Positions 1-64,000 of a stretch of 64,000 nt of DNA are shown here, one piece after another (the first letter of the stretch is position 1; every line of letters begins with the position of its first letter). The notes beneath the pieces were generated by a model. It was not told where the DNA came from. It did not search any database and was given only the letters and a program-made list of their open reading frames with translations. This DNA is from Corynespora cassiicola (lineage: Eukaryota > Ascomycota > Dothideomycetes > Pleosporales > Corynesporascaceae). Both the position numbers and the translations under genes were made by a program. The DNA lies in contig JAEUWY010000015.1 in assembly GCA_022059125.1 (NCBI GenBank), positions 1,054,001-1,118,000 on the forward strand, read 5' to 3'.

Positions 1-3000
1 ATGGCCCTATTCCGCTGCCGCATTGACGGGAGTGACATTAAACGGAATGAACCCCAATGTCCCGCCACCCGTGCCGCTCCCGTCTCGTCCACCAGAAGTG
101 CCGCTCCTACAACTCTAAGAGGTTTGGTAGAGCGCGAGCGCCGGCGTAGTCGCTCACGGGCGGTTACCTACTATCGTGACATTGAATGGATTCGCCACCG
201 CACATACGTACACGAGCAATCTATGGCTCGTGGACTCCGACCCGCATGATCCCGGCTAAACGGGCGCAGACCAACTTCTTGTCCATATTTCTAACATTAG
301 AAGGCACAGGAAAACCCTTGGGCTCGAAGCGAGCCCAGCGGCCGCTCACGGTTTATTGATCTACATGATCAACATGTAGACCTACCATACAAAGCCAACG
401 GCCCATGAGCCACAGGCAACGGCACCCTCGCCACCATGAACGCGGGACCTGTGGCGAGTGCATCGAGCTACCCTTGACAATTGCCACAGCGGCTCACCCC
501 CGAGTTCTCGTGATCGGATTGCGACCTGTCGTTTGGTGGAGGAATGGTCCGACGTTATGACTCTTACGCTTCGTCCGAACTTCTGGAACTGTTCGCTACG
601 CAGGCGTACGTATACGCACCTGGACTCTTTGCCACCCGCTGTCATCATGAGATAGTGCGTGCTACCGAGGTGAAATGCGGGAGCGCCTGATATCCAGACT
701 TCCCCTTCCGGACATGTTCCTCTTCGCGAAACGGCTCGGTGGATGCGAAACGTGGGGTTAAGCTTCTGAGCTGTACCCCTAGCTTACACCCTGTGCAGGG
801 AAAGGCGCAGTAAGGTACGGTACAGCAGCACAAATCACAGTGCCGACTAGTCTGCTGCTTGCCACCTGGGCAGCCCGACACTGCCACAAGTCGTCTGGCC
901 TCCCAGAGACCGTTGCCCTGCATTGAGTTGCGCAGCAATGACAGATGAATTTTTCAGCTGACCCTTTTCGAGCTTGCGCGTCGATTTCCACGACTGGAGT
1001 TGGACCCTTTTGCATGTGCTGCTGTGCGCAGCACGATGCATCGCCCTTGCATCGTCGCTTCCAGGGCCCAAGGTCTCCGGTACGAGCAGGATGTGGTCCC
1101 TAGTTCTTATCAGAGCCCACGTTATGCTCTCCACGCATCGCTGGGTCCGGCTCGATATCCGCACCCTGAACATCGAATCCTCCACCCCCTTCCAACCCAC
1201 CCCTAACGGCGTCGCTTTAACCGCGAAGCTCCGTTTCCCAACGGCCGTCCGCCAGCCTTGTGGCGCCCTATACATCGGATGTCAATAGGTTCGTCAGCTT
1301 ATACGAAATCTATTCGCCCGATTGCCCCAGGCGTGAGGATGCGCACGCTTGGCGCGAACACGACGGGACGGATGCGTCAAGCCACGGCGCGAGCAGAAGA
1401 GAAAGTCGCCCGTCCCGAAGCATGCATCGATGCCGAGCGCTGTGCCCGCAATCGGCTCGGCTTTGGCTACTCAGACGCACTGCAAGTATCAGCCGACCAG
1501 CAAAAAAACAGCGTTTCAAACTGCTCGACAACCCCGTGCTATGACGTCAAGGGATAGAGGGACAGGCTCACGATTTGAACCCCATTCTTGCGCAAAGGCC
1601 ATATCGGATCCAGATCACGCGGATTCGTGGGTTTTTTTTTGGCGCAATTCGCTACCAAATAAAATGAGATTTTCAATCTCTTCTGGCGCCCAGCGAGATC
1701 GGGTCCCTTTTGGCTAAATTGTGGGCTCACAAGGGCACAGAGGCAGCGAATCGCATACTGTGGCTGGAGCGTCCCTAGAGACGGACGGAATACTGCCGGT
1801 TGGGCCACGGCCGACGAGTCGCAAAAGAAGCAAAAAACAAAGCGTGAGGTTGGCCATGGTCCATGTCGAATTGCAGGAGCCACGTCAAAAGATGGCACAT
1901 CCCAGATCCCCGCAATACTGGCAAATATCACGCACGCACGCCTTGCGGATGGTCTATCACGATACCACGACCCGTGCGTGCGCCGCCGCCGCCGACGCCG
2001 CCTTCACTTCGGACGGAAGGCGCACCTTTCTATCAACGGGAGAAGGTCGCGCGACGCGGCTGGGCGTGCAGAACGGCAAAACACAACGAAAAACTTCAGC
2101 TTCCGTCTCCACCTGCCGCGCTCGCGAGCCTTTTTTGCTTGCGCCCGACATGCCGCCTGAGCGACCACCGCGATGCCCGCACCCCTGGCCCCGGGGAAGA
2201 GGGAAAGTGATGAAAAGCAATACCACGGCCATGGCGATTGAACCCGCCGCGACCCATTTGCCATCTGCCTTCTTCTTTTGCGCATCAGCGCCGAGGTGCG
2301 CAAGGCTCAGGCCTCAATGGAGCCTGTCGGTGCCTCTGCGGTCAATATTCAAAAAAAGTTAAACCTGGGTGGTAGGAGTGTTCTGTTCCCATATCTCTAC
2401 CACTATTGCCTCTGCGGTCCCTTTGCTTCTGGTGGTTGTTGCTCCGCACATGGGGCGCCGTCAAAGCGTTCATGCACCGGGTTACGCAGTCGGAATAGGT
2501 GCTCGGCCTTGGAGCGTGTTCCTGCGACGAGGCTGCCGGTACAGGTCCCCCCGCTGTCGTCATGTGCCAGGGGTCGGGTCGGGGCGTCATTGCGCTGCTC
2601 TTTGCAAGGGCGGGTGAGGAAAATCCTCCGGAGGAGCGCGCGTTGTTTGGTCCGGATATCATGCCGAGGTGGGACGTGTGGGCCGTCACGGTAAGGAGAT
2701 TGTAATGGCGAGTAAAAGAGGGTTTTCTAACGGTCTGTGTGTATGGGTGTTCTGACTCGCTCCCCCTTCTCTCTCATTTTTTTTCGCTCCTTCTTTCGCG
2801 GGCATATTCTGGATGCTACTATGAAAAGAAAACGGCCTGGTGGGTTGTGGGGTTGATGCTGGTGATGCGGAAGAGATTGCTCAATGGATGCATGTTACCG
2901 TGAGCAATTCGGTTGCCTGTCGGCTAATTATCTTGTAGCATATAGTTTTACTAACGTTATTGGAGGTTTGATATCTCTCTTGCTCCCCTTGCACGAGATA

Positions 3001-3380
3001 TCATGCTGTGGCGGTGCTGGCCGCATTATTCATCTTGTTTTGTATAATCGGATAGAGGGTTTGGGATGAATGGGTTCCACGTGATGTAGGCGGGACGGGG
3101 AAGATGCTCCGTGACCTAGCGCCTCTCTGCCCATCTCTTCACATGGAGAGCTTCGAGTCGGAGCCTACTCAAACTTTGGTAGGCTGAGGATGTGGTTGGA
3201 GAAAGGGCGTGAGGCTGTGAAGGCGGGGTAGCGTAAAGCCCCCCGCAATCGTCTCGTCATACGAACCTAATACACGGTGGGCGCTTTGCGTTGGCGGCGG
3301 CAGTCTCGATTGGCAGCTTCACTGTATCTACTTCAATCCAGCAACGTTGGGTAGTGTTCCCACCAATCTTCACACGCGCC
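1..3380. other. No recognisable gene; 5' intergenic stretch
   Basis: I see no open frame with a recognisable domain, no convincing spliced model and no tRNA here. Base composition is mixed and not AT-rich. There is a run of ten T near 1629-1640 and a pyrimidine-rich tract near 2760-2800 of the kind found in fungal promoters. The last few hundred bases are probably the promoter of the HAD-like gene. A gene made of short exons, or a long untranslated RNA, cannot be excluded by eye. Confidence 0.4.
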
Positions 3381-4196
3381 ATGTCTTCGGAGCGGCAAAT
3401 CATCTTGGCCTTTGATGTCTACGGGACGTTGCTCTCCACCGAGTCCATCGCAAAGCAGCTCGCCTCACACTTTGGCGCCGAAGAAGCGTCCAGCATCGCT
3501 GCGGAATGGCGGAAGTACCAGCTAGAGTACACTTGGCGGCTCAATAGCATGAGTACCGCTTCCCCGCCCTTCCCATAGGCTACACACATGCACACACACA
3601 CAGACGCACTGACACGTCTCCAAGACAGGTACGAGCCCTTTTCCTCGGTCACGAGGAAGGCGCTGGAGCACGCGCTCGCGGAAGCGGGACAGTCGTTGGC
3701 GGAGCGGCATGTCGAGGCGCTGATGGAGGCGTACAATTCCCTCACGCTGTTTCCGGATGTTGCTCCCTTGTTCGAGCATCTCTCGTCGACGCCATCCCAT
3801 ATCTATCCCGTAGTCTTCTCGAACGGCACGCATGCCATGATCCACGCGTCGTTGAATGGATCCTCGGAGATATCGCCGCATGCGCATCTCTTCCAGAAGA
3901 TTGTGGTTGTGGAGCCGGTGAAGCGGTTCAAGCCGGATCCAGAGGTGTATAGATATCTATGCGATGAGGTGGGGAGGGGGGGCGAGGGTGAGGAGAAGGA
4001 GGTTTGGTTGGTGAGTGGGAATCCGTTTGATGTTGTGGGTGCGAATGCTGTGGGGTTGAGGACGTGTTGGGTCGATAGGGCGGGGAAGGGGTGGTGCGAT
4101 CGTTTGGGGGATGGAGAGACTGGGAGGCCGACGGTAGTAGTGAATGGGGTTGATAAAGTGGTAGAAGAAGTGCAGACTTGTGTGGCTCGTGGATAG
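3381..4196 (+). CDS. HAD-like hydrolase (type II haloacid dehalogenase family)
   Basis: The protein is 247 residues, normal for L-2-haloacid dehalogenase-like HAD enzymes, which hydrolyse carbon-halogen or phosphoester bonds through an aspartyl intermediate. HAD motif I is near the N-terminus (FDVYGTLL, nucleophilic Asp). Motif II is VVFSNGT and the motif III lysine lies in RFKPDPEVY. A 72 bp intron (3553-3624) joins exons 3381-3552 and 3625-4196. The acceptor CCAAG at 3624 is chosen over CAG at 3628 because only it keeps the frame (joint reads NSMNRYEPF). The start at 3381 puts motif I at the expected distance. Cytosolic, as no signal peptide is seen. The substrate cannot be read from sequence; fungal relatives are mostly uncharacterised. 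Confidence 0.9.
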
Positions 4197-7100
4197 CTTA
4201 GATGTCCGTGTTAAGATGGACTCAAATACTTGTGATTAAATATGTACAGATGCCTTGATGAAACCAAGCGGAACTCCAAAGGCTCTCGGAACAGCTTTCA
4301 CAACTCCCTTTTTGGAACACTTATTGGGATTTATTTAAAAGCCAAGATAATAATGGCTCTTTCCATATTTTGAGAACATCCCAACATGTTTGTATATTTG
4401 ACTTTTATGGTTGGCACAATGTTAGAATATAGACAAACTTAACGCGTTTCAGCAGAGTCATTCTCGTCAGCTTTGTGAGTCTCCTAGATTGAACCGCATT
4501 ATATCTTCTCTAGTCAAAATTTGTTTCTAACTCGACCTTTGTTGGTCATTTGAAGATATTATTAAGGGCCCTTCTAGGCCGATATAAATTCTCATTCCGA
4601 CAAACAACTCTAGATCCAACAAATAGATCTCAAATATAATTTGAGAATAATCTGGTGATCCAAAGAGGCTGGGTTCATTTTTTACTGTCACTACGACACT
4701 GGTTGACGCACGAAGTGTGCCTTGGAGGAGATTATAATGTACCAACGACAATGCAGGTGCCCAAGGAGAACGTGGGAGCCTCCAAACCCTTGGACTGTTC
4801 TTTGACGACGGATAAGTGCCTTGATTCCACCAGGGATAACTGGAAATAAAGCGTCACATATACAGTCCCGTATAGTGTTAATAATCTATTAAAAAACAGC
4901 ATTTAGTCCTTCAAAAATTCACTTCTAAACATCTTACGTGTAAGAGTGATATATTTACTGTGTTACAGGTTGTGGAAAAAGATTTTCAAGGACAAGCCTC
5001 CCCCTGGCTTCGATGTTTAGCACGGTACAGCCTTTTTCAGATGGGATTAGTTGATTATAGGGCCGAGAAAGAATTTGTTAGGACCTCATCATGTAAGCCT
5101 TGCCACCCGTGACTTGGGCTTCCCAAGTAATGTATATTTCCTCTATATATTAATATGTTTTTATGTTGGCGAATTCATTCAAATATCTGAAAAGAATATC
5201 TTTGGAGTTACCAACGCTCATAATATAGTAGCTTTTAGTGACGCTTTTTGCTTTACTAAGTGCTTGAGCAAAGCTTTAGAGAAAACTAACCACCCTGTTA
5301 CTGTCGGAGAGATTTAAGGTGAGATAATGCGTAGATATAATCGTTTATAGCAACCGACTTACTGCACAAAAGCAAAAACAAGATAGGCAATGTTTTATCT
5401 AGTAAGTTCTAGAAAGCTCAAGAAGAACACAAGCAAGACTAAAGCCAATAATCTGAGGATTCTTATAATTGGGCATGCTAAGCCATATGATCCGAATCAC
5501 GTTGTTATGAGGTTAAAGGACTGGTTGATGTCATATATTCTTGACATTGTATGAGCGGTCGATGTAGAAATAGCTGGAACTTTAAAAGATGATCCGAGTA
5601 TTATTTTTTACTTTGCAGTCCTGCTAGAGACATAACACTTATATTAGACAAACCCACATATAGATTTATAGAATTAGTTAAGGTTTAATAATATAATGTT
5701 AAGAAACTATACACTTTTTGAAACTTTTACTATTAGTTTTAGAGTTAAAAAACGAGCAGCTAGGTAATTTAAAATAAAACAAACCAAGTTTTGGCTACAT
5801 AACAGCGGCGGATATTAACTGGTTACAAATATTTTTTAGCCTAAATTCAAACTATGCATGTAATTTTTTACAAGACATGCTTGAATACCTTTTCTGAGCT
5901 TCTCAGTGAGCAAAGTTCAAACAGTGAGGTATTCAATAGAGATATCCTAGTACCCCGTATTAGATCAATAACTACACACTCGTTTAGTCATTGTAATCCA
6001 CAATAACAACACTAAACATAACCCGTAATTCTCATCAACTTGTTCTCCTAAAAAAATCATAACTCTCCTCATTGAAAGGCTAGAGTACATACACCCTGCC
6101 CATGTGCCCAAGACACATAAGGCTAGTGCATGCTAAATCAACGGTGACGGATTGGTGTAGGAGAAAATAATCATAAATAGTGGCAACCAAGAGCCGCCTT
6201 GTTAGCTATGGTGAGTATGGAATGGAAGAAAATCCAAGCAATTTTATGGACAAATGAAGCCTATTTACAGACAAACGCGTGCTGATATAGAGTCTCATTG
6301 CTAGATCTTATGACATATCAAAAGTTGTCACTGTGCTTGAATGCCATTACTTGATGCCAAAGACAGAATTGCTACACAGGAAAGAGTCAGCAGAAATTTT
6401 TCACAAATTTTGACACACTACAAACCTATCTTTTCTGGTATATTTTTCATGACCATAACGAGAAGGGGTCTAAGTGCCTTTTTCATGTCATGATCCAAAT
6501 TTCCTGACTTCATTGAAAAGGATTCTACTATCTTCGGACCAGTCCCTTGATATTTAATGATTGCAGAAGTGACGATCAAATTTGGAACTTGCTGCGAATT
6601 CTCGGCCTCATATTTAAAGCCTAGCGTTTGCTTTGATTAGATCGATTAAATGCAGATTGATGGTAGGTATCATTTTGTAGTGACGAGCGAGACAAGTATC
6701 CAGGTAATTATTCAATAGGATGACTGGGATTTTTAACCGTGGTGATAATGTTGGCTACCAAGCTCCGCTGTGATAGCTAACTTCACGCGCCGCTATCCTG
6801 TAATCACCTAGGTAAAACATATGGCAATCTGTCACCACGCGCCCAGTTATGTGTCCTGCATCCAACCGCCTGGACTACGCATTAGATGATACATGAGCAA
6901 ACTTTCACTAATGGGATGAGCTCCAAGCGCATATGTTCATACACACGCCTCAAGGTCTCGGGAACATCTGGTGGAGAAATCATTGAGTTGAGCGGACTAA
7001 ATGCCTTGAATTCGATATGCCCAATGGCGCGAGTATTGACAGGACCACGGTGCAGGCTAATGGCGATAGCAAGATATTGCATCTTGAAAGTGACTTGACA

Positions 7101-7597
7101 CGAAAACATGGAGTTGGTGGCTGGTAACAGCAGGTCTTGGTCGATGGATATCATTATTGGGTATCCTGCAGCACTATAGCTTTCTATAGATTGTACCAGT
7201 ATTTCCCAGACAAATCGTCGATTCAGGCGCGTCTTGCAGAGTCGTCCACGTCCTATAGCAGTTTGCTTTGCATCAAGTTGCTCGAGATGGACTATAGTCA
7301 TCTGTTACTGCATCGCAGCCTTGGTATATCCCCCATGAACACAGCCAGATGATGATACCTGCATTGGCCCTACTCTTTAAGATGACTTTCATATCGCACA
7401 GGCGATCCGCTGTGTGGCGTTCTTCATCTCCGTCCCTTGCGCCGCGCTGAGTGGTGTTGAGGAGTGCCTAGGATCCGTCCAAGCGAAGTATGAATAGTCA
7501 AGAACTGCTATCCGGAAGCAAAGTGGACTTTCAACATGGACCGGATTGGATCTATGATCACTTGCATGATCAAAAGCCGGTCGTTCTCTGCTACTTC
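4197..7597. other. AT-rich gene-free block, probably RIP-degraded repeats
   Basis: From about 4200, and most strongly between 4850 and 6600, the sequence becomes clearly AT-rich with many TA steps and stops in all frames, unlike the balanced flanks. No intact gene was found. This look is typical of ascomycete repeats degraded by repeat-induced point mutation (C to T). One stretch near 6220-6480 still reads like a transposase. The 6880-7300 part is less AT-rich and holds an unassigned open frame on the minus strand (6882-7301) with no recognised domain. The RIP assignment is inference from composition. Confidence 0.5.
6200..6480 (+). mobile_element. Possible Tc1/mariner-type transposase remnant
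   Basis: Around 6220-6280 one frame reads WKKIQAILWTNEAYLQT before a stop. This resembles the W-K-x-V-I-W-T/S-D-E block at the first catalytic Asp of Tc1/mariner transposases, with the Asp changed to Asn, a C-to-T-type change. About 170 bases further on, another frame keeps FWYIFHDHNEKG-like text in the place where such enzymes have their W-G-x block. Stops and frame changes show it is dead. No terminal inverted repeats were located. The call rests on a short match made by eye. Confidence 0.3.
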
Positions 7598-8189
7598 TCA
7601 CGACAACCCCTTGGGAGGGAAAGTCGATTCCCTCTTGATGCCATCCTTTGATATCCTCGAGTATTTGAGTGTAGCCAACCCTGACCACTCTCCGCTCCAT
7701 TCCTTTAGCTTCTTGAGATTTTCGGCGTCCTCGAGATCCGGCACCCAGAATCCAGCGGCATACTCGTTCTGCTCGGTGGCTTGGCTCTGCTCTAGAAGGG
7801 TCTGGCGCGTAGTGGGAGGTCGACCTGACCGACGCGCAGCCTTCAAGTTGGCTAGCTCTTCGTCGTCACGGCCAAGATAGTCTTCGATCATTGCCTGAAT
7901 CTCTGGGATGGAGAGTGGCGAGGCGTGTTCCATGGTATACGACTGGAAAGATTTGATGCGCAATACTATATAGTGTCAGAGAGCATTGTAATAGTGCATA
8001 GCGAACTGCTAACATACAATATGGCCTGTTCTGCTTTTGTCTCAAGGCATTGAGGCGGTTTATTTTGTCGTCTCTAGCGGCTGCGCTCTGGAGCCGATGC
8101 GTATCCCTGCTATTCTCATGGAGGGCGACATTCTTTCCCTTCTTCTTTGATATATGCTTCTGCACCTTGCTGAGGCGGTTGCTGGGCAT
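7598..8189 (-). CDS. TMA16: Translation machinery-associated protein 16 homologue
   Basis: The 179-residue product starts with the family's basic N-terminus (MPSNRLSKVQKHISKKKGKN) followed by the ALHENSRD block. Tma16 is a small factor that associates with pre-60S ribosomal particles. Exon 1 is 8189-8018 and exon 2 is 7965-7598, with a 52 bp intron (GTATGT donor, TAG acceptor). The joint NRPYLLRIKSFQ matches the family's conserved stretch after the basic region. It is divergent from EXO1, with 340 bp between the two start codons. Length and the uninterrupted N-terminal motif make the call firm. Confidence 0.9.
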
Positions 8190-8529
8190 TTTGGCAGTTG
8201 GTGAATTACTATACGCCGTGTCGAAGGGTTGCCGATGTTCTCAAAAAATTTGGTGGGGACGTCGCGGGAGTCGGAGCTAGCGCCCTCCGTTGGTACTAGC
8301 GCGTAGTCCGTACTAGACCCGCGCGTCCGGGTTCCTTGCATCCCACTGCACGCGTCGCTGCGAAGAGCTAATGCTTCTGCCACGACCTTCGCCCCTCCGC
8401 CTTTCACACAGCACCACCCGCCGCTGTCCCACATAGACCTTCATCTCGAGGCCTGGTCTGCAATGGCGCTTTAACAGGGACTGCCGCCACCACTGCTCTT
8501 CTACGCCCCGCCCAGCGGCGACTGTCAGC
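8190..8529. promoter_or_regulatory. Shared promoter region of TMA16 and EXO1
   Basis: This 340 bp spacer lies between the divergent start codons of TMA16 and EXO1, so it must contain both promoters. No TATA box is evident. Nothing else is recognised here. Confidence 0.5.
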
Positions 8530-10667
8530 ATGGGTATCTCCGGTACACCTCTGACCCTCACCTAGGGTGCGGCTTGCATGCTGACTCATACCTAGGGCTT
8601 CTCCCCTTGCTCAAGTCAATCCACCAGCCATGCAATCTCAAAAAGTTTTCTGGCAAGACCATTGGAGTGGATGCCTATGGCTGGCTCCATCGAGGCACGG
8701 CCGCCTGTGCCATTGACTTGGCCATGGACAAGCCGACGACAAAGTCAGTCTCCTTGCCATATCTCGAGATTTATCCCCTAATGCAGAACAGATTTGTCGA
8801 TTTCGCCATGAACCGCGTGCGGATGCTCATACACTTTGGCGTCATTCCCTACCTGGTTTTTGATGGGGATAATCTGCCAAGCAAGGCCGGTACCGAGAAA
8901 GAGCGCAGAAATAAACGCAAAGAGGGGAAGCGGTTAGGACTCGAGCTTTTGAAGCTTGGGAAGACATCGCAGGCCCAACTCGAACTGCAAAAGGCCGTTG
9001 ATGTGACCCCGGAGATGGCCCGCATGCTGATCGACGAGCTAAAGCACCACAACATCCAGTATGTCGTTGCACCATACGAAGCCGACTCGCAGCTGGCCTA
9101 CCTTGAGCGGAAAGGCATCATTGATGGCATCCTGTCTGAGGACTCAGATTTGCTAGTGTTCGGTGCCAAATGCTTGATCACAAAACTTGACAAATTTGGA
9201 GAATGTGTCGAGATCAATCGTAATCGCTTCACGGCTTGCCGGGAGGTCAGTCTAGTAGGATGGTCAGATGCGGATTTTCGTCGAATGGCTATGCTCAGTG
9301 GCTGCGATTACCTCCCAGGCATCGGCGGCATGGGCCTCAAGACTGCGCATCGCATGCTACGCAAGCACAAGACCGTTGAGCGCCTTCTCAAAGTTGCGCA
9401 GTTCGATGGCAAGTTGAAGGTTCCGCAAGGCTTCATGGAAGCATTTATGCAAGCAGAAAGGACGTTTCTGTATCAATGGGTGTTTTGTCCACTCTCGAAT
9501 CAGTTGGTCAACCTAACCGTTCTCGAGGATGGGTTGGATATTACCCAAATGCCTTTCCTTGGGGCTCATGTCCCGCAAGAGCTCGCTCTGGGCGTATCGC
9601 GAGGCGAATTGCATCCTCATACCAAAGAGCGTCTCTTGGTGGAAGACCGGGAGAGACCGTACGCACGGCCTCTGAGGCCCGCACCGACCACTTCGAGGAT
9701 CGCTCAGACCCCCGACACAAAATCCAAGCCGATAGAGGATTTCTTCAAACCGAAACGCACCCCTCTTGCCGAGCTGGATCCTAACTCGCTGCAATTGACA
9801 CCCAGTCAGCAGGCATTGTTAGAACGCCAGAGCAACAACAACTGGGCTGCTGTTCTAGCTCCTCAACCACACACTCGGCGAGATCCTTCGACAGCTCCTC
9901 AACCTGCGAGAAGGACCATGGTAGCTCCTCTTGCTTCTAATCGATCAGCCCCGAAACCCCAGAAACGGCAACGACTTTGCTCCGACTCTTTCGAGACACC
10001 AGTACCAACAGAACGTAGCCCATTTTTTGCATCTTCCGAAGCTGATCCAAGTCCATCTATACGTTCACGAAAGAGGAGCCCTCGCAAATCCAATCAAGAT
10101 TTCGAACTTTACTCGGATGACTCCGTAGAGGAAGCTCTTGCAGAATTCGTCGACCTCGAGGAAGCAGCATCGAAGCCCAAGAAGAAGATGAAAATCTTCA
10201 AGGAAAGCGACTTTGGATCGAGCATGGGCAGTGATTCCCAATCGACTGTTCATTGCCAGAGCGTCACTAGCCAGTCTCAAGGATCGATTGGTACCCTTAC
10301 ACCAGCCACATCTATCGGCAGTCCTGAGCCTGAGCTAGTTCCCTCGCAGATGAAAGATCTCCGTTCCAGGTTTTCTTTCAATTCTTCTTCATCGCCCGCA
10401 CCACTTCCCAATGCGTCAGTCAGATCGCGAAAGTCCATTGCACGATCCAAGGTAGCCCGTATAGGTGCTACTCTTGAATTGACTACAGACATTTCTAAAA
10501 CTGAGGCGGCTGTCATGGTTGCTGCTAGTCCTGAACGTCCTTCAACGTCTGGGAGGTTAGAACTCAAGGGCAGCGAAGACCTTCTCGTCCCCGAAAGTGA
10601 TGATGAGAGCGTGCATTCGCCCCGCAAGCCCATGCTGAATCTCGGTCGCTTTGCTTTTGCCGGCTAA
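8530..10667 (+). CDS. EXO1: Exonuclease 1 (FEN1/XPG family nuclease)
   Basis: Exo1 is a nuclear 5'-3' exonuclease and flap nuclease of mismatch repair and double-strand-break end resection. My model has three exons: 8530-8542, 8596-8743 and 8792-10667, giving 678 residues. The first exon is 13 nt and encodes MGIS plus one base, restoring the universal MGI-x-GLLP start. The second intron (48 bp) is in frame without a stop. Removing it joins PTTK to FVDF and places the metal ligands exactly at the human numbering: D30 (GVDAYG), D78 (VFDGD), E150 and D152 (APYEADSQ), then SEDSDLLVFG and SGCDYLPG. XPG-N, XPG-I and the helix-hairpin region fill about residues 1-330. The rest is disordered, with a PIP-like KPIEDFFKPKR segment that could bind PCNA. 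Confidence 0.95.
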
Positions 10668-11638
10668 GCTGCAGTCTGTACTATACCCTTGAGCTGTAGT
10701 TTTCTGGCGTTGCGAGCAGTCCATCACTGACGCTGCTTTTGAAAATGGGTGTTTTTTAAGGGTTTTAATGGGTATGGGGTGTTATCGGTTGCTGGTTTAC
10801 TAGGTAATGCATGCGGTTAAGGTCTAGAACTCGGTCTGGTGGCTGATAAAAGCGTGTTATACGCACACTTGGGTATTCTAGGGAGAATAGTAATTGACAC
10901 TATATGTCGCCCACTTACAGAACTAGTATTTGAATAAAAGGTTTGAAAGTAAGGGCATTCGGGTGCTCTGCAAAGGCATAGAATTGCCCTGGGCGATGAG
11001 TCAATAGCTTCTCAGTCTCTGTCATCGAGTCAGCCGCCCGCTCACGTCAAATTGCTCGAGTAAGCTGTGCATCTCCCTTTGATAGATATTCAAGAAGATA
11101 CAATGTAAGGTGGTCCACGAAGTAAAAAGTATGTGGTGGTACAGAAGCGGGAGTGGGGCGTGGGTTAACTTCGCCACATACACACATATAACTACACGTT
11201 TGAAACGACAAGTGAGAAGTCCGAACCCGATGGACGGCACGGTGCCCAGAGACATGGAGTCGATAGGTATTCCGGTTCGGATTCCGTACGGATGGTGTCA
11301 CAGCGAGAAGAAATGCATGTTCTGGGTGTCTAGCTACTGGTACGTGGAGTTTGAGGGCACAGCAAATCACTTTCCGTACTCCGTCGGACTGTGGAGCAGA
11401 GATATCCGCTCTGCATCCGATTCACCCAGTCTGGGTACTATTCAGTTAGTGTCAAGCAACAGGCCAAGTAGCCACGAAGCATAAGAAGTGATCAGGTCTC
11501 TAGAAACGTCTACCATTGAACAGCACAGTCGTTTCTCCCACCTTCAACACTACATCCTTTTCTAAAAAGATCTGCCCAACGCAGCTGTTGATCAGCTTTA
11601 GTGTTTACCAATTTTCTTTCCTATTATCGTTCCTGATT
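10668..11638. other. Intergenic, no gene recognised
   Basis: This 971 bp region holds the EXO1 3' end and the promoter of the secreted repeat protein. An open frame at 11110-11484 has no domain, and its codon use does not look coding. A pyrimidine-rich segment lies just upstream of 11639. Confidence 0.4.
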
Positions 11639-13525
11639 ATGCGGCTTCTTCCCTTCTTTGCCCCTGTGGCCTTTTTCGGCACCATGGCATTTGGCAGTGC
11701 CCTTTCGAGCGAAGCAGCAGGCTGCAGCTCAAAAGCCTTCGCCAGATATGAGGACATTTCGGCACATGATATCGTTGCCCAAATCCAGTCAACGACACAC
11801 GAGGCATGTGCGAAGTGGGTTGAGGGTAGTGGCAGCATCGGTACCTTCGACAGCACATCATTCAAGCTGAAGTTTTCCGGCTCTATCGAGGCTACCAGCA
11901 TCGGCAATTGCACTTCCGCTATTGAAACGATCATTGAACATTGCTCTATCGGAGATGATTTCTTTGGTGGGTCTATTGTATCTCAAGGCGTGGAGTACAG
12001 TATTGCAGAAGTTGGAAGTGTAACTGACCCCGGTACGGGTACGATCCGAGAGCGTGCGACGAAGCCTGGAAAAGTGGAGGCCAAAAAACCGAAGACTCCT
12101 GCGGGCAAGCCTTTGTCTAAGAAGCCTTCAGTTAACAAGCCCTTGAACAAACCATCCGCCCAGAAGCCGTCCATTCAGAAGCCGTCCACTCAGAAGCCGT
12201 CCACTCAGAAGCCGTCCACTCAGAAGCCATCCACTCAGAAGCCGACCACTCAGAAGCCGACCACTCAGAAGCCGACCACTCAGAAGCCGACCACCCAGAA
12301 GCCGACCACCCAGAAGCCAGCAAAAAGCTGCCAGAAATCTGGAGAAGACAGGAAAAAAAAGACGCAAGGAAATGGAAAGAAGCTTACTGGGAGATCTATA
12401 TTACTGGACTTGATCCAGCGCAGTAACTTGGATAAGCGGGAGAAAGAGAAAACGGGAAAGGCATGTAAGACAAAATTTGATGCTGGCAACTACCCTGATT
12501 ACAGGGAAGTAGTAAGTAACCGAAATACATTAATACTCATTTGTCATGTATGCTTATTTAATAACTATCCAGGTCAACAAAAAACAAACCCAAGTTATGA
12601 TATTCGGATTCGAAGATTGCGACGTCACTGCCTGGAACAATGGAATTGGACCAGTACCAAACCAAGAGCAACACTGGCAGGTGGAACATGTCCTAGAATG
12701 GCAGACCGTCACTGGGTTTTTTGATCATCTAGGTGAAATTGCACCTGGATTTTGCGACACTTGGCCCAAAGACTGGCTCGATAAAAATAATGCTCCAATC
12801 ATCACTGGAATTGAGTTCGAATCAGTGAAGTTTGAAGGAACGTTCATAGAACAAGTTGCACGAGCCTACCCTTCTACGAAACACTATTTTGAAGAGTTCC
12901 TAATTCTCGAGGCACGAGCAAATACACCGATGAAAGTCAATGTAAGTGAGGAACAGTTCATTTCAGCATGGCATCACTGACATGGAGCCAGCTTTTCAAA
13001 GGGGCGCGCCAGATGTTGTCAGACCCAAAACTCAAGATCGAAGATTTTCCGACAGCTCTCGATAATTTACGTGACGCAGTAGGAGCCGGCAAATATCTGA
13101 TCGACCCAAAGGTGAACTCGTTGTATGCGATTCAAACAATCCGAATGAAAAGGACACTCGCACAACTCGACAAAGCCATGGCCAACGTTCCTGGGAAGAA
13201 TTGGAAACCAGTCGGAAGGGGATTCGAGGTTGAATGGGAAGAATACATGGAAGATGTTTGGACGAAAGCCGCCCGAAAATTAATCGACTTCTTGGAAGAA
13301 AAGCCGGGACTGATCTATGAAAAGTATAACTGCAAGAAACCTCTTCAGAAGGATGCCAACAATTGCAAAAGACTTGAAAATATCAAGAAGGTTTGGGCGG
13401 GTATAAACCAGGCAAGTTTACGGCAGCTTCCATGGGAAAAAGGTACTAATAGTGCTGCACCACCTGGGGATCCGATGGAAGGAGTCGAAGGAGAGCTTAG
13501 TGATGTATCAATGGAAGGAACATAG
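11639..13525 (+). CDS. Secreted protein resembling class V chitinase C-terminal region
   Basis: The predicted product is 591 residues. It begins with a signal peptide (MRLLPFFAPVAFFGTMAFGSA, start at 11639) and a small cysteine-containing domain of about 110 residues. A Lys/Pro/Ser/Thr/Gln repeat follows (about residues 175-225), then a C-terminal domain with FGFEDC and WQVEHVLEWQTVTGFF. These blocks recall the long C-terminal extension of fungal killer-toxin-like class V (GH18) chitinases. No GH18 barrel or DxxDxDxE site is present, so it is probably a stand-alone module without chitinase activity. Exons are 11639-12511, 12573-12941 and 12992-13525, all phase 0; the last acceptor (CCAG at 12991) was chosen because it keeps the frame. 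The family match is from memory of related annotations and is moderate. Confidence 0.7.
12161..12310 (+). repeat. 15-bp coding tandem repeat, 10 copies
   Basis: Ten contiguous 15-nt units (consensus CAGAAGCCGTCCACT, drifting to GACCAC in later copies) encode QKPST then QKPTT pentapeptides. The first copy differs in its last codon (ATT). A related but imperfect unit lies just upstream. The unit is a multiple of three, so copy number can change without frameshift. The encoded stretch is a flexible, probably O-glycosylated linker. Confidence 0.95.
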
Positions 13526-13669
13526 CCTGGAGGCAACAGATAGCGTTGGATTGGAACGAGTTGATGTAAACGAGTAGAAGGAAAAGAGCAAGCGATTGGA
13601 TCGCGAGAATATGACAAAGTATACTACAGCTCTATCTGAATAAAATTACCACCCTCTGATTCCTAGTTC

Positions 13670-15355
13670 CTACTGCTTATGTCTTCGAAGCCAGCGTTTT
13701 CCCGATAAAGCATCAAGAAAAACTTCTCGAGGAACCCATTTATGCCCATGATCGCTGGCCCAATGTTCTAGCATCTTATTCCCGTATTTCTCCTGCCCGA
13801 TCCCACGAAATAATGAGTGTAGTGACTTGTCTGGTCGCCATGTGTTTGTTGCCCACCAAATTTGTCTCACAGCACAATTTCTGTGTCCTATGTCTTCCAG
13901 CCAAATACGTTGTCCAGGGCTTGCGTAAGCAATGCCCCAAGCCAGATTATCGCGGTTTTGCCGGTTTCCAAACTGTTCATCGACTTCTGCTGATATTCCA
14001 TCATCGTCGGGAGGATTATACTCAATAGCCGCCCATACAATTGCCTTTTGTAGAGATGACATGCTTGTAGCTGCTTTGGCGAATGAGGCTAGGAACGGTC
14101 TAAGAGTCTCCTTGATTGGCACCACTCGAAATTGGGCGGGAGTATGGTCAGTTCTTACGCAGAAGATATCATCGTAATGCTCGTCCGTCAAATTTTGTTC
14201 CAATGGTTCGTAATGCGCCTGAGTGATTTCGTAGCCAGACGATGTATCAGAGCCTTCGCCTTGGGGTCCTTGAAAGTACCAAGCTCCAGATGGGCTAGCT
14301 GCGAAAACCATGACGTCAAGGTATTTCAAATTTGGCCATTGCGGTGTAGTCTCGTCAGTAGGCCAGAAAAGAGTTTTGTCTGCAGAGACTCGAAGCACCA
14401 TACGTTCAAGTTGATAGGAGAGGATCCGTAGACTAGTACTAAAGGGATCGTGAGGTAAAGGCCAAACAAAGTCTGGAAGCTGTTCATGCTGGTTACGGCC
14501 CGTCTCCAACCATGTTCGAGAGCCTAGGTCAATGCATATGTGTTTCAAGGAGGTAGGGAGAACAGTAGAGCCTAGGGAATGCGCAAAATCGTTGCGAGTA
14601 TCTCGATGCGGCCCTGCCCAGTCCTGTGTGAAATGTCTCGTGGTCTCATGATCCATTGTCATCCCCCAGTAATAATTATCGATTGAGCACTTCATATACT
14701 CCAGATTGGGAAGCTTGGATGCCAAGTCCACCAGAATCCGCAGGTCCAGCTTTGAAGGCACTTGATCTTCAATCCTGTCTTTCCAATATTTGCCGTAGAG
14801 AGGGTCGAAGTAATTTCTATAGACGCGATCTCCGTCCTTTATCATCAAAGTATGAATTGAAGAAACGCAAGGTAGTTTTTCAGGATGCAGTAGATGGACA
14901 CGCCAGCCTATGCAGACACGGTGGAGACAGGGCCAATTAACGGCTCTCCTTGGCGTGAGAACGGTGAGGCGAAGTTTTCCAGCTACTTCGGAGACTCCTC
15001 TTTGATCCTCAAGCATCTTCAATGTTTTAAATAGAATGGACATTTGGCGAGAAAAGGATGTGTCCTTTTCGAGAAGATCATCAGGCCCTTCGCGGCACTT
15101 GTAACGTACATCTTTGTCGAATTCTACCTTGGGGAAAGTCGTCAAGAAATGAATATGTCGAAGGTATTGAAAGCGGTCACCAGTGTACAGCTGCAAGAAT
15201 CTATCCGCGTTGTTCTCTTTTAGGTTGAAATCTCGTAGAAGAAATCTTTCAGCAGAGCGTTGGAATGCTTTGGACACAGTAAGCATCTGCTTTAGATCCA
15301 CTGGATCCAAATAGCTGCTGGTATGATCCACGAGCTCTTGTGGGAGGGAATTCAT
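13670..15355 (-). CDS. F-box domain protein
   Basis: This single-exon gene encodes 561 residues. The first 40 residues (MNSLPQELVDHTSSYLDPVDLKQMLTVSKAFQ) form an F-box, the Skp1-binding part of SCF ubiquitin ligases. The remainder is a long region rich in W and H with no leucine-rich or WD repeats that I can see, as in many fungal F-box proteins that fold into divergent LRR-like domains. The target is unknown. It is convergent with the upstream secreted protein (144 bp between stops). Its promoter faces the split tRNA gene, which begins 288 bp from the start codon. Confidence 0.85.
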   Translation of the reverse strand: MNSLPQELVDHTSSYLDPVDLKQMLTVSKAFQRSAERFLLRDFNLKENNADRFLQLYTGDRFQYLRHIHFLTTFPKVEFDKDVRYKCREGPDDLLEKDTSFSRQMSILFKTLKMLEDQRGVSEVAGKLRLTVLTPRRAVNWPCLHRVCIGWRVHLLHPEKLPCVSSIHTLMIKDGDRVYRNYFDPLYGKYWKDRIEDQVPSKLDLRILVDLASKLPNLEYMKCSIDNYYWGMTMDHETTRHFTQDWAGPHRDTRNDFAHSLGSTVLPTSLKHICIDLGSRTWLETGRNQHEQLPDFVWPLPHDPFSTSLRILSYQLERMVLRVSADKTLFWPTDETTPQWPNLKYLDVMVFAASPSGAWYFQGPQGEGSDTSSGYEITQAHYEPLEQNLTDEHYDDIFCVRTDHTPAQFRVVPIKETLRPFLASFAKAATSMSSLQKAIVWAAIEYNPPDDDGISAEVDEQFGNRQNRDNLAWGIAYASPGQRIWLEDIGHRNCAVRQIWWATNTWRPDKSLHSLFRGIGQEKYGNKMLEHWASDHGHKWVPREVFLDALSGKRWLRRHKQ

Positions 15356-15643
15356 GGTGAAAAAAGAATGATGGTTGTAGCAGTAGGCGTATGTTTATGG
15401 ACAAAGATAATCCAGTAGCAGGAGTAGCGCTGAAGTTGTTCCGGCACCGTCAATAGCATATTTAAGATCTTTCGCTCTCGGGTTTCTACTGATGACGTCA
15501 TATGCGGCACAGGGAGGCACGGTCTGTGGACATCTTCCGTGATCGGGCTGACATTTTGTTTCCCGAGCAGTATTTGCCGCCTTTCTTGAAATTGCTTACT
15601 ATATAATAAGGCAGATACTGAATTTTTACATAATCTCAACCAA

Positions 15644-15780
15644 GGCACTTTGGCGGAGTGGTTAACGCGCTGGCCTGCTAAGCCAGTTCCTTCGGGAGCG
15701 TGAGTTCGAGTAAGTTTCACCTCATTTAGGAACGCACTTCTATACAGAAGTCTAACATACCATAGATCTCACAGGTGTCG
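15644..15780 (+). tRNA. tRNA-Ser(GCT) split by a 56-bp insert in the T-loop
   Basis: The acceptor arm 15644-15650 pairs with 15773-15779 (AGGTGTC), with discriminator G15780. The D-arm follows A-box sequence TGGCGGAGTGG. The anticodon stem CTGGC/GCCAG encloses loop CTGCTAA with anticodon GCT (15677-15679), and a serine-type long variable arm follows. The T-arm 5' half is GTGAG then TTCGA, after which 56 bp intervene (15710-15765) before ATCTCAC completes it. Joining A15709 to A15766 gives a perfect GTGAG-TTCGAAT-CTCAC T-arm and an 81-nt tRNA. There is no intron at the usual 37/38 site. The insert splits the B-box, so Pol III expression is in doubt. A 13-T terminator follows. Confidence 0.9.
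15710..15765 (+). other. Intron-like insert within tRNA-Ser T-loop
   Basis: The 56 bp insert starts GTAAGT and ends CATAG, with CTAAC at 15752-15756, nine bases before the TAG. That is the full consensus of an ascomycete spliceosomal intron, in the usual length range. It has no run of four T, so Pol III could read through it. It sits between tRNA positions 58 and 59. A short hairpin (ACTTC/GAAGT) lies inside. A tRNA-endonuclease intron cannot be excluded from sequence alone. Confidence 0.75.
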
Positions 15781-15793
15781 CACACATCCTTTC

Positions 15794-15806
15794 TTTTTTT
15801 TTTTTT
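15794..15806 (+). terminator. Pol III oligo-T terminator of tRNA-Ser
   Basis: A run of 13 T begins 14 bases after the tRNA discriminator base, as expected for an RNA polymerase III terminator on the + strand. Confidence 0.75.
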
Positions 15807-16094
15807 GGAACAATTATCATGTTACATCACTCCATTTTTGTTTTGTAGGTGCCTTTATTTTTCATCTCCTAACAGCTAGTAAATCTGAGAGGAATACTAG
15901 CTATTGATTTGTCCTCAAGCGTTTTGCGTAGATTTTAATATGATTGAAAACTTCGCCTTGTGAAATTGATAGAAGTGGCCTTTACAGGATCACTTTGATG
16001 AAAATATCGCGCGATCTAATCATGACACTAGAAACACTTACGAAAGTATAGTACTATTATGCGAAACGATATTTTCTGATTGACAATTGCGAGT
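15807..16094. other. Intergenic, AT-leaning, nothing recognised
   Basis: This spacer separates the tRNA terminator from the 3' end of the DUF7708-like gene. No feature is recognised. Confidence 0.4.
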
Positions 16095-18096
16095 CTAACG
16101 CGCTGCCTCGAAACTCTCGCCCAACTGCCGTGACATTCGTAGTCTACTTGCAGTACCGCCTGCAACAGACGTTGACGGTAGGCCCATGAACGACTCTCCT
16201 TGAAAGAACTCCCTCAATGCGCGTACTGGAACCGGCGACAATGCAAGGACCTTGAAGATGGCAAGAATCGACTGGTCGTGAATTATATGCGAAATGAAGG
16301 CAAAGACCTGCAATGCGTCCTCAACGGCTGCATCGCGCTCATAGTACCCTAGGCCGTCTACCAAACAGATGACGGTTGATTTGGCGGACAGTTGTCTTAT
16401 GAGCTGATCGAATAGCACACACAGTTCCTCGATGTCGCCGTCTTCAATCTTCACCAGATCGATCTGATCATGCAATGTCCTTGTGTCAAAAGGATGTTGA
16501 CACAGAAGCTGGGAGATGAAGCTTCTCAGCAATGAGCGACACCCAAAGTACAAGTCATCTTCATCATGGCGACTGCAGAAGAAGAGTAAAACTACAAAAT
16601 TATCCCTTTGCTTCACTGCCCTGCTGATGGTACAACAGAACCAGGACAGTGCGGTGAAGTTCGCCGAACTCGAACAGTCGCCATGTATAAGGAGGAGATC
16701 TTTTTCGAGTGAGGATATCCATCGCTTAAAGCGTTCTGTTCTGACTATGTGTTCAGCGCGTGCTCTATCCCCTTGCGGAAGTCTCTCTTGTCTAGCCTCA
16801 ATGTAATCCATATCGTCTTTTTCGATTTCCGGGATGTTGACGAGATTCCAAAGGGACTCTGGGGTGATAGTCGCTCTTATTGGCGAGGAATTTGTTGAAT
16901 CTCGGTACAAATGGGATATTCCTAGGGTAGGTGATACATTTCTCAAACCTCGACGAAATTGACTTGCTGCAAGGTTTTGGGTCTCTGTGACTTTTTTCAG
17001 TTGCTCATCTCTTGCCCTCTGATGCTCATCCAAGAGGCTAAGAACCGTATTCATGACATCCTTCATCTCTATCATGCCACATCTGACCTCTGAACAATCG
17101 ATTTGGATCGTTCTGACATCTTCTATCAATTTTCTCTGGCCTCGTTCGCTGACATGTGCATGGCGCAACATGCCATAGTTTTGGGAGTTCTGAGCTTGGT
17201 GTATTAATTCTTCACTCTTTTCCTTGACATTCTCAAGGCATTCGGTCATCTCGGCTCCATACTCATCACCTTTGAAGATGGCTGACCCTGCTCTTCTCAG
17301 ACTATGGCCGATATAGAAGCCAATGAATGTTTCCACAGCCTTGAGGATTGTCGCGACCAAGCTTATGCTAGCTCTACTTATGTTCTCATCTTCCGGGTAC
17401 ATAGCAAGATTCAAATCGAGGTCAGCGAATATAACTTCCAAGTTCTTAATTCCCTTCAAGGACTCTTCCCGGACTTTTGCCGCGTGTCTGACCGTCTACA
17501 ATATGTCAGTCCAAAAAAAAAAAGTAGGAACTCGCATGTTACACAAGTCTCACCTCAAAAAGATGCTGGACGATGCTAAAGACTGGAGATGTCATTTCCC
17601 CATTAGGGACAAATTTGGAAGCCTGGACAGCGGATTGACTGTTGTCGGCCAAAGTGCGCCAAGATTGTCTCGCCCAGCCTCCCGGCTTAGCTGTGCTACT
17701 GTAGAGCTCCTTTGCAGACTCTAACTGTTGTTTCACTTCGGCCCAACTCCTTTTATCTCTGATGGTATACATGTATTCTCTCTTCTCTACAGGCGCTTTG
17801 TGAAGGTTTCGGAACATGTCCATGGCATCAGGAAATATGCTGTTCCAAAACGGCATAGAATCGACATTGCCGGGCCCCGGCCGCGACTGCAGGCTCCTCT
17901 GTGGCCGGTGCATTGGGGCTGGTGTTTTGGCTGCAATATAGCACCCGGAAACGGGATCAAACCTGGCAGGTGGATTTCGAAAGATGGGATGATATTCTGG
18001 GAGACGGTTGTCGATGAAATCAACTGCTGCTGGTTGCGAATGGAGAAAAGCACCCGCACTGCCTGATCCCTCGAAAGATGGCGAACAATCTTTCAT
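16095..18096 (-). CDS. DUF7708-type STAND-like protein with degenerate P-loop
   Basis: Exons 18096-17554 and 17495-16095 (58 bp intron, phase 0) encode 647 residues. A disordered N-terminus is followed by a helical domain (about residues 120-260, starting SWAEVKQQLESAKELY) that resembles DUF7708, the N-terminal module of many fungal NACHT/STAND proteins. Coiled-coil-like sequence comes next. The nucleotide-binding region follows, where the expected Walker A is LLLIHGDCSSSANF, without the GKS/T lysine. A Walker-B-like VICLVDGLGYYE is present. There are no C-terminal ankyrin, WD or TPR repeats. It probably senses or scaffolds rather than hydrolysing ATP (inference). It is divergent from the AAA+ gene across 416 bp. 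The family assignment rests on pattern recall. Confidence 0.7.
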
Positions 18097-18512
18097 AGGT
18101 GATTTTTTTTTTCTACTGCTTGATGTACTTGGGTGTCTAGGGGGGTGAAGTTTTGGGAGGGTGAAGGCGGTGAGGTTAAGTAGGGGAAGGTGCTAGGTAG
18201 CTATGACCATCGCAATTTCCTCACGGCTGGCAACCGCGCCAAGCTGCGTTGATAACCGTAGAGGATGCCATTGGCTTTGAATGCGGGGGTTTGTATGCAG
18301 AATGAACGCCCAGGTGAGCACGCACGGCACGAAAGGCATCCTTATTGGGCAGTATATCCGGATCCGGACAGGAGGGACATTGGCTGTTGGGGGCCTTTGT
18401 GAAAAACTTTAACCCCCCCTCCGCCCCGAAAGGATATCCAAACATATCGCAAAAGTATAATTTTACTCCATCTACCTTGGTTCAGTGTCGTAGTACTGCC
18501 GAAAAGTCGAAA
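18097..18512. promoter_or_regulatory. Shared promoter of DUF7708 and AAA+ genes
   Basis: The 416 bp between the two divergent start codons must hold both promoters. If the AAA+ start lies upstream at in-frame ATG 18345, the spacer shrinks to about 250 bp. No TATA box is evident. Confidence 0.45.
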
Positions 18513-21500
18513 ATGGCCTCTGCCCCCCCTGCTGCGGACATTTCGAGAGAAAACAGCCAAGCCGTCAACGAGGCTGAAAGAGATAACACTGCTGAAAGCC
18601 ACGAAAAACTGAGCCCAAGTGGAGAGCATAACAATCGCAACCCTGGATTCGACTCGACTGGCATGTCGGCACTGGTGCGCGAAATGGAAGCTTTGCGTAA
18701 GAAGGTTCAAGATCTAGAGCACAAGACCGAAGAAAATATGCAACTCTATCCAAGGAGCAGTGAGAGTGAAGCCACTGATTCTGATTCGGACAAGGTCTCT
18801 GATTCAGATGGACCGCAAACAGGCATGGATAGGCAACAGCTCTACAAAATCCGCCGAAACGTAGCCCGGGAAGTCGACTACAAGAGTCGCAGTATTGTAC
18901 GATGGCGAAAGCGACAAGAGCAGAAGAAAAAAGATCGTATTTCTCTTGATGATAAAGCAACTACAAGGCCAACTGCAAAAACGGTATCCGAGCATGATGC
19001 TGCCTTAGTTCCCAAGCTCAACAAAGTTGGCTGGGCTAATTTCAAGCCTGCCCAGCCTGCTCCTCGGGAATTTGTCATCGATGTCCTGGTAGGAGAGCCC
19101 CATATTGTATGGGAGTATCCTGGTTCCGTGAGATCTGGGACTGCGAAGAAACACGTTCCTGGTATTGATCAGACTTCAAACAAGCCCCAAGTGCAATCAA
19201 ACATTCCAGGAAAACAACCATTACCCGAGCGCATTCGGATCAACTCAAGACTTCTTCTGCTCATCATAGCAAATATTAATGGCTCAGAAGATATGTTTGG
19301 CGATTCAGAGTCCGTCGTCATGGTCAGGCCGTTCGTAATGCTAGACTTTCTACATGAAGAGATTCGAGAATTGTATGCGAGTCTATTGAAGAAGCATGGA
19401 GTTACAGCGGCCGACCAAATACCCGCGAATGGGGAAGTGCCTATTGAATTCTTGTCGGAGATGGCCACTTGTACATCCGCTGCCGAGACAAGTGGAGATG
19501 CAATGGATGAGAAACCGGAGAGTGAAAAATCTGACGATGTTCAATCTGGCGTAACCGCCAACCATCTAGAGTCTAAGTTGGCGCTCATTCATATGAAGCC
19601 GCTGATTGAGTTCCTCGAGGAATATATTGTGGCCAAACATGCCTATCTTGGAAGTTCACAGTGCCAAGGAATTACATACCACGACCTCTGGTTTCTGCTC
19701 AAGCCTGGAGATGAGGTCATAAGCCCAGAAGAAAATCAGGCTTATCGAATATTCGGCGTGAAGATTCCAACACATAAAGCGGTTTCACCGTGGGCCGACT
19801 ATGAACGGCAAGGGAAGATTACCATTTCGCCGCCGCCACCGCCTGGAGAAGAAGAAGTCGTGTGTTTCTCTTACGAGCTTGTCAGCATAAATTTCGATGG
19901 CGTGTCTCTGTCTCCCAATAAACATTCAGATGATGTCTTTCCATTTGAGGGGGAGAAATTGGTGACAGAACTGAGATACTACCCTCTACGTTTCCATCCA
20001 GCCTTACTGAACGAGGCACAAAGATCTCACAGCCCACTCAAAGAAACCGGAAATCTCTTACGATTACAACTCATCGAACGCGGCAGGAAATATACCCAGA
20101 TGACGTCATTCCAACATGCTTATTATTCCGGGACTGCGGTTGGTGGAAGTGAAGCTTTAGACGGCCAGGTGGTCGTGGATATCACAAGAGCGTTGTGGGA
20201 GAGAAAGACACATATACAACCGCAAAAAAATTTGCTCAGAGAAAGAAATCCTTCATCTTTGACAGATAGGAGATCGTTCTTGTGTGAAGCTGAATGCTGT
20301 ACAGGCGAGGTAGTTTGGAGCGAGCGGGGGACTCAACGTAGGCGTAACGATGAATTCCTGGATAGCTTTATTCCTCAAAACCCCGACGACCCGCTTTCAG
20401 TCAGTGTAGCTTCTCGTTTTGTTGAGAGCATGCGAAAATCTCCAGAAGGGTTTCGCTTTTCTGACGAGGAGCTGTTTATCATGGGTAACACCGTGGAAGG
20501 GTTCGTCCTGCGAACGCGAAAATGGGCATACATGAGGCTCGACAATCTTTCCGAAATTGACTATAGAAGCGGGGAAGCTAAGTCGGAGAAGGAGGACGAA
20601 GTGAAAGATGATTCCAAGACAGCCTTTGACGACCTAGTATTACCAGAAGGGCATAAGGAGATGATCCTGTCACTAGTGGCACAACATTTTCGTGATCAAG
20701 GAAAAGATGAAGAGTTAGACATTGTCCGTGGGAAGGGAAAGGGGTTGATCATGCTGCTACACGGTGCACCAGGTGTTGGTAAAACGAGTACTGCTGAAGG
20801 CGTGGCAGAGTTGTTCAAGAAGCCTTTGCTCCAGATCACCTGTGGTAAGCACGACAGGTTGTATTATTGTCGACTCTTTACTAATAAATCCGGTCTTCTA
20901 GGGGATTTGGGATCTACGGCCAAGGAGGTTGAGACTGCTCTGGAGAAGAACTTTTCACTTGCTAGCCGGTGGGATGCAATTTTGCTTCTGGATGAAGCAG
21001 ACGTATTCTTGGCATCCAGGTCACGCGCTACCAGTGGAACAGATTTTAATAGGAATGCTCTAGTGGCTGGTAGGTCTTGAATTTATTTGAACCTGGACAT
21101 TGGTTCTAATCTATTACAGTATTCCTGCGTGTGCTTGAATACTACACGGGAATACTATTTCTCACTACTAACCGTGTCGGGGACTTTGACGAAGCTTTCG
21201 CATCACGCATCCACGTCAGTCTCGAATATCCACCGCTAGATCGAAAATCCACCAAAAAGGTTCTCGCGTTGAATCTTCGCCTCATCGGGGAACGATTCAA
21301 GAAGAGCAAGAGATTGATCAGCATTGATGAAGAAGATATTAGCATCGACGCAGAGGAGTACTGGTCAACTAATGACAAAGCCAGACTAAACGGCAGACAA
21401 ATTCGGAACGCCTGTCATACAGCTCTTGCTCTTGCCGAGTTTGAAGCACAAGGAGGCAACCACAAAACTATCCTTGCTCCGAATGCCAAAGTCACTCTGT

Positions 21501-21712
21501 CTTCAAAGCACTTCAGCACGGTCTTCAAAGCATATCTGGACTTCAACAAGTATCTGAAAGACGTCTATGGGACTTGGTCGGAAGATCGAGCCAAAGAGTT
21601 TGAACTAAGAGCTGGTGAGAAGGTACCCAGCGGGTCCAATGACTTTCAATCACGAAGGAACTTGGAAAGCTCTCAGACAGGAAGCTTCCCAGGACAGAGA
21701 TTCTATCAATAG
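18513..21712 (+). CDS. AAA+ ATPase with DUF7025-type N-terminal region
   Basis: Exons 18513-20844, 20902-21069 and 21120-21712 encode 1030 residues. A coiled coil (about 55-75) and an acidic stretch precede a large region like DUF7025, the module found in front of AAA domains in many uncharacterised fungal ATPases. Walker A is GAPGVGKT at about 751-758, Walker B is ILLLDEAD, and FLTTNR with a following arginine fits sensor 1 and the arginine finger. The ATPase therefore looks active. Start 18513 (AAAATGG context) is preferred over in-frame 18345. The first intron (57 bp) is in frame without a stop. A basic/acidic N-terminus suggests a soluble protein. Function unknown; it is paired head to head with a STAND-like gene. 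Confidence 0.85.
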
Positions 21713-22615
21713 CCTTTCTTTTTGGTGGTAGTGTTCCGCCTTCATCAGCGTGGTCGATGAGTACGGCGTTATCTTCGTGCGTCTGTCAATCTTTGCTACG
21801 GGTCACAATATTTCCGTTTTGTTTCACAGAAATATTCAACATTTTCACCGTCCTAAGAAGAAGTAAACGATAGTCTCAGATAGTGGCAAAAAGATATTTT
21901 TCAGTGTCTCTCATGCTGTTAATCCGTGGACGAGAAGTACTGTCATGCTAAACGACCATTTACAAGTCAGCATGACGCTTTGGGATCTGCGCAAACCTAT
22001 TCTTGACAATCGAAAAAGACCCAAAGGTTTACTACGCGGATAATTGACCTAGTACCAACATTTCAGCTTGTCAATCCACCCTTGCGCCTTCATCAACTTC
22101 GAGCGTGGTCTTCCTCATGATACCTGACGTCATATCTACCCAATTTCACCTGCCATATCCATCCTGTATCAAATCAGACTATATATACTCCAATTAGGGC
22201 ACCGTCCTCAATCTCATCCTCCACGCGCAGATCCTCGCCAATATCACACAAGCTCCACAACGCAGATCACCCAAAGCTTATGCCACGGAGCCGACCCACC
22301 AGCACGCTGACGACAAATTACGTACCAAACTCCAAGGTTCGGCAGCCTGACAGGCCTGTCACCTCAAACCATCTGCACGAACATGCCGTAGCGTGACCAC
22401 CGTGACGTCCGCGATGGACGCACCGGAAGCGAGCGGGGCAGGGAAGAAGGCGGAGCACCTTAACTATGGGCTCATCCTTATTTTGCGGGGAAACGTTGTA
22501 CCCACGACCCTTCCATGCTCTCGAATATTCTGTTCCTCCATCCTTGAGAGAGGCAGCTCCGCACGCTTTTGGCATTGCATTGTCCTGGCCCGTCGTGGCT
22601 AGATTAGGGTTTCCT
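21713..22615. other. Intergenic with permease promoter
   Basis: This 903 bp spacer separates the AAA+ gene and the permease. A TATATATA-like sequence occurs at about 22180-22190, some 430 bp upstream of the permease start. No further gene is seen. Confidence 0.4.
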
Positions 22616-24391
22616 ATGCGGCAGACAATGCGCGAGCGCCCTCCGGGTATGCGCCCGGGGAATACACCACCCTTGTCCCCTATCGATTATTCGTCGCACC
22701 ATAAGCCCTCGTATGAGAGTCAGTCGCAACTTGCGCAGCGCGCGAGTCGCGATATGGAGAAGCAGGATGCGGATCCGTCGCGTAGGCCCAGTGTGCGGAG
22801 GAGCTCATGGGCAGACAAGGAGGATCCGTTTGGAGACGAGGAGGGCGCGGAGGTCAAGTACAGAACGCTGAGGTGGTGGTGAGTCGCTTTTTTGCAAATG
22901 AAGAGGTCGGAATAGTCTTGTAAAGGTTTCGTTGTCAAGTTACTGATCTGACTTGAGCCATGCAGGCAAGCGGCGTTCAGTGAGCCCCTATCACCAGGTA
23001 CAATACTGGTAAAATTAAGTGCTTACATGTAGTAGTTATGATCGCAGAGACTATCTCTCTGGGGATTCTATCCTTACCATCCGTGCTGGCGCGTATTGGT
23101 ATGGTGCCAGGCATCATTCTGATTGTCGGACTCGGTCTACTCGCAACGTATACAGGCTACGTTCTCGGGCAATTCAAACAAGCATATCCGCATGCAGGTA
23201 GCCCAAACTCACATGACCCAGCCTGAATCTGATGTAAACAGGTACACAATTTGGCCGATGCTGGAGAAGTTTTGCTCGGATCCATTGGCCGTGAAGTCGG
23301 TGGCGCCGCTCAGACAATCTTTCTGATATTCGTCATGGGGAGCCACATTCTAACCTTCACCATCGCGATGAACGCCATCACCGGCCACCCAACTTGCTCC
23401 ATTGTTTGGGGCGTCGTCGGTTTCATCGTACTCTGGATTTGCACCCTCCCCCGAACGCTGAAGAAAGTATCATACCTAAGCATCGCATGTATGCCAACCC
23501 CAACTACCACCCATATTTTCAGCCCTCGTTAACCATGGCAAACAGCATTTGTGTCCATCTGTGGCGCCGTCTTCATAACCATGATCGCCCTGGGCGTCTC
23601 TCCCGCCCCTAACCTGCACCTTGACGCTACCAGGACCCTCGGCTTCGCGCCCGCTTTCCTCAGCGTAACCAACATCATCTTCGCCTACGCCGGGCATGTC
23701 GCCTTTTTCTCCTTCATTAGCGAATTCCGCGACCCGACCGAGTTCCCCAAGGCTCTGTACCTGCTCCAAGCCACCGACATATCCATGTATGTCGTCGTCG
23801 CCATCGTTGTGTACCGCTATGCGGGGGCCGACGTCGCCAGTCCGGCATTGAGCAGCACGGGCAATGTTGTGATGAAGGTGGCCTACGGCGTTGCACTGCC
23901 CACAGTGAGTTCCATGCGTTCCCGATCCCGCTCCTGGCTCCCATGCTGAGTGTGCATGCGCGCAGATCCTCTTAGCAGGCGTTATATACGGCCATGTCGC
24001 GTCCAAGTACGTCTATGTCAGATTGTTCCGCGGAACGAGGCACATGTCGCGTCGCACATGGCTGTCGATTGGCTCGTGGGCGGCGATAACATTCATCTTT
24101 TGGCTTGTTGCCTGGATCATTGCTGAGTCGATACCCAACTTTAACAACCTCCTTTCGCTGATTTCTTCCCTGTTCGCGTCGTGGTTTACCTATGGGATGA
24201 GCGGCGTCTTTTGGTTGTTCCTGAACTGGGGCAACTATGGCAAAAACTGGAGGAAAATATGCCTGACAATGCTAAACATTGGAATCTTTGGAATAGGGGC
24301 TGCGGTCTGCGGGATCGGACTGTATGCCAGTGGGAAAGCAATTCATGACGAGAGCGGGAGTGACGTGTGGACGTGTGCGAATACTGAATGA
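22616..24391 (+). CDS. Neutral amino acid permease, Mtr-like (AAAP family)
   Basis: A plasma-membrane amino acid/proton symporter of the AAAP family, close in layout to Neurospora Mtr. The hydrophilic N-terminus ends in DPFGDEEGAEVKYRTLRWW, followed by about eleven hydrophobic segments starting MIAETISLGILSLP. Six exons: 22616-22878, 22966-22979, 23033-23193, 23242-23488, 23546-23904 and 23966-24391, giving 489 residues. Exon 2 is only 14 nt (encodes QAAF). The acceptor before exon 3 is TAGTAG, so exon 3 may start at 23033 or 23036. The third intron is best read as GC-AG (23194-23241), because the GT two codons downstream gives the wrong phase while the GC site restores YPHVHNLADAGEV. Start 22616 could instead be the next Met. 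Regulation not visible. Confidence 0.9.
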
Positions 24392-24916
24392 CACGCTGAG
24401 CGACGAAATGGGAAAGGATATGAGTCTGAGAGTAGAAGGTAAACCATGGTTTCCTTACCTACGAATGGATATCTAGCGTATCAATATGTACGTGCGCGTG
24501 CCAAAATGGCCCCATAAAGTCTAGCAAGTCTAAAACGCCGTCCTGCCCCAACCTATGCCCACCCATTCCAAGCCCTCGGAAACCGTAGAAAGTTTGATTG
24601 CGTTATTAATGTGATCATGCCATATCTCTTTAGGTCGTGACTGTGCCCAAATGTCCTGATAAAGGTGGTCGCCTGCGCGAGACGACCAGGGTCTCGCAGA
24701 TGCGTGCCTATCTGCATGTGTTGATCGTCCCAGTGTTGCGTACCCGAGCTCCAAGGATTATTCCATCCCCAATCGGGCCGCGTTCATGCATAAATGAACC
24801 CCGAGACTGTAAATTGGAAGAAATGCACCGAATATTGAAAGCGCATTTCTTGAATCCTGCGCAATGGAAACGGACAGGATTCATGGTAGATCCCCGCTGC
24901 GCTATCGGAAACGGGC
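24392..24916. other. Intergenic, convergent 3' ends
   Basis: This 525 bp region lies between the convergent stops of the permease and the DUF7730-like gene and presumably holds both 3' UTRs. No gene is recognised. Confidence 0.4.
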
Positions 24917-25557
24917 TCAGAAAAATACCAAGGGGTCAGCCTGCAGCTCGCTCAGACCAGGCAAGGAGTCGTGAACAACGGTGCAGAAGACGTCGTGATT
25001 GGGTGGCTGTTCATCGTGATTATCCGTGAGAGGTGTAAGCCGGACCTTCCGCACTAGGCTCTTGGCCTCGGGGCTAAGATGTCGTATGAAGTCCAGAACC
25101 GGCAAATAGTTGAAAGCGTAGAAGTGAAACAGGTTCTCCGAGTACATGATGGACAGGCACTCGTGGTAGATTAGACGGTTCGTCCGGAGGATGTCGAGGG
25201 TCAGTTTGTCGGGGTGCGGGCGGCACTTGCGGTTCCACTTCTTGCTGATGACGGTAGTGTCGCAGTCGGTGTAGAGCAGAAAGCGCTTTGTCGAGGAAGG
25301 GAGCACATATCTGAAGATTTCGCGTCGAATCTCAGACGGGATGCGAAGTAATGGCGGATAGTTGTCAAGGGCGGTAATGGTTTCAGGAATGGAAATCTGC
25401 TTTTGGACAGACTCCCTGGAGCCTCCCCGGGTTGGCAAGTAAATGTCGTCGGAGGGCGTCCTGGTTGGAGTAGGAGAAGACTGCGGACAGTTGAGTTCAG
25501 TCACCTTGGGGGAGTACACAAGAAGCTCACTTTCTTCGCGAATGTCTTGGCCGGCAT
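24917..25557 (-). CDS. DUF7730-like small fungal protein
   Basis: The model is a 9-codon first exon (25557-25531, MPAKTFAKK) and a second exon 25480-24917, joined over a 50 bp GTGAGC...GCAG intron in phase 0, total 196 residues. The core PPLLRIPSEIRREIFRYVLP is the F-box-like helix pair seen in DUF7730 and related Dothideomycete and Sordariomycete families, followed by LDILRTNRLIYHECLSIMYSENLF, typical of the same group. Function is unknown. The second exon is well supported; the first exon is a reasonable inference, since the longer open frame has no ATG. Confidence 0.65.
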
Positions 25558-26083
25558 GGTGAGTGGCTGGCAGACGGTCTCGACGACGAGAGAGCAGATG
25601 TCAAAGAAAATCCAGAGGCAAAGAGGAAGGCCCGAGTCGCAAACAGAGTTCTTAAGGTACGGGGGCCGTGGTCACGAGGCAGGTGGCTGGCGATGGATGT
25701 TATCTGGGCGGGAGCCGAAGGAGGGTCTGGGGCGAAGGAACAGCGCGCGACGGGTGCATGAAGGAAGATGTTTCAATACAATTTCACTTGCGACGGAGAA
25801 GAGGGTCGATGAGGAGTGGTACGGAGCATGGAGGCGGGACGAAAGGAGGACAGCTGGGTCGACGTGAATGAGGCTGCCTTGGCGCGGGGCGGCAGAACGT
25901 TGATGCGGGCGCGGGCGGGTCGAGCCCAAATTTTGGAAGTCGCGTTTGGCGGCCTGGAGGGCAAGACATTGCAGCTCCGCACAGCTCCACCCCGCCGACC
26001 GGACTCATCCTGAACCCTCTGTCTGCTCTCTTTGCTGCCCAGACTTTTCCCCTGCGCTTTTTTACCACCACATTGCCGCCACC
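25558..26083. promoter_or_regulatory. Promoter region upstream of CCT7
   Basis: This 526 bp divergent spacer separates the DUF7730-like gene and CCT7. It contains AATTTTGGAAGT at 25929-25940, identical to a 12-mer in the RPS20/CUE3 intergenic region. The start of CCT7 has a strong GCCGCCACCATG context. Confidence 0.4.
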
Positions 26084-27927
26084 ATGTCGTTCGGCGGCCA
26101 GACACCCACGATTGTCGTGCTGCGGGAGGGTAGGTGCTCCGACTGCTGGACATCCCACCTTTGGCGCAGATTCTGGATGCTAACGCTGGCCCAGGCACCG
26201 ACCAGTCCCAGGGACGGGGGCAGATAATATCCAACATCAATGCCTGCCTTGCTGTGCAGTCGACAATAAAAGGAACTCTAGGTCCCTATGGCGGCGACCT
26301 GCTCATGGTGGACGAGAACGGACGGCAGACGATTACAAATGACGGCGCAACTGTCATGAAGGTAAGAGCAATCCTGGATGCCCCACGGAGCCCGTTTGAC
26401 CAGTACAACAGCTCCTCGACATCGTGCACCCCGCTGCCCGCATCCTCACAGACATTGCGCGCTCACAAGATGCCGAAGTTGGCGACGGAACGACCTCGGT
26501 CGTGGTCCTGGCGGGCGAGATACTCAAGGAGATCAAGGACTACGTTGAGCAGGGCGTGAGCAGCCAGACCATCATCAAGGGTCTGCGGAGAGCTTCCCAT
26601 CTCGCCGTGAACAAGACTGTGGAGATTGCCGTGGACACCGCCGAGGGCAACCAACGTGAGACGTTGCAGAAGCTTGCTGCCACCGCCATGAGCAGCAAGC
26701 TGATCCACCGGAACGCTGCCTTCTTCACCAAGATGGTTGTCGACGCCGTGCTGTCCCTGGACCAGGACGACCTCAACGAGAAGCTTATTGGAATCAAGAA
26801 GATTACTGGTGGTGCCCTCCAGGACTCGCTCTTCGTCAATGGTGTTGCTTTCAAGAAGACCTTTTCCTACGCTGGTTTCGAGCAGCAGCCCAAATCTTTC
26901 AAGAACCCCAAGATTGTTTGCTTGAACGTCGAACTGGAGCTCAAGAGCGAGAAGGACAATGCTGAGGTGCGCGTGGAGCAGGTCTCGGAATACCAGGCGG
27001 TCGTGGATGCAGAGTGGCAGATTATCTTCAACAAGATGGAGGCGCTGTACAAGACGGGAGCGAAGGTGGTGCTCAGCAAGCTCCCCATCGGCGATCTTGC
27101 TACGCAGTACTTTGCTGATCGGGACGTTTTCTGCGCTGGACGTGTTGCATCTGACGACCTCGAGCGCGTGTGTCTAGCCACTGGCGCCAGCATCCAATCA
27201 ACCTGCTCAGACATCCAGTCTAAGCACCTCGGGACTTGCGAAACTTTTGAAGAGCGACAGATTGGTGGCGAGCGATTCAACTTTTTCGAGGGCTGCCCCG
27301 GAGCTAAGACGTGCACGCTGGTACTCCGCGGAGGTGCTGAGCAATTTATTGCTGAGGTCGAGCGGAGTCTGCACGATGCCATCATGATTGTAAAGCGTGC
27401 AATCAAGAACCAGAACATCGTCGCTGGAGGTGGAGCTTGCGAAATGGAGATTTCGTCCTACTTACACGCATATGCCGACAAGAACATCTCCAACAAGCAG
27501 CAGGCTATTATCAAGGCATTTGCCAAAGCGTTGGAGGTCATTCCAAGGCAACTGTGCGACAATGCCGGTATCGATGCCACCGATATCCTCAACCGCCTGA
27601 GGGTGGAGCACAAGAAGGGCAACATTTGGGCTGGTGTGGACTTTCAACATGAGGGCATCGCCAACAACATGGAGAAGTTTGTGTGGGAGCCTAGCTTGGT
27701 CAAGATCAACGCCATTCAGGCAGCCACCGAAGCTGCTTGCTTGATTCTGAGCGTTGATGAGACGATAAGTATGATTCCCTCGCTTCCAATGCAAACACAC
27801 GACTGACTCCTGTGCAGAGAACCAAGAATCGCAGCAAGCACAGGCTCCCCAACAACCACTACCCCCGGGTGCAGCACAGAGAGCGCTCGGCATGCGCGGC
27901 CGTGGCAGGGGAATGCCCAGACGGTAG
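26084..27927 (+). CDS. CCT7: T-complex protein 1 subunit eta (CCT7)
   Basis: CCT7 is one of eight subunits of the cytosolic chaperonin TRiC/CCT, which folds actin, tubulin and WD proteins using ATP. Exons 26084-26129, 26195-26361, 26412-27768 and 27818-27927 encode 559 residues, the usual length. Group II chaperonin motifs are clear: [13 protein letters not shown], the nucleotide-binding NDGATVMK, and [15 protein letters not shown] with the catalytic Asp. [10 protein letters not shown] and VDETIK lie near the C-terminus. The tail ends in [12 protein letters not shown], as is usual for eta subunits. All joins keep frame and restore conserved text. One-copy housekeeping gene by nature. Confidence 0.97.
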
Positions 27928-28120
27928 AGGTGGGGTAGCTTTTAGACGACTATTGGGAATGATGTATACCAATATAGACATGCCGGTGCAATGCGCACAG
28001 TGGCATACAATGTCTAACATAATGAAAAAGTCAAGCAGTGAGAACGTCGTGTTCCTAGTGCAAGTGTTCAGATACTCTTGATCAGCCTTTACACTCCTCT
28101 ACCAACTCCTTGTCTACCAT

Positions 28121-29738
28121 CTATGCGCTGCTTACCCCTGCCTCGTCAAAGCCCATGCCAAAGCTCTTAACGCGACTCCAGTAAAAGGGTCTATCATTCT
28201 TAAGTCCAAAGGGCCCCCAATCATCTGTCAATCGATTGTAACTCCAATACCCCTGCCACGCCAGTTTATTATTCCTGGCACCTCGCCCCGCACTCCCCAG
28301 CCCCAGCATCATCTTGTACAAATACTTTGGCGTGACGCCCGCCGTCTCTATAATGAGCGTGCCCTCCTTCTCTCCGTCATCTACGCCAGGCACCTCAGGC
28401 CCCGTAAGCCTCCACCTCCCCAGCCGCGCATCCTTCATGGGCGCCGACGGTAGATTGCCGTGGTGATTGTGCATGTGCTCCAGGTGCAAGTAGGGCACCA
28501 CATCTGCGGGTTCTGCCAGTGTGAGCAGTGCAATGCACGTGCCGTCACGCAGGAAGCGCAGATACCGGTAGTAGGTCACAATGTGGATGGGCGAGTTCCA
28601 GGAGACGCTCGTCGGGGACGAAGCACCGGGGCGAGTGTAATTGACTGTGGAGATGTAGCAGCCGTTGAAACGAATGCGAGGGCGGCGGCGGAATAGGTCG
28701 CGGTAGGTCGGGTACATGGAGGGCACGAGGAGGGCGGTGAGAGTTGCCTGGGAGGGAGGCTCGGGGGGTATGTCCTCGGTGTCGGAATCGGAGGAGCCCA
28801 GGAGGTAGCCGCCCTCGCCATCGTCGCCCAGCGGGCTGCCATCTACTTGACAGGTGAACTCGTAGTGCATGGCCGAGAAGCCGTATTCGGAGCCCACGGC
28901 TATGCGCTTCCATATCTTTTCCTCCGTCATGACGAGGTACGCCAGGCGCTTGCAGACTTGGGCTACGCGCGCAAAAGAAGCGAGATCTTGGAGTGCGAGG
29001 TCATGGAGAATCTCGACCAGAAGTTCCTCGGGGAGGGTCGCGATTGGGCATGGTGGTGGTGGGGAGAGGTCGGTAGGGGGGTCCTCGCCCTGAATGGAAA
29101 GGGAGGAAAACTCATCAATGAGAGTTTTGAGAGACGAGGGGAGGCCTTGGGAGGAGTGGTGGGCGGTACCGGGCACCGTCGAAGAAGCGTTGGAAGGGTT
29201 CGTGTCTGTTGGTTTTGGAGGCGGTTTGTAGGATCCTGGTGGGAAGTGTTTGTTCTTGTACGTCTCGTGGACTCTGGAGTCGAGCTGCAAAGGTATCAAT
29301 ATGCGGATTCTGTGTAAGACGGGACAATGTACGCACTCGGAATGCCTTGCGGTATAATCTCACGCTATCACCCAAGCTACCTTGAGACTCCCTTTCCACA
29401 GCCTTTTCGTAGTGCTCCAGGGCAGACTCGGGCTCTTGCTCGACAGGCGGGGCACTGGTTTCATCCAGTGTCCGTCCATGCCGCTTTTCACCTAGATCAT
29501 GATAACGATGCGGCTCAACTTCATCGACGCTTTCCAAGCTACTATGGCGCGCGTGAGAGTGTGCAGGTACATCCGGTGCATTGCTTTTGGGCGCGTGGGG
29601 TCTGCTACTGGATGATGACGCCTGCGTTGTCGTCCTGGCAGGAGTTGCATTGGCAGGCTGTTGCCCCCGTGCCCTCGCCGAAACCTCCTCGCGCCATTTC
29701 TGGCGGAAGGATTCCAGCTCGGCCTCGGTGGAGCTCAT
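28121..29738 (-). CDS. HRT3: F-box protein, Hrt3/FBXO9 type
   Basis: Exons 29738-29337 and 29284-28121 (52 bp intron, GTGCGT donor, phase 0) encode 521 residues. The N-terminal third has the TPR-like helix ALEHYEKAVERESQGSLGDSVRLYRKAFRLDSRVHETY that marks FBXO9/Hrt3/Pof7. The F-box follows (IATLPEELLVEILHDLALQDLASFARVAQVCKR), and then the conserved C-terminal region with YYRYLRFLRDGTCIALL and the W-rich YWSYNRLTDDWGPF. It is a substrate receptor of an SCF ubiquitin ligase. In relatives the substrates include TEL2-TTI1 (human); the fungal target is unknown. It is divergent from the mitochondrial carrier gene. Confidence 0.92.
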
Positions 29739-30298
29739 TGTATATAGTAGGTACCGAAGAGGTGGCGGATATAGTGGGTGCTAAAGTCCGATGTCGGTGG
29801 GTAAAAGATAGACAAACTGGGCGTGTGCAAGCAGGCAAGCGGGGACGCCGAGCGGACCTAGAAGGAATACATATTCACAGTACAGGCGGGTATGACTGTT
29901 CGCGAGATATCAGCGCCGCTGGCTGTGTGGTGGCGGTGAGGTGTCAGCCAGTCGTTGTGTATTACTCATTGACGTCGAAGGGCTCAAGGGCGCTCAAGCC
30001 GCCGACGCCACCGGGCCGCCGCCATCTGATAAGACATCGGAATCGATCGCGTCGCCGCGGCCGACCAGCTCCGATTACGCTAGCCAGCAGTTGGAGAGCT
30101 AGACCTCCCCCATCCATATTCTTTGCATCACCACTCCGTCGTCGCCTCCATCCTCATCCTCAAACCACCGTCCCTTCCCCTGGATCATGCGCACGCCCTC
30201 CTTCTCGCGTCTCTGGGATTTTGCTGATACGCCTCGCACCGACTCTCGGTAGAACAATCTCGCTCTGAACGGACCTCGGAACGCGCGCGCAAAAAATA
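29739..30298. promoter_or_regulatory. Shared promoter of HRT3 and MTM1-like genes
   Basis: A 560 bp spacer separates the divergent starts. It is GC-rich with a pyrimidine-rich tract (30100-30180) before the carrier gene. No TATA box is evident. Confidence 0.4.
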
Positions 30299-31729
30299 AT
30301 GGCCGCCGCTGACGATAAAGCCGAGGGTGTCGGGGCGGATGTGTCGCTCCCCCAGAAAATGCTGTCTGCCGTCACGGGCAGTGTCTTGACGTCTCTTCTC
30401 GGTATGTTGCTTCTTTATCATCGTTTTCACGACTTGCGCCCCGTTGTATCGCAATGGATCTGCTTGTCTTGCTGTCGCCTCCGCTTTCCGTCGGAGACTC
30501 CCTCCGGCAGCGGTGACAGGCTCGCAAACCGCCATTGAGGCTCCGCGACGAACTTGAAGCTGACCGCGACAGTGACTCCCCTCGATGTAGTACGTGTACG
30601 TCTCCAGTCGCAAGCGCCGCCTACCTCAACCTTTTCGCCGTCATCGCTCCGGTCGCACGGCGGCCTTTCTCTGACTCAGTTCCGCGACCTGCCCCCAAAT
30701 TTGGGAATATCAGCATGCTGCAGGGAGGTCTTCTGGGTCAACAACAACGCGCCCTTTTGCGTAGCGGGGCCTACCATGGCCCCACTTAACCCCGCCGATG
30801 CCGCTTGTGCTGTTGAGGAGGTTGAACGCCGAACTATCAACAGTACTTGGGATGGTCTGCGCAAGATTGCACAGAACGAAGGCCCTAGGACGTTGTGGAG
30901 GGGTCTGTCGCCTACCCTCGTCATGGCTGTTCCAGCGAACGTCATTTACTTTGCCGGCTACGACTGGTTAAGGACGGCGGACAGGTCGCCTTTCAAAACC
31001 ACGGTTCACGATGCCTATATCCCTCTGGTAGCAGGCGCAACCGCTCGCGTTCTAGCAGCAGTTGCCGTCAGCCCGATCGAAATGTTCAGGACGAGGATGC
31101 AGGCTGCGAGTCACACAAACACGGCCGCCGGACACTTCCGTGAAACGATGGAGGGTGTTAGAGAAATGGTCGCCTCCCAGGGCGTCACTAGCCTATGGAG
31201 AGGCTTGACCCTGACACTCTGGAGGGATGTACCGTTCTCTGCCATCTACTGGTGGGGCTATGAAGCTGCTCGCGACCAGATCACGGACATTCGAGGTCGG
31301 GCAGAGGCGAGAAACGACGGTCTTGATTTCCGAGTTGGGCGCGGCGAGGACAAGATACGAAGAAGGAGTCGTTCTCGAAGCCGAGAAAACCACACGGACA
31401 CGCTTGTCGACAGCTTCATTGCTGGTGCTGCTTCAGGCGCCGTTGCTGCCTTTGTCACCACTCCGTTTGATGTTGGAAAAACAAGGCAGCAGGTCGTCCG
31501 ACACATGGGAGACTCTGTCAAGGATGGTGCAGCAGCAGTTCGACCCGAGGACAGATCGATGCCTCGTTTCTTGTGGCACATTTTCCAAGAGCAGGGAGCA
31601 TCTGGCCTATTCAAAGGCTGGACAGCAAGATGTCTTAAAGTCGCACCTGCCTGTGCTATCATGATTAGCACTTACGAGGTCGGAAAGAAGATGGCGAACA
31701 ACATGAATGAACGAAGAAACGGAGAATAA
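30299..31729 (+). CDS. MTM1: Mitochondrial carrier, Mtm1/SLC25A39-40 type
   Basis: The product is 419 residues with three mitochondrial-carrier repeats. The signature PxDxxRxRxQ motifs are PLDVVRVRLQ, PIEMFRTRMQ and PFDVGKTRQQ. The insert after the first motif holds CCREVFW and NNNAPFC, the cysteine-containing element typical of Mtm1 and SLC25A39/40. These inner-membrane carriers are linked to glutathione import, manganese handling of Sod2 and iron-sulfur homeostasis. Exon 1 is 30299-30401 and exon 2 30573-31729. The 171 bp intron is long for this window and falls inside the first signature (LL|VTPLDVV). An arginine/serine-rich loop separates repeats 2 and 3. Confidence 0.93.
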
Positions 31730-32268
31730 GCCCCAATCAGCTCTTTCATCTACCACTTTTCTCCGCAATCACCTAGACGATAAACCCGCCAAGGTCAACT
31801 CGATCTGGCAACTTTGATTCAGTATACCAAAAGGTTTTGGTGCGTGCTTTGGCGGTATCGGCATGGATAAGATCTAGCCCCGCCAAAAGTTTCCACCCCA
31901 CATATTGCATACCCAGTATTTTCCACTGGGAGGTTCGAGCGATTCAACTCACATTGCATGCGAAGGCGTTCAGGAACTGCTGGCAAGCGCTCTCCTATCA
32001 TGGCTTTCAAAAGTTTCTGTAATGATACCAGCGCGTGTTTGAAATCCTGCGCATGTACTATTAAATAGCATAATGAAAAGTACACTCACATCCACTTTGA
32101 TACATGTTATCTTGAATGAAGTGACGCCACCGAGTCTGAAAAGTCTCTTACTAAGCAGATTGTCACGTGAACTCGTGGAACCTCGCGAACCAAACATTCG
32201 ACCCGACGCCTTCGCGCGACTTCCCCGCCACTCTGGCTTCTCTATATCTGCCACACCCAACTTGCAAG
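31730..32268. other. Intergenic, no gene recognised
   Basis: This 539 bp region holds the carrier 3' end and the ELYS-like gene promoter. Nothing else is recognised. Confidence 0.4.
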
Positions 32269-33312
32269 ATGATTGACGTCGAAGATTTTGAATCTGTCTT
32301 CCCGATTGGCTACCCTTCGGCGGTGGTAGAGAATATCAGACGCAATCAGCAAATGCTCGGCGGAAAGACGTTCTTCGAGCGACTGTTAGAGACACTCCAC
32401 ATCAAATGTGAGCTGTCATATCTTCACCCTTGTCTCATGCAATACTAAACTTCTGCAGGGCGCAAAATCTATCCACCAGAGTCGGACGAAAAGCTGCTAG
32501 AATTGCACAAGCGCATTATCGATGCACCCATAACACTCCACTACAAGCACTGCTTGTTCTTCTACCTCCTCAAAGACCTATCGCCGTCGTATCACGAAGA
32601 AGAAACCGAGCTTGCGACCGCATTCGCTAGCAACATCCACCTCGAGAAGCGCTTCTGGACCTTCATCGAAGGAATATGGGCGCTAGATCACCGGCAGTAC
32701 GAAACCGCCGTCGGTCAGCTCACGCACCCGTCCATCATCCCCACATTCCCCGACGAGATCATGCTCGCACTACTCAAAAAGGTCGAAGATGACCCGGGAA
32801 AGCCTTCGGAGGAGATTCTGCCCCTCGCGTACTACAACTGTGCAAAGCCACCGCTCGTGGGTGAGACGGTCAAGAAGGACTTTGTCAAGTACATGGCCGA
32901 TCGCAACGTCACAGAGACTTACTATTGGATCCGCGCACGGCCTGAATACGAACACAAAGCTCTTTTGGAGATTTTGATCGAGGAGACGCTCGAGCGGAGG
33001 CATTGGCGCGGACAGGACGAAGAGGCGGAATACTCGAGAGAAGACAAGGCGATGGAGCTTGTCAGCCTGCCATTTGACGAAGATGAGGAGAAGTGGATCG
33101 AGAGCTTCTTGACTGAGGGCAAGGGCAGGAACTTCAAGGGCGCCGCGGATACCGTATTGATGAGGAAGATTGCCACAGGAAGATTGCAGGAAGTTGCTAA
33201 GGACACGAGTCGGGGCGGCAAGAGGCTGGATGGTGTCAACTGGGATGTTTTGAGGGACGGGGTCAAGAAAGGGCTCGGCCCAAGAAAGGACGAAGAGACT
33301 TTTGCAGTATAA
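32269..33312 (+). CDS. ELYS-like nuclear pore complex assembly protein
   Basis: Exons 32269-32407 and 32459-33312 (51 bp intron) encode 330 residues. The helical body (LHYKHCLFFYLLKDL, FWTFIEGIWALDHRQYETAVGQLTHPSIIPTFPDEIM) matches the ELYS domain of fungal nuclear-pore assembly proteins such as fission yeast Ely5, which join the Nup107-160 outer-ring complex. The metazoan AT-hook and beta-propeller regions are absent, as is usual in fungi. The length is in the fungal range. Acts at the nuclear envelope. The joint LHIK-WRKIYPPE is in frame and reads as continuous helix. Confidence 0.88.
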
Positions 33313-34052
33313 TGCCTTTCCGCAGGAGATGCAAATCCGATTTGATACCATGAGAAGCTATGCATAATGTTTTGATTGGCATAAAAATGGCGTTCAGGGC
33401 GTATTCGACAGGGCATTTCGTCATGTGTCAAGCTGGTTACTGGAAGTCAACTCATCGGAGAAATAAAGATAAAGATAAGATTAGGCGTTGGGAATCAAGG
33501 TCCGCGTATTGCGAAATTGGATCTTTACGCCAATAATACACAAACTCACGAGTCGATTTTCTGCTTTAGCAAATCAGACAATCAGTCTTCCAAGATGGAC
33601 ATAAAGCCACTTTCAGTCCAGCTACCCAGACGTCTCATATTTTCCATTCTTCGCCATGTTACTCTATTTCCATCCTGCTCTCAGGCAACGGGTCCAAACA
33701 ACGCGATGAAATTGCCTTTTCTCTTAATACCATGATTCATGTTTTGAATACCATCGCGTCAGTTCCTGTCTGTAAGAGGCTGCCAAATCCTTGGGCTGAG
33801 CTGTTAACAACCTGTGCTTTCTTTTCCATTCCTCGAAGACCGGACGATTCTCTTCATGTAGCTCCTATCCAGAGGTCTTATGTTTTGAGCTGCCCGCTTG
33901 GCATGCTGTGTAACTGTCAACTATAGCCGGCCCCCACCGCAAGTGTTCACTGCCCTACAGGGGGTCTCAAAAGCGAGGCCAGATCATGAGTGGCACGTCA
34001 TATGACCATGACGGCCATGTAAGCCAACCACATTGCTTCTCCATCCTCCTCT
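33313..34052. other. Intergenic, no gene recognised
   Basis: About 740 bp hold the ELYS-like gene 3' end. Short open frames (33517-33735, 33732-33926) lack domains and continuous coding character. Confidence 0.4.
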
Positions 34053-34328
34053 ATGGCTCGCGCTTTGACCCTGGGCATGCTGTGAGTTGCCCCTCCTTCA
34101 CTTTTTTTCGTTGGCGCCTCCTATATGACTGCACGCAGGGTCCGCCAGTTCCGGGTGGGGCATCTGTTGAAGAACTTCTGTTCTCTGCATGCTGCTCTGC
34201 TTTTCTACTCGCTCTTTCCAGTGCTAGCGCCATCGTTGATTTGCATACTCGATCATATCGCCGCTTCATCGTCCCATTCCAACTCAGTCGTCTGTCGCAT
34301 CGACGCTCCTAGTATAGTACCACCGTGA
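34053..34328 (+). CDS. Candidate spliced small hydrophobic protein
   Basis: A possible two-exon gene: 34053-34081, then a 57 bp intron with GTGAGT donor and CGCAG acceptor, then 34139-34328. It gives 72 residues starting MARALTLGMLVRQFRVGHLL, with one hydrophobic stretch of about 25 residues in the middle (LHAALLFYSLFPVLAPSLICIL). Good splice signals and preserved frame support it. No family is recognised and it could be the untranslated leader of the protease gene, whose start lies 95 bp downstream. Treat as speculative. Confidence 0.25.
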
Positions 34329-34422
34329 GCCCTTTCGCTCCGATCTAGATCTGTCTCTGCATGTCGATACGTCAACTGTCTTTTCAGATCGTGCCCTTCG
34401 TTGGTGCACATTGGCGCCCAGC

Positions 34423-35790
34423 ATGACCACCGATCGTGAGCGTTCTATGGAGAGTATGGTCTGGGCTCTTGGAATGCCTCCCACGACAGACCCTACAGAC
34501 GATCAAGACGAGGGAATCAAAGGAGATATTCTATATAATTCTGAGAATCAAGAGCTGGAAGAGTGCCTGCTCGAAGGCTTTGTCAGGCATCACTTGAATC
34601 TCGCCACATTCAAGAAGGAACACGAACTCTCCATGAGTAATTCACATGGCCTCAACCTTCAGATCATTCGCTAATTTGAGCCGTTACAGATGTTATCAGA
34701 CTGCGCGTGTGCGACGAGGAAGGCAACTGGCACTGCGGTACGGCCTCGGCGCTGCGAAGCGACATCCTGGTCACGGCAGCGCACGTCTGCTACCCCCAAA
34801 AGAAAGGCTCCACCGAGAGAACTCATGCAAAGGCAATAATAGCAATAGCCAATTATCACGGCGAAGCTTCCATAGACAGCAACACCACGCAAAGTCGCCA
34901 TGCTACCCATGTCATACTGCTAAACGCATACCTCGGCGGTGACAAGAAGCGAGACATTGCATGCATACTCTTGGACAATGGCTTTGTGGATCTACAAGAA
35001 TGCAGGTTCATTTCTACACCGGCCGGAAAGATGGATGTTGTGGCAATGGGGTACCCAGGAAATAACACAACCAATGTGATCGATGCTTGTGCTGCGCCTA
35101 ACCCCCACGACTGTACGATTGAGTCTCCGGGTAAAGCCGAGTACGATATCAATAGAGGCAAACTCATTTGTTTGTTCTCTACCGATGGGGGTAAGGTGAA
35201 ACAATCACGTTGACAGTATTCTACATGCTAACTTTTCAGGCAATTCGGGAGGACCTGTCTATCAGCAAGGAACAAATAACATAGTCGCCATATTCACTGG
35301 AAGACTGAACACTGGCAAGATCAACCTTGCTTGCAGAATCGGACCTGATCCGGGCAACCGGTTTGACAACTCTCTCGACGCATGGGTGGCATTCTTCGAG
35401 CAGCTCCCCTCGATTCAGGGCCTGCAAGACATACTCATGAACCCGCAGGTCGTTTCTGTGACATACCACCTTGCGTCTTCAGGAGATATATTGGGATATA
35501 CTTGGCGGTACGGGACCAATGTCGGTTCGTGCTCTAAGTCTCCAAGCACGACGTACAGTGTCATTGGGAAACTGATCAAGCCATTTGTCAATTTGGGGCT
35601 TTCCGAACATAACGAGTCTCTTGCTGACTTCTCGTTGGAAACGCTCGATTCATGGGTCATGGTGGACTCGAAAGATGAGGTATTTGAGGGATATGATGCC
35701 GATGAGCCCAACCTGATTGCTGAATACCAAGGGCCAGCTGTTGTTCAGCCCCTCGACAGCGAGTCATGGAACTTGGTCAACTGGGGGTAA
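34423..35790 (+). CDS. Trypsin-like serine protease (S1 fold), no signal peptide
   Basis: Exons 34423-34636, 34690-35190 and 35240-35790 encode 421 residues. The chymotrypsin-fold triad can be seen: His in ILVTAAHVC, Asp in KKRDIACILL and Ser in GNSGGPVY. The serine motif is rebuilt only after removing the 49 bp second intron. About 80 residues of acidic N-terminal sequence precede the protease and there is no signal peptide, so it looks intracellular. After the catalytic domain comes a region of about 130 residues with no recognised family. The substrate is unknown. Splice sites have clear GTAATT/TTACAG and GTAAGG/TTTCAG signals. Confidence 0.85.
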
Positions 35791-36351
35791 AGGTGTTTTG
35801 GATGTCTGGAATATTTTGTCATTTCCTTTTTGCGCAAGTTTGGATGCGATACCCCATGTTGGGAGGATTTTTTGCATTGTCGTGCTCTCTCTACGTTGGA
35901 AAATGTTGTACTATTCAGCGGCAAAGCTATTAAGATGATATCAAATGGGTATTGGTTCTCTATATAGGATTCAAGTGGGTTTCTGGGTTTCAAATTTGGG
36001 GGGGTTTTTTTTATTTGGGTCAGGACCATAGAGGTCATAGAAGGTGCTTCACGCTCTGCCAACCAATTTGTATTTACTAGTACTCGGAATGCTCCAACAT
36101 CCAGTAAAGTGTGATGTTCATCTTTTCGCAAATCTTTCGCATTCGTTTGAATCTATAGCCTATCGCACACAGACAGAATATATTGCTCGTTGTTGACCTG
36201 CGACATCAGGTTGATTAGTCCCCAAGAGCATTGATCAACGAACATCACGCATTAGGCATTAAAGTCGACTACTGACCCAAGAGGAGAATGAAAAATAAAA
36301 CGATGTTTTTTTGAAGCTACAAGCTCAATACTACCCAAGAAACCCGCAAGC
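35791..36351. other. Intergenic, convergent 3' ends
   Basis: This 561 bp region lies between the convergent stops of the protease and desaturase genes. A G-run and T-run near 35998-36013 are the only simple features. No gene is seen. Confidence 0.4.
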
Positions 36352-37725
36352 CTAAGCAGCAGCCGCAGCGTCCATAGGCACCGACACCCTGGTCAACTGC
36401 TCCCCAGCCCTAACAATCGTCTGCCCCGCCCCATCCTTGACTAACCGCTCTTCCGCATGTGTCTTCCAAATCTCCACCTCCTGTCCGCCCATGAGAATCC
36501 CCACCCTCATCGTCGACAGCAAATTATGCGCCGCATTACTATGCTCATACACACCCCCATTGAACACAGCCGTCGCGTCCTTCCCAATAGCGCTCCCAAT
36601 CATCGCCTTGCCACCCGGATGCTCCGCAATGAAAGCGCCAATATCGTGAATCACGCCCGCAATGGACACCAACGCTTGACCCTCCTTTGTGCAGCGGGCG
36701 CGGAACTCTTCCCAGGAGAGGACGGGGAGCTGCGAAAGGGGCGTGCCCCAGTCGAGCAGCGAGCGCTTTGCATCCAAGGCTTTTTGCTGTTGCTGGAGGC
36801 GGCCTTTTTCGATTTCGTTGGCGCGGAAGGTTTTAAGGTTCCAGGCGAGGCCGGCGCGGGAGAGGAGGAAGATGAGCCATTTTGTGGGGTCGTATTGGTA
36901 CCATTCGATGGCGTTGCCTGGGATTTTGAGTTAACATATTGCGTTTTTCATGTATGGAATGGAGGGGGATGCTGGCTTACGGTAGTCGCTGGGGAACTGG
37001 TGGTGGAAGTTGTGGTAACCTTCGCCCAGCGTCACAACAGCAGTTATGACGTGGTCGCGTGGAGTGTGGCGGTCGTCAAAGGGTTGTTCGCCGATCCAGT
37101 GTGCCAGACTGTTTACACAGAATGTTGCTTGCTGGACGATGCAAGCGCGGATGATGCCGGCGTAGATGAGTCCGCCCATCCAGTCTCCCCACAGTAGCCC
37201 AGCGAAGCACATGGGGAATACCCATGCGGAGAGGAGAAGGCAGAGGCCGTAGTGCTTGTGTTGCCAAACCACAACGGGGTCTTCATCGAGATCAGAAATG
37301 TCGGTTCGGCCCTTGAGTTTCGGGTCCTGGTTGAACAGCATCCAGCCAATGTGGGCGTGGAAGAGACCTTTCATCATGGTATACGGGTCCTTCTTCGTAT
37401 CGGTCCAGCGGTGATGCGCACGGTGCTTGGCACTCCACCATCTGATCGAGCCTTGAATAGCGCCTGCTCCAACAGCTGCAAGGAAGATGCGGACGGGGAG
37501 TGCAGCATTGTAGCAGCGGTGGGACCACAGCCGGTGGTAGCCTCCAGTGATGCCGAACCCGGTGAGGAAGTAGTAAATGAGGGTGAAGACAAGTGTCGGG
37601 CGCTGAAGTGGCGTGTAAAATGCATAGTAGACACCTGCGAGTGGTATCCCGACTACCAGACTGGAATTCAGCCAGTTGATGTGCTTGTACCAGGGTACAC
37701 TAGGAGGAACCTGTGGTGGCGCCAT
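36352..37725 (-). CDS. OLE1: Acyl-CoA delta-9 desaturase with cytochrome b5 domain
   Basis: Ole1-type stearoyl-CoA desaturase, an ER membrane di-iron enzyme that puts the first double bond into palmitoyl- and stearoyl-CoA, with a fused cytochrome b5 electron donor. Exons 37725-36981 and 36917-36352 encode 436 residues. The three histidine boxes are HRLWSH, HRAHH and HNFHH; four hydrophobic segments surround them. The C-terminal cytochrome b5 domain carries the haem motif EHPGGK. Start 37725 (MAPPQVPP) is preferred; an in-frame Met at 37779 would add 18 hydrophobic residues. At 436 residues it is a little shorter than budding yeast Ole1. Fungal OLE1 genes are usually controlled by fatty acids and oxygen; no element for this was identified. 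Confidence 0.95.
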
Positions 37726-37835
37726 AGTGAGAGGAGGCGGGATTGAACCACAAAGGCAACAAAGAAGCAACCTGGACAAAGGAGAACTAAGAGCGTGGGG
37801 CGTAGACTTTCATTGACTGTAGACGACCTCCGGCT

Positions 37836-37842
37836 CTTTATA
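37836..37842 (-). promoter_or_regulatory. TATA-like box of the desaturase gene
   Basis: TATAAAG on the minus strand lies about 110 bp upstream of the desaturase start codon, a normal fungal spacing. Confidence 0.4.
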
Positions 37843-38566
37843 TCAGCTCGCACGACAATGCATCGGAGAAAAAATAATGTTGGGTGCCTGAGTCGCATGC
37901 ATCACGCAAACCTAACCCCCTCTGACTGGCCCCTTGGCTTTTGATTGCGCATCCCAACGTGAGTGGTCGTACGACTATTCTTTTGATGGAGAAGCTGTTG
38001 CGCGCAAGGGTCGGGTGAGAATGGGGAGATACCCAGGGACCACGGGCTAAGCCGGATTTGGTGAGAGTCGCGAACACTTGAACTAACGGAGAGATGTGGA
38101 AGTTGGCGTCGCTTTTAAATGGTGCATTTTCTATGGGACTTTAGGGACCCATCGTGCCGATTGGCTTGTCGACTGCCATTTCATGATCTCAGGACTGTGC
38201 CGCCATCTTGATCCCTTTGGTTCTCCCTATGCTAAGTTGATTGACGTAGCTACCATTTCTTCAACAGCCTCATCCGCCCTAGCATGGCGGGGTTATAGCG
38301 GGGCCGGCCGAGCGAGAACATGGTAGACTGTTTTTCTTATTTCCAATCATCAGCGAACAATTGGGCTGTAAAAGATGAGGGATGCCAAAGGCGAAATGTC
38401 GTAACGGCCTGGACTCGATCCAATGTCACAACAATCACAGCGCAGAACCAAGCCAGAATTTCGAAACCGATTTCATTGTGTACTCAGCTGATCTAACAGC
38501 TGGTCATTACCACGTTTCCATCAGTTCCTTCGAGCACTCTTCATTGTCCATGTGCTTTGCAAGCGC
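37843..38566. other. Intergenic, no gene recognised
   Basis: This region lies between the desaturase promoter and the RPS20 3' end. It probably contains the RPS20 3' UTR and the distal desaturase promoter. No other feature is seen. Confidence 0.4.
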
Positions 38567-39012
38567 TTAAGCGGCAATGGTGACCTCGACCTCGACACCG
38601 GCCTCGATGTTGATGATGATCTGCTTGACGACCTCGGTGGGGGCGTTCAAGTCGATGAGGCGCTTGTGGATGCGCATCTCATAGGTGTCCCAGGTCTTGG
38701 AACCCTCACCGCAAGGGGTCTTACGGGTGGTGACCTTGAGGTTCTTGGTGGCTGCGTTTGTCAGTCATAATTCTTCCCTACGAGGACGAAATCAACGTAC
38801 GGAGACGGACGGGGCCCTTGACGCGGAGGTCCTTGGTCTTGGCACGGTCGATGAGCTCCTGGCAGACCTTCTCGAGAGAGCGGACGTTGCGGGAGGTGAG
38901 GGTAATGCGGATCTTGTGGCTCTTGGGGCCGTCCTCACCACCTTTCTCGGGCTCTATTCTTCATAAGCGGATGCGCAGACAGGCAAAGTAGCGAGTGCAT
39001 ACTGAAAGACAT
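38567..39012 (-). CDS. RPS20: 40S ribosomal protein uS10 (S20)
   Basis: uS10 is a head protein of the small ribosomal subunit. Three exons on the minus strand, 39012-39003, 38953-38801 and 38751-38567, give 115 residues, the expected length. The first coding exon is only 10 nt (ATG TCT TTC A). Family text is almost complete: [41 protein letters not shown], and the ending [24 protein letters not shown]. Both introns are 49 bp. It is divergent from CUE3, with 346 bp between starts. Confidence 0.96.
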
Positions 39013-39358
39013 GTTGGCTGTGGGTGTTGAGAGTTGAAGGTTAGAAGGTAACTGATCAGTCAAGACCTGGATCTTTGATCACGGTAAGGTGATGACTGGC
39101 GTGGTTTTGCTTGCGACGGCGGGATTGTCGATGGGGTTGGAGCTGTGCGGGCGGAATTTTGGAAGTGTGCGCGGAATTTTTGCTTGGCACGCTAGTCCTC
39201 TTCCGGGCGACCAGTCTACGACCGCCCTTCCAGCTGCAGCTTGATGACTCTGATAACAAACACGCCTCGCCCGCCCGGAGCCCACCACCGGGCGCAGACT
39301 TGCGGAAAAAACAACATCCCACCGATTTCCCGTTCGAAAATTCAGCCTTCTGCCGAGA
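39013..39358. promoter_or_regulatory. Shared promoter of RPS20 and CUE3
   Basis: A 346 bp spacer between divergent starts. It has an imperfect direct repeat, TGTGCGGGCGGAATTTT at 39144-39160 and TGTGCGCGGAATTTT at 39166-39180. AATTTTGGAAGT (39155-39166) overlaps the first copy and is identical to a 12-mer in the CCT7 promoter. A ribosomal-protein promoter is expected to be strong; the factor that binds is unknown. Confidence 0.45.
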
Positions 39359-41360
39359 ATGTCTCTTCCAGAATTTGCGCCCTTTCCCGACGCCAAGGTA
39401 TGCCAAAGCATCCTTCCAGAAGAGTGGGAGGTTTATCTGGCTTCTTGGGTCTCCCTGGTGGACGTGTACCTTCGACTACCAGACAGCGACTTTTCTTCGA
39501 AAGCGATCGAGGCGGACTCACTAACGACTTTTCTTGCGTCATTTTTCCATGAGCTTGCCAATGACGACAGCATTTTGCCGAGGGTTGTCTCATTACGGAA
39601 GAAGTGCTTTTTCCTTGTCCACAGGATTTATTCTGGAAGCCAAATCCCTGAAAGGCTTCTGAACGTGTCCTTCTTGTCGGATATTTGCCATGTTTTCCCC
39701 AAGAACGAGCAGTTGCGGACCCTCCTCCAGTCCCTCTGGAAAAGGAAGGCTACCGTCATCGAGGAAACTCTACAGTCCATCAAGGCATCCTTGATTAAAA
39801 GTCTGGATTCAAAAGCGCCGTCAACTGCAGAGGATGCTCTAAACATGATTGCTCCTCTACTGAGGGTATCCTCTGACGCAGGAGTGTTTATGCTCACAGG
39901 ATCAGATTTTCTGGATTCATTATGTTCGGCGTATCCCAAGGTTTCTGAACTCCTACAGAAGAAACTGGTCACAGTCGCGTATATGGGCCTCACTGCTCTA
40001 CTAGAAGGACCGAAGCCAAAGTACTCCGTCTTGTCCGATCATCTTTACAGTCTTAAAACGATTGGTGAACAAGAACAAAAGGCAGGTGTAAAGACACTGG
40101 TTGCAGATCTAGTGACAAATACCCCGCTATCAAACAGAATAAGAGACAAATCCACAGTCTCAGAAGCAGCTCGTGCTAAAAACACAGCTTCGTCATTGAG
40201 CGTGTTCCATCAGTCTTCGATTGCCCGTCCCAAGAAACTCGTTCGCCGTAAGGTAGACAAAGGAAAGGGCAAGGCAGTTTCAGATGAGAATGGGCATGGT
40301 GCATTTGGCGAGGTCCATGTCCATCAGATGAGCCTGGTCAGCCAGATCCAGGACCTATTCCCAGATTTGGGAGCGGGTTTCGTCGTCAAGTTACTGGACG
40401 AGTACAACGATGATGTTGAGCAAGTCACTGCACACCTTCTTGAAGACTCGCTTCCACAGCACCTTGCCGTTTCTGATCGGACTGAGCCCCTGTATGTGTT
40501 CTTACATTCGGATTAGGACTGCAGTAACTAATCAACTATGCAGACCATCATCTACAGCAGTGCAATCACATCTTCTGCCCAGATCTACGCCACCACCTGA
40601 ACGACGCAATGTATTCGATAATGATGAGTTCGATAGGCTTGCCGTCGATACTTCCCGCTTGCATCTCGGGCGCAAGAATCAGCAGCTTACAGCTGACAAA
40701 ATCCTGTCTGACCGTAGTAATGCCCCCAACAAGTCGGCAATTCTCTCGGCTCTAGCAGCATTTGACTCAGATGATGATGAGCGGGATGACACGTACGATG
40801 TTGAAGATGTCGGTGGCACCGTCGACTCGGCTATACCAGGGGACGAGGCAGAGGCCGACAAGAATGAGGAGGCCTTATTCAGGGCTTATTCACTAACACC
40901 AGAGCTTTTTGGAAGAGAATCGGACACGAGAAGAGGAAAAGCAAGAGCTGCTTTGAAGAGTGAGACCGGAATGACAGACGAGGCAATCGAGGGTTGGGCC
41001 GTGATGTTGGGACGGGACCCAAAGCGACTGCGACGACTGGAGGCCAAGTTCTCTACATTCTCTGGTCAGCAACGAGAACTGGCATCCACTGCCTACCGAG
41101 GGAGCCCTGCAGACTCTGGGGCCGAAGCTGATGGCAGTGGGGATGGCCAACGTGGTGGAAGAGGGGGTTTCTCCGGCAGGGGACGGGGCCGAGGACGCGG
41201 ACGTGGAGGGAGAGGGGGAGGAAACGTTGCTGGCCCGTCCGATGACAAAACAACTCAACAGTCTAGGCAACGGAAAGAAGCCAACAAGTCATCACGCGCC
41301 AACCATAACCGTCGTGAAGGGCGGGCGAAGAAGTTGGCCAGGGCTGGATTTCCAGGGTAA
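39359..41360 (+). CDS. CUE3: CUE-domain protein, Cue3/ASCC2 homologue
   Basis: Cue3 (human ASCC2) is the ubiquitin-binding subunit of the RQT complex, which splits collided ribosomes marked with ubiquitin. Exons 39359-40491 and 40544-41360 (52 bp intron) encode 649 residues. A helical N-terminal half is followed by the CUE domain at about residues 320-365 (MSLVSQIQDLFPDLGAGFVVKLLDEYNDDVEQVTAHLLEDSLP). Then come VFDNDEFDRL and an acidic stretch, as in the family. The C-terminal part contains an RGG-rich run (about 595-620) and a basic end, which suggests RNA or ribosome contact. Located in cytoplasm by family. Shares its promoter with RPS20. Confidence 0.9.
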
Positions 41361-42292
41361 ACGAAGGCACGAGGAATCCTTGGTTTCATCCCGTCGTTGG
41401 GACGTTTTAGAGATATCACCTTAATCGAAGGCTTACTAGAGAATAGCATTGGCATGGAGAAGCGAGAGAAACATCTTTCGGCGTTACTGTACCGTCTCGT
41501 CTATCACGTCTCCCTGCTTGGTGGGTAAATGGCTCCTCCAATGCAGGATATTACCTCCAAGGTCTAGGCAAACCCATCTGCACCTCGCTAGACAGAACTG
41601 TAGACTGGACTGAGTCTCTCAGGCAACCAAGCCATTACTGTTACTGTCAATGTTCCATTATGCACGGGATGAACCTTTCTCATGGCATCATGCATTTACC
41701 AATTAGGCAAATACGCGGCATGAAACTGCTGGACCGCTAACAATCAAAGATGAGACTAAATCCTTGGAGTCTGGGTTCGGACACTCCGAGGATTGACTGG
41801 GAGCCCAATTACCCACAAAAGGACATGTATCAATGCATGGATGACTGCAGTATCTCCGTGGTTTCCCCAACCGTCCACCAACAAATTAACCCTTTTACAC
41901 AGCAGCATGGACATGGTGATCGACGGGCGAGCTGAACTTGCCGCTGACGATGATCTCCATTAGGCAGACCTCGACGCAGTCATGCTAGTGGCATTGCGCT
42001 CGCCTTTTCAAACCGCAGACGGAAGTGCTCGAGCAAGTGATGTGGTCGCCTAACCCGTGATGAAGGGCTCACCGCTCACGGTCACGTTGTTCAAAAAAAA
42101 AAATAATGCAAGTAGGCGTACCAAGTGTTCGGCCATGCCTCACCGTCCGTTTGCCAGGTCAAGACGCTTCTAAACCCCCCTACACAGGCACCAACCCCCC
42201 ACTCTCATCCCACAGACCTGTCCTCGCCGCCAACCCGGGGCGGGGATGTAACCTCAGCAGCATCGGCGCCAACGGGGCGATGCAGCGAGAAA

Positions 42293-42313
42293 CCCCCCCC
42301 CCCCCCCCCCCCC
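42293..42313 (+). repeat. Poly-C tract, 21 nt
   Basis: Twenty-one consecutive C bases. Such tracts are rare in fungal genomes and are length-unstable. The exact length may include sequencing or assembly error. Confidence 0.9.
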
Positions 42314-42808
42314 AGCCTCATCCTTCAAGTCCTCCCTCACCGCATCGATCTCGCGAGGTCCGCGTAGCTGGGAGAGAAAAACCACATCTCGTCTACGCTC
42401 GTGCCCCCCCCTCCCTACCTCCGCTCCAAGGGCCGCCCTACCAACCCAAATGCTCCCTCTCGCCTACCCCTGCGCCTCGCTCGCTCCAGGCCGCCCAATC
42501 AGCGGCCCGGGGGGTGTAACGGCGGATCCACACTTCGCTAAACGTTTCCGGGAGAGGACTAGGCTCGGCTACAATCCGACCTGGATGGCGAACGTTCTGG
42601 TACCTCGACCATGTTGCGTGCGGAGCTCCGCGAGGACGTACAGGTTCAGGTACACTGGCTTTGCTGAGCGGAAGAAGCAAACAAAAAGGCGTCGAGGGAG
42701 TAGGCAGCACGGGGTTGGGTGGGGTGGTGTTCTCGAAGGAATTGGCGTGTTCCGCGGATGCAGACGGGCAGCGGGATAAGGTGTCAGACGGGTAATTGGA
42801 GCTGGAGG

Positions 42809-42811
<3 letters not shown>

Positions 42812-42846
<35 letters not shown>
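42812..42846 (+). repeat. GCTT tetranucleotide microsatellite
   Basis: About 8.75 perfect copies of GCTT. The opposite strand reads as SKQA repeats in an open frame, which is a by-product of the repeat and not evidence for a protein. Confidence 0.95.
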
Positions 42847-44167
42847 GGCCCACTTGCCAGACACGCACTTGTCTGCTGGACGGACCAGCCTTGCATAGTG
42901 GACGACGACTGTATAATGGAGCAGCGCACGGAATGTGCGGTGCCGCCGCTCGAGGGCCATGACGCGTTCTTGTCTCGCGGTGGGCCCTCCGTCTCTGTGG
43001 CATTCAGATGGTGGGTCGTGTGTTTGGGCTGGCACGCCTGCCGAGAAACGCCTCGTTCGTCTCGTCGTTGCTCCGGCCTGCTAAATATACAGTCCCCTTA
43101 GCTGAGCGTGAGCTTCCAATGTTGCATGCGAGAAATAAATGTGTGGCCTGGACTATCAAGAGCGTTTGTGGTCGGCCTTGTGGTCCTGGCTGTGTGCGCC
43201 CGGAACTCAGGTAGAGAGGATCCCTAGATGACTCGCTTACTTGCACGCGCAGCAGGGTCTGCCTGATCCTACGCTACATGGAGGTGAACACTGACCATGC
43301 CATCGCTGTGGATGTCATTTCGGACATTAAGGTCGGTCGGAAGCAGACCGAGAGATCAACGCAGCACAGTCATTTGACTTTGTGCTCTTGTAGCGATCAG
43401 CAGCGCGAGACGAGACAGAAGGCGAACACGGCAGGGCTGAGGAGGAAGTCATCACAATTAAATTTTGTGAAGCGGAAATTCCGTTTCGCGTATCCCGCAC
43501 CGCAGCTTCGTATCGGTATGCACCCAAAGGCCCGTCCTCTAATGCTGCTCGCGCTCAAAGGGTGCGTCCCGAACCAAACTTGCTTTCATATGCAGCCTGG
43601 AGGACCAGGCCGCGGGTGGGCTGCTAGTGAGCCAGACAAACCGAAAAATCGATAACCCAAACCCAACCCAGACCCAATCCGGTGCAAAACTCCATCAAAC
43701 GGCCTGCCAATTGTGAACCACCAGGCAGAAAACAATAAAACTCGCATGTGAGGAGGGAAGGTCGTTGGTAAGGCATTATAGGCAAAAGGCAAAGGGAGAA
43801 CCCTCGCTCGCCCTCGTCTAGAGCATGCGCGTGGCGTCGTACAAACTAGGAAGGGGCCCCGCGCGCCACATTGCAGCACTTCGAGACCAGCGTGATGGCG
43901 CAAACGGCGGTGCGGGTGTGCCAGCTCACTCGCTTGTCATTCCGGATGGCTCGCGTGTTGAAACAGGTGGAATTAGGAAAGTCGTTGGTATCCGGCATAA
44001 GAAAGAAGCGGTGGAACTTGGGGGCTTTTGGTTCATGTTGTTGGAATGGAGGGTGGCTCGTTGGTTGGTTAAATCGTGAACCTGGATGCCGGAAGTGATA
44101 CAAGGCCGTCAGATGTTGCTGTTTTCGATCCGGGGTAGAGGATGTGGTACGAGTCCATGCACGTTGC

Positions 44168-45303
44168 CTACATCTGAGCGAGCTCGTTCAGGGCATAGGT
44201 CAAAGAGCGGCGCGCATCTAATTCGTCGATTCCAAGGTGAGGGCGGTAATGATGGGCGACCACTTGAACTGTAGCCTTGTAAACGGTATACCTGCAACAT
44301 GTCAGAATGGTACCACGGGGAGATTTCGCAAGACTTACATTAGCTGCCTGGCTTGCACCCCACCTGTACGGGAGGGACATTGCCCGTAGCCCTCAAAGAA
44401 AGCCTCACTCCCACCAGCGATACCTCCACTCATGAGCGGGTCGCCCCATATGACGTTTGAGAATCCTACGAGCCCTATAACCTGCCTGGTTTGTTCATCA
44501 ACGAGAACGTTTTGTGGGTCGCAAGCGTCGAGGGCGACCAGACGGGGCTCTGTTATTTGGTCCAACAGGTGACTATGCCGCTCTACGTAGTACCGAATGC
44601 TGTCGTGGGGGATGGTGACAAGCATGTCTTCGGCATCGCGCAACGTAGATTCGAGGAGTGCAAGAAATGCCTCTTTCCATGATGAATTTCCTTTCTTGGC
44701 AAACACGCGGTGGGTCATGCCAAACTGGGTTGCGGAGAGCGAAGTGAGGGTTCGGACGTATCCGCCCAGCGTGCGGTCGATGCCTTTTTGTTCGTTGACC
44801 GATAGGTATGATGACATTTCGGAGAGCCTTCGTCCGGGGACATGGCTCATAAGGAGGAAAGGCGAGCCAGAACTACCACCGCGGCTGTCATATTTGATAA
44901 TCTGGGGGACAGGAAGCTGTGTATATTCGCGGAGAGTCTCCAGGGTCTTCTTCTCCGTCTCCAATCCATACTTCTCATGGCGGAGCATACGTGTGTTGTA
45001 CATGGGCGAACATTTCAACACCAACGAACTACCATCTCCAAGCCTGGCGATGAAGACTTGATAAAGACGTCCCTGCAGCCGCTCTGCTTTTTGTAACGTA
45101 ATTTTCGAGGATCGGAAGACGCTTCGTATTATCTTTTGAATGCTTGCAAAGTCTGGCGAGGCGGTGCAGGCAACCGATGATGCGGACGAGGCCGAAGATG
45201 CTGAAGACGCTGATGAAGTCGGGCGTGCCTGCCTGCCGTTTTGCCTTCCATGGCTCATGGTAACGACGGGATAAACAGCAACATCTAGCGGGGGGAGGTG
45301 CAT
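44168..45303 (-). CDS. Phosphotransferase (APH/choline-kinase-like) protein
   Basis: Exon 1 45303-44339 and exon 2 44291-44168 (47 bp intron, GTAAGT donor, TGCAG acceptor) give 362 residues; a start at 45258 would give 347. The fold is that of aminoglycoside phosphotransferase-like kinases: N-lobe SSLVLKCSP with the ATP-binding Lys, SPFLLMSHVPGRRLSE at the hinge, then LVALDACDPQNVLVD and GLVGFSNVIWGDPL. The catalytic Asp is kept, but the usual HxD histidine is Ala and the metal-binding Asp of the DFxxA motif is Gly. This may be an inactive or unusual kinase. The Ser/Ala repeat near residues 30-43 is low complexity. The substrate is unknown. Confidence 0.8.
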
Positions 45304-46470
45304 TATGAATGTAAGCTACTGGAGCCAAATTATGGGCACTGACGGCGCGTAATTTAGGAGGTTTGGCGAGGCCCAGCTAGGAAGCTCCTGGTGGTTGATG
45401 GCTGCATGCCGGGGCCGGGCCGTCGAATATGAATGTTTTCGGGTCAGGATGAAGATGGGATGGTCGGGCCAACACTCGCCAGAACACTGGTTCGGGTCAC
45501 TGCTCTTGTCCAGTCTCGCAGGAGGTGGGTTGTGGGCTTCCGAGCATGACCGAGTATAGCAAGATTTTTGAATGCCTTCGGCATGGATACCTTCCTAGGG
45601 CCGTATGGCGGTCGCCAGGATTGCCAGCAGTGCGATCCATTTACAGATGGTCCTAGGGGCGTGATGCATTTTGCGCCATAGCGTATAGAACAAGCCTCGT
45701 TCGGCTAGGCATGCTTGCCTGAGATCGAAGCAGTTCAATCATGTTAGAGAGAAGCGTCGCGAGTAAGCGACTTGACATTCCAGGCGCATGCGGTCACGGA
45801 CAGAGAGGCGAGAGGCGTCGAGCACTGATGGAGCGGCGGCGTCAGCTCGTTCGTCTAAGGTAGCCAGATAAAGCCAAGCGCAGGGAACAGGGTATCGGCC
45901 AAGGGGTAGCTTGATTGGCGGTTCGCTCTCTGGGACAACCGCCCGAAAACAGCGGTTGAGATGACGGTCGATATGCAAATTCGCTGATGGCACATGGCAA
46001 TGAAACCCGAGTACGCCCGGCAGGCGCGTGGGCCTGACTAGATTGGAACAGTAAAAGTGCTGTGATCAGCACAGGGGAACAGGACCAGGCTAAGCGGGGG
46101 TCCGCCCGCAACTCTTCCAAGACAAAACCACCACAATGCGGCCAACGCCCCCTGTCAACTGGATCCATACACCATCATGCACCCAAAGTGTCCCGACGCC
46201 ATCTCGCGGCTTGCTGCATCCCGCATGAACGGAGACGAACCGCGCTATAACTGTCACGCCAGTCCTCTGGGGCCTGTCTGCACTGCCGACTGGCGACACC
46301 CTGTTCCACGGTTTCTAGTCTCTTACCGTGTACGACCACGCCTGCATAACCCCATATTCCCGCTCGGAAAATCCAGTTTCAGTGTAGTTGAAAGAGCCAG
46401 AGCCAGAGCCAGAGCCTCGAAGGCCTCTACCAACAGAAGCTTCATTGGTTTGCCGAGCATATTACCTGAG
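45304..46470. other. Intergenic, no gene recognised
   Basis: This 1.17 kb region holds the phosphotransferase promoter and the TAN1 3' end. A short AGCCAG repeat (four copies, about 46393-46416) is present. No other gene is seen. Confidence 0.4.
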
Positions 46471-47873
46471 TCAAGAAGCCTCTTCCTTGTTGTCGACAGC
46501 TTCTCCACCAGCCGCATCATGCAGCTCTTCCAGGTTGTAGCGTTTCAGCTTCTCAAAGTCTGACCCAACTACGCTCATTCCCAAGATATTCTGTGATCCG
46601 TCAGCGTCTGTCAGGATCGGATCGAAAATGTCAACTCGTATGCTAGCCAGCCCCAACCGTGAACGGATGTTGCTCCGAAGTGGCGGTCCTGCCGCCAAGT
46701 CACGAGGAACAATGAGCTAGCACAGCCCATCACCGCGAGACTTGTCGATAGACTATCCGAGGTGGGAACAAGCAAAGCGAGAAGCACGTGGAGCTCCGTA
46801 CCTGGTAGATCTCCACGAGGATAAGCAGATCGTAGCCCGAAAGGTCGACTTTGTGGCCTCGGCCTACTGCAGCTGCTACCGTCTTGATGACCTTGTCCCT
46901 AGTGAATTCCTTGTTGTTTCGGATAGAAGTCCGTATAGCAAACTATCGGTTGCCGTCGTTAGCCATCAAGCATAATCTCGGCGATGTAGAGATGCATCTA
47001 CCTGCATCATCCTACACGGCTGAACGAACAAAACTTACTTTTTTGCCAGCTTGGTCTGGGCCATGAAAATGTGGCGCAAGAACCTGCTTCGCAACATCTT
47101 CGAGACCCCGGTCTGTCGCCTTGTCCATGGCTGTGATTGGTGTGAGCCTCTTGACGAAGCGACAGCGTTTCTGCTCAACACCATCTGCAGCGTCTTGACA
47201 GATTTTTTGCACGAAAGAAACAGGCTCTACGGGCTCTCGAGTTTTGAAAAACAGCACTAGACAGGTTAGTCGGCCAGTCAGATTATAATGTGACGAAACA
47301 ACGTACAGCACTGAGTATCCAATTTGACCGACGTGAACGGCGAATCAACTGCAGCCTTCCGGATGCCATCAATTTCCTTTTGGATCTCAGCTTCAATATC
47401 GCCGCCATCTTCGTCGGAATCCCCGTCGTCAGCTGCACCCTCAGGATTGGTCAACCCGTACACCTTGGTGGCATACTGCTGTCGTGTCAATTACTGATCA
47501 ATGAGATATGTAGAGATTTAGTAGCAAGCCTCAGGCTCAACCTACATCCTGGAATAGGTCCCGCAGCTCGGCGACAGATTTCCCCTCTTTCTTCATGGCG
47601 CATGTCGCCCAAATCCCTACATCACCTGGCTGGAGGCTTCTGGCCTCGGCGCCCTCTTTTCGCGGCATGCTCCATTGCTTCTTGCCCTGGATTTTTATCA
47701 GCACGGTAAGCTTGGTCGAGTCTGTACGGCGAGAAGGAGAGATTAAGCCAAGGCGAAACCGCCCGGGTGCGATTCGCGTTGCACCAGCAATAGAGGCATA
47801 CCTTTGCCCGCTTGTTGTTGCCATTCGACCGCTCCTCTGGGCCTGCCTTTCGCTTCTTTGAGCCAGAATCCAT
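46471..47873 (-). CDS. TAN1: tRNA acetyltransferase TAN1 (THUMP domain)
   Basis: Tan1 is the THUMP-domain tRNA-binding partner of the Kre33/NAT10 acetyltransferase in forming N4-acetylcytidine at position 12 of tRNA-Ser and tRNA-Leu. Six exons on the minus strand: 47873-47802, 47686-47546, 47475-47307, 47256-47039, 46942-46802 and 46590-46471, giving 286 residues. The joins rebuild GVW-type IWATCAMKKEGKSVAELRDLF, SVKLDTQCLLFFKTR, the THUMP core FAIRTSIRNNKEFTRDKVIKTVAAAVG, HKVDLSGYDLLILVEIYQ and GMSVVGSDFEKLKRYNLEEL. The third exon's acceptor is a CAGCAG tandem; 47475 fits the family better than 47478. The last intron is long (211 bp). Acts in the nucleus or nucleolus by family. Confidence 0.93.
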
Positions 47874-48892
47874 GCTGCAGATGAAGATTTTGGGAAATGG
47901 TGGTGTTGTTAGCCGTGTAATAACCTTGGAAGTAGGGTTCTGTTTTAGCCAGCGTTTTCAAAGATAACGATGCTATTCCGCCTTTGGCTTGGTGTCTTGG
48001 CACATACAGACCACTCCTCTCTGGTGATATTGTACCACATTCCCGCTTGATCCCTTAATCGATAAGATTGAATATGTAGCACCTAGAAGTTCACAAGGAC
48101 ACTTTCCCAGTTTCGGGAGGAGCCATCCGAGACAATCTCTGCGATCTGGGGCTAACAGGCTTACAGATGCACGGAGAGCTTTATCAAGTTAGAAGACTTC
48201 TATCGCGGCTATGCAGCCATTTCCAAATCAGTCGTGTCTAGATTCAGCCATTCCCGAGTTACCGACGACGCAAGAGTACAAAACGGCGATATGAAAGGGC
48301 AGGGTCCTTGAGCGTGTACCACAAGTGACTTGGAGATATGTGTGGGCGCTCAAATCTAGAGCAGACTGGATCTGCGGGTTTCTAATGTTCAAAATTATTA
48401 TTTTGAGAATACAAATAGCTTCTATGAATTCTCATCACACGCTCAACATGTCGGAACGTTCCCAACCTTGTGTTGAAATAGAACAGATCGTAATCCTCAG
48501 CAGAATCAAGCGCATACAATCTTCATAGTGCGATGACCTATCAACCACTCCCAATATCACTCATTAAGCAAAAAAAATTCATTCATGGAAATATTGCAAG
48601 TATCCAAAGACATGTTCCTTTTGCAAAGTCTATACCATGTGGGTTGATGTTCCATCTGGGATATTTGTTGAGTTAAACCACTGGGAAATTGGTCTTACCA
48701 TGGTTGGCCGATGATCAACACGTTGAGCGCCACGAATATAAAATTCACCTGTTCTTTCCACCTCTAGCATTGTATCAGTAATTTCGCGTGTTTCTCATCT
48801 CACAAGGGATTCTAATTTCGAACCTGATATCCCCAATCCGGACTGCACCTACACTTCCGGCAAGATACATAAGCCTACAGAGATCATAATAA
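47874..48892. other. Intergenic, no gene recognised
   Basis: A 1.0 kb divergent spacer between TAN1 and the unknown protein gene; it must hold both promoters. Slightly AT-rich toward 48350-48800. No other feature is recognised. Confidence 0.4.
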
Positions 48893-50218
48893 ATGGGTCC
48901 AAACCTCTGCAAAATGCCACAGTGGATGCCGGCTAATTATAAGCCCCCTCAAAAACATACCACTTCTATGAGGAGTGATGCTCCAAGGCCGCACCCAGTA
49001 AATACCAGTCCTGCAGGTGACGGTTTACTGAGGGATGCTAAAATCACGACCTTGAACAGGGCCCCATCTAATCCATCTCCGATACTGGAAAACAACGGCC
49101 CGATTCCAGATAAGAAGCTACCTACTGACTCGTTTGATGTTTCTGGGTCTTCCGAACACGAGTCTGATAATCTCCAAAAGGCGGTGGAGGATGTCATCCA
49201 GAAATCGCAAATTCTCCACCTCGGAGTTTTTGCCGGAGAGCCAGGTCTACTTCATGCGATATCCGATACAGGTACTCTACTACATTTTCCTACATATGAG
49301 AACATTGCGGATCTGTACAGGGCATTTTGGACGATAGGGGGACACGTACTACAAGGTACCGAGGTGATCATAAGCTACCCAAGCGCCAATAGTATCTTCG
49401 AACATCATCGAGCAGGCACGAACGAGATCATGGCTTACTTTTTATTCCAAAGCTGCCGGAAGATTAGCATCGTTCTTACATCTGGTTTTTGGGAAAGATG
49501 GTCCACTGATGATTCCATAAATCGGTACCTACGACGCGAGAAGATTCTCTGTTCCCTTCTAGCTGCGCGCGAGCACGAAGATCTCACAATACTTCTGGAA
49601 GCACATCCCTTGGAATCATTCGAGGAAGACTTTCGCAGGATAGTAAGGCCTTTCGATCTGGAAAACGGACCCCAAGCCTCTCCATACTGGGGCACTTTGG
49701 GCTTACCAATCAACCCAACGACCTTTCCCCATTTCCGAGATCGCAGTCATGTAGCGAGTTACAGGATCGCGTTTGCGGTAATTCGTCCCAGAGATGTAGC
49801 CTCCGCTAGCTTGCTCTCATCCTTTCTCGCCAAATCAAACGTTAGACCGCCTCGTAAACCCCGGCGGCACCCGGATCAGAACACTAGTCTCTTGAGCTTG
49901 GAGTTGAAGTTGGATACAACCTCGATATTGGCGTATGTTCTTCGATCAAGAGTGGCAGCAGACGTAACATCCAGGGATTTGCCATGGAACAATCCAAGGA
50001 AAGCTTTTCTTCCCTATTGTCGTCCAAAACCTTTTTCGAATGAGATTGTGCGGGCTAGTCAGCGGATAGTATTTGGTTTCAGTGATGTAGGAAGAATAGA
50101 TAGGAAGGTGGAGGAACAGTGTGGAGTGTTTGACTGGGAGAAGTTGTCAAGGCGGAGAATATGGAGAAGGGCGGCGGTTGAAGAGGAGGTTGCACCCGAC
50201 GAATTGCAAATGAAATAA
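48893..50218 (+). CDS. Unrecognised fungal protein, 441 residues
   Basis: I do not recognise this family. The single open frame of 441 codons has an apparently disordered, Pro/Ser-rich N-terminus (residues 1-95). A globular part follows, with mixed alpha/beta-like text (LHLGVFAGEPGLLHAISDTGTLL, TNEIMAYFLFQSCRKISIVL), and a basic end (SRRRIWRRAAVEEE). There is no signal peptide or membrane segment. The alternation of polar and hydrophobic residues and its length without stops suggest it is a real gene. It is convergent with the Zn2Cys6 factor (72 bp between stops). Start 48893 may be one of several nearby Met codons. Confidence 0.6.
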   Translation: MGPNLCKMPQWMPANYKPPQKHTTSMRSDAPRPHPVNTSPAGDGLLRDAKITTLNRAPSNPSPILENNGPIPDKKLPTDSFDVSGSSEHESDNLQKAVEDVIQKSQILHLGVFAGEPGLLHAISDTGTLLHFPTYENIADLYRAFWTIGGHVLQGTEVIISYPSANSIFEHHRAGTNEIMAYFLFQSCRKISIVLTSGFWERWSTDDSINRYLRREKILCSLLAAREHEDLTILLEAHPLESFEEDFRRIVRPFDLENGPQASPYWGTLGLPINPTTFPHFRDRSHVASYRIAFAVIRPRDVASASLLSSFLAKSNVRPPRKPRRHPDQNTSLLSLELKLDTTSILAYVLRSRVAADVTSRDLPWNNPRKAFLPYCRPKPFSNEIVRASQRIVFGFSDVGRIDRKVEEQCGVFDWEKLSRRRIWRRAAVEEEVAPDELQMK

Positions 50219-50290
50219 TGAATTTCCATTGTCTCTTGGAGCTCCTACAGGAGATTCAGGTTGGAAATGGCTGCTTTCATATGGTACATA

Positions 50291-51862
50291 CTATAATATT
50301 GGTAATCGAAAGCCTTTCTTCTCAAGCAAATAAAGCCCATATGGCCCGTATGACTCAGGCGCCGGATTGTCCCAAAGCATCTTCAAAAGTTCACAGGCGA
50401 TGCTTACATGTTTCATCCGAAAAGATACCTGCTCGAGGCCTCGGACCAAGGAGACACGCTGAGATTCCTTCACCATACATGAGCCCGCAATGACAGTAGG
50501 CCACATGAGATTGCAGTACAGCCGAGGGATCGTAATCTGCTTCAGATTATGACCCAGGACATCAATGTGATACTGTATCCTGTCTAATATGACCTTATCC
50601 GAGATAATTGATCCTGAACTGGCAGCGGCCAAATAGATAAAAAGACCATTGCGAAGCACTTCCGTAGCCGCTAAACGCTCCAGCTTCTCTTGTGCTGTTT
50701 CGGACGAGTCGACCTCTATCACGGGGGTGAACCATGTCGCTATCCTGACCTCAAGCTTATCGTGTAGCTGCTTTAGTTTTAGAGACATGGATGTAAGCCC
50801 ACTTTTTTCCTCAGTCATACGTGCAGATGAAAAGAGAGCCACCTGTGGGATGAGCTCAAAAAGACCCTGATTGCCCCCAAACATGGTTCCGAAGGTGGAG
50901 TATGAACTCAAATTGTCCAGTGAAAATAGAAACTCATCATATGGGAGATTTTCATCGAGTATAGTCCCGAAAGAAGTAAAAGTGTTGGAAATTAGCAGGA
51001 AAGCGTACAGCTCAAGGCAGAATCCAAACAAGCCTCGATCGGGACCTAGCGTCTCATCTTCAGAAAGAAAATCTGAAGAAGGAGCAAGTGCGATAATCAG
51101 TTGTCGACAGGCGCGCAAATGGCTAAACATGGCACCATGTTTGTCTCCTGATAGTACCTGTTTGCCTTGGTCAGACCCAGCTCATCAGAATTAGGTTAGG
51201 CTTTGGACCACCTCATAGTGACACATGACAAGCAATATCAAGAGCATCCTAACACTCTTTTGGATGTCCTGTACTTGAAATAAATCGGCGCGTTGACGCA
51301 AGCCACTTATGACGGTTGAGTAGTGGCAAAGTGCTGCTGTTTGGATGCCATCATCCGAGCCATTACCAAATGCCAAATGTGTGCCGCTCAATGCAAGAAC
51401 AGCGTGCATAAGCAAGTCATCCATGTATGCCAACGGAGCCACGTGGGTAATGAATGGATTCTTGTGAAGCGGCTGCGCGGCTAACATCGCCCCAGTCTCG
51501 CAAAGATAGTGCCTGAGCAACAGGTACGATTCTGGCTTTAGCGTGCAAGGATTGTCCAAGCGATGCAGGTGGTTGGCGATTTTGACTTTGGGAACAGGCG
51601 ACGCATTCATGTCGTTTGACGATCGCGCCAGTGACGTGGTTGGGCTCTCGTCGCCTCTATTTTCCGGCCATCGGCATGCCAACTTATTGCGCGAGCATCC
51701 CGAGCACACTGGCTTTTTCTCGTCGCATTTCTTTTTTCGACGCCGACAAGTCAAGCAGCCAGTCCTTACGCGGGGATAATTCGGTCGTAGCCGCTGACGA
51801 ATGCCATGCGCATCTTGAGGCTGGGGACTCGCAACATTAACCCCAATATCCGTTTCGGACAT
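50291..51862 (-). CDS. Zn2Cys6 fungal transcription factor
   Basis: Exons 51862-51212 and 51157-50291 (54 bp intron, weak GTGGTC donor, AACAG acceptor) encode 505 residues. The binuclear zinc cluster is complete at about residues 35-62: CLTCRRRKKKC then CSGCSRNKLAC, with C-x2-C-x6-C-x6-C-x2-C-x6-C spacing. The rest is the helical fungal-specific regulatory region with ...HALLALSGTHLA-type text (HAVLALSGTHLAFG). In-frame Met codons upstream (51898 and beyond) make longer starts possible. It binds DNA in the nucleus; CGG triplet targets are usual for the family. It is divergent from the amine oxidase, so regulation of that gene is a natural guess. Confidence 0.9.
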
Positions 51863-52298
51863 TTTAGAATTAGCACCAAGATTCGTAAAAGAGATCATCG
51901 GCAGGAACAAGTGGATTGATGGCGGGGATATGAGGCGTAAAGTTGCATGAGATGTCAAGGAGGGAGCGCGGTTAGATATGTCGCAGCGCGGCAAAATCCT
52001 TCCAAAGCGCGGCATACCAAGGCCGTTACAGCCCCCCTTGGAGGCTGTGCGGCCAAGACTTTCTCGAATCCCACACTTGGAGACGAAGCTCAGCTGTGTA
52101 TACAGGATCATGTTTAAATTTAATCGCTATTTTGTCTTGGGGGCATACGCAAGCCCGGAAGGGGGAAGATTTGCGGATGAGTTGGGGGTATAAAGGCAGG
52201 ACAGAGTGAGCTTGGAGAATAGCATTCATCACAATTTCCTGCAAAGCTCCTCGACTTCTTATATACTATATCAATTCTACCAAGTCATTTCTTTCATT
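51863..52298. promoter_or_regulatory. Shared promoter of Zn2Cys6 factor and amine oxidase
   Basis: The 436 bp spacer between the divergent starts contains a good TATAAAG at 52189-52195, 104 bp before the oxidase start. Several CGG/CCG triplets occur but I could not assign a specific inverted site. Confidence 0.5.
52189..52195 (+). promoter_or_regulatory. TATA box of the amine oxidase gene
   Basis: TATAAAG on the + strand, 104 bp upstream of the start codon and followed by a short leader. Presence of a clear TATA box suggests a regulated rather than constitutive gene. Confidence 0.5.
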
Positions 52299-54025
52299 AT
52301 GCCTCCATCTGCATTGGGGAACGTTGGAATTGGCAGCGACATCAAAGAAGCATATTCTGTCGTGCCTTCGTTTACAATTGATACCAACAAACCTGTTGCA
52401 TCTGTTACCTCTGAGACTCCGGCAGCTGGCACGAATTTTGATTACTCTGGAGCTGCTGCCGAAATCGCATCTATCGTCCGACCAAATGTCTCCGCGTCCA
52501 ACCCGGCACCTTTTATCGAAGTGGAGGTCGTGGTAGTGGGAGCCGGATTTTCTGGCCTCATGGCAGCTCACGATCTGCAAAAGGCTGGAATAGAGACAGT
52601 AGTGCTCGAAGCGAGACACCGAGTTGGAGGCCGAAGCTGGTCTACGCAACTTGAGAGTGGCCCTGGTATCGTCGATCTAGGCGGTGCGTGGATCAACAAA
52701 AAAACGCAGCCGAGGATCTATGAGTTGACGGAAAAATTCGGTCTTGAGACGGAAGAGCAATTTACAGACGGAGTTGAGGTCCTCCAAGGTTTGGATGGAA
52801 TTCCTGTCAAATTGGATGGCAGTTTACCATCAGACCCAGTGAGTATAGCACCTCAAACTTTTCGAATGCTTCATCATCTGACTATCTTCAGAGCGCCCTT
52901 GCAACTGCCGAAAGAATCCAGCATGTAATGACTCTTATTGAAGAGGCCGCCGAAAAACGAGACATTCGAGTGTGGGACGACTTCCCCGAAGAAGAGGATG
53001 TTTCCGTTGCCGACTGGGTTCACTTCCAGAATGCGAGTCTATGGGAAGATCCTACTGTTAGAGCCCAAGTCACCCACTTCACCACTTCGATTGTCGGACG
53101 TTTGCCTCACGAAGTAGGAGCTCACTATTACCTCGATTATATCAAATCAGGCTTCGGCTGGACAAGCCTCATCAGTGAGGGTGAGGAGGGCGCACAATCA
53201 CTGAAACTCAAGAAAGGTACGCCATGCATTCTTGGGCCAATACTTGTCGCGAATGACCAAATCTAACTGGTCTCGCTTCCATTAGGTACTTCGTCAATTT
53301 CCGACGCCCTAGCCTTTGCCATGGAGCCGGCCAGCATCATCATCCACAGCCCTGTCGACAACATCACCCAGTCCAACGACTCCGTCACCGTTACGAATAC
53401 CGCAGGCCAAACTTTCAAGGCAAAGAAAGTCATCCTCGCAAACCCGACATACACCTATACTAAGATTGACTTTTCCCCGCCACTACCAGAGGAAAAGTAC
53501 TCTCTCGTCTCGCAGACAAAGTACGGGCTCTACGCCAAGGTTATTCTCACCTACAAGAAGTCTTGGTGGAAAGACGTCGGCTTGGTCGGCAAGTTCACAT
53601 CGCTCATTGGACCAATCAACTTTAGTTGGGACATTAGTGACGAAGAGCTCGAGCAATACAGCATTGCCTTTTTTGTTACCGGGGAGACACGCAACAAGTG
53701 GAGTGAGCTGAGTCTCCGCGAGCGAGAGAATTCCGTCATCGAGCACTTTGCTACTCTTGTAGGACCCAAGTTGGCGGACAAGGCTCGTGACGTGCTGGAG
53801 GTAAATTATATGGACTGGACAAATGAGAATTGGCTGGAGGGTGCACCAACAGGTGCCATGGGCCCTGGGGTGCTTAAAGCCTATGGCTCCGAGCTTCGTA
53901 AGCCGTTTGGAAACGTGCATATCGGAGGTAGCGAAGCCGCCTTTGAGTGGAAAGGGTATTTTGAGGGCGCAATTACGTCTGGACAGCGAGTAGCTCAGGA
54001 GGTCATTGCTTCCTTGCAAGAATAA
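52299..54025 (+). CDS. Flavin-containing monoamine oxidase-like enzyme
   Basis: Exons 52299-52838, 52892-53216 and 53286-54025 encode 534 residues. The FAD-binding Rossmann motif is VVVGAGFSGLMAAHDL at about residue 80, followed by VLEARHRVGGRSWS and the GGAW motif. The C-terminal FAD contact is HIGGSEAAFEWKGYFEGAITSGQRVA. This is the layout of MAO-N-type fungal amine oxidases, which oxidise primary amines to aldehydes with release of hydrogen peroxide and ammonia. About 75 residues of low-similarity sequence precede the FAD domain. A C-terminal peroxisomal tripeptide is not evident (ends SLQE). The substrate is not readable. The neighbouring divergent Zn2Cys6 gene may control it. Confidence 0.92.
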
Positions 54026-54166
54026 CGTACTGTAGGATATTAGATCAACGAAGATTTATGTAGTTAAGGTAGTCATTCTACGTCGGACGTGTTAAGCAGC
54101 TATAGTTTTGTCGAATCCGGTGGTACCCACCAATTCATTACCCACGAGGGTCATTGTGTTATGTTG

Positions 54167-54394
54167 CTATAGCGTGCAACTGCAGGTCTTTTGGACGCTC
54201 AATGGATAGTCGGCTTCCATGGTGTAGTTGTGCCTATGTTCCTGGGTCTTGTTGCCTACAAGATTGAGTAGAGCATAAGCACGATCCCGAGCATCGGTGC
54301 ACTGATGACGCATGTAACTTTCCCTTATATCCAGAATATACAACTGGTATGCTTGGGAGACATGGATTCCGGGATCACTCGTATTGGCGATCAT
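54167..54394 (-). pseudogene. Fragment of a HET-domain (heterokaryon incompatibility) gene
   Basis: The minus-strand frame contains CTDARDRAYALLNLVG followed about 20 residues later by ADYPLSVQ. In HET proteins, T-D-x-R-D-x-x-Y-A-L-L-G is followed by DYxxSV a few tens of residues on. Only about 75 codons are open; neither the preceding HET core nor a continuing C-terminus could be joined in frame. It looks like a decayed copy. The match is by motif memory only. Confidence 0.4.
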
Positions 54395-55338
54395 GTAATT
54401 TTGGTGCCATAGTCCGGGTATATTTCCGAGAGCCTGCAGTATACAATACCGGCTTACCCGTAGCTGGATACCTTATGACTACCTCCTGTGGTGTCTTTGA
54501 TCCGATTCAGAGTCCGGAAAGTTCATTCATCAATATGGCACCTACTCCCAGATGTGAAGATGGCCCTTGACCGCTTTTCGACACTCTAAACTGGCACGGC
54601 TACCACGGAGAAGCGGCTGGATGGTTTGCCGCGAGTGCGATGCTGAGGCCGGAAAGCAGGCAAGTGGCTTGGGTTATCTGAGGGCGTGGGCCTTTGGCAG
54701 AAGGAATGTGCGACAGGTCAATGAGATCTATGTATCGTAGGCACATATGCGACGGTTCATAAGGTGTTGTTGCCTCGCAAAGAGAGTGGTGATGGCGACA
54801 CATGTAGTCATGTTGACAGTCCCTTCCGTCTTCTCTATTTTTCGACAGGTAATAACCCGACGGCGAATTCCAGGAAAACGCACTCCGAGAGCGGCACCTG
54901 AATATGCAATGAAGCGCGGCATTAAATTGGTGTTGTAGCTGCAGAGTTTGATCGTGTTGGGATTAGTGGTGCGCGAAACCTTTCAGCCCCAGGATTTGGG
55001 AAAAGCATGGCACTCGAGTGAATTCCACGGTTGCACGAGCCGGCCTGATCGGTCAGATCGGTGTCAGGTTTCAGGAGAATACAGCAGCGCGTTGGGCAGC
55101 TGGGCCCGAAAATAACGAGGGAATCGAAGCCAACGGACGACGAGCAGAAATGCCGCTCGTTTCCAGAGGCAAAGGTCATGCTCGGCTGGAAAATCACCTG
55201 GGCAGCCAAGCCGCGCTAGGGGCGGGGGGCTGAGCGACGGCTGCCTCCAACAACTTCGCGGCCGGTCCACCTCTTCACTCACATCATCTCCGCCACCTAC
55301 CCACAGCCTCACCAGCACATAACACCCTCACCAACCCA

Positions 55339-55345
55339 TATATAA
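55339..55345 (+). promoter_or_regulatory. TATA-like box of eIF1
   Basis: TATATAA about 55-60 bp upstream of the eIF1 start codon, after a CT-rich tract. Confidence 0.4.
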
Positions 55346-55399
55346 CCCGCACCCGGCCACTCCTCAGCTCGCTCCCGCAGAGACCGCCCAACCAGATTC

Positions 55400-55822
55400 A
55401 TGACCACAGACATCCAAAACCTCAAGTCCTTCGATCCGTTCGCGGAAGCCGAAGACTCGACCGGTGAGGTCAAGGCCACAAGCCAAAACTACATCCATAT
55501 CCGTATCCAACGTGAGTCCCTCGCCCTGCCGCCCCCGCCGCCCGTCGTCCACGAGCACTGCTAACGTCGCCGCCGCACAGAACGCAATGGTCGTAAGACG
55601 TTGACCACGGTCCAAGGTCTCCCTAAGAAGTTCGACCAGAAGAAGATCCTCAAGGTGATCAAGAAGAAGTTCGCCTGCAATGGCACCGTCGTCGCCGACA
55701 GCGAGATGGGCGAGGTGATCCAGCTCCAGGGCGACCAGCGCAAGGATGTCCAGGAGTTCCTCGTCGACAAGAAGGAGGGCCTAGGCCTCGATGGCAAGAC
55801 CATCAAGGTCCACGGTTTCTAA
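55400..55822 (+). CDS. SUI1: Translation initiation factor eIF1
   Basis: eIF1 guards start-codon selection on the 43S pre-initiation complex. Exons 55400-55511 and 55581-55822 (69 bp intron) give 117 residues, slightly longer than the usual 108-113. The conserved SUI1 fold text is present: SFDPFAEA, IHIRIQQRNGRKTLTTVQGLP, then FACNGTV and IQLQGDQRKDVQEFL, with GL and IKVHGF at the end. The first exon ends in the IRIQ-QRNGRK joint, a common intron site. eIF1 often regulates its own start-codon context; the start here has ATTCATGA, a weak match to Kozak (T at -3), consistent with that family-wide autoregulation. Confidence 0.96.
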
Positions 55823-56385
55823 GCCTGTCCCTCTACAGATGCGCCGCCTCCTGTGCCCCCCTCCCCGTCGCTCCCTACCCTCCACCGGTCCGCACACGTC
55901 GGGCTTCACGGCCACGACTGCGTTTTTCCCGACGGTCGGGCACGCGCGCTCGCGCGAGGCCCGAGAACGGTCACGGACGGGGACCTGCTCAGGAGTGAGT
56001 CATACACACGAGGCTCAGGTATTATTCGCGGCGTGCATCTGTAGATACCCCTTTCACTTTCAGTCGACTCTTATCTCATTTGACGTGGCTTTCCGGTATG
56101 CAGCGGAGGAAGCGTTCTATGTTTTGCACGCGATGGTTCATTTGCCAGGGACGACTAAAGTGCGGGCGATACAAGGGAATGCGTGTTTCCCATGGGTACA
56201 CTGTCATGGCCCCCTTTCCAGTGCGAAGGGGGGTGCACACTTCTCAGGCGAATCCCAATGTTTTGACGCTCGAAAAGATGCGGCGGTCCATGCTCCAACT
56301 AATTTGCTGTGATGTGCGCTGTGCGAAATGTGACCCCACTTGCCTCTCGGTGCAGCCCGGATGATGCGCGCCGATTCTCGATTTC
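55823..56385. other. Intergenic, convergent 3' ends
   Basis: This 563 bp region lies between the convergent stops of eIF1 and DNA ligase. Open frames on the + strand here have no domain. Nothing else is recognised. Confidence 0.4.
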
Positions 56386-59025
56386 TCACTGAACGTCATC
56401 CTCGACCTCCACCCCAACCTCCACCTCAGCAGCTGCGCCGCCATCGTCGCCTCTGGGCGGCGCGCGGGCCTCCTGCTTCCGATACATGGCCGCCAGCTCA
56501 GCCGCATCGGTCGCCTCCTCGATCCCCTTGTCCTCCCTAACCCCTAGGAACCGTGGGAACCGGGTGCTGAGCCCGCGCTCCTCGCTCACCAGCCCAATCG
56601 CAGCCGTGTACGTGGGCGACAAGGTGAGATCCGCAAACGCAACCTCCCACACCTCGGCCGGCTCGAACCAGACGTCGGGCCAGCCAGCGCCGCCATTGTA
56701 CTCGACCCAGCTCGGCTTGTCCGGCAGGACGTTTGCATTGTCCGGATCGTCCTTGTCATACTTTGCGCGGTTGGCCTTGTAGAAGGCGTCTGTGAAGCCC
56801 GACATGCACTTTGTGACGGCTTCGAGGCTGCCGGTTTCGGCGTTGCGCACGGCGAGGAGGATGGGGGACCACCATTTTGCCTTGCGGCCCTGGCCGTGGA
56901 AGCCGGCGACGGGGATCAAGTCGAGGGTGTCGGACGAGGTGTTGTAGTCCTTCTTCACCTTGAGCCAAGAGTCGAGGCGTTTGTCTGGTTCGTAGGTGGA
57001 GAGGAGGGGTTTGCGGCGGGATGAAGGCTTGGGGGTCTCCTTGTCTTCTTCAGTGGTGGGTTTGGCCTTTGCTTTTCCTTTTTGTTTGGAGGGTTTGGGC
57101 TTCCTGGGGGTTGGGGGTTCGGAAGGGACGGCGTCGGATGCAGTTTCGTCGAGCTGGAGGTCAGGATTCGGGAGGTTGTCGAGCATTTTGACCATGATGC
57201 CCTCGCATTTGATGTCGGTTGCGCTCTTAAAGAAAGTTTGGACAGCTTCGACGTCCGCCGACGTTGCATCTAGGCTCTTCACCCAGGTAAAGTTGTGTGG
57301 AATCTCAACGAAGAGGCTTCGTAGGAGTGACCTGCGTTCCCTGAACGGCCGGTCCAAAAGCTCTTCGCCGTTCAGATACATCAGGTCGAAGGCAAAGAGA
57401 CAGACATCGATTTTGACGCTACCAATGATGACGTCTTTTCTCGCTCGATTCGACAGAGTCTGGAAAGTCTTGAGCTCACCGGATTCACGGTCAATGGCAA
57501 CGACCTCCCCTTCGAGAATGAAGCTGGAGACTCCCTCTCCTCGAATTTTGGGCACAAGAGCGACCAGGTCGGGATATTTGTCCGTCATGAGCTCGAGATG
57601 TCGAGAGAAGATGGTGACTTTGCCGTTCTCATCGCAATGGACCTGCGCCCTCTGACCGTCGTACTTGTATTCACAGCTAAAATCCCGCCCCTGTAGCTTT
57701 GTGATCATCTCTCCCAAATCGCGAGTGATGCTGCCTAACATGGGGCGAAGAGGTACATGGAGACTGAGTCCACAACGAAGAAGTAACTCGTCGCAAACGC
57801 CTACTTCAAGCAGGGCTGGTACCAGATCGTTGTAGTTCGGATGCCGCGCAAAGCAAGCTTTGACTATCTCTTCATTCCTGCTGTAGACCTCTGCAAGTTC
57901 CTCTTTTTTCAACTTTGAAAGTTGCTTAGGATCCCGGACTTCAAACTCGGCATTTGGTGGCCTGGAGAGAAGGAATGCACGAGAGAGTGCAATGAGCAGT
58001 GTTGTCTTGACGGCACCGATCCGAAGGTTCTGCACCAATGTCCTCACGATGTATCGGCTTTCCTCCGCCCCTCGTGCATCCTGCACTAGCCTTTCGACGA
58101 TCCTTTGCTTTGTCTCCACACTTCCGTTCCCCTTACTATTGGCAATCTTCACTAGCGAGTCGAAAACGCTCTTGATGGTCAGAGGTTTCGGTTTCCGCAG
58201 CGTAAACGACTGCTTCTTCTTCGCTTCAAATGCCACATCTCCAGGATCACCATGTTTGTTGTAGAGCGTCTTCAGGCCTGAATTATCCAACCCGCACACC
58301 TTCTTCAGCGCCTTCGATATTGCAGAGCCTCCTAGCCCCAGCTCGAGATCGATATATGGCGGGGAGATTGAGTTAGTCGATAGCCACACCGCTGGCAACA
58401 GACTCTCGGGGTCGCCTTCGATTATAGTTCGGAGGAAATTGACCAGTGTATCCACAATCTTGATTCGGCTCGCTGTACCATTGACGAGAACGAAGCACCT
58501 TGTGAGAAGCGCATACGTCGCGTGACGTTGGTCCGAAGCCCAGTGCTTCCGCAACTCTGGTATGTATAATGAAGGGTCGAACTCGAGCGGGCTCTGTTCG
58601 AAAGGTATACTGGTGGAGATCGTGTCTTCGGCGTCGGCGGTGGATTGCAGAGAGAGGGTATTCGTCTGTTTTGAGGGTACGGATTGGGAAGGTTCGGCGG
58701 TGAAGGGCGCTGAATAGGGCAGCTTTGTGTCTCGGTGCTCTTCGTCTTTGGGTTTGGGTTTGGGCTTCCCTGGGTCTGCGTAAAGGTCGCTGGAGCTGGG
58801 AGGGATCTGTTTTTGATCTTCCTCCCTGTTCCATTCCTCTTGGAGTTTCCTTGCTAGTTCTTCATCAGTCAAAGCAGTTGTATCGCTGTCAGCTTTATCA
58901 TTAGCTTCTCGAGTGCTTTTCGCCGCATCTTCCGTCTGTTTCTTGAAGAAGTAGTTGAGATTGCGAACGGGCTGATCTGAGCCCTTGAAGTCATTCTTTT
59001 TGTGGCGCTTTGCAGGGCTGTTCAT
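56386..59025 (-). CDS. CDC9: ATP-dependent DNA ligase I
   Basis: This single-exon gene encodes 879 residues. Ligase I seals Okazaki fragments and repair nicks in the nucleus. The catalytic lysine is K454 in EYKYDGQR (motif I), with motif III FILEGEVVAID, motif IIIa LFAFDLMYLNGE, motif IV CEGIMVK and motif V later in the adenylation domain. The DNA-binding domain occupies about 155-400. A linker rich in K/P of about 45 residues is inserted between motif IV and the LDSWLKVKKDY segment. The N-terminus has LNYFFKK, a likely PCNA-interacting element, within a disordered region. The short, possibly mitochondrial, upstream start of yeast Cdc9 is not evident. Confidence 0.96.
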   Translation of the reverse strand: MNSPAKRHKKNDFKGSDQPVRNLNYFFKKQTEDAAKSTREANDKADSDTTALTDEELARKLQEEWNREEDQKQIPPSSSDLYADPGKPKPKPKDEEHRDTKLPYSAPFTAEPSQSVPSKQTNTLSLQSTADAEDTISTSIPFEQSPLEFDPSLYIPELRKHWASDQRHATYALLTRCFVLVNGTASRIKIVDTLVNFLRTIIEGDPESLLPAVWLSTNSISPPYIDLELGLGGSAISKALKKVCGLDNSGLKTLYNKHGDPGDVAFEAKKKQSFTLRKPKPLTIKSVFDSLVKIANSKGNGSVETKQRIVERLVQDARGAEESRYIVRTLVQNLRIGAVKTTLLIALSRAFLLSRPPNAEFEVRDPKQLSKLKKEELAEVYSRNEEIVKACFARHPNYNDLVPALLEVGVCDELLLRCGLSLHVPLRPMLGSITRDLGEMITKLQGRDFSCEYKYDGQRAQVHCDENGKVTIFSRHLELMTDKYPDLVALVPKIRGEGVSSFILEGEVVAIDRESGELKTFQTLSNRARKDVIIGSVKIDVCLFAFDLMYLNGEELLDRPFRERRSLLRSLFVEIPHNFTWVKSLDATSADVEAVQTFFKSATDIKCEGIMVKMLDNLPNPDLQLDETASDAVPSEPPTPRKPKPSKQKGKAKAKPTTEEDKETPKPSSRRKPLLSTYEPDKRLDSWLKVKKDYNTSSDTLDLIPVAGFHGQGRKAKWWSPILLAVRNAETGSLEAVTKCMSGFTDAFYKANRAKYDKDDPDNANVLPDKPSWVEYNGGAGWPDVWFEPAEVWEVAFADLTLSPTYTAAIGLVSEERGLSTRFPRFLGVREDKGIEEATDAAELAAMYRKQEARAPPRGDDGGAAAEVEVGVEVEDDVQ

Positions 59026-60118
59026 CTTCAGAGTATTATATTAGTCTCATATACGACCAAAGCAGATAGTACATAGTCGCAAAGCGTAGAGAGCGCACGT
59101 CATGACGCGGACGCGGGACGCTTGGGCCACTTGCGCAATCTCCACCACTTCACGTGCTTACGCGCTTGCCGCTAGGCATAGTGCATTGATGCCATGATAT
59201 AACTCTGTACATACACTCTCGTGACAATTTCTCTTCGAAGGTTTACTTCCCAGCTTTCATGTTTGTTTCGAGCTTGCAGTGGCTTGCTTTTTTGCTCTTG
59301 TTTCGTGATACCCCTCCATCATATCACGCTTCCAACCTGCTCCCAATTAGGTGGACTGGGAGGGAAATATAAGACCTTCTATAGGTAACATCTATCATCA
59401 ATGTTAATGCTCTCACTATAGCTATGCTACAATAGCATGTTGCTTGTGTACCGCTTCTTTCTCTCCCCTCAGACCAACGCCCACTTGAAAACCTTCCGCA
59501 CAAGGGTCGTGTGCCGTTTTCCCTGTTCCTCCCTCGCCAATATGCCATCCCACGCCCAAACGCGCCCCGAAAATCTTACCAAAGCTTGAAGTCACGACCT
59601 CCCCTCCTGAGTTCAACCGCTGCCTCGCTTGAACCAGGGCCATCTCCACCCTGGTAGCGCACGTTGCTCACACTCGTCCTCTGATTGGCGTATCCTTCCC
59701 GCCCGCCCACGCCCAAGGTCGGCCCTACAACCATCCCCAACCTGTTCCATGCTCCATCCGGGCGTTTTGGAAACGAAAATCCACGGGTGATTCGTCTTTC
59801 CAATGGCTGTTTGTCAAACGGAAAAAGGACAGAATGGCGTCGCTGCTCGTGTACACCCCGCTAGAGTTTCCCATTGAACGGATGGGAGCGAGGTCGGGCT
59901 CGAGCATCGTGGAGGTCGCACAGGGGTGGGATGGTGCGGGATCACGATTGACTAGGTATCATGGTACCTTATAGGAAGGGAAGAGGATGGGGGCTTACTG
60001 AGCCGAGGCCTGTGAAGCGTTATATCCCCTGCTTGCCCTCTGGCTGATTCCGCAAAGCCCTTTTCCTTCCTTCCTCGGATCGGATATGTGTACATGTTGG
60101 ATCTGAGACCCCAAGAAA
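59026..60118. other. Intergenic, no gene recognised
   Basis: This 1.1 kb divergent spacer holds the ligase and phosphate transporter promoters. Minus-strand open frames at 59324-59907 overlap each other and lack domains. The segment 59100-59110 contains ACGCG-type sequence near the ligase start (GACGCGGACGCGGG), similar to the MCB cell-cycle element ACGCGT but not exact. Confidence 0.4.
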
Positions 60119-62099
60119 ATGTCCCAGGTAATTTACAAGTAAGCGTTGGCTCCAGGCAGTGTAGGGCTTGTTTGGTTGCTGATGTGTTGTTAGGACCGCG
60201 GGAGGGAACGCTGCGTTCCATAATTTTCACAATGACTATGCTCATATTGCGGATCCGAATGAGAGGAGGAGGCTTGCGTTGGCGGAGATCGACAAGGCGC
60301 CGTTTGGCTGGTATCACATTCGAGCAATCGTCGTGGCTGGAATTGGGTTCTTTACTGGTACCTTGTAGCCATCCGATCCTGCTGTTCAGTGCTGATGGTA
60401 GAGCAAGATGCCTATGACCTCTTCGCCGTCAACATGGTCACGTCGATGCTGGGGGTAGTCTTTTGGCAGAATGCAACCCATTCGCCTGGGAAGATTCCTT
60501 CAAAGGCTGACACTGCGATCAAAGTGTCGACATCAACTGGCACCGTTATCGGACAAGTAGGCTTCGGTAAGGCTACTGACAAGCTTATACTCTCCGCGCT
60601 AACAGCGTCTTAGGTATCTTGGCCGATATTGTCGGACGCAAGAAGATGTACGGGTTGGAGCTCATTCTAATCATCTTTGCGACTGTGGCACAGGCACTAT
60701 CTGCCCATTCACCTGCTTGCTCCATCGTCGGGGTCATAGTCTTCTGGCGGGTGCTCATGGGGATTGGTATGCGAAATCAAGACAGCTCGCCATGTCATGG
60801 CTAATTGCTCGACCAGGAATCGGCGGAGACTATCCCCTGTCTTCGATCATTACCTCTGAGTTTGCTACGACCAAGTGGCGTGGAGCTATGATGGGCTCTG
60901 TGTTCGCCATGCAGGGCGTAGGGCAGTTCGCTGCGGCCATTGTCACACTCATCGTCACCCAAGGCTTCAGAGAATCTTTGATAACAGCAAAGGCTGTTGA
61001 TAAGTGCGACGGTGTGTGTGGTCTTGCTGTCGACAAGATGTGGCGAGTCATCATTGGGTTTGGTGCCGTCCCTGCTTGTATCGCGCTTTACTATCGTCTC
61101 ACTATCCCCGAGACACCCCGCTATACCTTCGATGTCGACCGAGACGTTATTCAAGCTGGTGCTGATGTAAAGGCGTTCAAGGCAGGAGTCCCGAGAGGCA
61201 ATCCAGACGAGATTACCCGCGTGCGTGCCAAGCATAACAACGAGTACCAGCTCGAGATACCACAGGCCTCCTGGTCCAACTTCTTCGCTTGGGTTGGCAA
61301 GTGGAAGAATGGCAAGATCCTACTCGGTACAGCCGGTTCATGGTTTATGTTAGATGTAGCCTTCTATGGTCAGTAACATTCCTTCCTCTCTCCCTCACCC
61401 TCACTTTAATTGCTAATGTCTCCAGGATTGGGCCTTAATAATTCAATCATCTTGACACAGATCGGTTATGCCCATGGTGAAAACGTCTACAAGATCTTCT
61501 TCAACCAAGCCGTAGGCAACCTGATCATCACCTGCGCGGGAGCCATTCCGGGATATTGGGTGACGGTAGCCACCGTCGACACCCTAGGCCGCAAGCCCAT
61601 CCAAATCTTCGGTTTCGTCATTTTGACGGCTATATTCGTCGCTATTGGCTTCGCATACCACTCCCTTTCTGGAAAAGCATTACTTGCCCTCTACGTCCTC
61701 GCGCAGTTCTTCTTCAACTTTGGGCCCAATGCAACCACATTCATCGTTCCTGGGGAATGCTTCCCAACGCGATATCGTAGTTCGGCGCACGGGTTGAGCG
61801 CAGCGTCGGGGAAGATCGGAGCCATCATCGCACAGGTGCTCATTGGACCCTTGAGGACTAGAGGCGGGAGCCAAGGCTCGAGTGAGAGTCCTTGGCTCAA
61901 TCACGTCATGCAGATTTACTCTGTATTCATGTTTGCGGGTATCTTTACAAGTCTCTTGATCCCAGAGACGAAGAGAAAGACGCTAGAGCAGCTGGCAGGG
62001 GAAGTGGAAGGGACACCGGAGTTCGACAGTGAGAATGTCAGGGGGAGTGATGTGGACAGGGTGGTGGAGATTCAGAGGGGGGTGGAGAAGATGGCGTGA
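60119..62099 (+). CDS. PHO84-like inorganic phosphate:H+ symporter (MFS)
   Basis: A plasma-membrane phosphate transporter of the PHS family. Six exons: 60119-60138, 60194-60357, 60408-60566, 60614-60766, 60817-61368 and 61426-62099, giving 573 residues, the expected size. The first exon (20 nt, MSQVIYK) was chosen because donor GTAAGC keeps the phase into AGGNAAFHNFHNDYAHI, the family's N-terminal block; the earlier GT gives the wrong frame. Hallmarks are FFTDAYDLFAVN, the MFS loop GILADIVGRKKMYG, GIGGDYPLSSIITSEFA and FGPNATTFIVPGECFPTRYR. Twelve membrane segments fit with a long central loop. Fungal homologues are induced by phosphate limitation. Confidence 0.95.
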
Positions 62100-63522
62100 C
62101 ATGTTACAAATTCTCTCGGCCTAACAGGTTCCTTTTACGCTGGGGGGTTAGTTTTGGATGCAGATTTAGATCTAGAATGAGCCGGCCTCTCATGTTTGAT
62201 TCGAGTAACTGGACGTGCTCACTTCAACCCTCGAGGGCAGTAGCTGAATATTGGAGAGACTGTTTAGTTCTGTTAGCTATCGGCCATGTATGGTGATTGT
62301 TCTGCCGCCGCGGGCCGGATGTGTCGTTTAGAGCGCATTGCCTGTCATGATATGTAGGTGTGTGGCGTATGTTGTTTTTCGTCCAGCAAGCTTACGACAG
62401 CATCGGGCATCGGTGGGATATTACGCCTTCTCCACTTATTTCCATCAAGGCTGCTCGAGTCCAACCATTACCTCTTATGGGACGTTTTTACGAAGGCCAT
62501 TCAGCTGGGAGATGACCATTTCGGAAAAGCATGTGTGCGGTGCCACTCTTGATAACAAACCGGGGCTTCTCCTGTCAGGCAAATCTCGTTAGCCCGTCTC
62601 CGATGGTCCGGAAAAGGAAGTAGAGGAGATCTAATCGGTGTGCCACCGAATTCTGGGGCTAATAAGGCGAGTTTCCCATCACCCCTAGCGTGTTCGTATA
62701 TCGACCTGATACATGGATATTGGCCGGGAATTTCTCCCAGGGTCTGGCCAGAGAGCCATGCTAGACGATGATCCTGTTCCGCCCCCCGCTCAGGATGGCT
62801 CGAACTAGGAGAAGCCAAGGCCAAATGGCATATGCAAATGCCCTTGGAGCATGCACGAAGCCATCGAAGGCGTCAACATGTCTCGGAGGAACAGCGTCGG
62901 CCCGCCCGATAGTAAAGTCGTCGCCGCCAAGCAGGACTGACCAGCCCGGCCAATACAGGTGCTCCCGCTGTGCACTGGCAGTTCGCTAATCGGCGGCATC
63001 GACGAAGATCTCTGTGGCAGGCTTGCTTCCCCCCGGAGCTATTCAGTGTCTGTCGAGGCGTTCGGGCGCAACTCGGAATTCTCCACAGTGGAGCTGATCT
63101 TCATGGCTCAATGGAGAGACCCCATAAGCCAAGCGCGCCCCGAGTCGGGCCAGAGCCCGAAGGACGGGTTCCTAGCGATGCGGCGCGGTGCAGTCCGTCG
63201 TCGTGGGCCCTCTCCAGCGGGCGGAGGCGCGAAGACGCGAAGAACGAATGGCCGTGTGGGCGCCATCGAGGCCGCCCCCCTGGCACCTGATGCGCTGGCG
63301 GCGGCGCTGATTCGAGGCGGACAGGCCCAGCAGCATCGTGGCCAGCAGCATGGCGGGGCGGGCGGTGGTGGTTGGCTGGGCGGCGGCTGGACTGGACTGG
63401 AGGGCGGCATGTTGATTTGTAGTGCTGATCCCCAGCGCCTTGGGGTCGGGACCCAAGCACTCTCTCCATTCCCACGGGTTTTCTCACCCAACACGAGAAC
63501 CGTCACCTCTCTGGCAAAACAC
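62100..63522. other. Intergenic, no gene recognised
   Basis: A 1.4 kb spacer. The first half has mixed composition and no gene. The GC-rich second half (63100-63500) has open frames in several frames on both strands (for example 63101-63506 minus), which I regard as composition artefacts upstream of the methyltransferase gene. Confidence 0.4.
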
Positions 63523-64000
63523 CATGTCCCTGACCATCCCCGTGCTGCCGCGCGAGACGAGCCCGCCGTCGTCGGTCGAGGCCCTCAGTCCGCGTTCAAT
63601 TATCGAAGCAGATGTGCGTGCCGCCGCCAGCGCCCGCGACTCGAGCACTACTAACCCGCCATGCAGTCCGACCCCTCGGATGGGCCCTCGGAAGCCCGCA
63701 ACAGCTGTGGCACGTTGGTCTCCCCCCGCGCGCAATTGACCCTGCCCGAGGCCTCTCTGCTCACCCCCAGCCAGGAGCACCAAGTCGGTCAACCAGAGCA
63801 TCTTCGACTACGTCCGCGAGAACGGGCGGACCTACCACCGCTACCAGGCCGGCTGTAAGCTCTACCCCCTCTGCCCCCTCTGTTCCCTCTGTCTCACCTG
63901 GTCCCTCGCGCTCGTGCTAATGCTAACGCTCTCCCAGCCTACCCCTTCCCAAACGACGCGGTACCGAGCCCCCTCCCCCAGCCCGCCGTGGGCCACCCGC
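63523..64000 (+). CDS. S-adenosylmethionine-dependent methyltransferase, 5' part only
   Basis: The gene runs off the window. A likely start at 63523 (MSLTIPVLPRETSPPSSVEAL) has a disordered N-terminus. An exon ending at 63854 encodes SVNQSIFDYVRENGRTYHRYQAG, and after an 83 bp intron (63855-63937) the frame continues SYPFPNDAV. That is the opening of the TAM/LaeA-like methyltransferase family in filamentous fungi (E-N-G-R-x-Y-H then P-N-D). One or more introns lie between 63615 and 63771, but I could not settle them: a GTGCGT donor after IIEAD (63615) and acceptor GCAG at 63665 give a frame that needs a further weak intron before 63771. The catalytic domain is outside the window. Confidence 0.65.

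Follow-up and report, generated by a model that had tools for sequence, protein, structure and literature searches.

Introns with spliceosomal signals in the T arm of tRNA genes of the fungus Corynespora cassiicola

Eleven tRNA genes of Corynespora cassiicola are interrupted in the T arm by short inserts that carry the splice-site and branch-point signals of mRNA introns, and these are very likely functional Pol III tRNA genes bearing U2-type spliceosomal introns. They fall into four families, Ser(GCT), Leu(TAA), Gly(CCC) and Lys(CTT), which perhaps reflect four independent events, and are held in 10 natural loci. The insert lies between positions 58 and 59 in 5 genes and between 53 and 54 in 6. 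It is present in all three genes found for Ser(GCT), in the one gene found for Leu(TAA) and in six of seven intact genes for Lys(CTT), counts that support working genes. Every copy found of tRNA-Ser(GCT), an essential tRNA, is interrupted by an mRNA-type intron, so that the spliceosome, and not the enzymes that normally splice tRNAs, is probably needed to make the interrupted tRNAs.

The window, that is, the whole stretch of 64,000 nucleotides that was analysed, is C15:1054001-1118000 of a genome searched as 44.35 Mb in 23 contigs. A first-pass annotation had proposed a spliceosomal-type intron at 58/59 in the T loop of a tRNA-Ser(GCT) gene. The interrupted gene was confirmed at window positions 15644-15780, with a 56-bp GT..CTAAC..AG insert after A58, and the proposal was borne out by the 11 genes with like inserts, whose separate places in the genome also speak against an assembly artefact. 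The gene is laid out as follows, the basis being sequence unless stated.

15600..15605, + strand: TATA-like element, 44 bp upstream of the tRNA
15644..15709, + strand: tRNA-Ser(GCT) exon 1, identical in three loci (sequence and Rfam)
15651..15664, + strand: region that we take, from the A-box consensus, to be the A box of the Pol III internal promoter
15677..15679, + strand: anticodon GCT (D-arm-to-anticodon pattern search and ARAGORN)
15704..15714, + strand: GTTCGAGTAAG, the B-box core GTTCGA followed by the intron 5' splice site
15710..15765, + strand: spliceosomal-type intron, 56 bp, between positions 58 and 59
15710..15715, + strand: 5' splice site GTAAGT
15752..15756, + strand: branch-point motif CTAAC, in the context TCTAAC
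15763..15765, + strand: 3' splice site TAG
15766..15780, + strand: tRNA-Ser(GCT) exon 2, position 59 to the discriminator base
15794..15806, + strand: T13 run, Pol III terminator

Exon 1 holds the 5' half of the acceptor stem, the D, anticodon and variable arms, the 5' strand of the T stem and T54-A58. The insert reads GTAAGT...TCTAACATACCATAG and ends CATAG; nine bases separate CTAAC from its end, and 10 nt of intron lie beyond the predicted branch A at 15755. The Rfam tRNA match to 15644-15719 scores 34.8 bits and stops ten bases inside the insert. ARAGORN called no gene in the window, nor in the Ser(GCT) gene with its insert left in, and called tRNA-Ser(gct) once the insert had been cut out by script. 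When the junction was slid along the window gene, eight positions closed the T stem and three gave a TTCGA loop; only one of the eight stem-closing slides has GT..AG boundaries. A script found no T4 in the insert, and this, with the T13 run from 15794, supports the earlier suggestion that a Pol III product could span it. We take the insert to be more than a chance feature because two further tRNA-Ser(GCT) loci share the layout with diverged inserts, and because eight more genes in three other families carry the same signals.

Counting the tRNA-Ser(GCT) genes, a check proposed in the annotation, gave three in the genome, all with an insert at 58/59. Whole-gene BLAST and a D-arm-to-anticodon pattern (up to 3 mismatches) agree on this number, and both locate the two copies besides the window gene.

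C15:1041737 region, - strand: tRNA-Ser(GCT), same contig as the window gene and about 28 kb from it
C2:3079927-3080060: tRNA-Ser(GCT)

A second D-arm pattern occurs exactly at 14 places genome-wide, with a GCT anticodon only at the same three. The exons are identical (81/81) in every one of the three pairs. The inserts, of 56, 53 and 53 bp, match in 35/56, 29/56 and 30/54 aligned columns (52-63%), and the 60-bp flanks on each side of the genes match at 28-53%. The invariant columns of the inserts form blocks at GTA-G, TCTAACA and AG, with a few scattered between. Fixed exons, freely varying inserts and constant splice signals are what would be expected under selection on the spliced product. 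We found no uninterrupted Ser(GCT) or Leu(TAA) gene in the assembly; one may exist unassembled or in divergent form, gaps in the assembly being possible. Relatives of the Ser gene were also sought elsewhere, with no match in viral contigs and two archaeal tRNA-Ser loci, not relevant here, in genome contigs.

The second D-arm pattern also led to the Leu gene and to a Gly gene, which carries the longest insert.

C23, from 1276919: tRNA-Leu(TAA), insert GTATGT..ACTAAT..CTAG at 58/59
within C2:4358225-4358430, - strand: tRNA-Gly(CCC), with a 37/38 intron and a 97-bp insert GTATGT..GCTAAC..GCAG at 58/59

Genome BLAST gave no second copy of the interrupted Leu(TAA) or of the interrupted Gly(CCC) gene. 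The latter shows one acceptor-stem mismatch by eye, and two other Gly(ccc) loci called by ARAGORN (L037 and L125) have a T arm without insert. A 140-base Rfam match resolved into a tRNA-Lys(CTT) gene that is interrupted twice, by a 37/38 intron and by an insert at 53/54. BLAST and a D-arm pattern both recovered the same seven intact Lys(CTT) genes; their exon sets are identical except for one T-loop base, and one natural copy lacks the 53/54 insert. The 37/38 introns of the six interrupted genes are 13-16 bases long by ARAGORN, and, to judge by sequence, introns of two kinds seem to coexist in the Lys genes and in the Gly gene. An eighth Lys(CTT) copy (L151, G000:C1:1672040-1672390) has decayed, and both its exon signals and its 53/54 intron signals are gone. 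Two of the six interrupted Lys(CTT) genes form a tandem pair with 16 nt between them (L149, G000:C6:1322870-1323340), with a T-run only after the second, which suggests a single transcript for both.

With the inserts removed, ARAGORN called all 11 genes; with them in place it called none, and it called none in the 10 natural loci that hold them. If the genes are functional, a tRNA finder can overlook essential genes. Rfam put four interrupted Lys genes over the cut-off (29.3-37.4 bits) and gave no match for two; the interrupted Leu gene fell below it (26), the interrupted Gly gene had no match, and the uninterrupted Lys gene scored 56.5. The 61 distinct tRNA sequences found by ARAGORN have an uninterrupted T arm, and since the program permits no T-arm intron this inventory of normal genes does not count as a census. 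A profile search of the genome with RF00005 is likewise an incomplete census, having scored only the best 63 of 1206 candidates; at that coverage no Ile, Tyr, His, Pro, Val(AAC) or Gln(CTG) gene, nor some others, was seen among the tRNAs found. Introns at 37/38, some longer than 30 nt, were also observed in genes for Phe, Glu and Asp (L153-L156, L159-L163, L165, L166 and L168-L172), and most of these genes are missing from this partly scored RF00005 list.

The inserts share a uniform set of splice signals. Their 5' splice sites are GTAAG in 2, GTACG in 6 and GTATG in 3, hence GTANG throughout, and all 11 agree with the U2-type consensus GTRNG. All 11 end in YAG, as U2-type acceptors do. The branch motif is CTAAC in nine, CTGAC in one and CTAAT in one, and the branch A is followed by 10 nt in eight inserts, by 11 in one and by 14 in two. 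Every insert therefore has CTRAY at 10-14 nt, within the 6-36 nt before the acceptor given for the fungal consensus RCTRAY in a passage of PMC5832005; against that consensus, a purine precedes CTRAY in only 3/11, and T or C in 8/11. The inserts are 48-56 bases long, apart from the one of 97 (n = 11). Group I or II self-splicing introns were considered and rejected: inserts of 48-97 bases are too short for a catalytic core, which takes hundreds of bases.

For comparison, open reading frame and signals together gave 21 candidate mRNA introns in the window, against 6 in a reversed control. Their median length is 53 and their commonest branch distance 10 (5/21); the set was picked partly by the same motifs and some members are false, so only length and distance are informative. 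A homology check of two window genes with three gaps gave one clear intron, GTAGG..GCTAAC..CAG. In the other two gaps a script found no GT..CTRAY..YAG candidate, and one of them shows GTAAGA by eye. T4 is absent from all 11 inserts, for which shuffling gives a chance of about 0.04 on an assumption of independence that does not hold for these inserts, and T4 is present in only 4 of the 21 candidate mRNA introns; its absence weakly favours Pol III read-through.

The annotation had described the interruption as splitting the Pol III B box. It does lie in the T loop, but the box is not broken: GTTCGA is contiguous in the DNA of all 11 interrupted genes, at 15704-15714 within GTTCGAGTAAG in the window. 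In the 58/59 class the intron's GTANG stands directly after GTTCGA, and the bases beyond GTTCGA are not those of a usual tRNA B box. At 53/54 the intron ends in AG and the exon continues TTCGAGCCCC or TTCGACCCCC, again giving a normal B box. TATA-like strings occur within 60 bp upstream of 6/11 genes, including all three Ser genes. A T-run follows within 80 nt in 10/11, and the eleventh gene is the first of a tandem pair whose second member has one. Tested as functional tRNA genes, all 11 thus have a cloverleaf once the insert is removed (ARAGORN) and a B box, and 10 have a T-run.

The same string stands beside other small genes. Nine U6 genes lie over the Rfam cut-off, and the eight that were read have no intron. 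GTTCGA starts no more than 41 nt past the gene end in seven of these eight, in the form GTTCGAGTAYG in four, GTTCGAGTATT in one and other forms in two, and no box lies nearby in the remaining gene. According to the review PMC5095917, the B box of U6 genes lies past the termination signal. From sequence, the exon plus 5' splice-site string, in its GTAYG form, seems to be used by local Pol III genes that are free of T-arm constraint. The GTAAG form, GTTCGAGTAAG, of Ser copies 1 and 2 stands beside none of the eight U6 genes, and genome-wide this pattern occurs at 12 places, 2 of them Ser genes. GTTCGAGTAYG occurs at 42 places, namely 3 tRNA genes, 4 sites downstream of U6 and 35 others. Reading these 35 by eye revealed no further tRNA, and Rfam on 11 of them and on the stretches upstream of two gave no tRNA or other credible match. 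The eight U6 loci read (L079-L086) show two kinds of 5' end, and their downstream boxes are mostly GTTCGAGTAY and not the tRNA form GTTCGANTCC. At L093, L100 and L104, GGTTCGAGTATG lies 7 to about 23 bases past T-runs, as at U6; these loci, which gave no credible Rfam match, are possible unnamed Pol III genes.

We infer the following course, including which polymerase and which splicing machine act, in what order the steps occur, and that mature tRNA is produced. TFIIIC would meet an intact B-box core, in which GTTCGA is followed at 58/59 by the intron's GTANG; in the 53/54 class the final AG of the intron would supply the G preceding TTCGA. Pol III would transcribe across the T4-free intron as far as the T-run. 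The spliceosome would excise the T-arm intron, thereby building the mature T loop, and the tRNA endonuclease would take out the separate 37/38 intron where one is present. These introns probably represent a natural class of nuclear tRNA intron that is cut by the spliceosome, is obligatory for at least Ser(GCT) and Leu(TAA), and has a splice site and a B box that share bases, the 5' splice site completing the box in the 58/59 class and the 3' splice site opening it in the 53/54 class.

Other machineries might handle the same genes. Spliceosomal introns are best known from Pol II transcripts, and Pol II could transcribe the genes as short non-coding RNAs that are spliced normally, without Pol III. 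This option, which the annotation had raised, is the less likely one and in our view very unlikely, given the whole GTTCGA in 11/11 genes, the TATA-like strings in 6/11, the T-run in 10/11 and the lack of T4 inside the inserts; the single T-run shared by the tandem Lys genes also argues against it. Alternatively, the T-arm inserts could be cut by the tRNA splicing endonuclease and joined by ligase, as proposed for nucleomorphs and a red alga. Nucleomorph T-arm introns exist and are excised, and the review PMC4090602 attributes cutting at such sites to the endonucleases of some eukaryotes, while noting that the splicing of the shortest introns is unexplained. The Lys and Gly genes here do bear an intron of the endonuclease kind at 37/38. 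The T-arm inserts are not at that position, however, and the bulge-helix-bulge fold that the annotation had suggested looking for, in its strict 3-4-3 form (a four-pair central helix and two three-base bulges), was found in none of the 11 in either of two topologies; the nearest approach among the 11 junction pairs is a central helix in one Ser copy, with 3 of its 4 pairs formed. All 11 instead share 5' splice-site, branch-point and YAG signals at fungal spacing, and the six Lys 37/38 introns differ from them in having a common AAGAG, complementary to the anticodon loop. Endonuclease cutting of the T-arm inserts is thus highly improbable.

It could also be that these are dead tRNA copies with decaying inserts. 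T- or D-arm insertions in single members of synonymous sets are usually read as pseudogenes, according to a passage of PMC4090602, and a decayed Lys copy is present at C1:1672221. That copy, however, lost exon and intron signals together, and in the 11 genes the splice signals are kept throughout and the exons are constant against diverged flanks and inserts. The annotation had allowed that the window copy was dead, but the three Ser(GCT) genes found are built alike and have the same exons, and the sole Leu(TAA) gene found is interrupted too. The case against decay is weakest for the single Gly gene with its mismatch; for the set as a whole, decay is extremely unlikely. A recent introner-type transposable intron that seeded the tRNA genes, which the annotation had offered as a source of the insert, is a rival on origin and not on mechanism. 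Introner-like elements are reported in Dothideomycetes, and the window's TCP-1 eta is nearest to Pleosporales proteins: the best named among 120 of 6179 matches are Karstenula, Pseudopithomyces, Clathrospora and Plenodomus at 90-93% identity, genera that we take to belong to Pleosporales, a dothideomycete order. BLAST with one gene per family, the window copy alone serving for Ser, returned gene relatives only, with no free or near-identical insert copies, and a query from one family did not find the inserts of another. This search covered four genes and with them 4 of the 11 inserts. A recent introner origin is hardly credible on this result; an old introner burst may have occurred.

Among known systems, canonical nuclear tRNA introns, cut at 37/38 by the Sen endonuclease, are likewise nuclear tRNA introns, and the Lys and Gly genes here have one; the inserts differ from them in their T-arm site, their GT-branch-AG signals and the lack of a strict bulge-helix-bulge. 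Koehrer et al., in EMBO J. in 1990, reportedly engineered a yeast tRNA gene with a pre-mRNA intron that was spliced by the pre-mRNA pathway. Such a construct would demonstrate splicing of a Pol III tRNA precursor by the spliceosome, but it is artificial, whereas the genes here are natural, several and apparently obligatory. U6 genes of some yeasts carry spliceosomal introns, and the S. pombe U6 intron holds the B box. Fungal U3 snoRNA genes carry them too, as part of PMC5832005 describes. Like the present genes, both are small non-coding RNA genes with spliceosomal signals of the ordinary kind, but here the intron sits in a tRNA gene, where the splice site overlaps both the internal promoter and the fold of the tRNA. 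The non-canonical tRNA introns of nucleomorphs and Cyanidioschyzon (Kawach 2005, Maruyama 2010 and Soma 2007, cited in a section of PMC4090602) share with these genes the T-arm site and the presence of several introns per tRNA gene. Those of Guillardia, by the same section, are 3-24 nt long and their splicing is unexplained or credited to endonuclease, whereas the inserts here measure 48-97 nt and have spliceosomal signals. In the openly licensed PMC literature we recognised, by title and abstract opening, no report of a nuclear tRNA gene that naturally carries a spliceosomal intron.

If this reading is true, tRNA maturation in this fungus would be tied to the spliceosome, and the presence of introns in all copies would make the tie obligatory. 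Decoding of AGY and UUA codons would then rest on the spliceosome, and a single tRNA, as for Lys and Gly, would require two unrelated splicing machines. The genes would also provide a natural setting in which to test whether transcripts of Pol III enter the spliceosome and how an internal promoter restricts the sites where introns settle.
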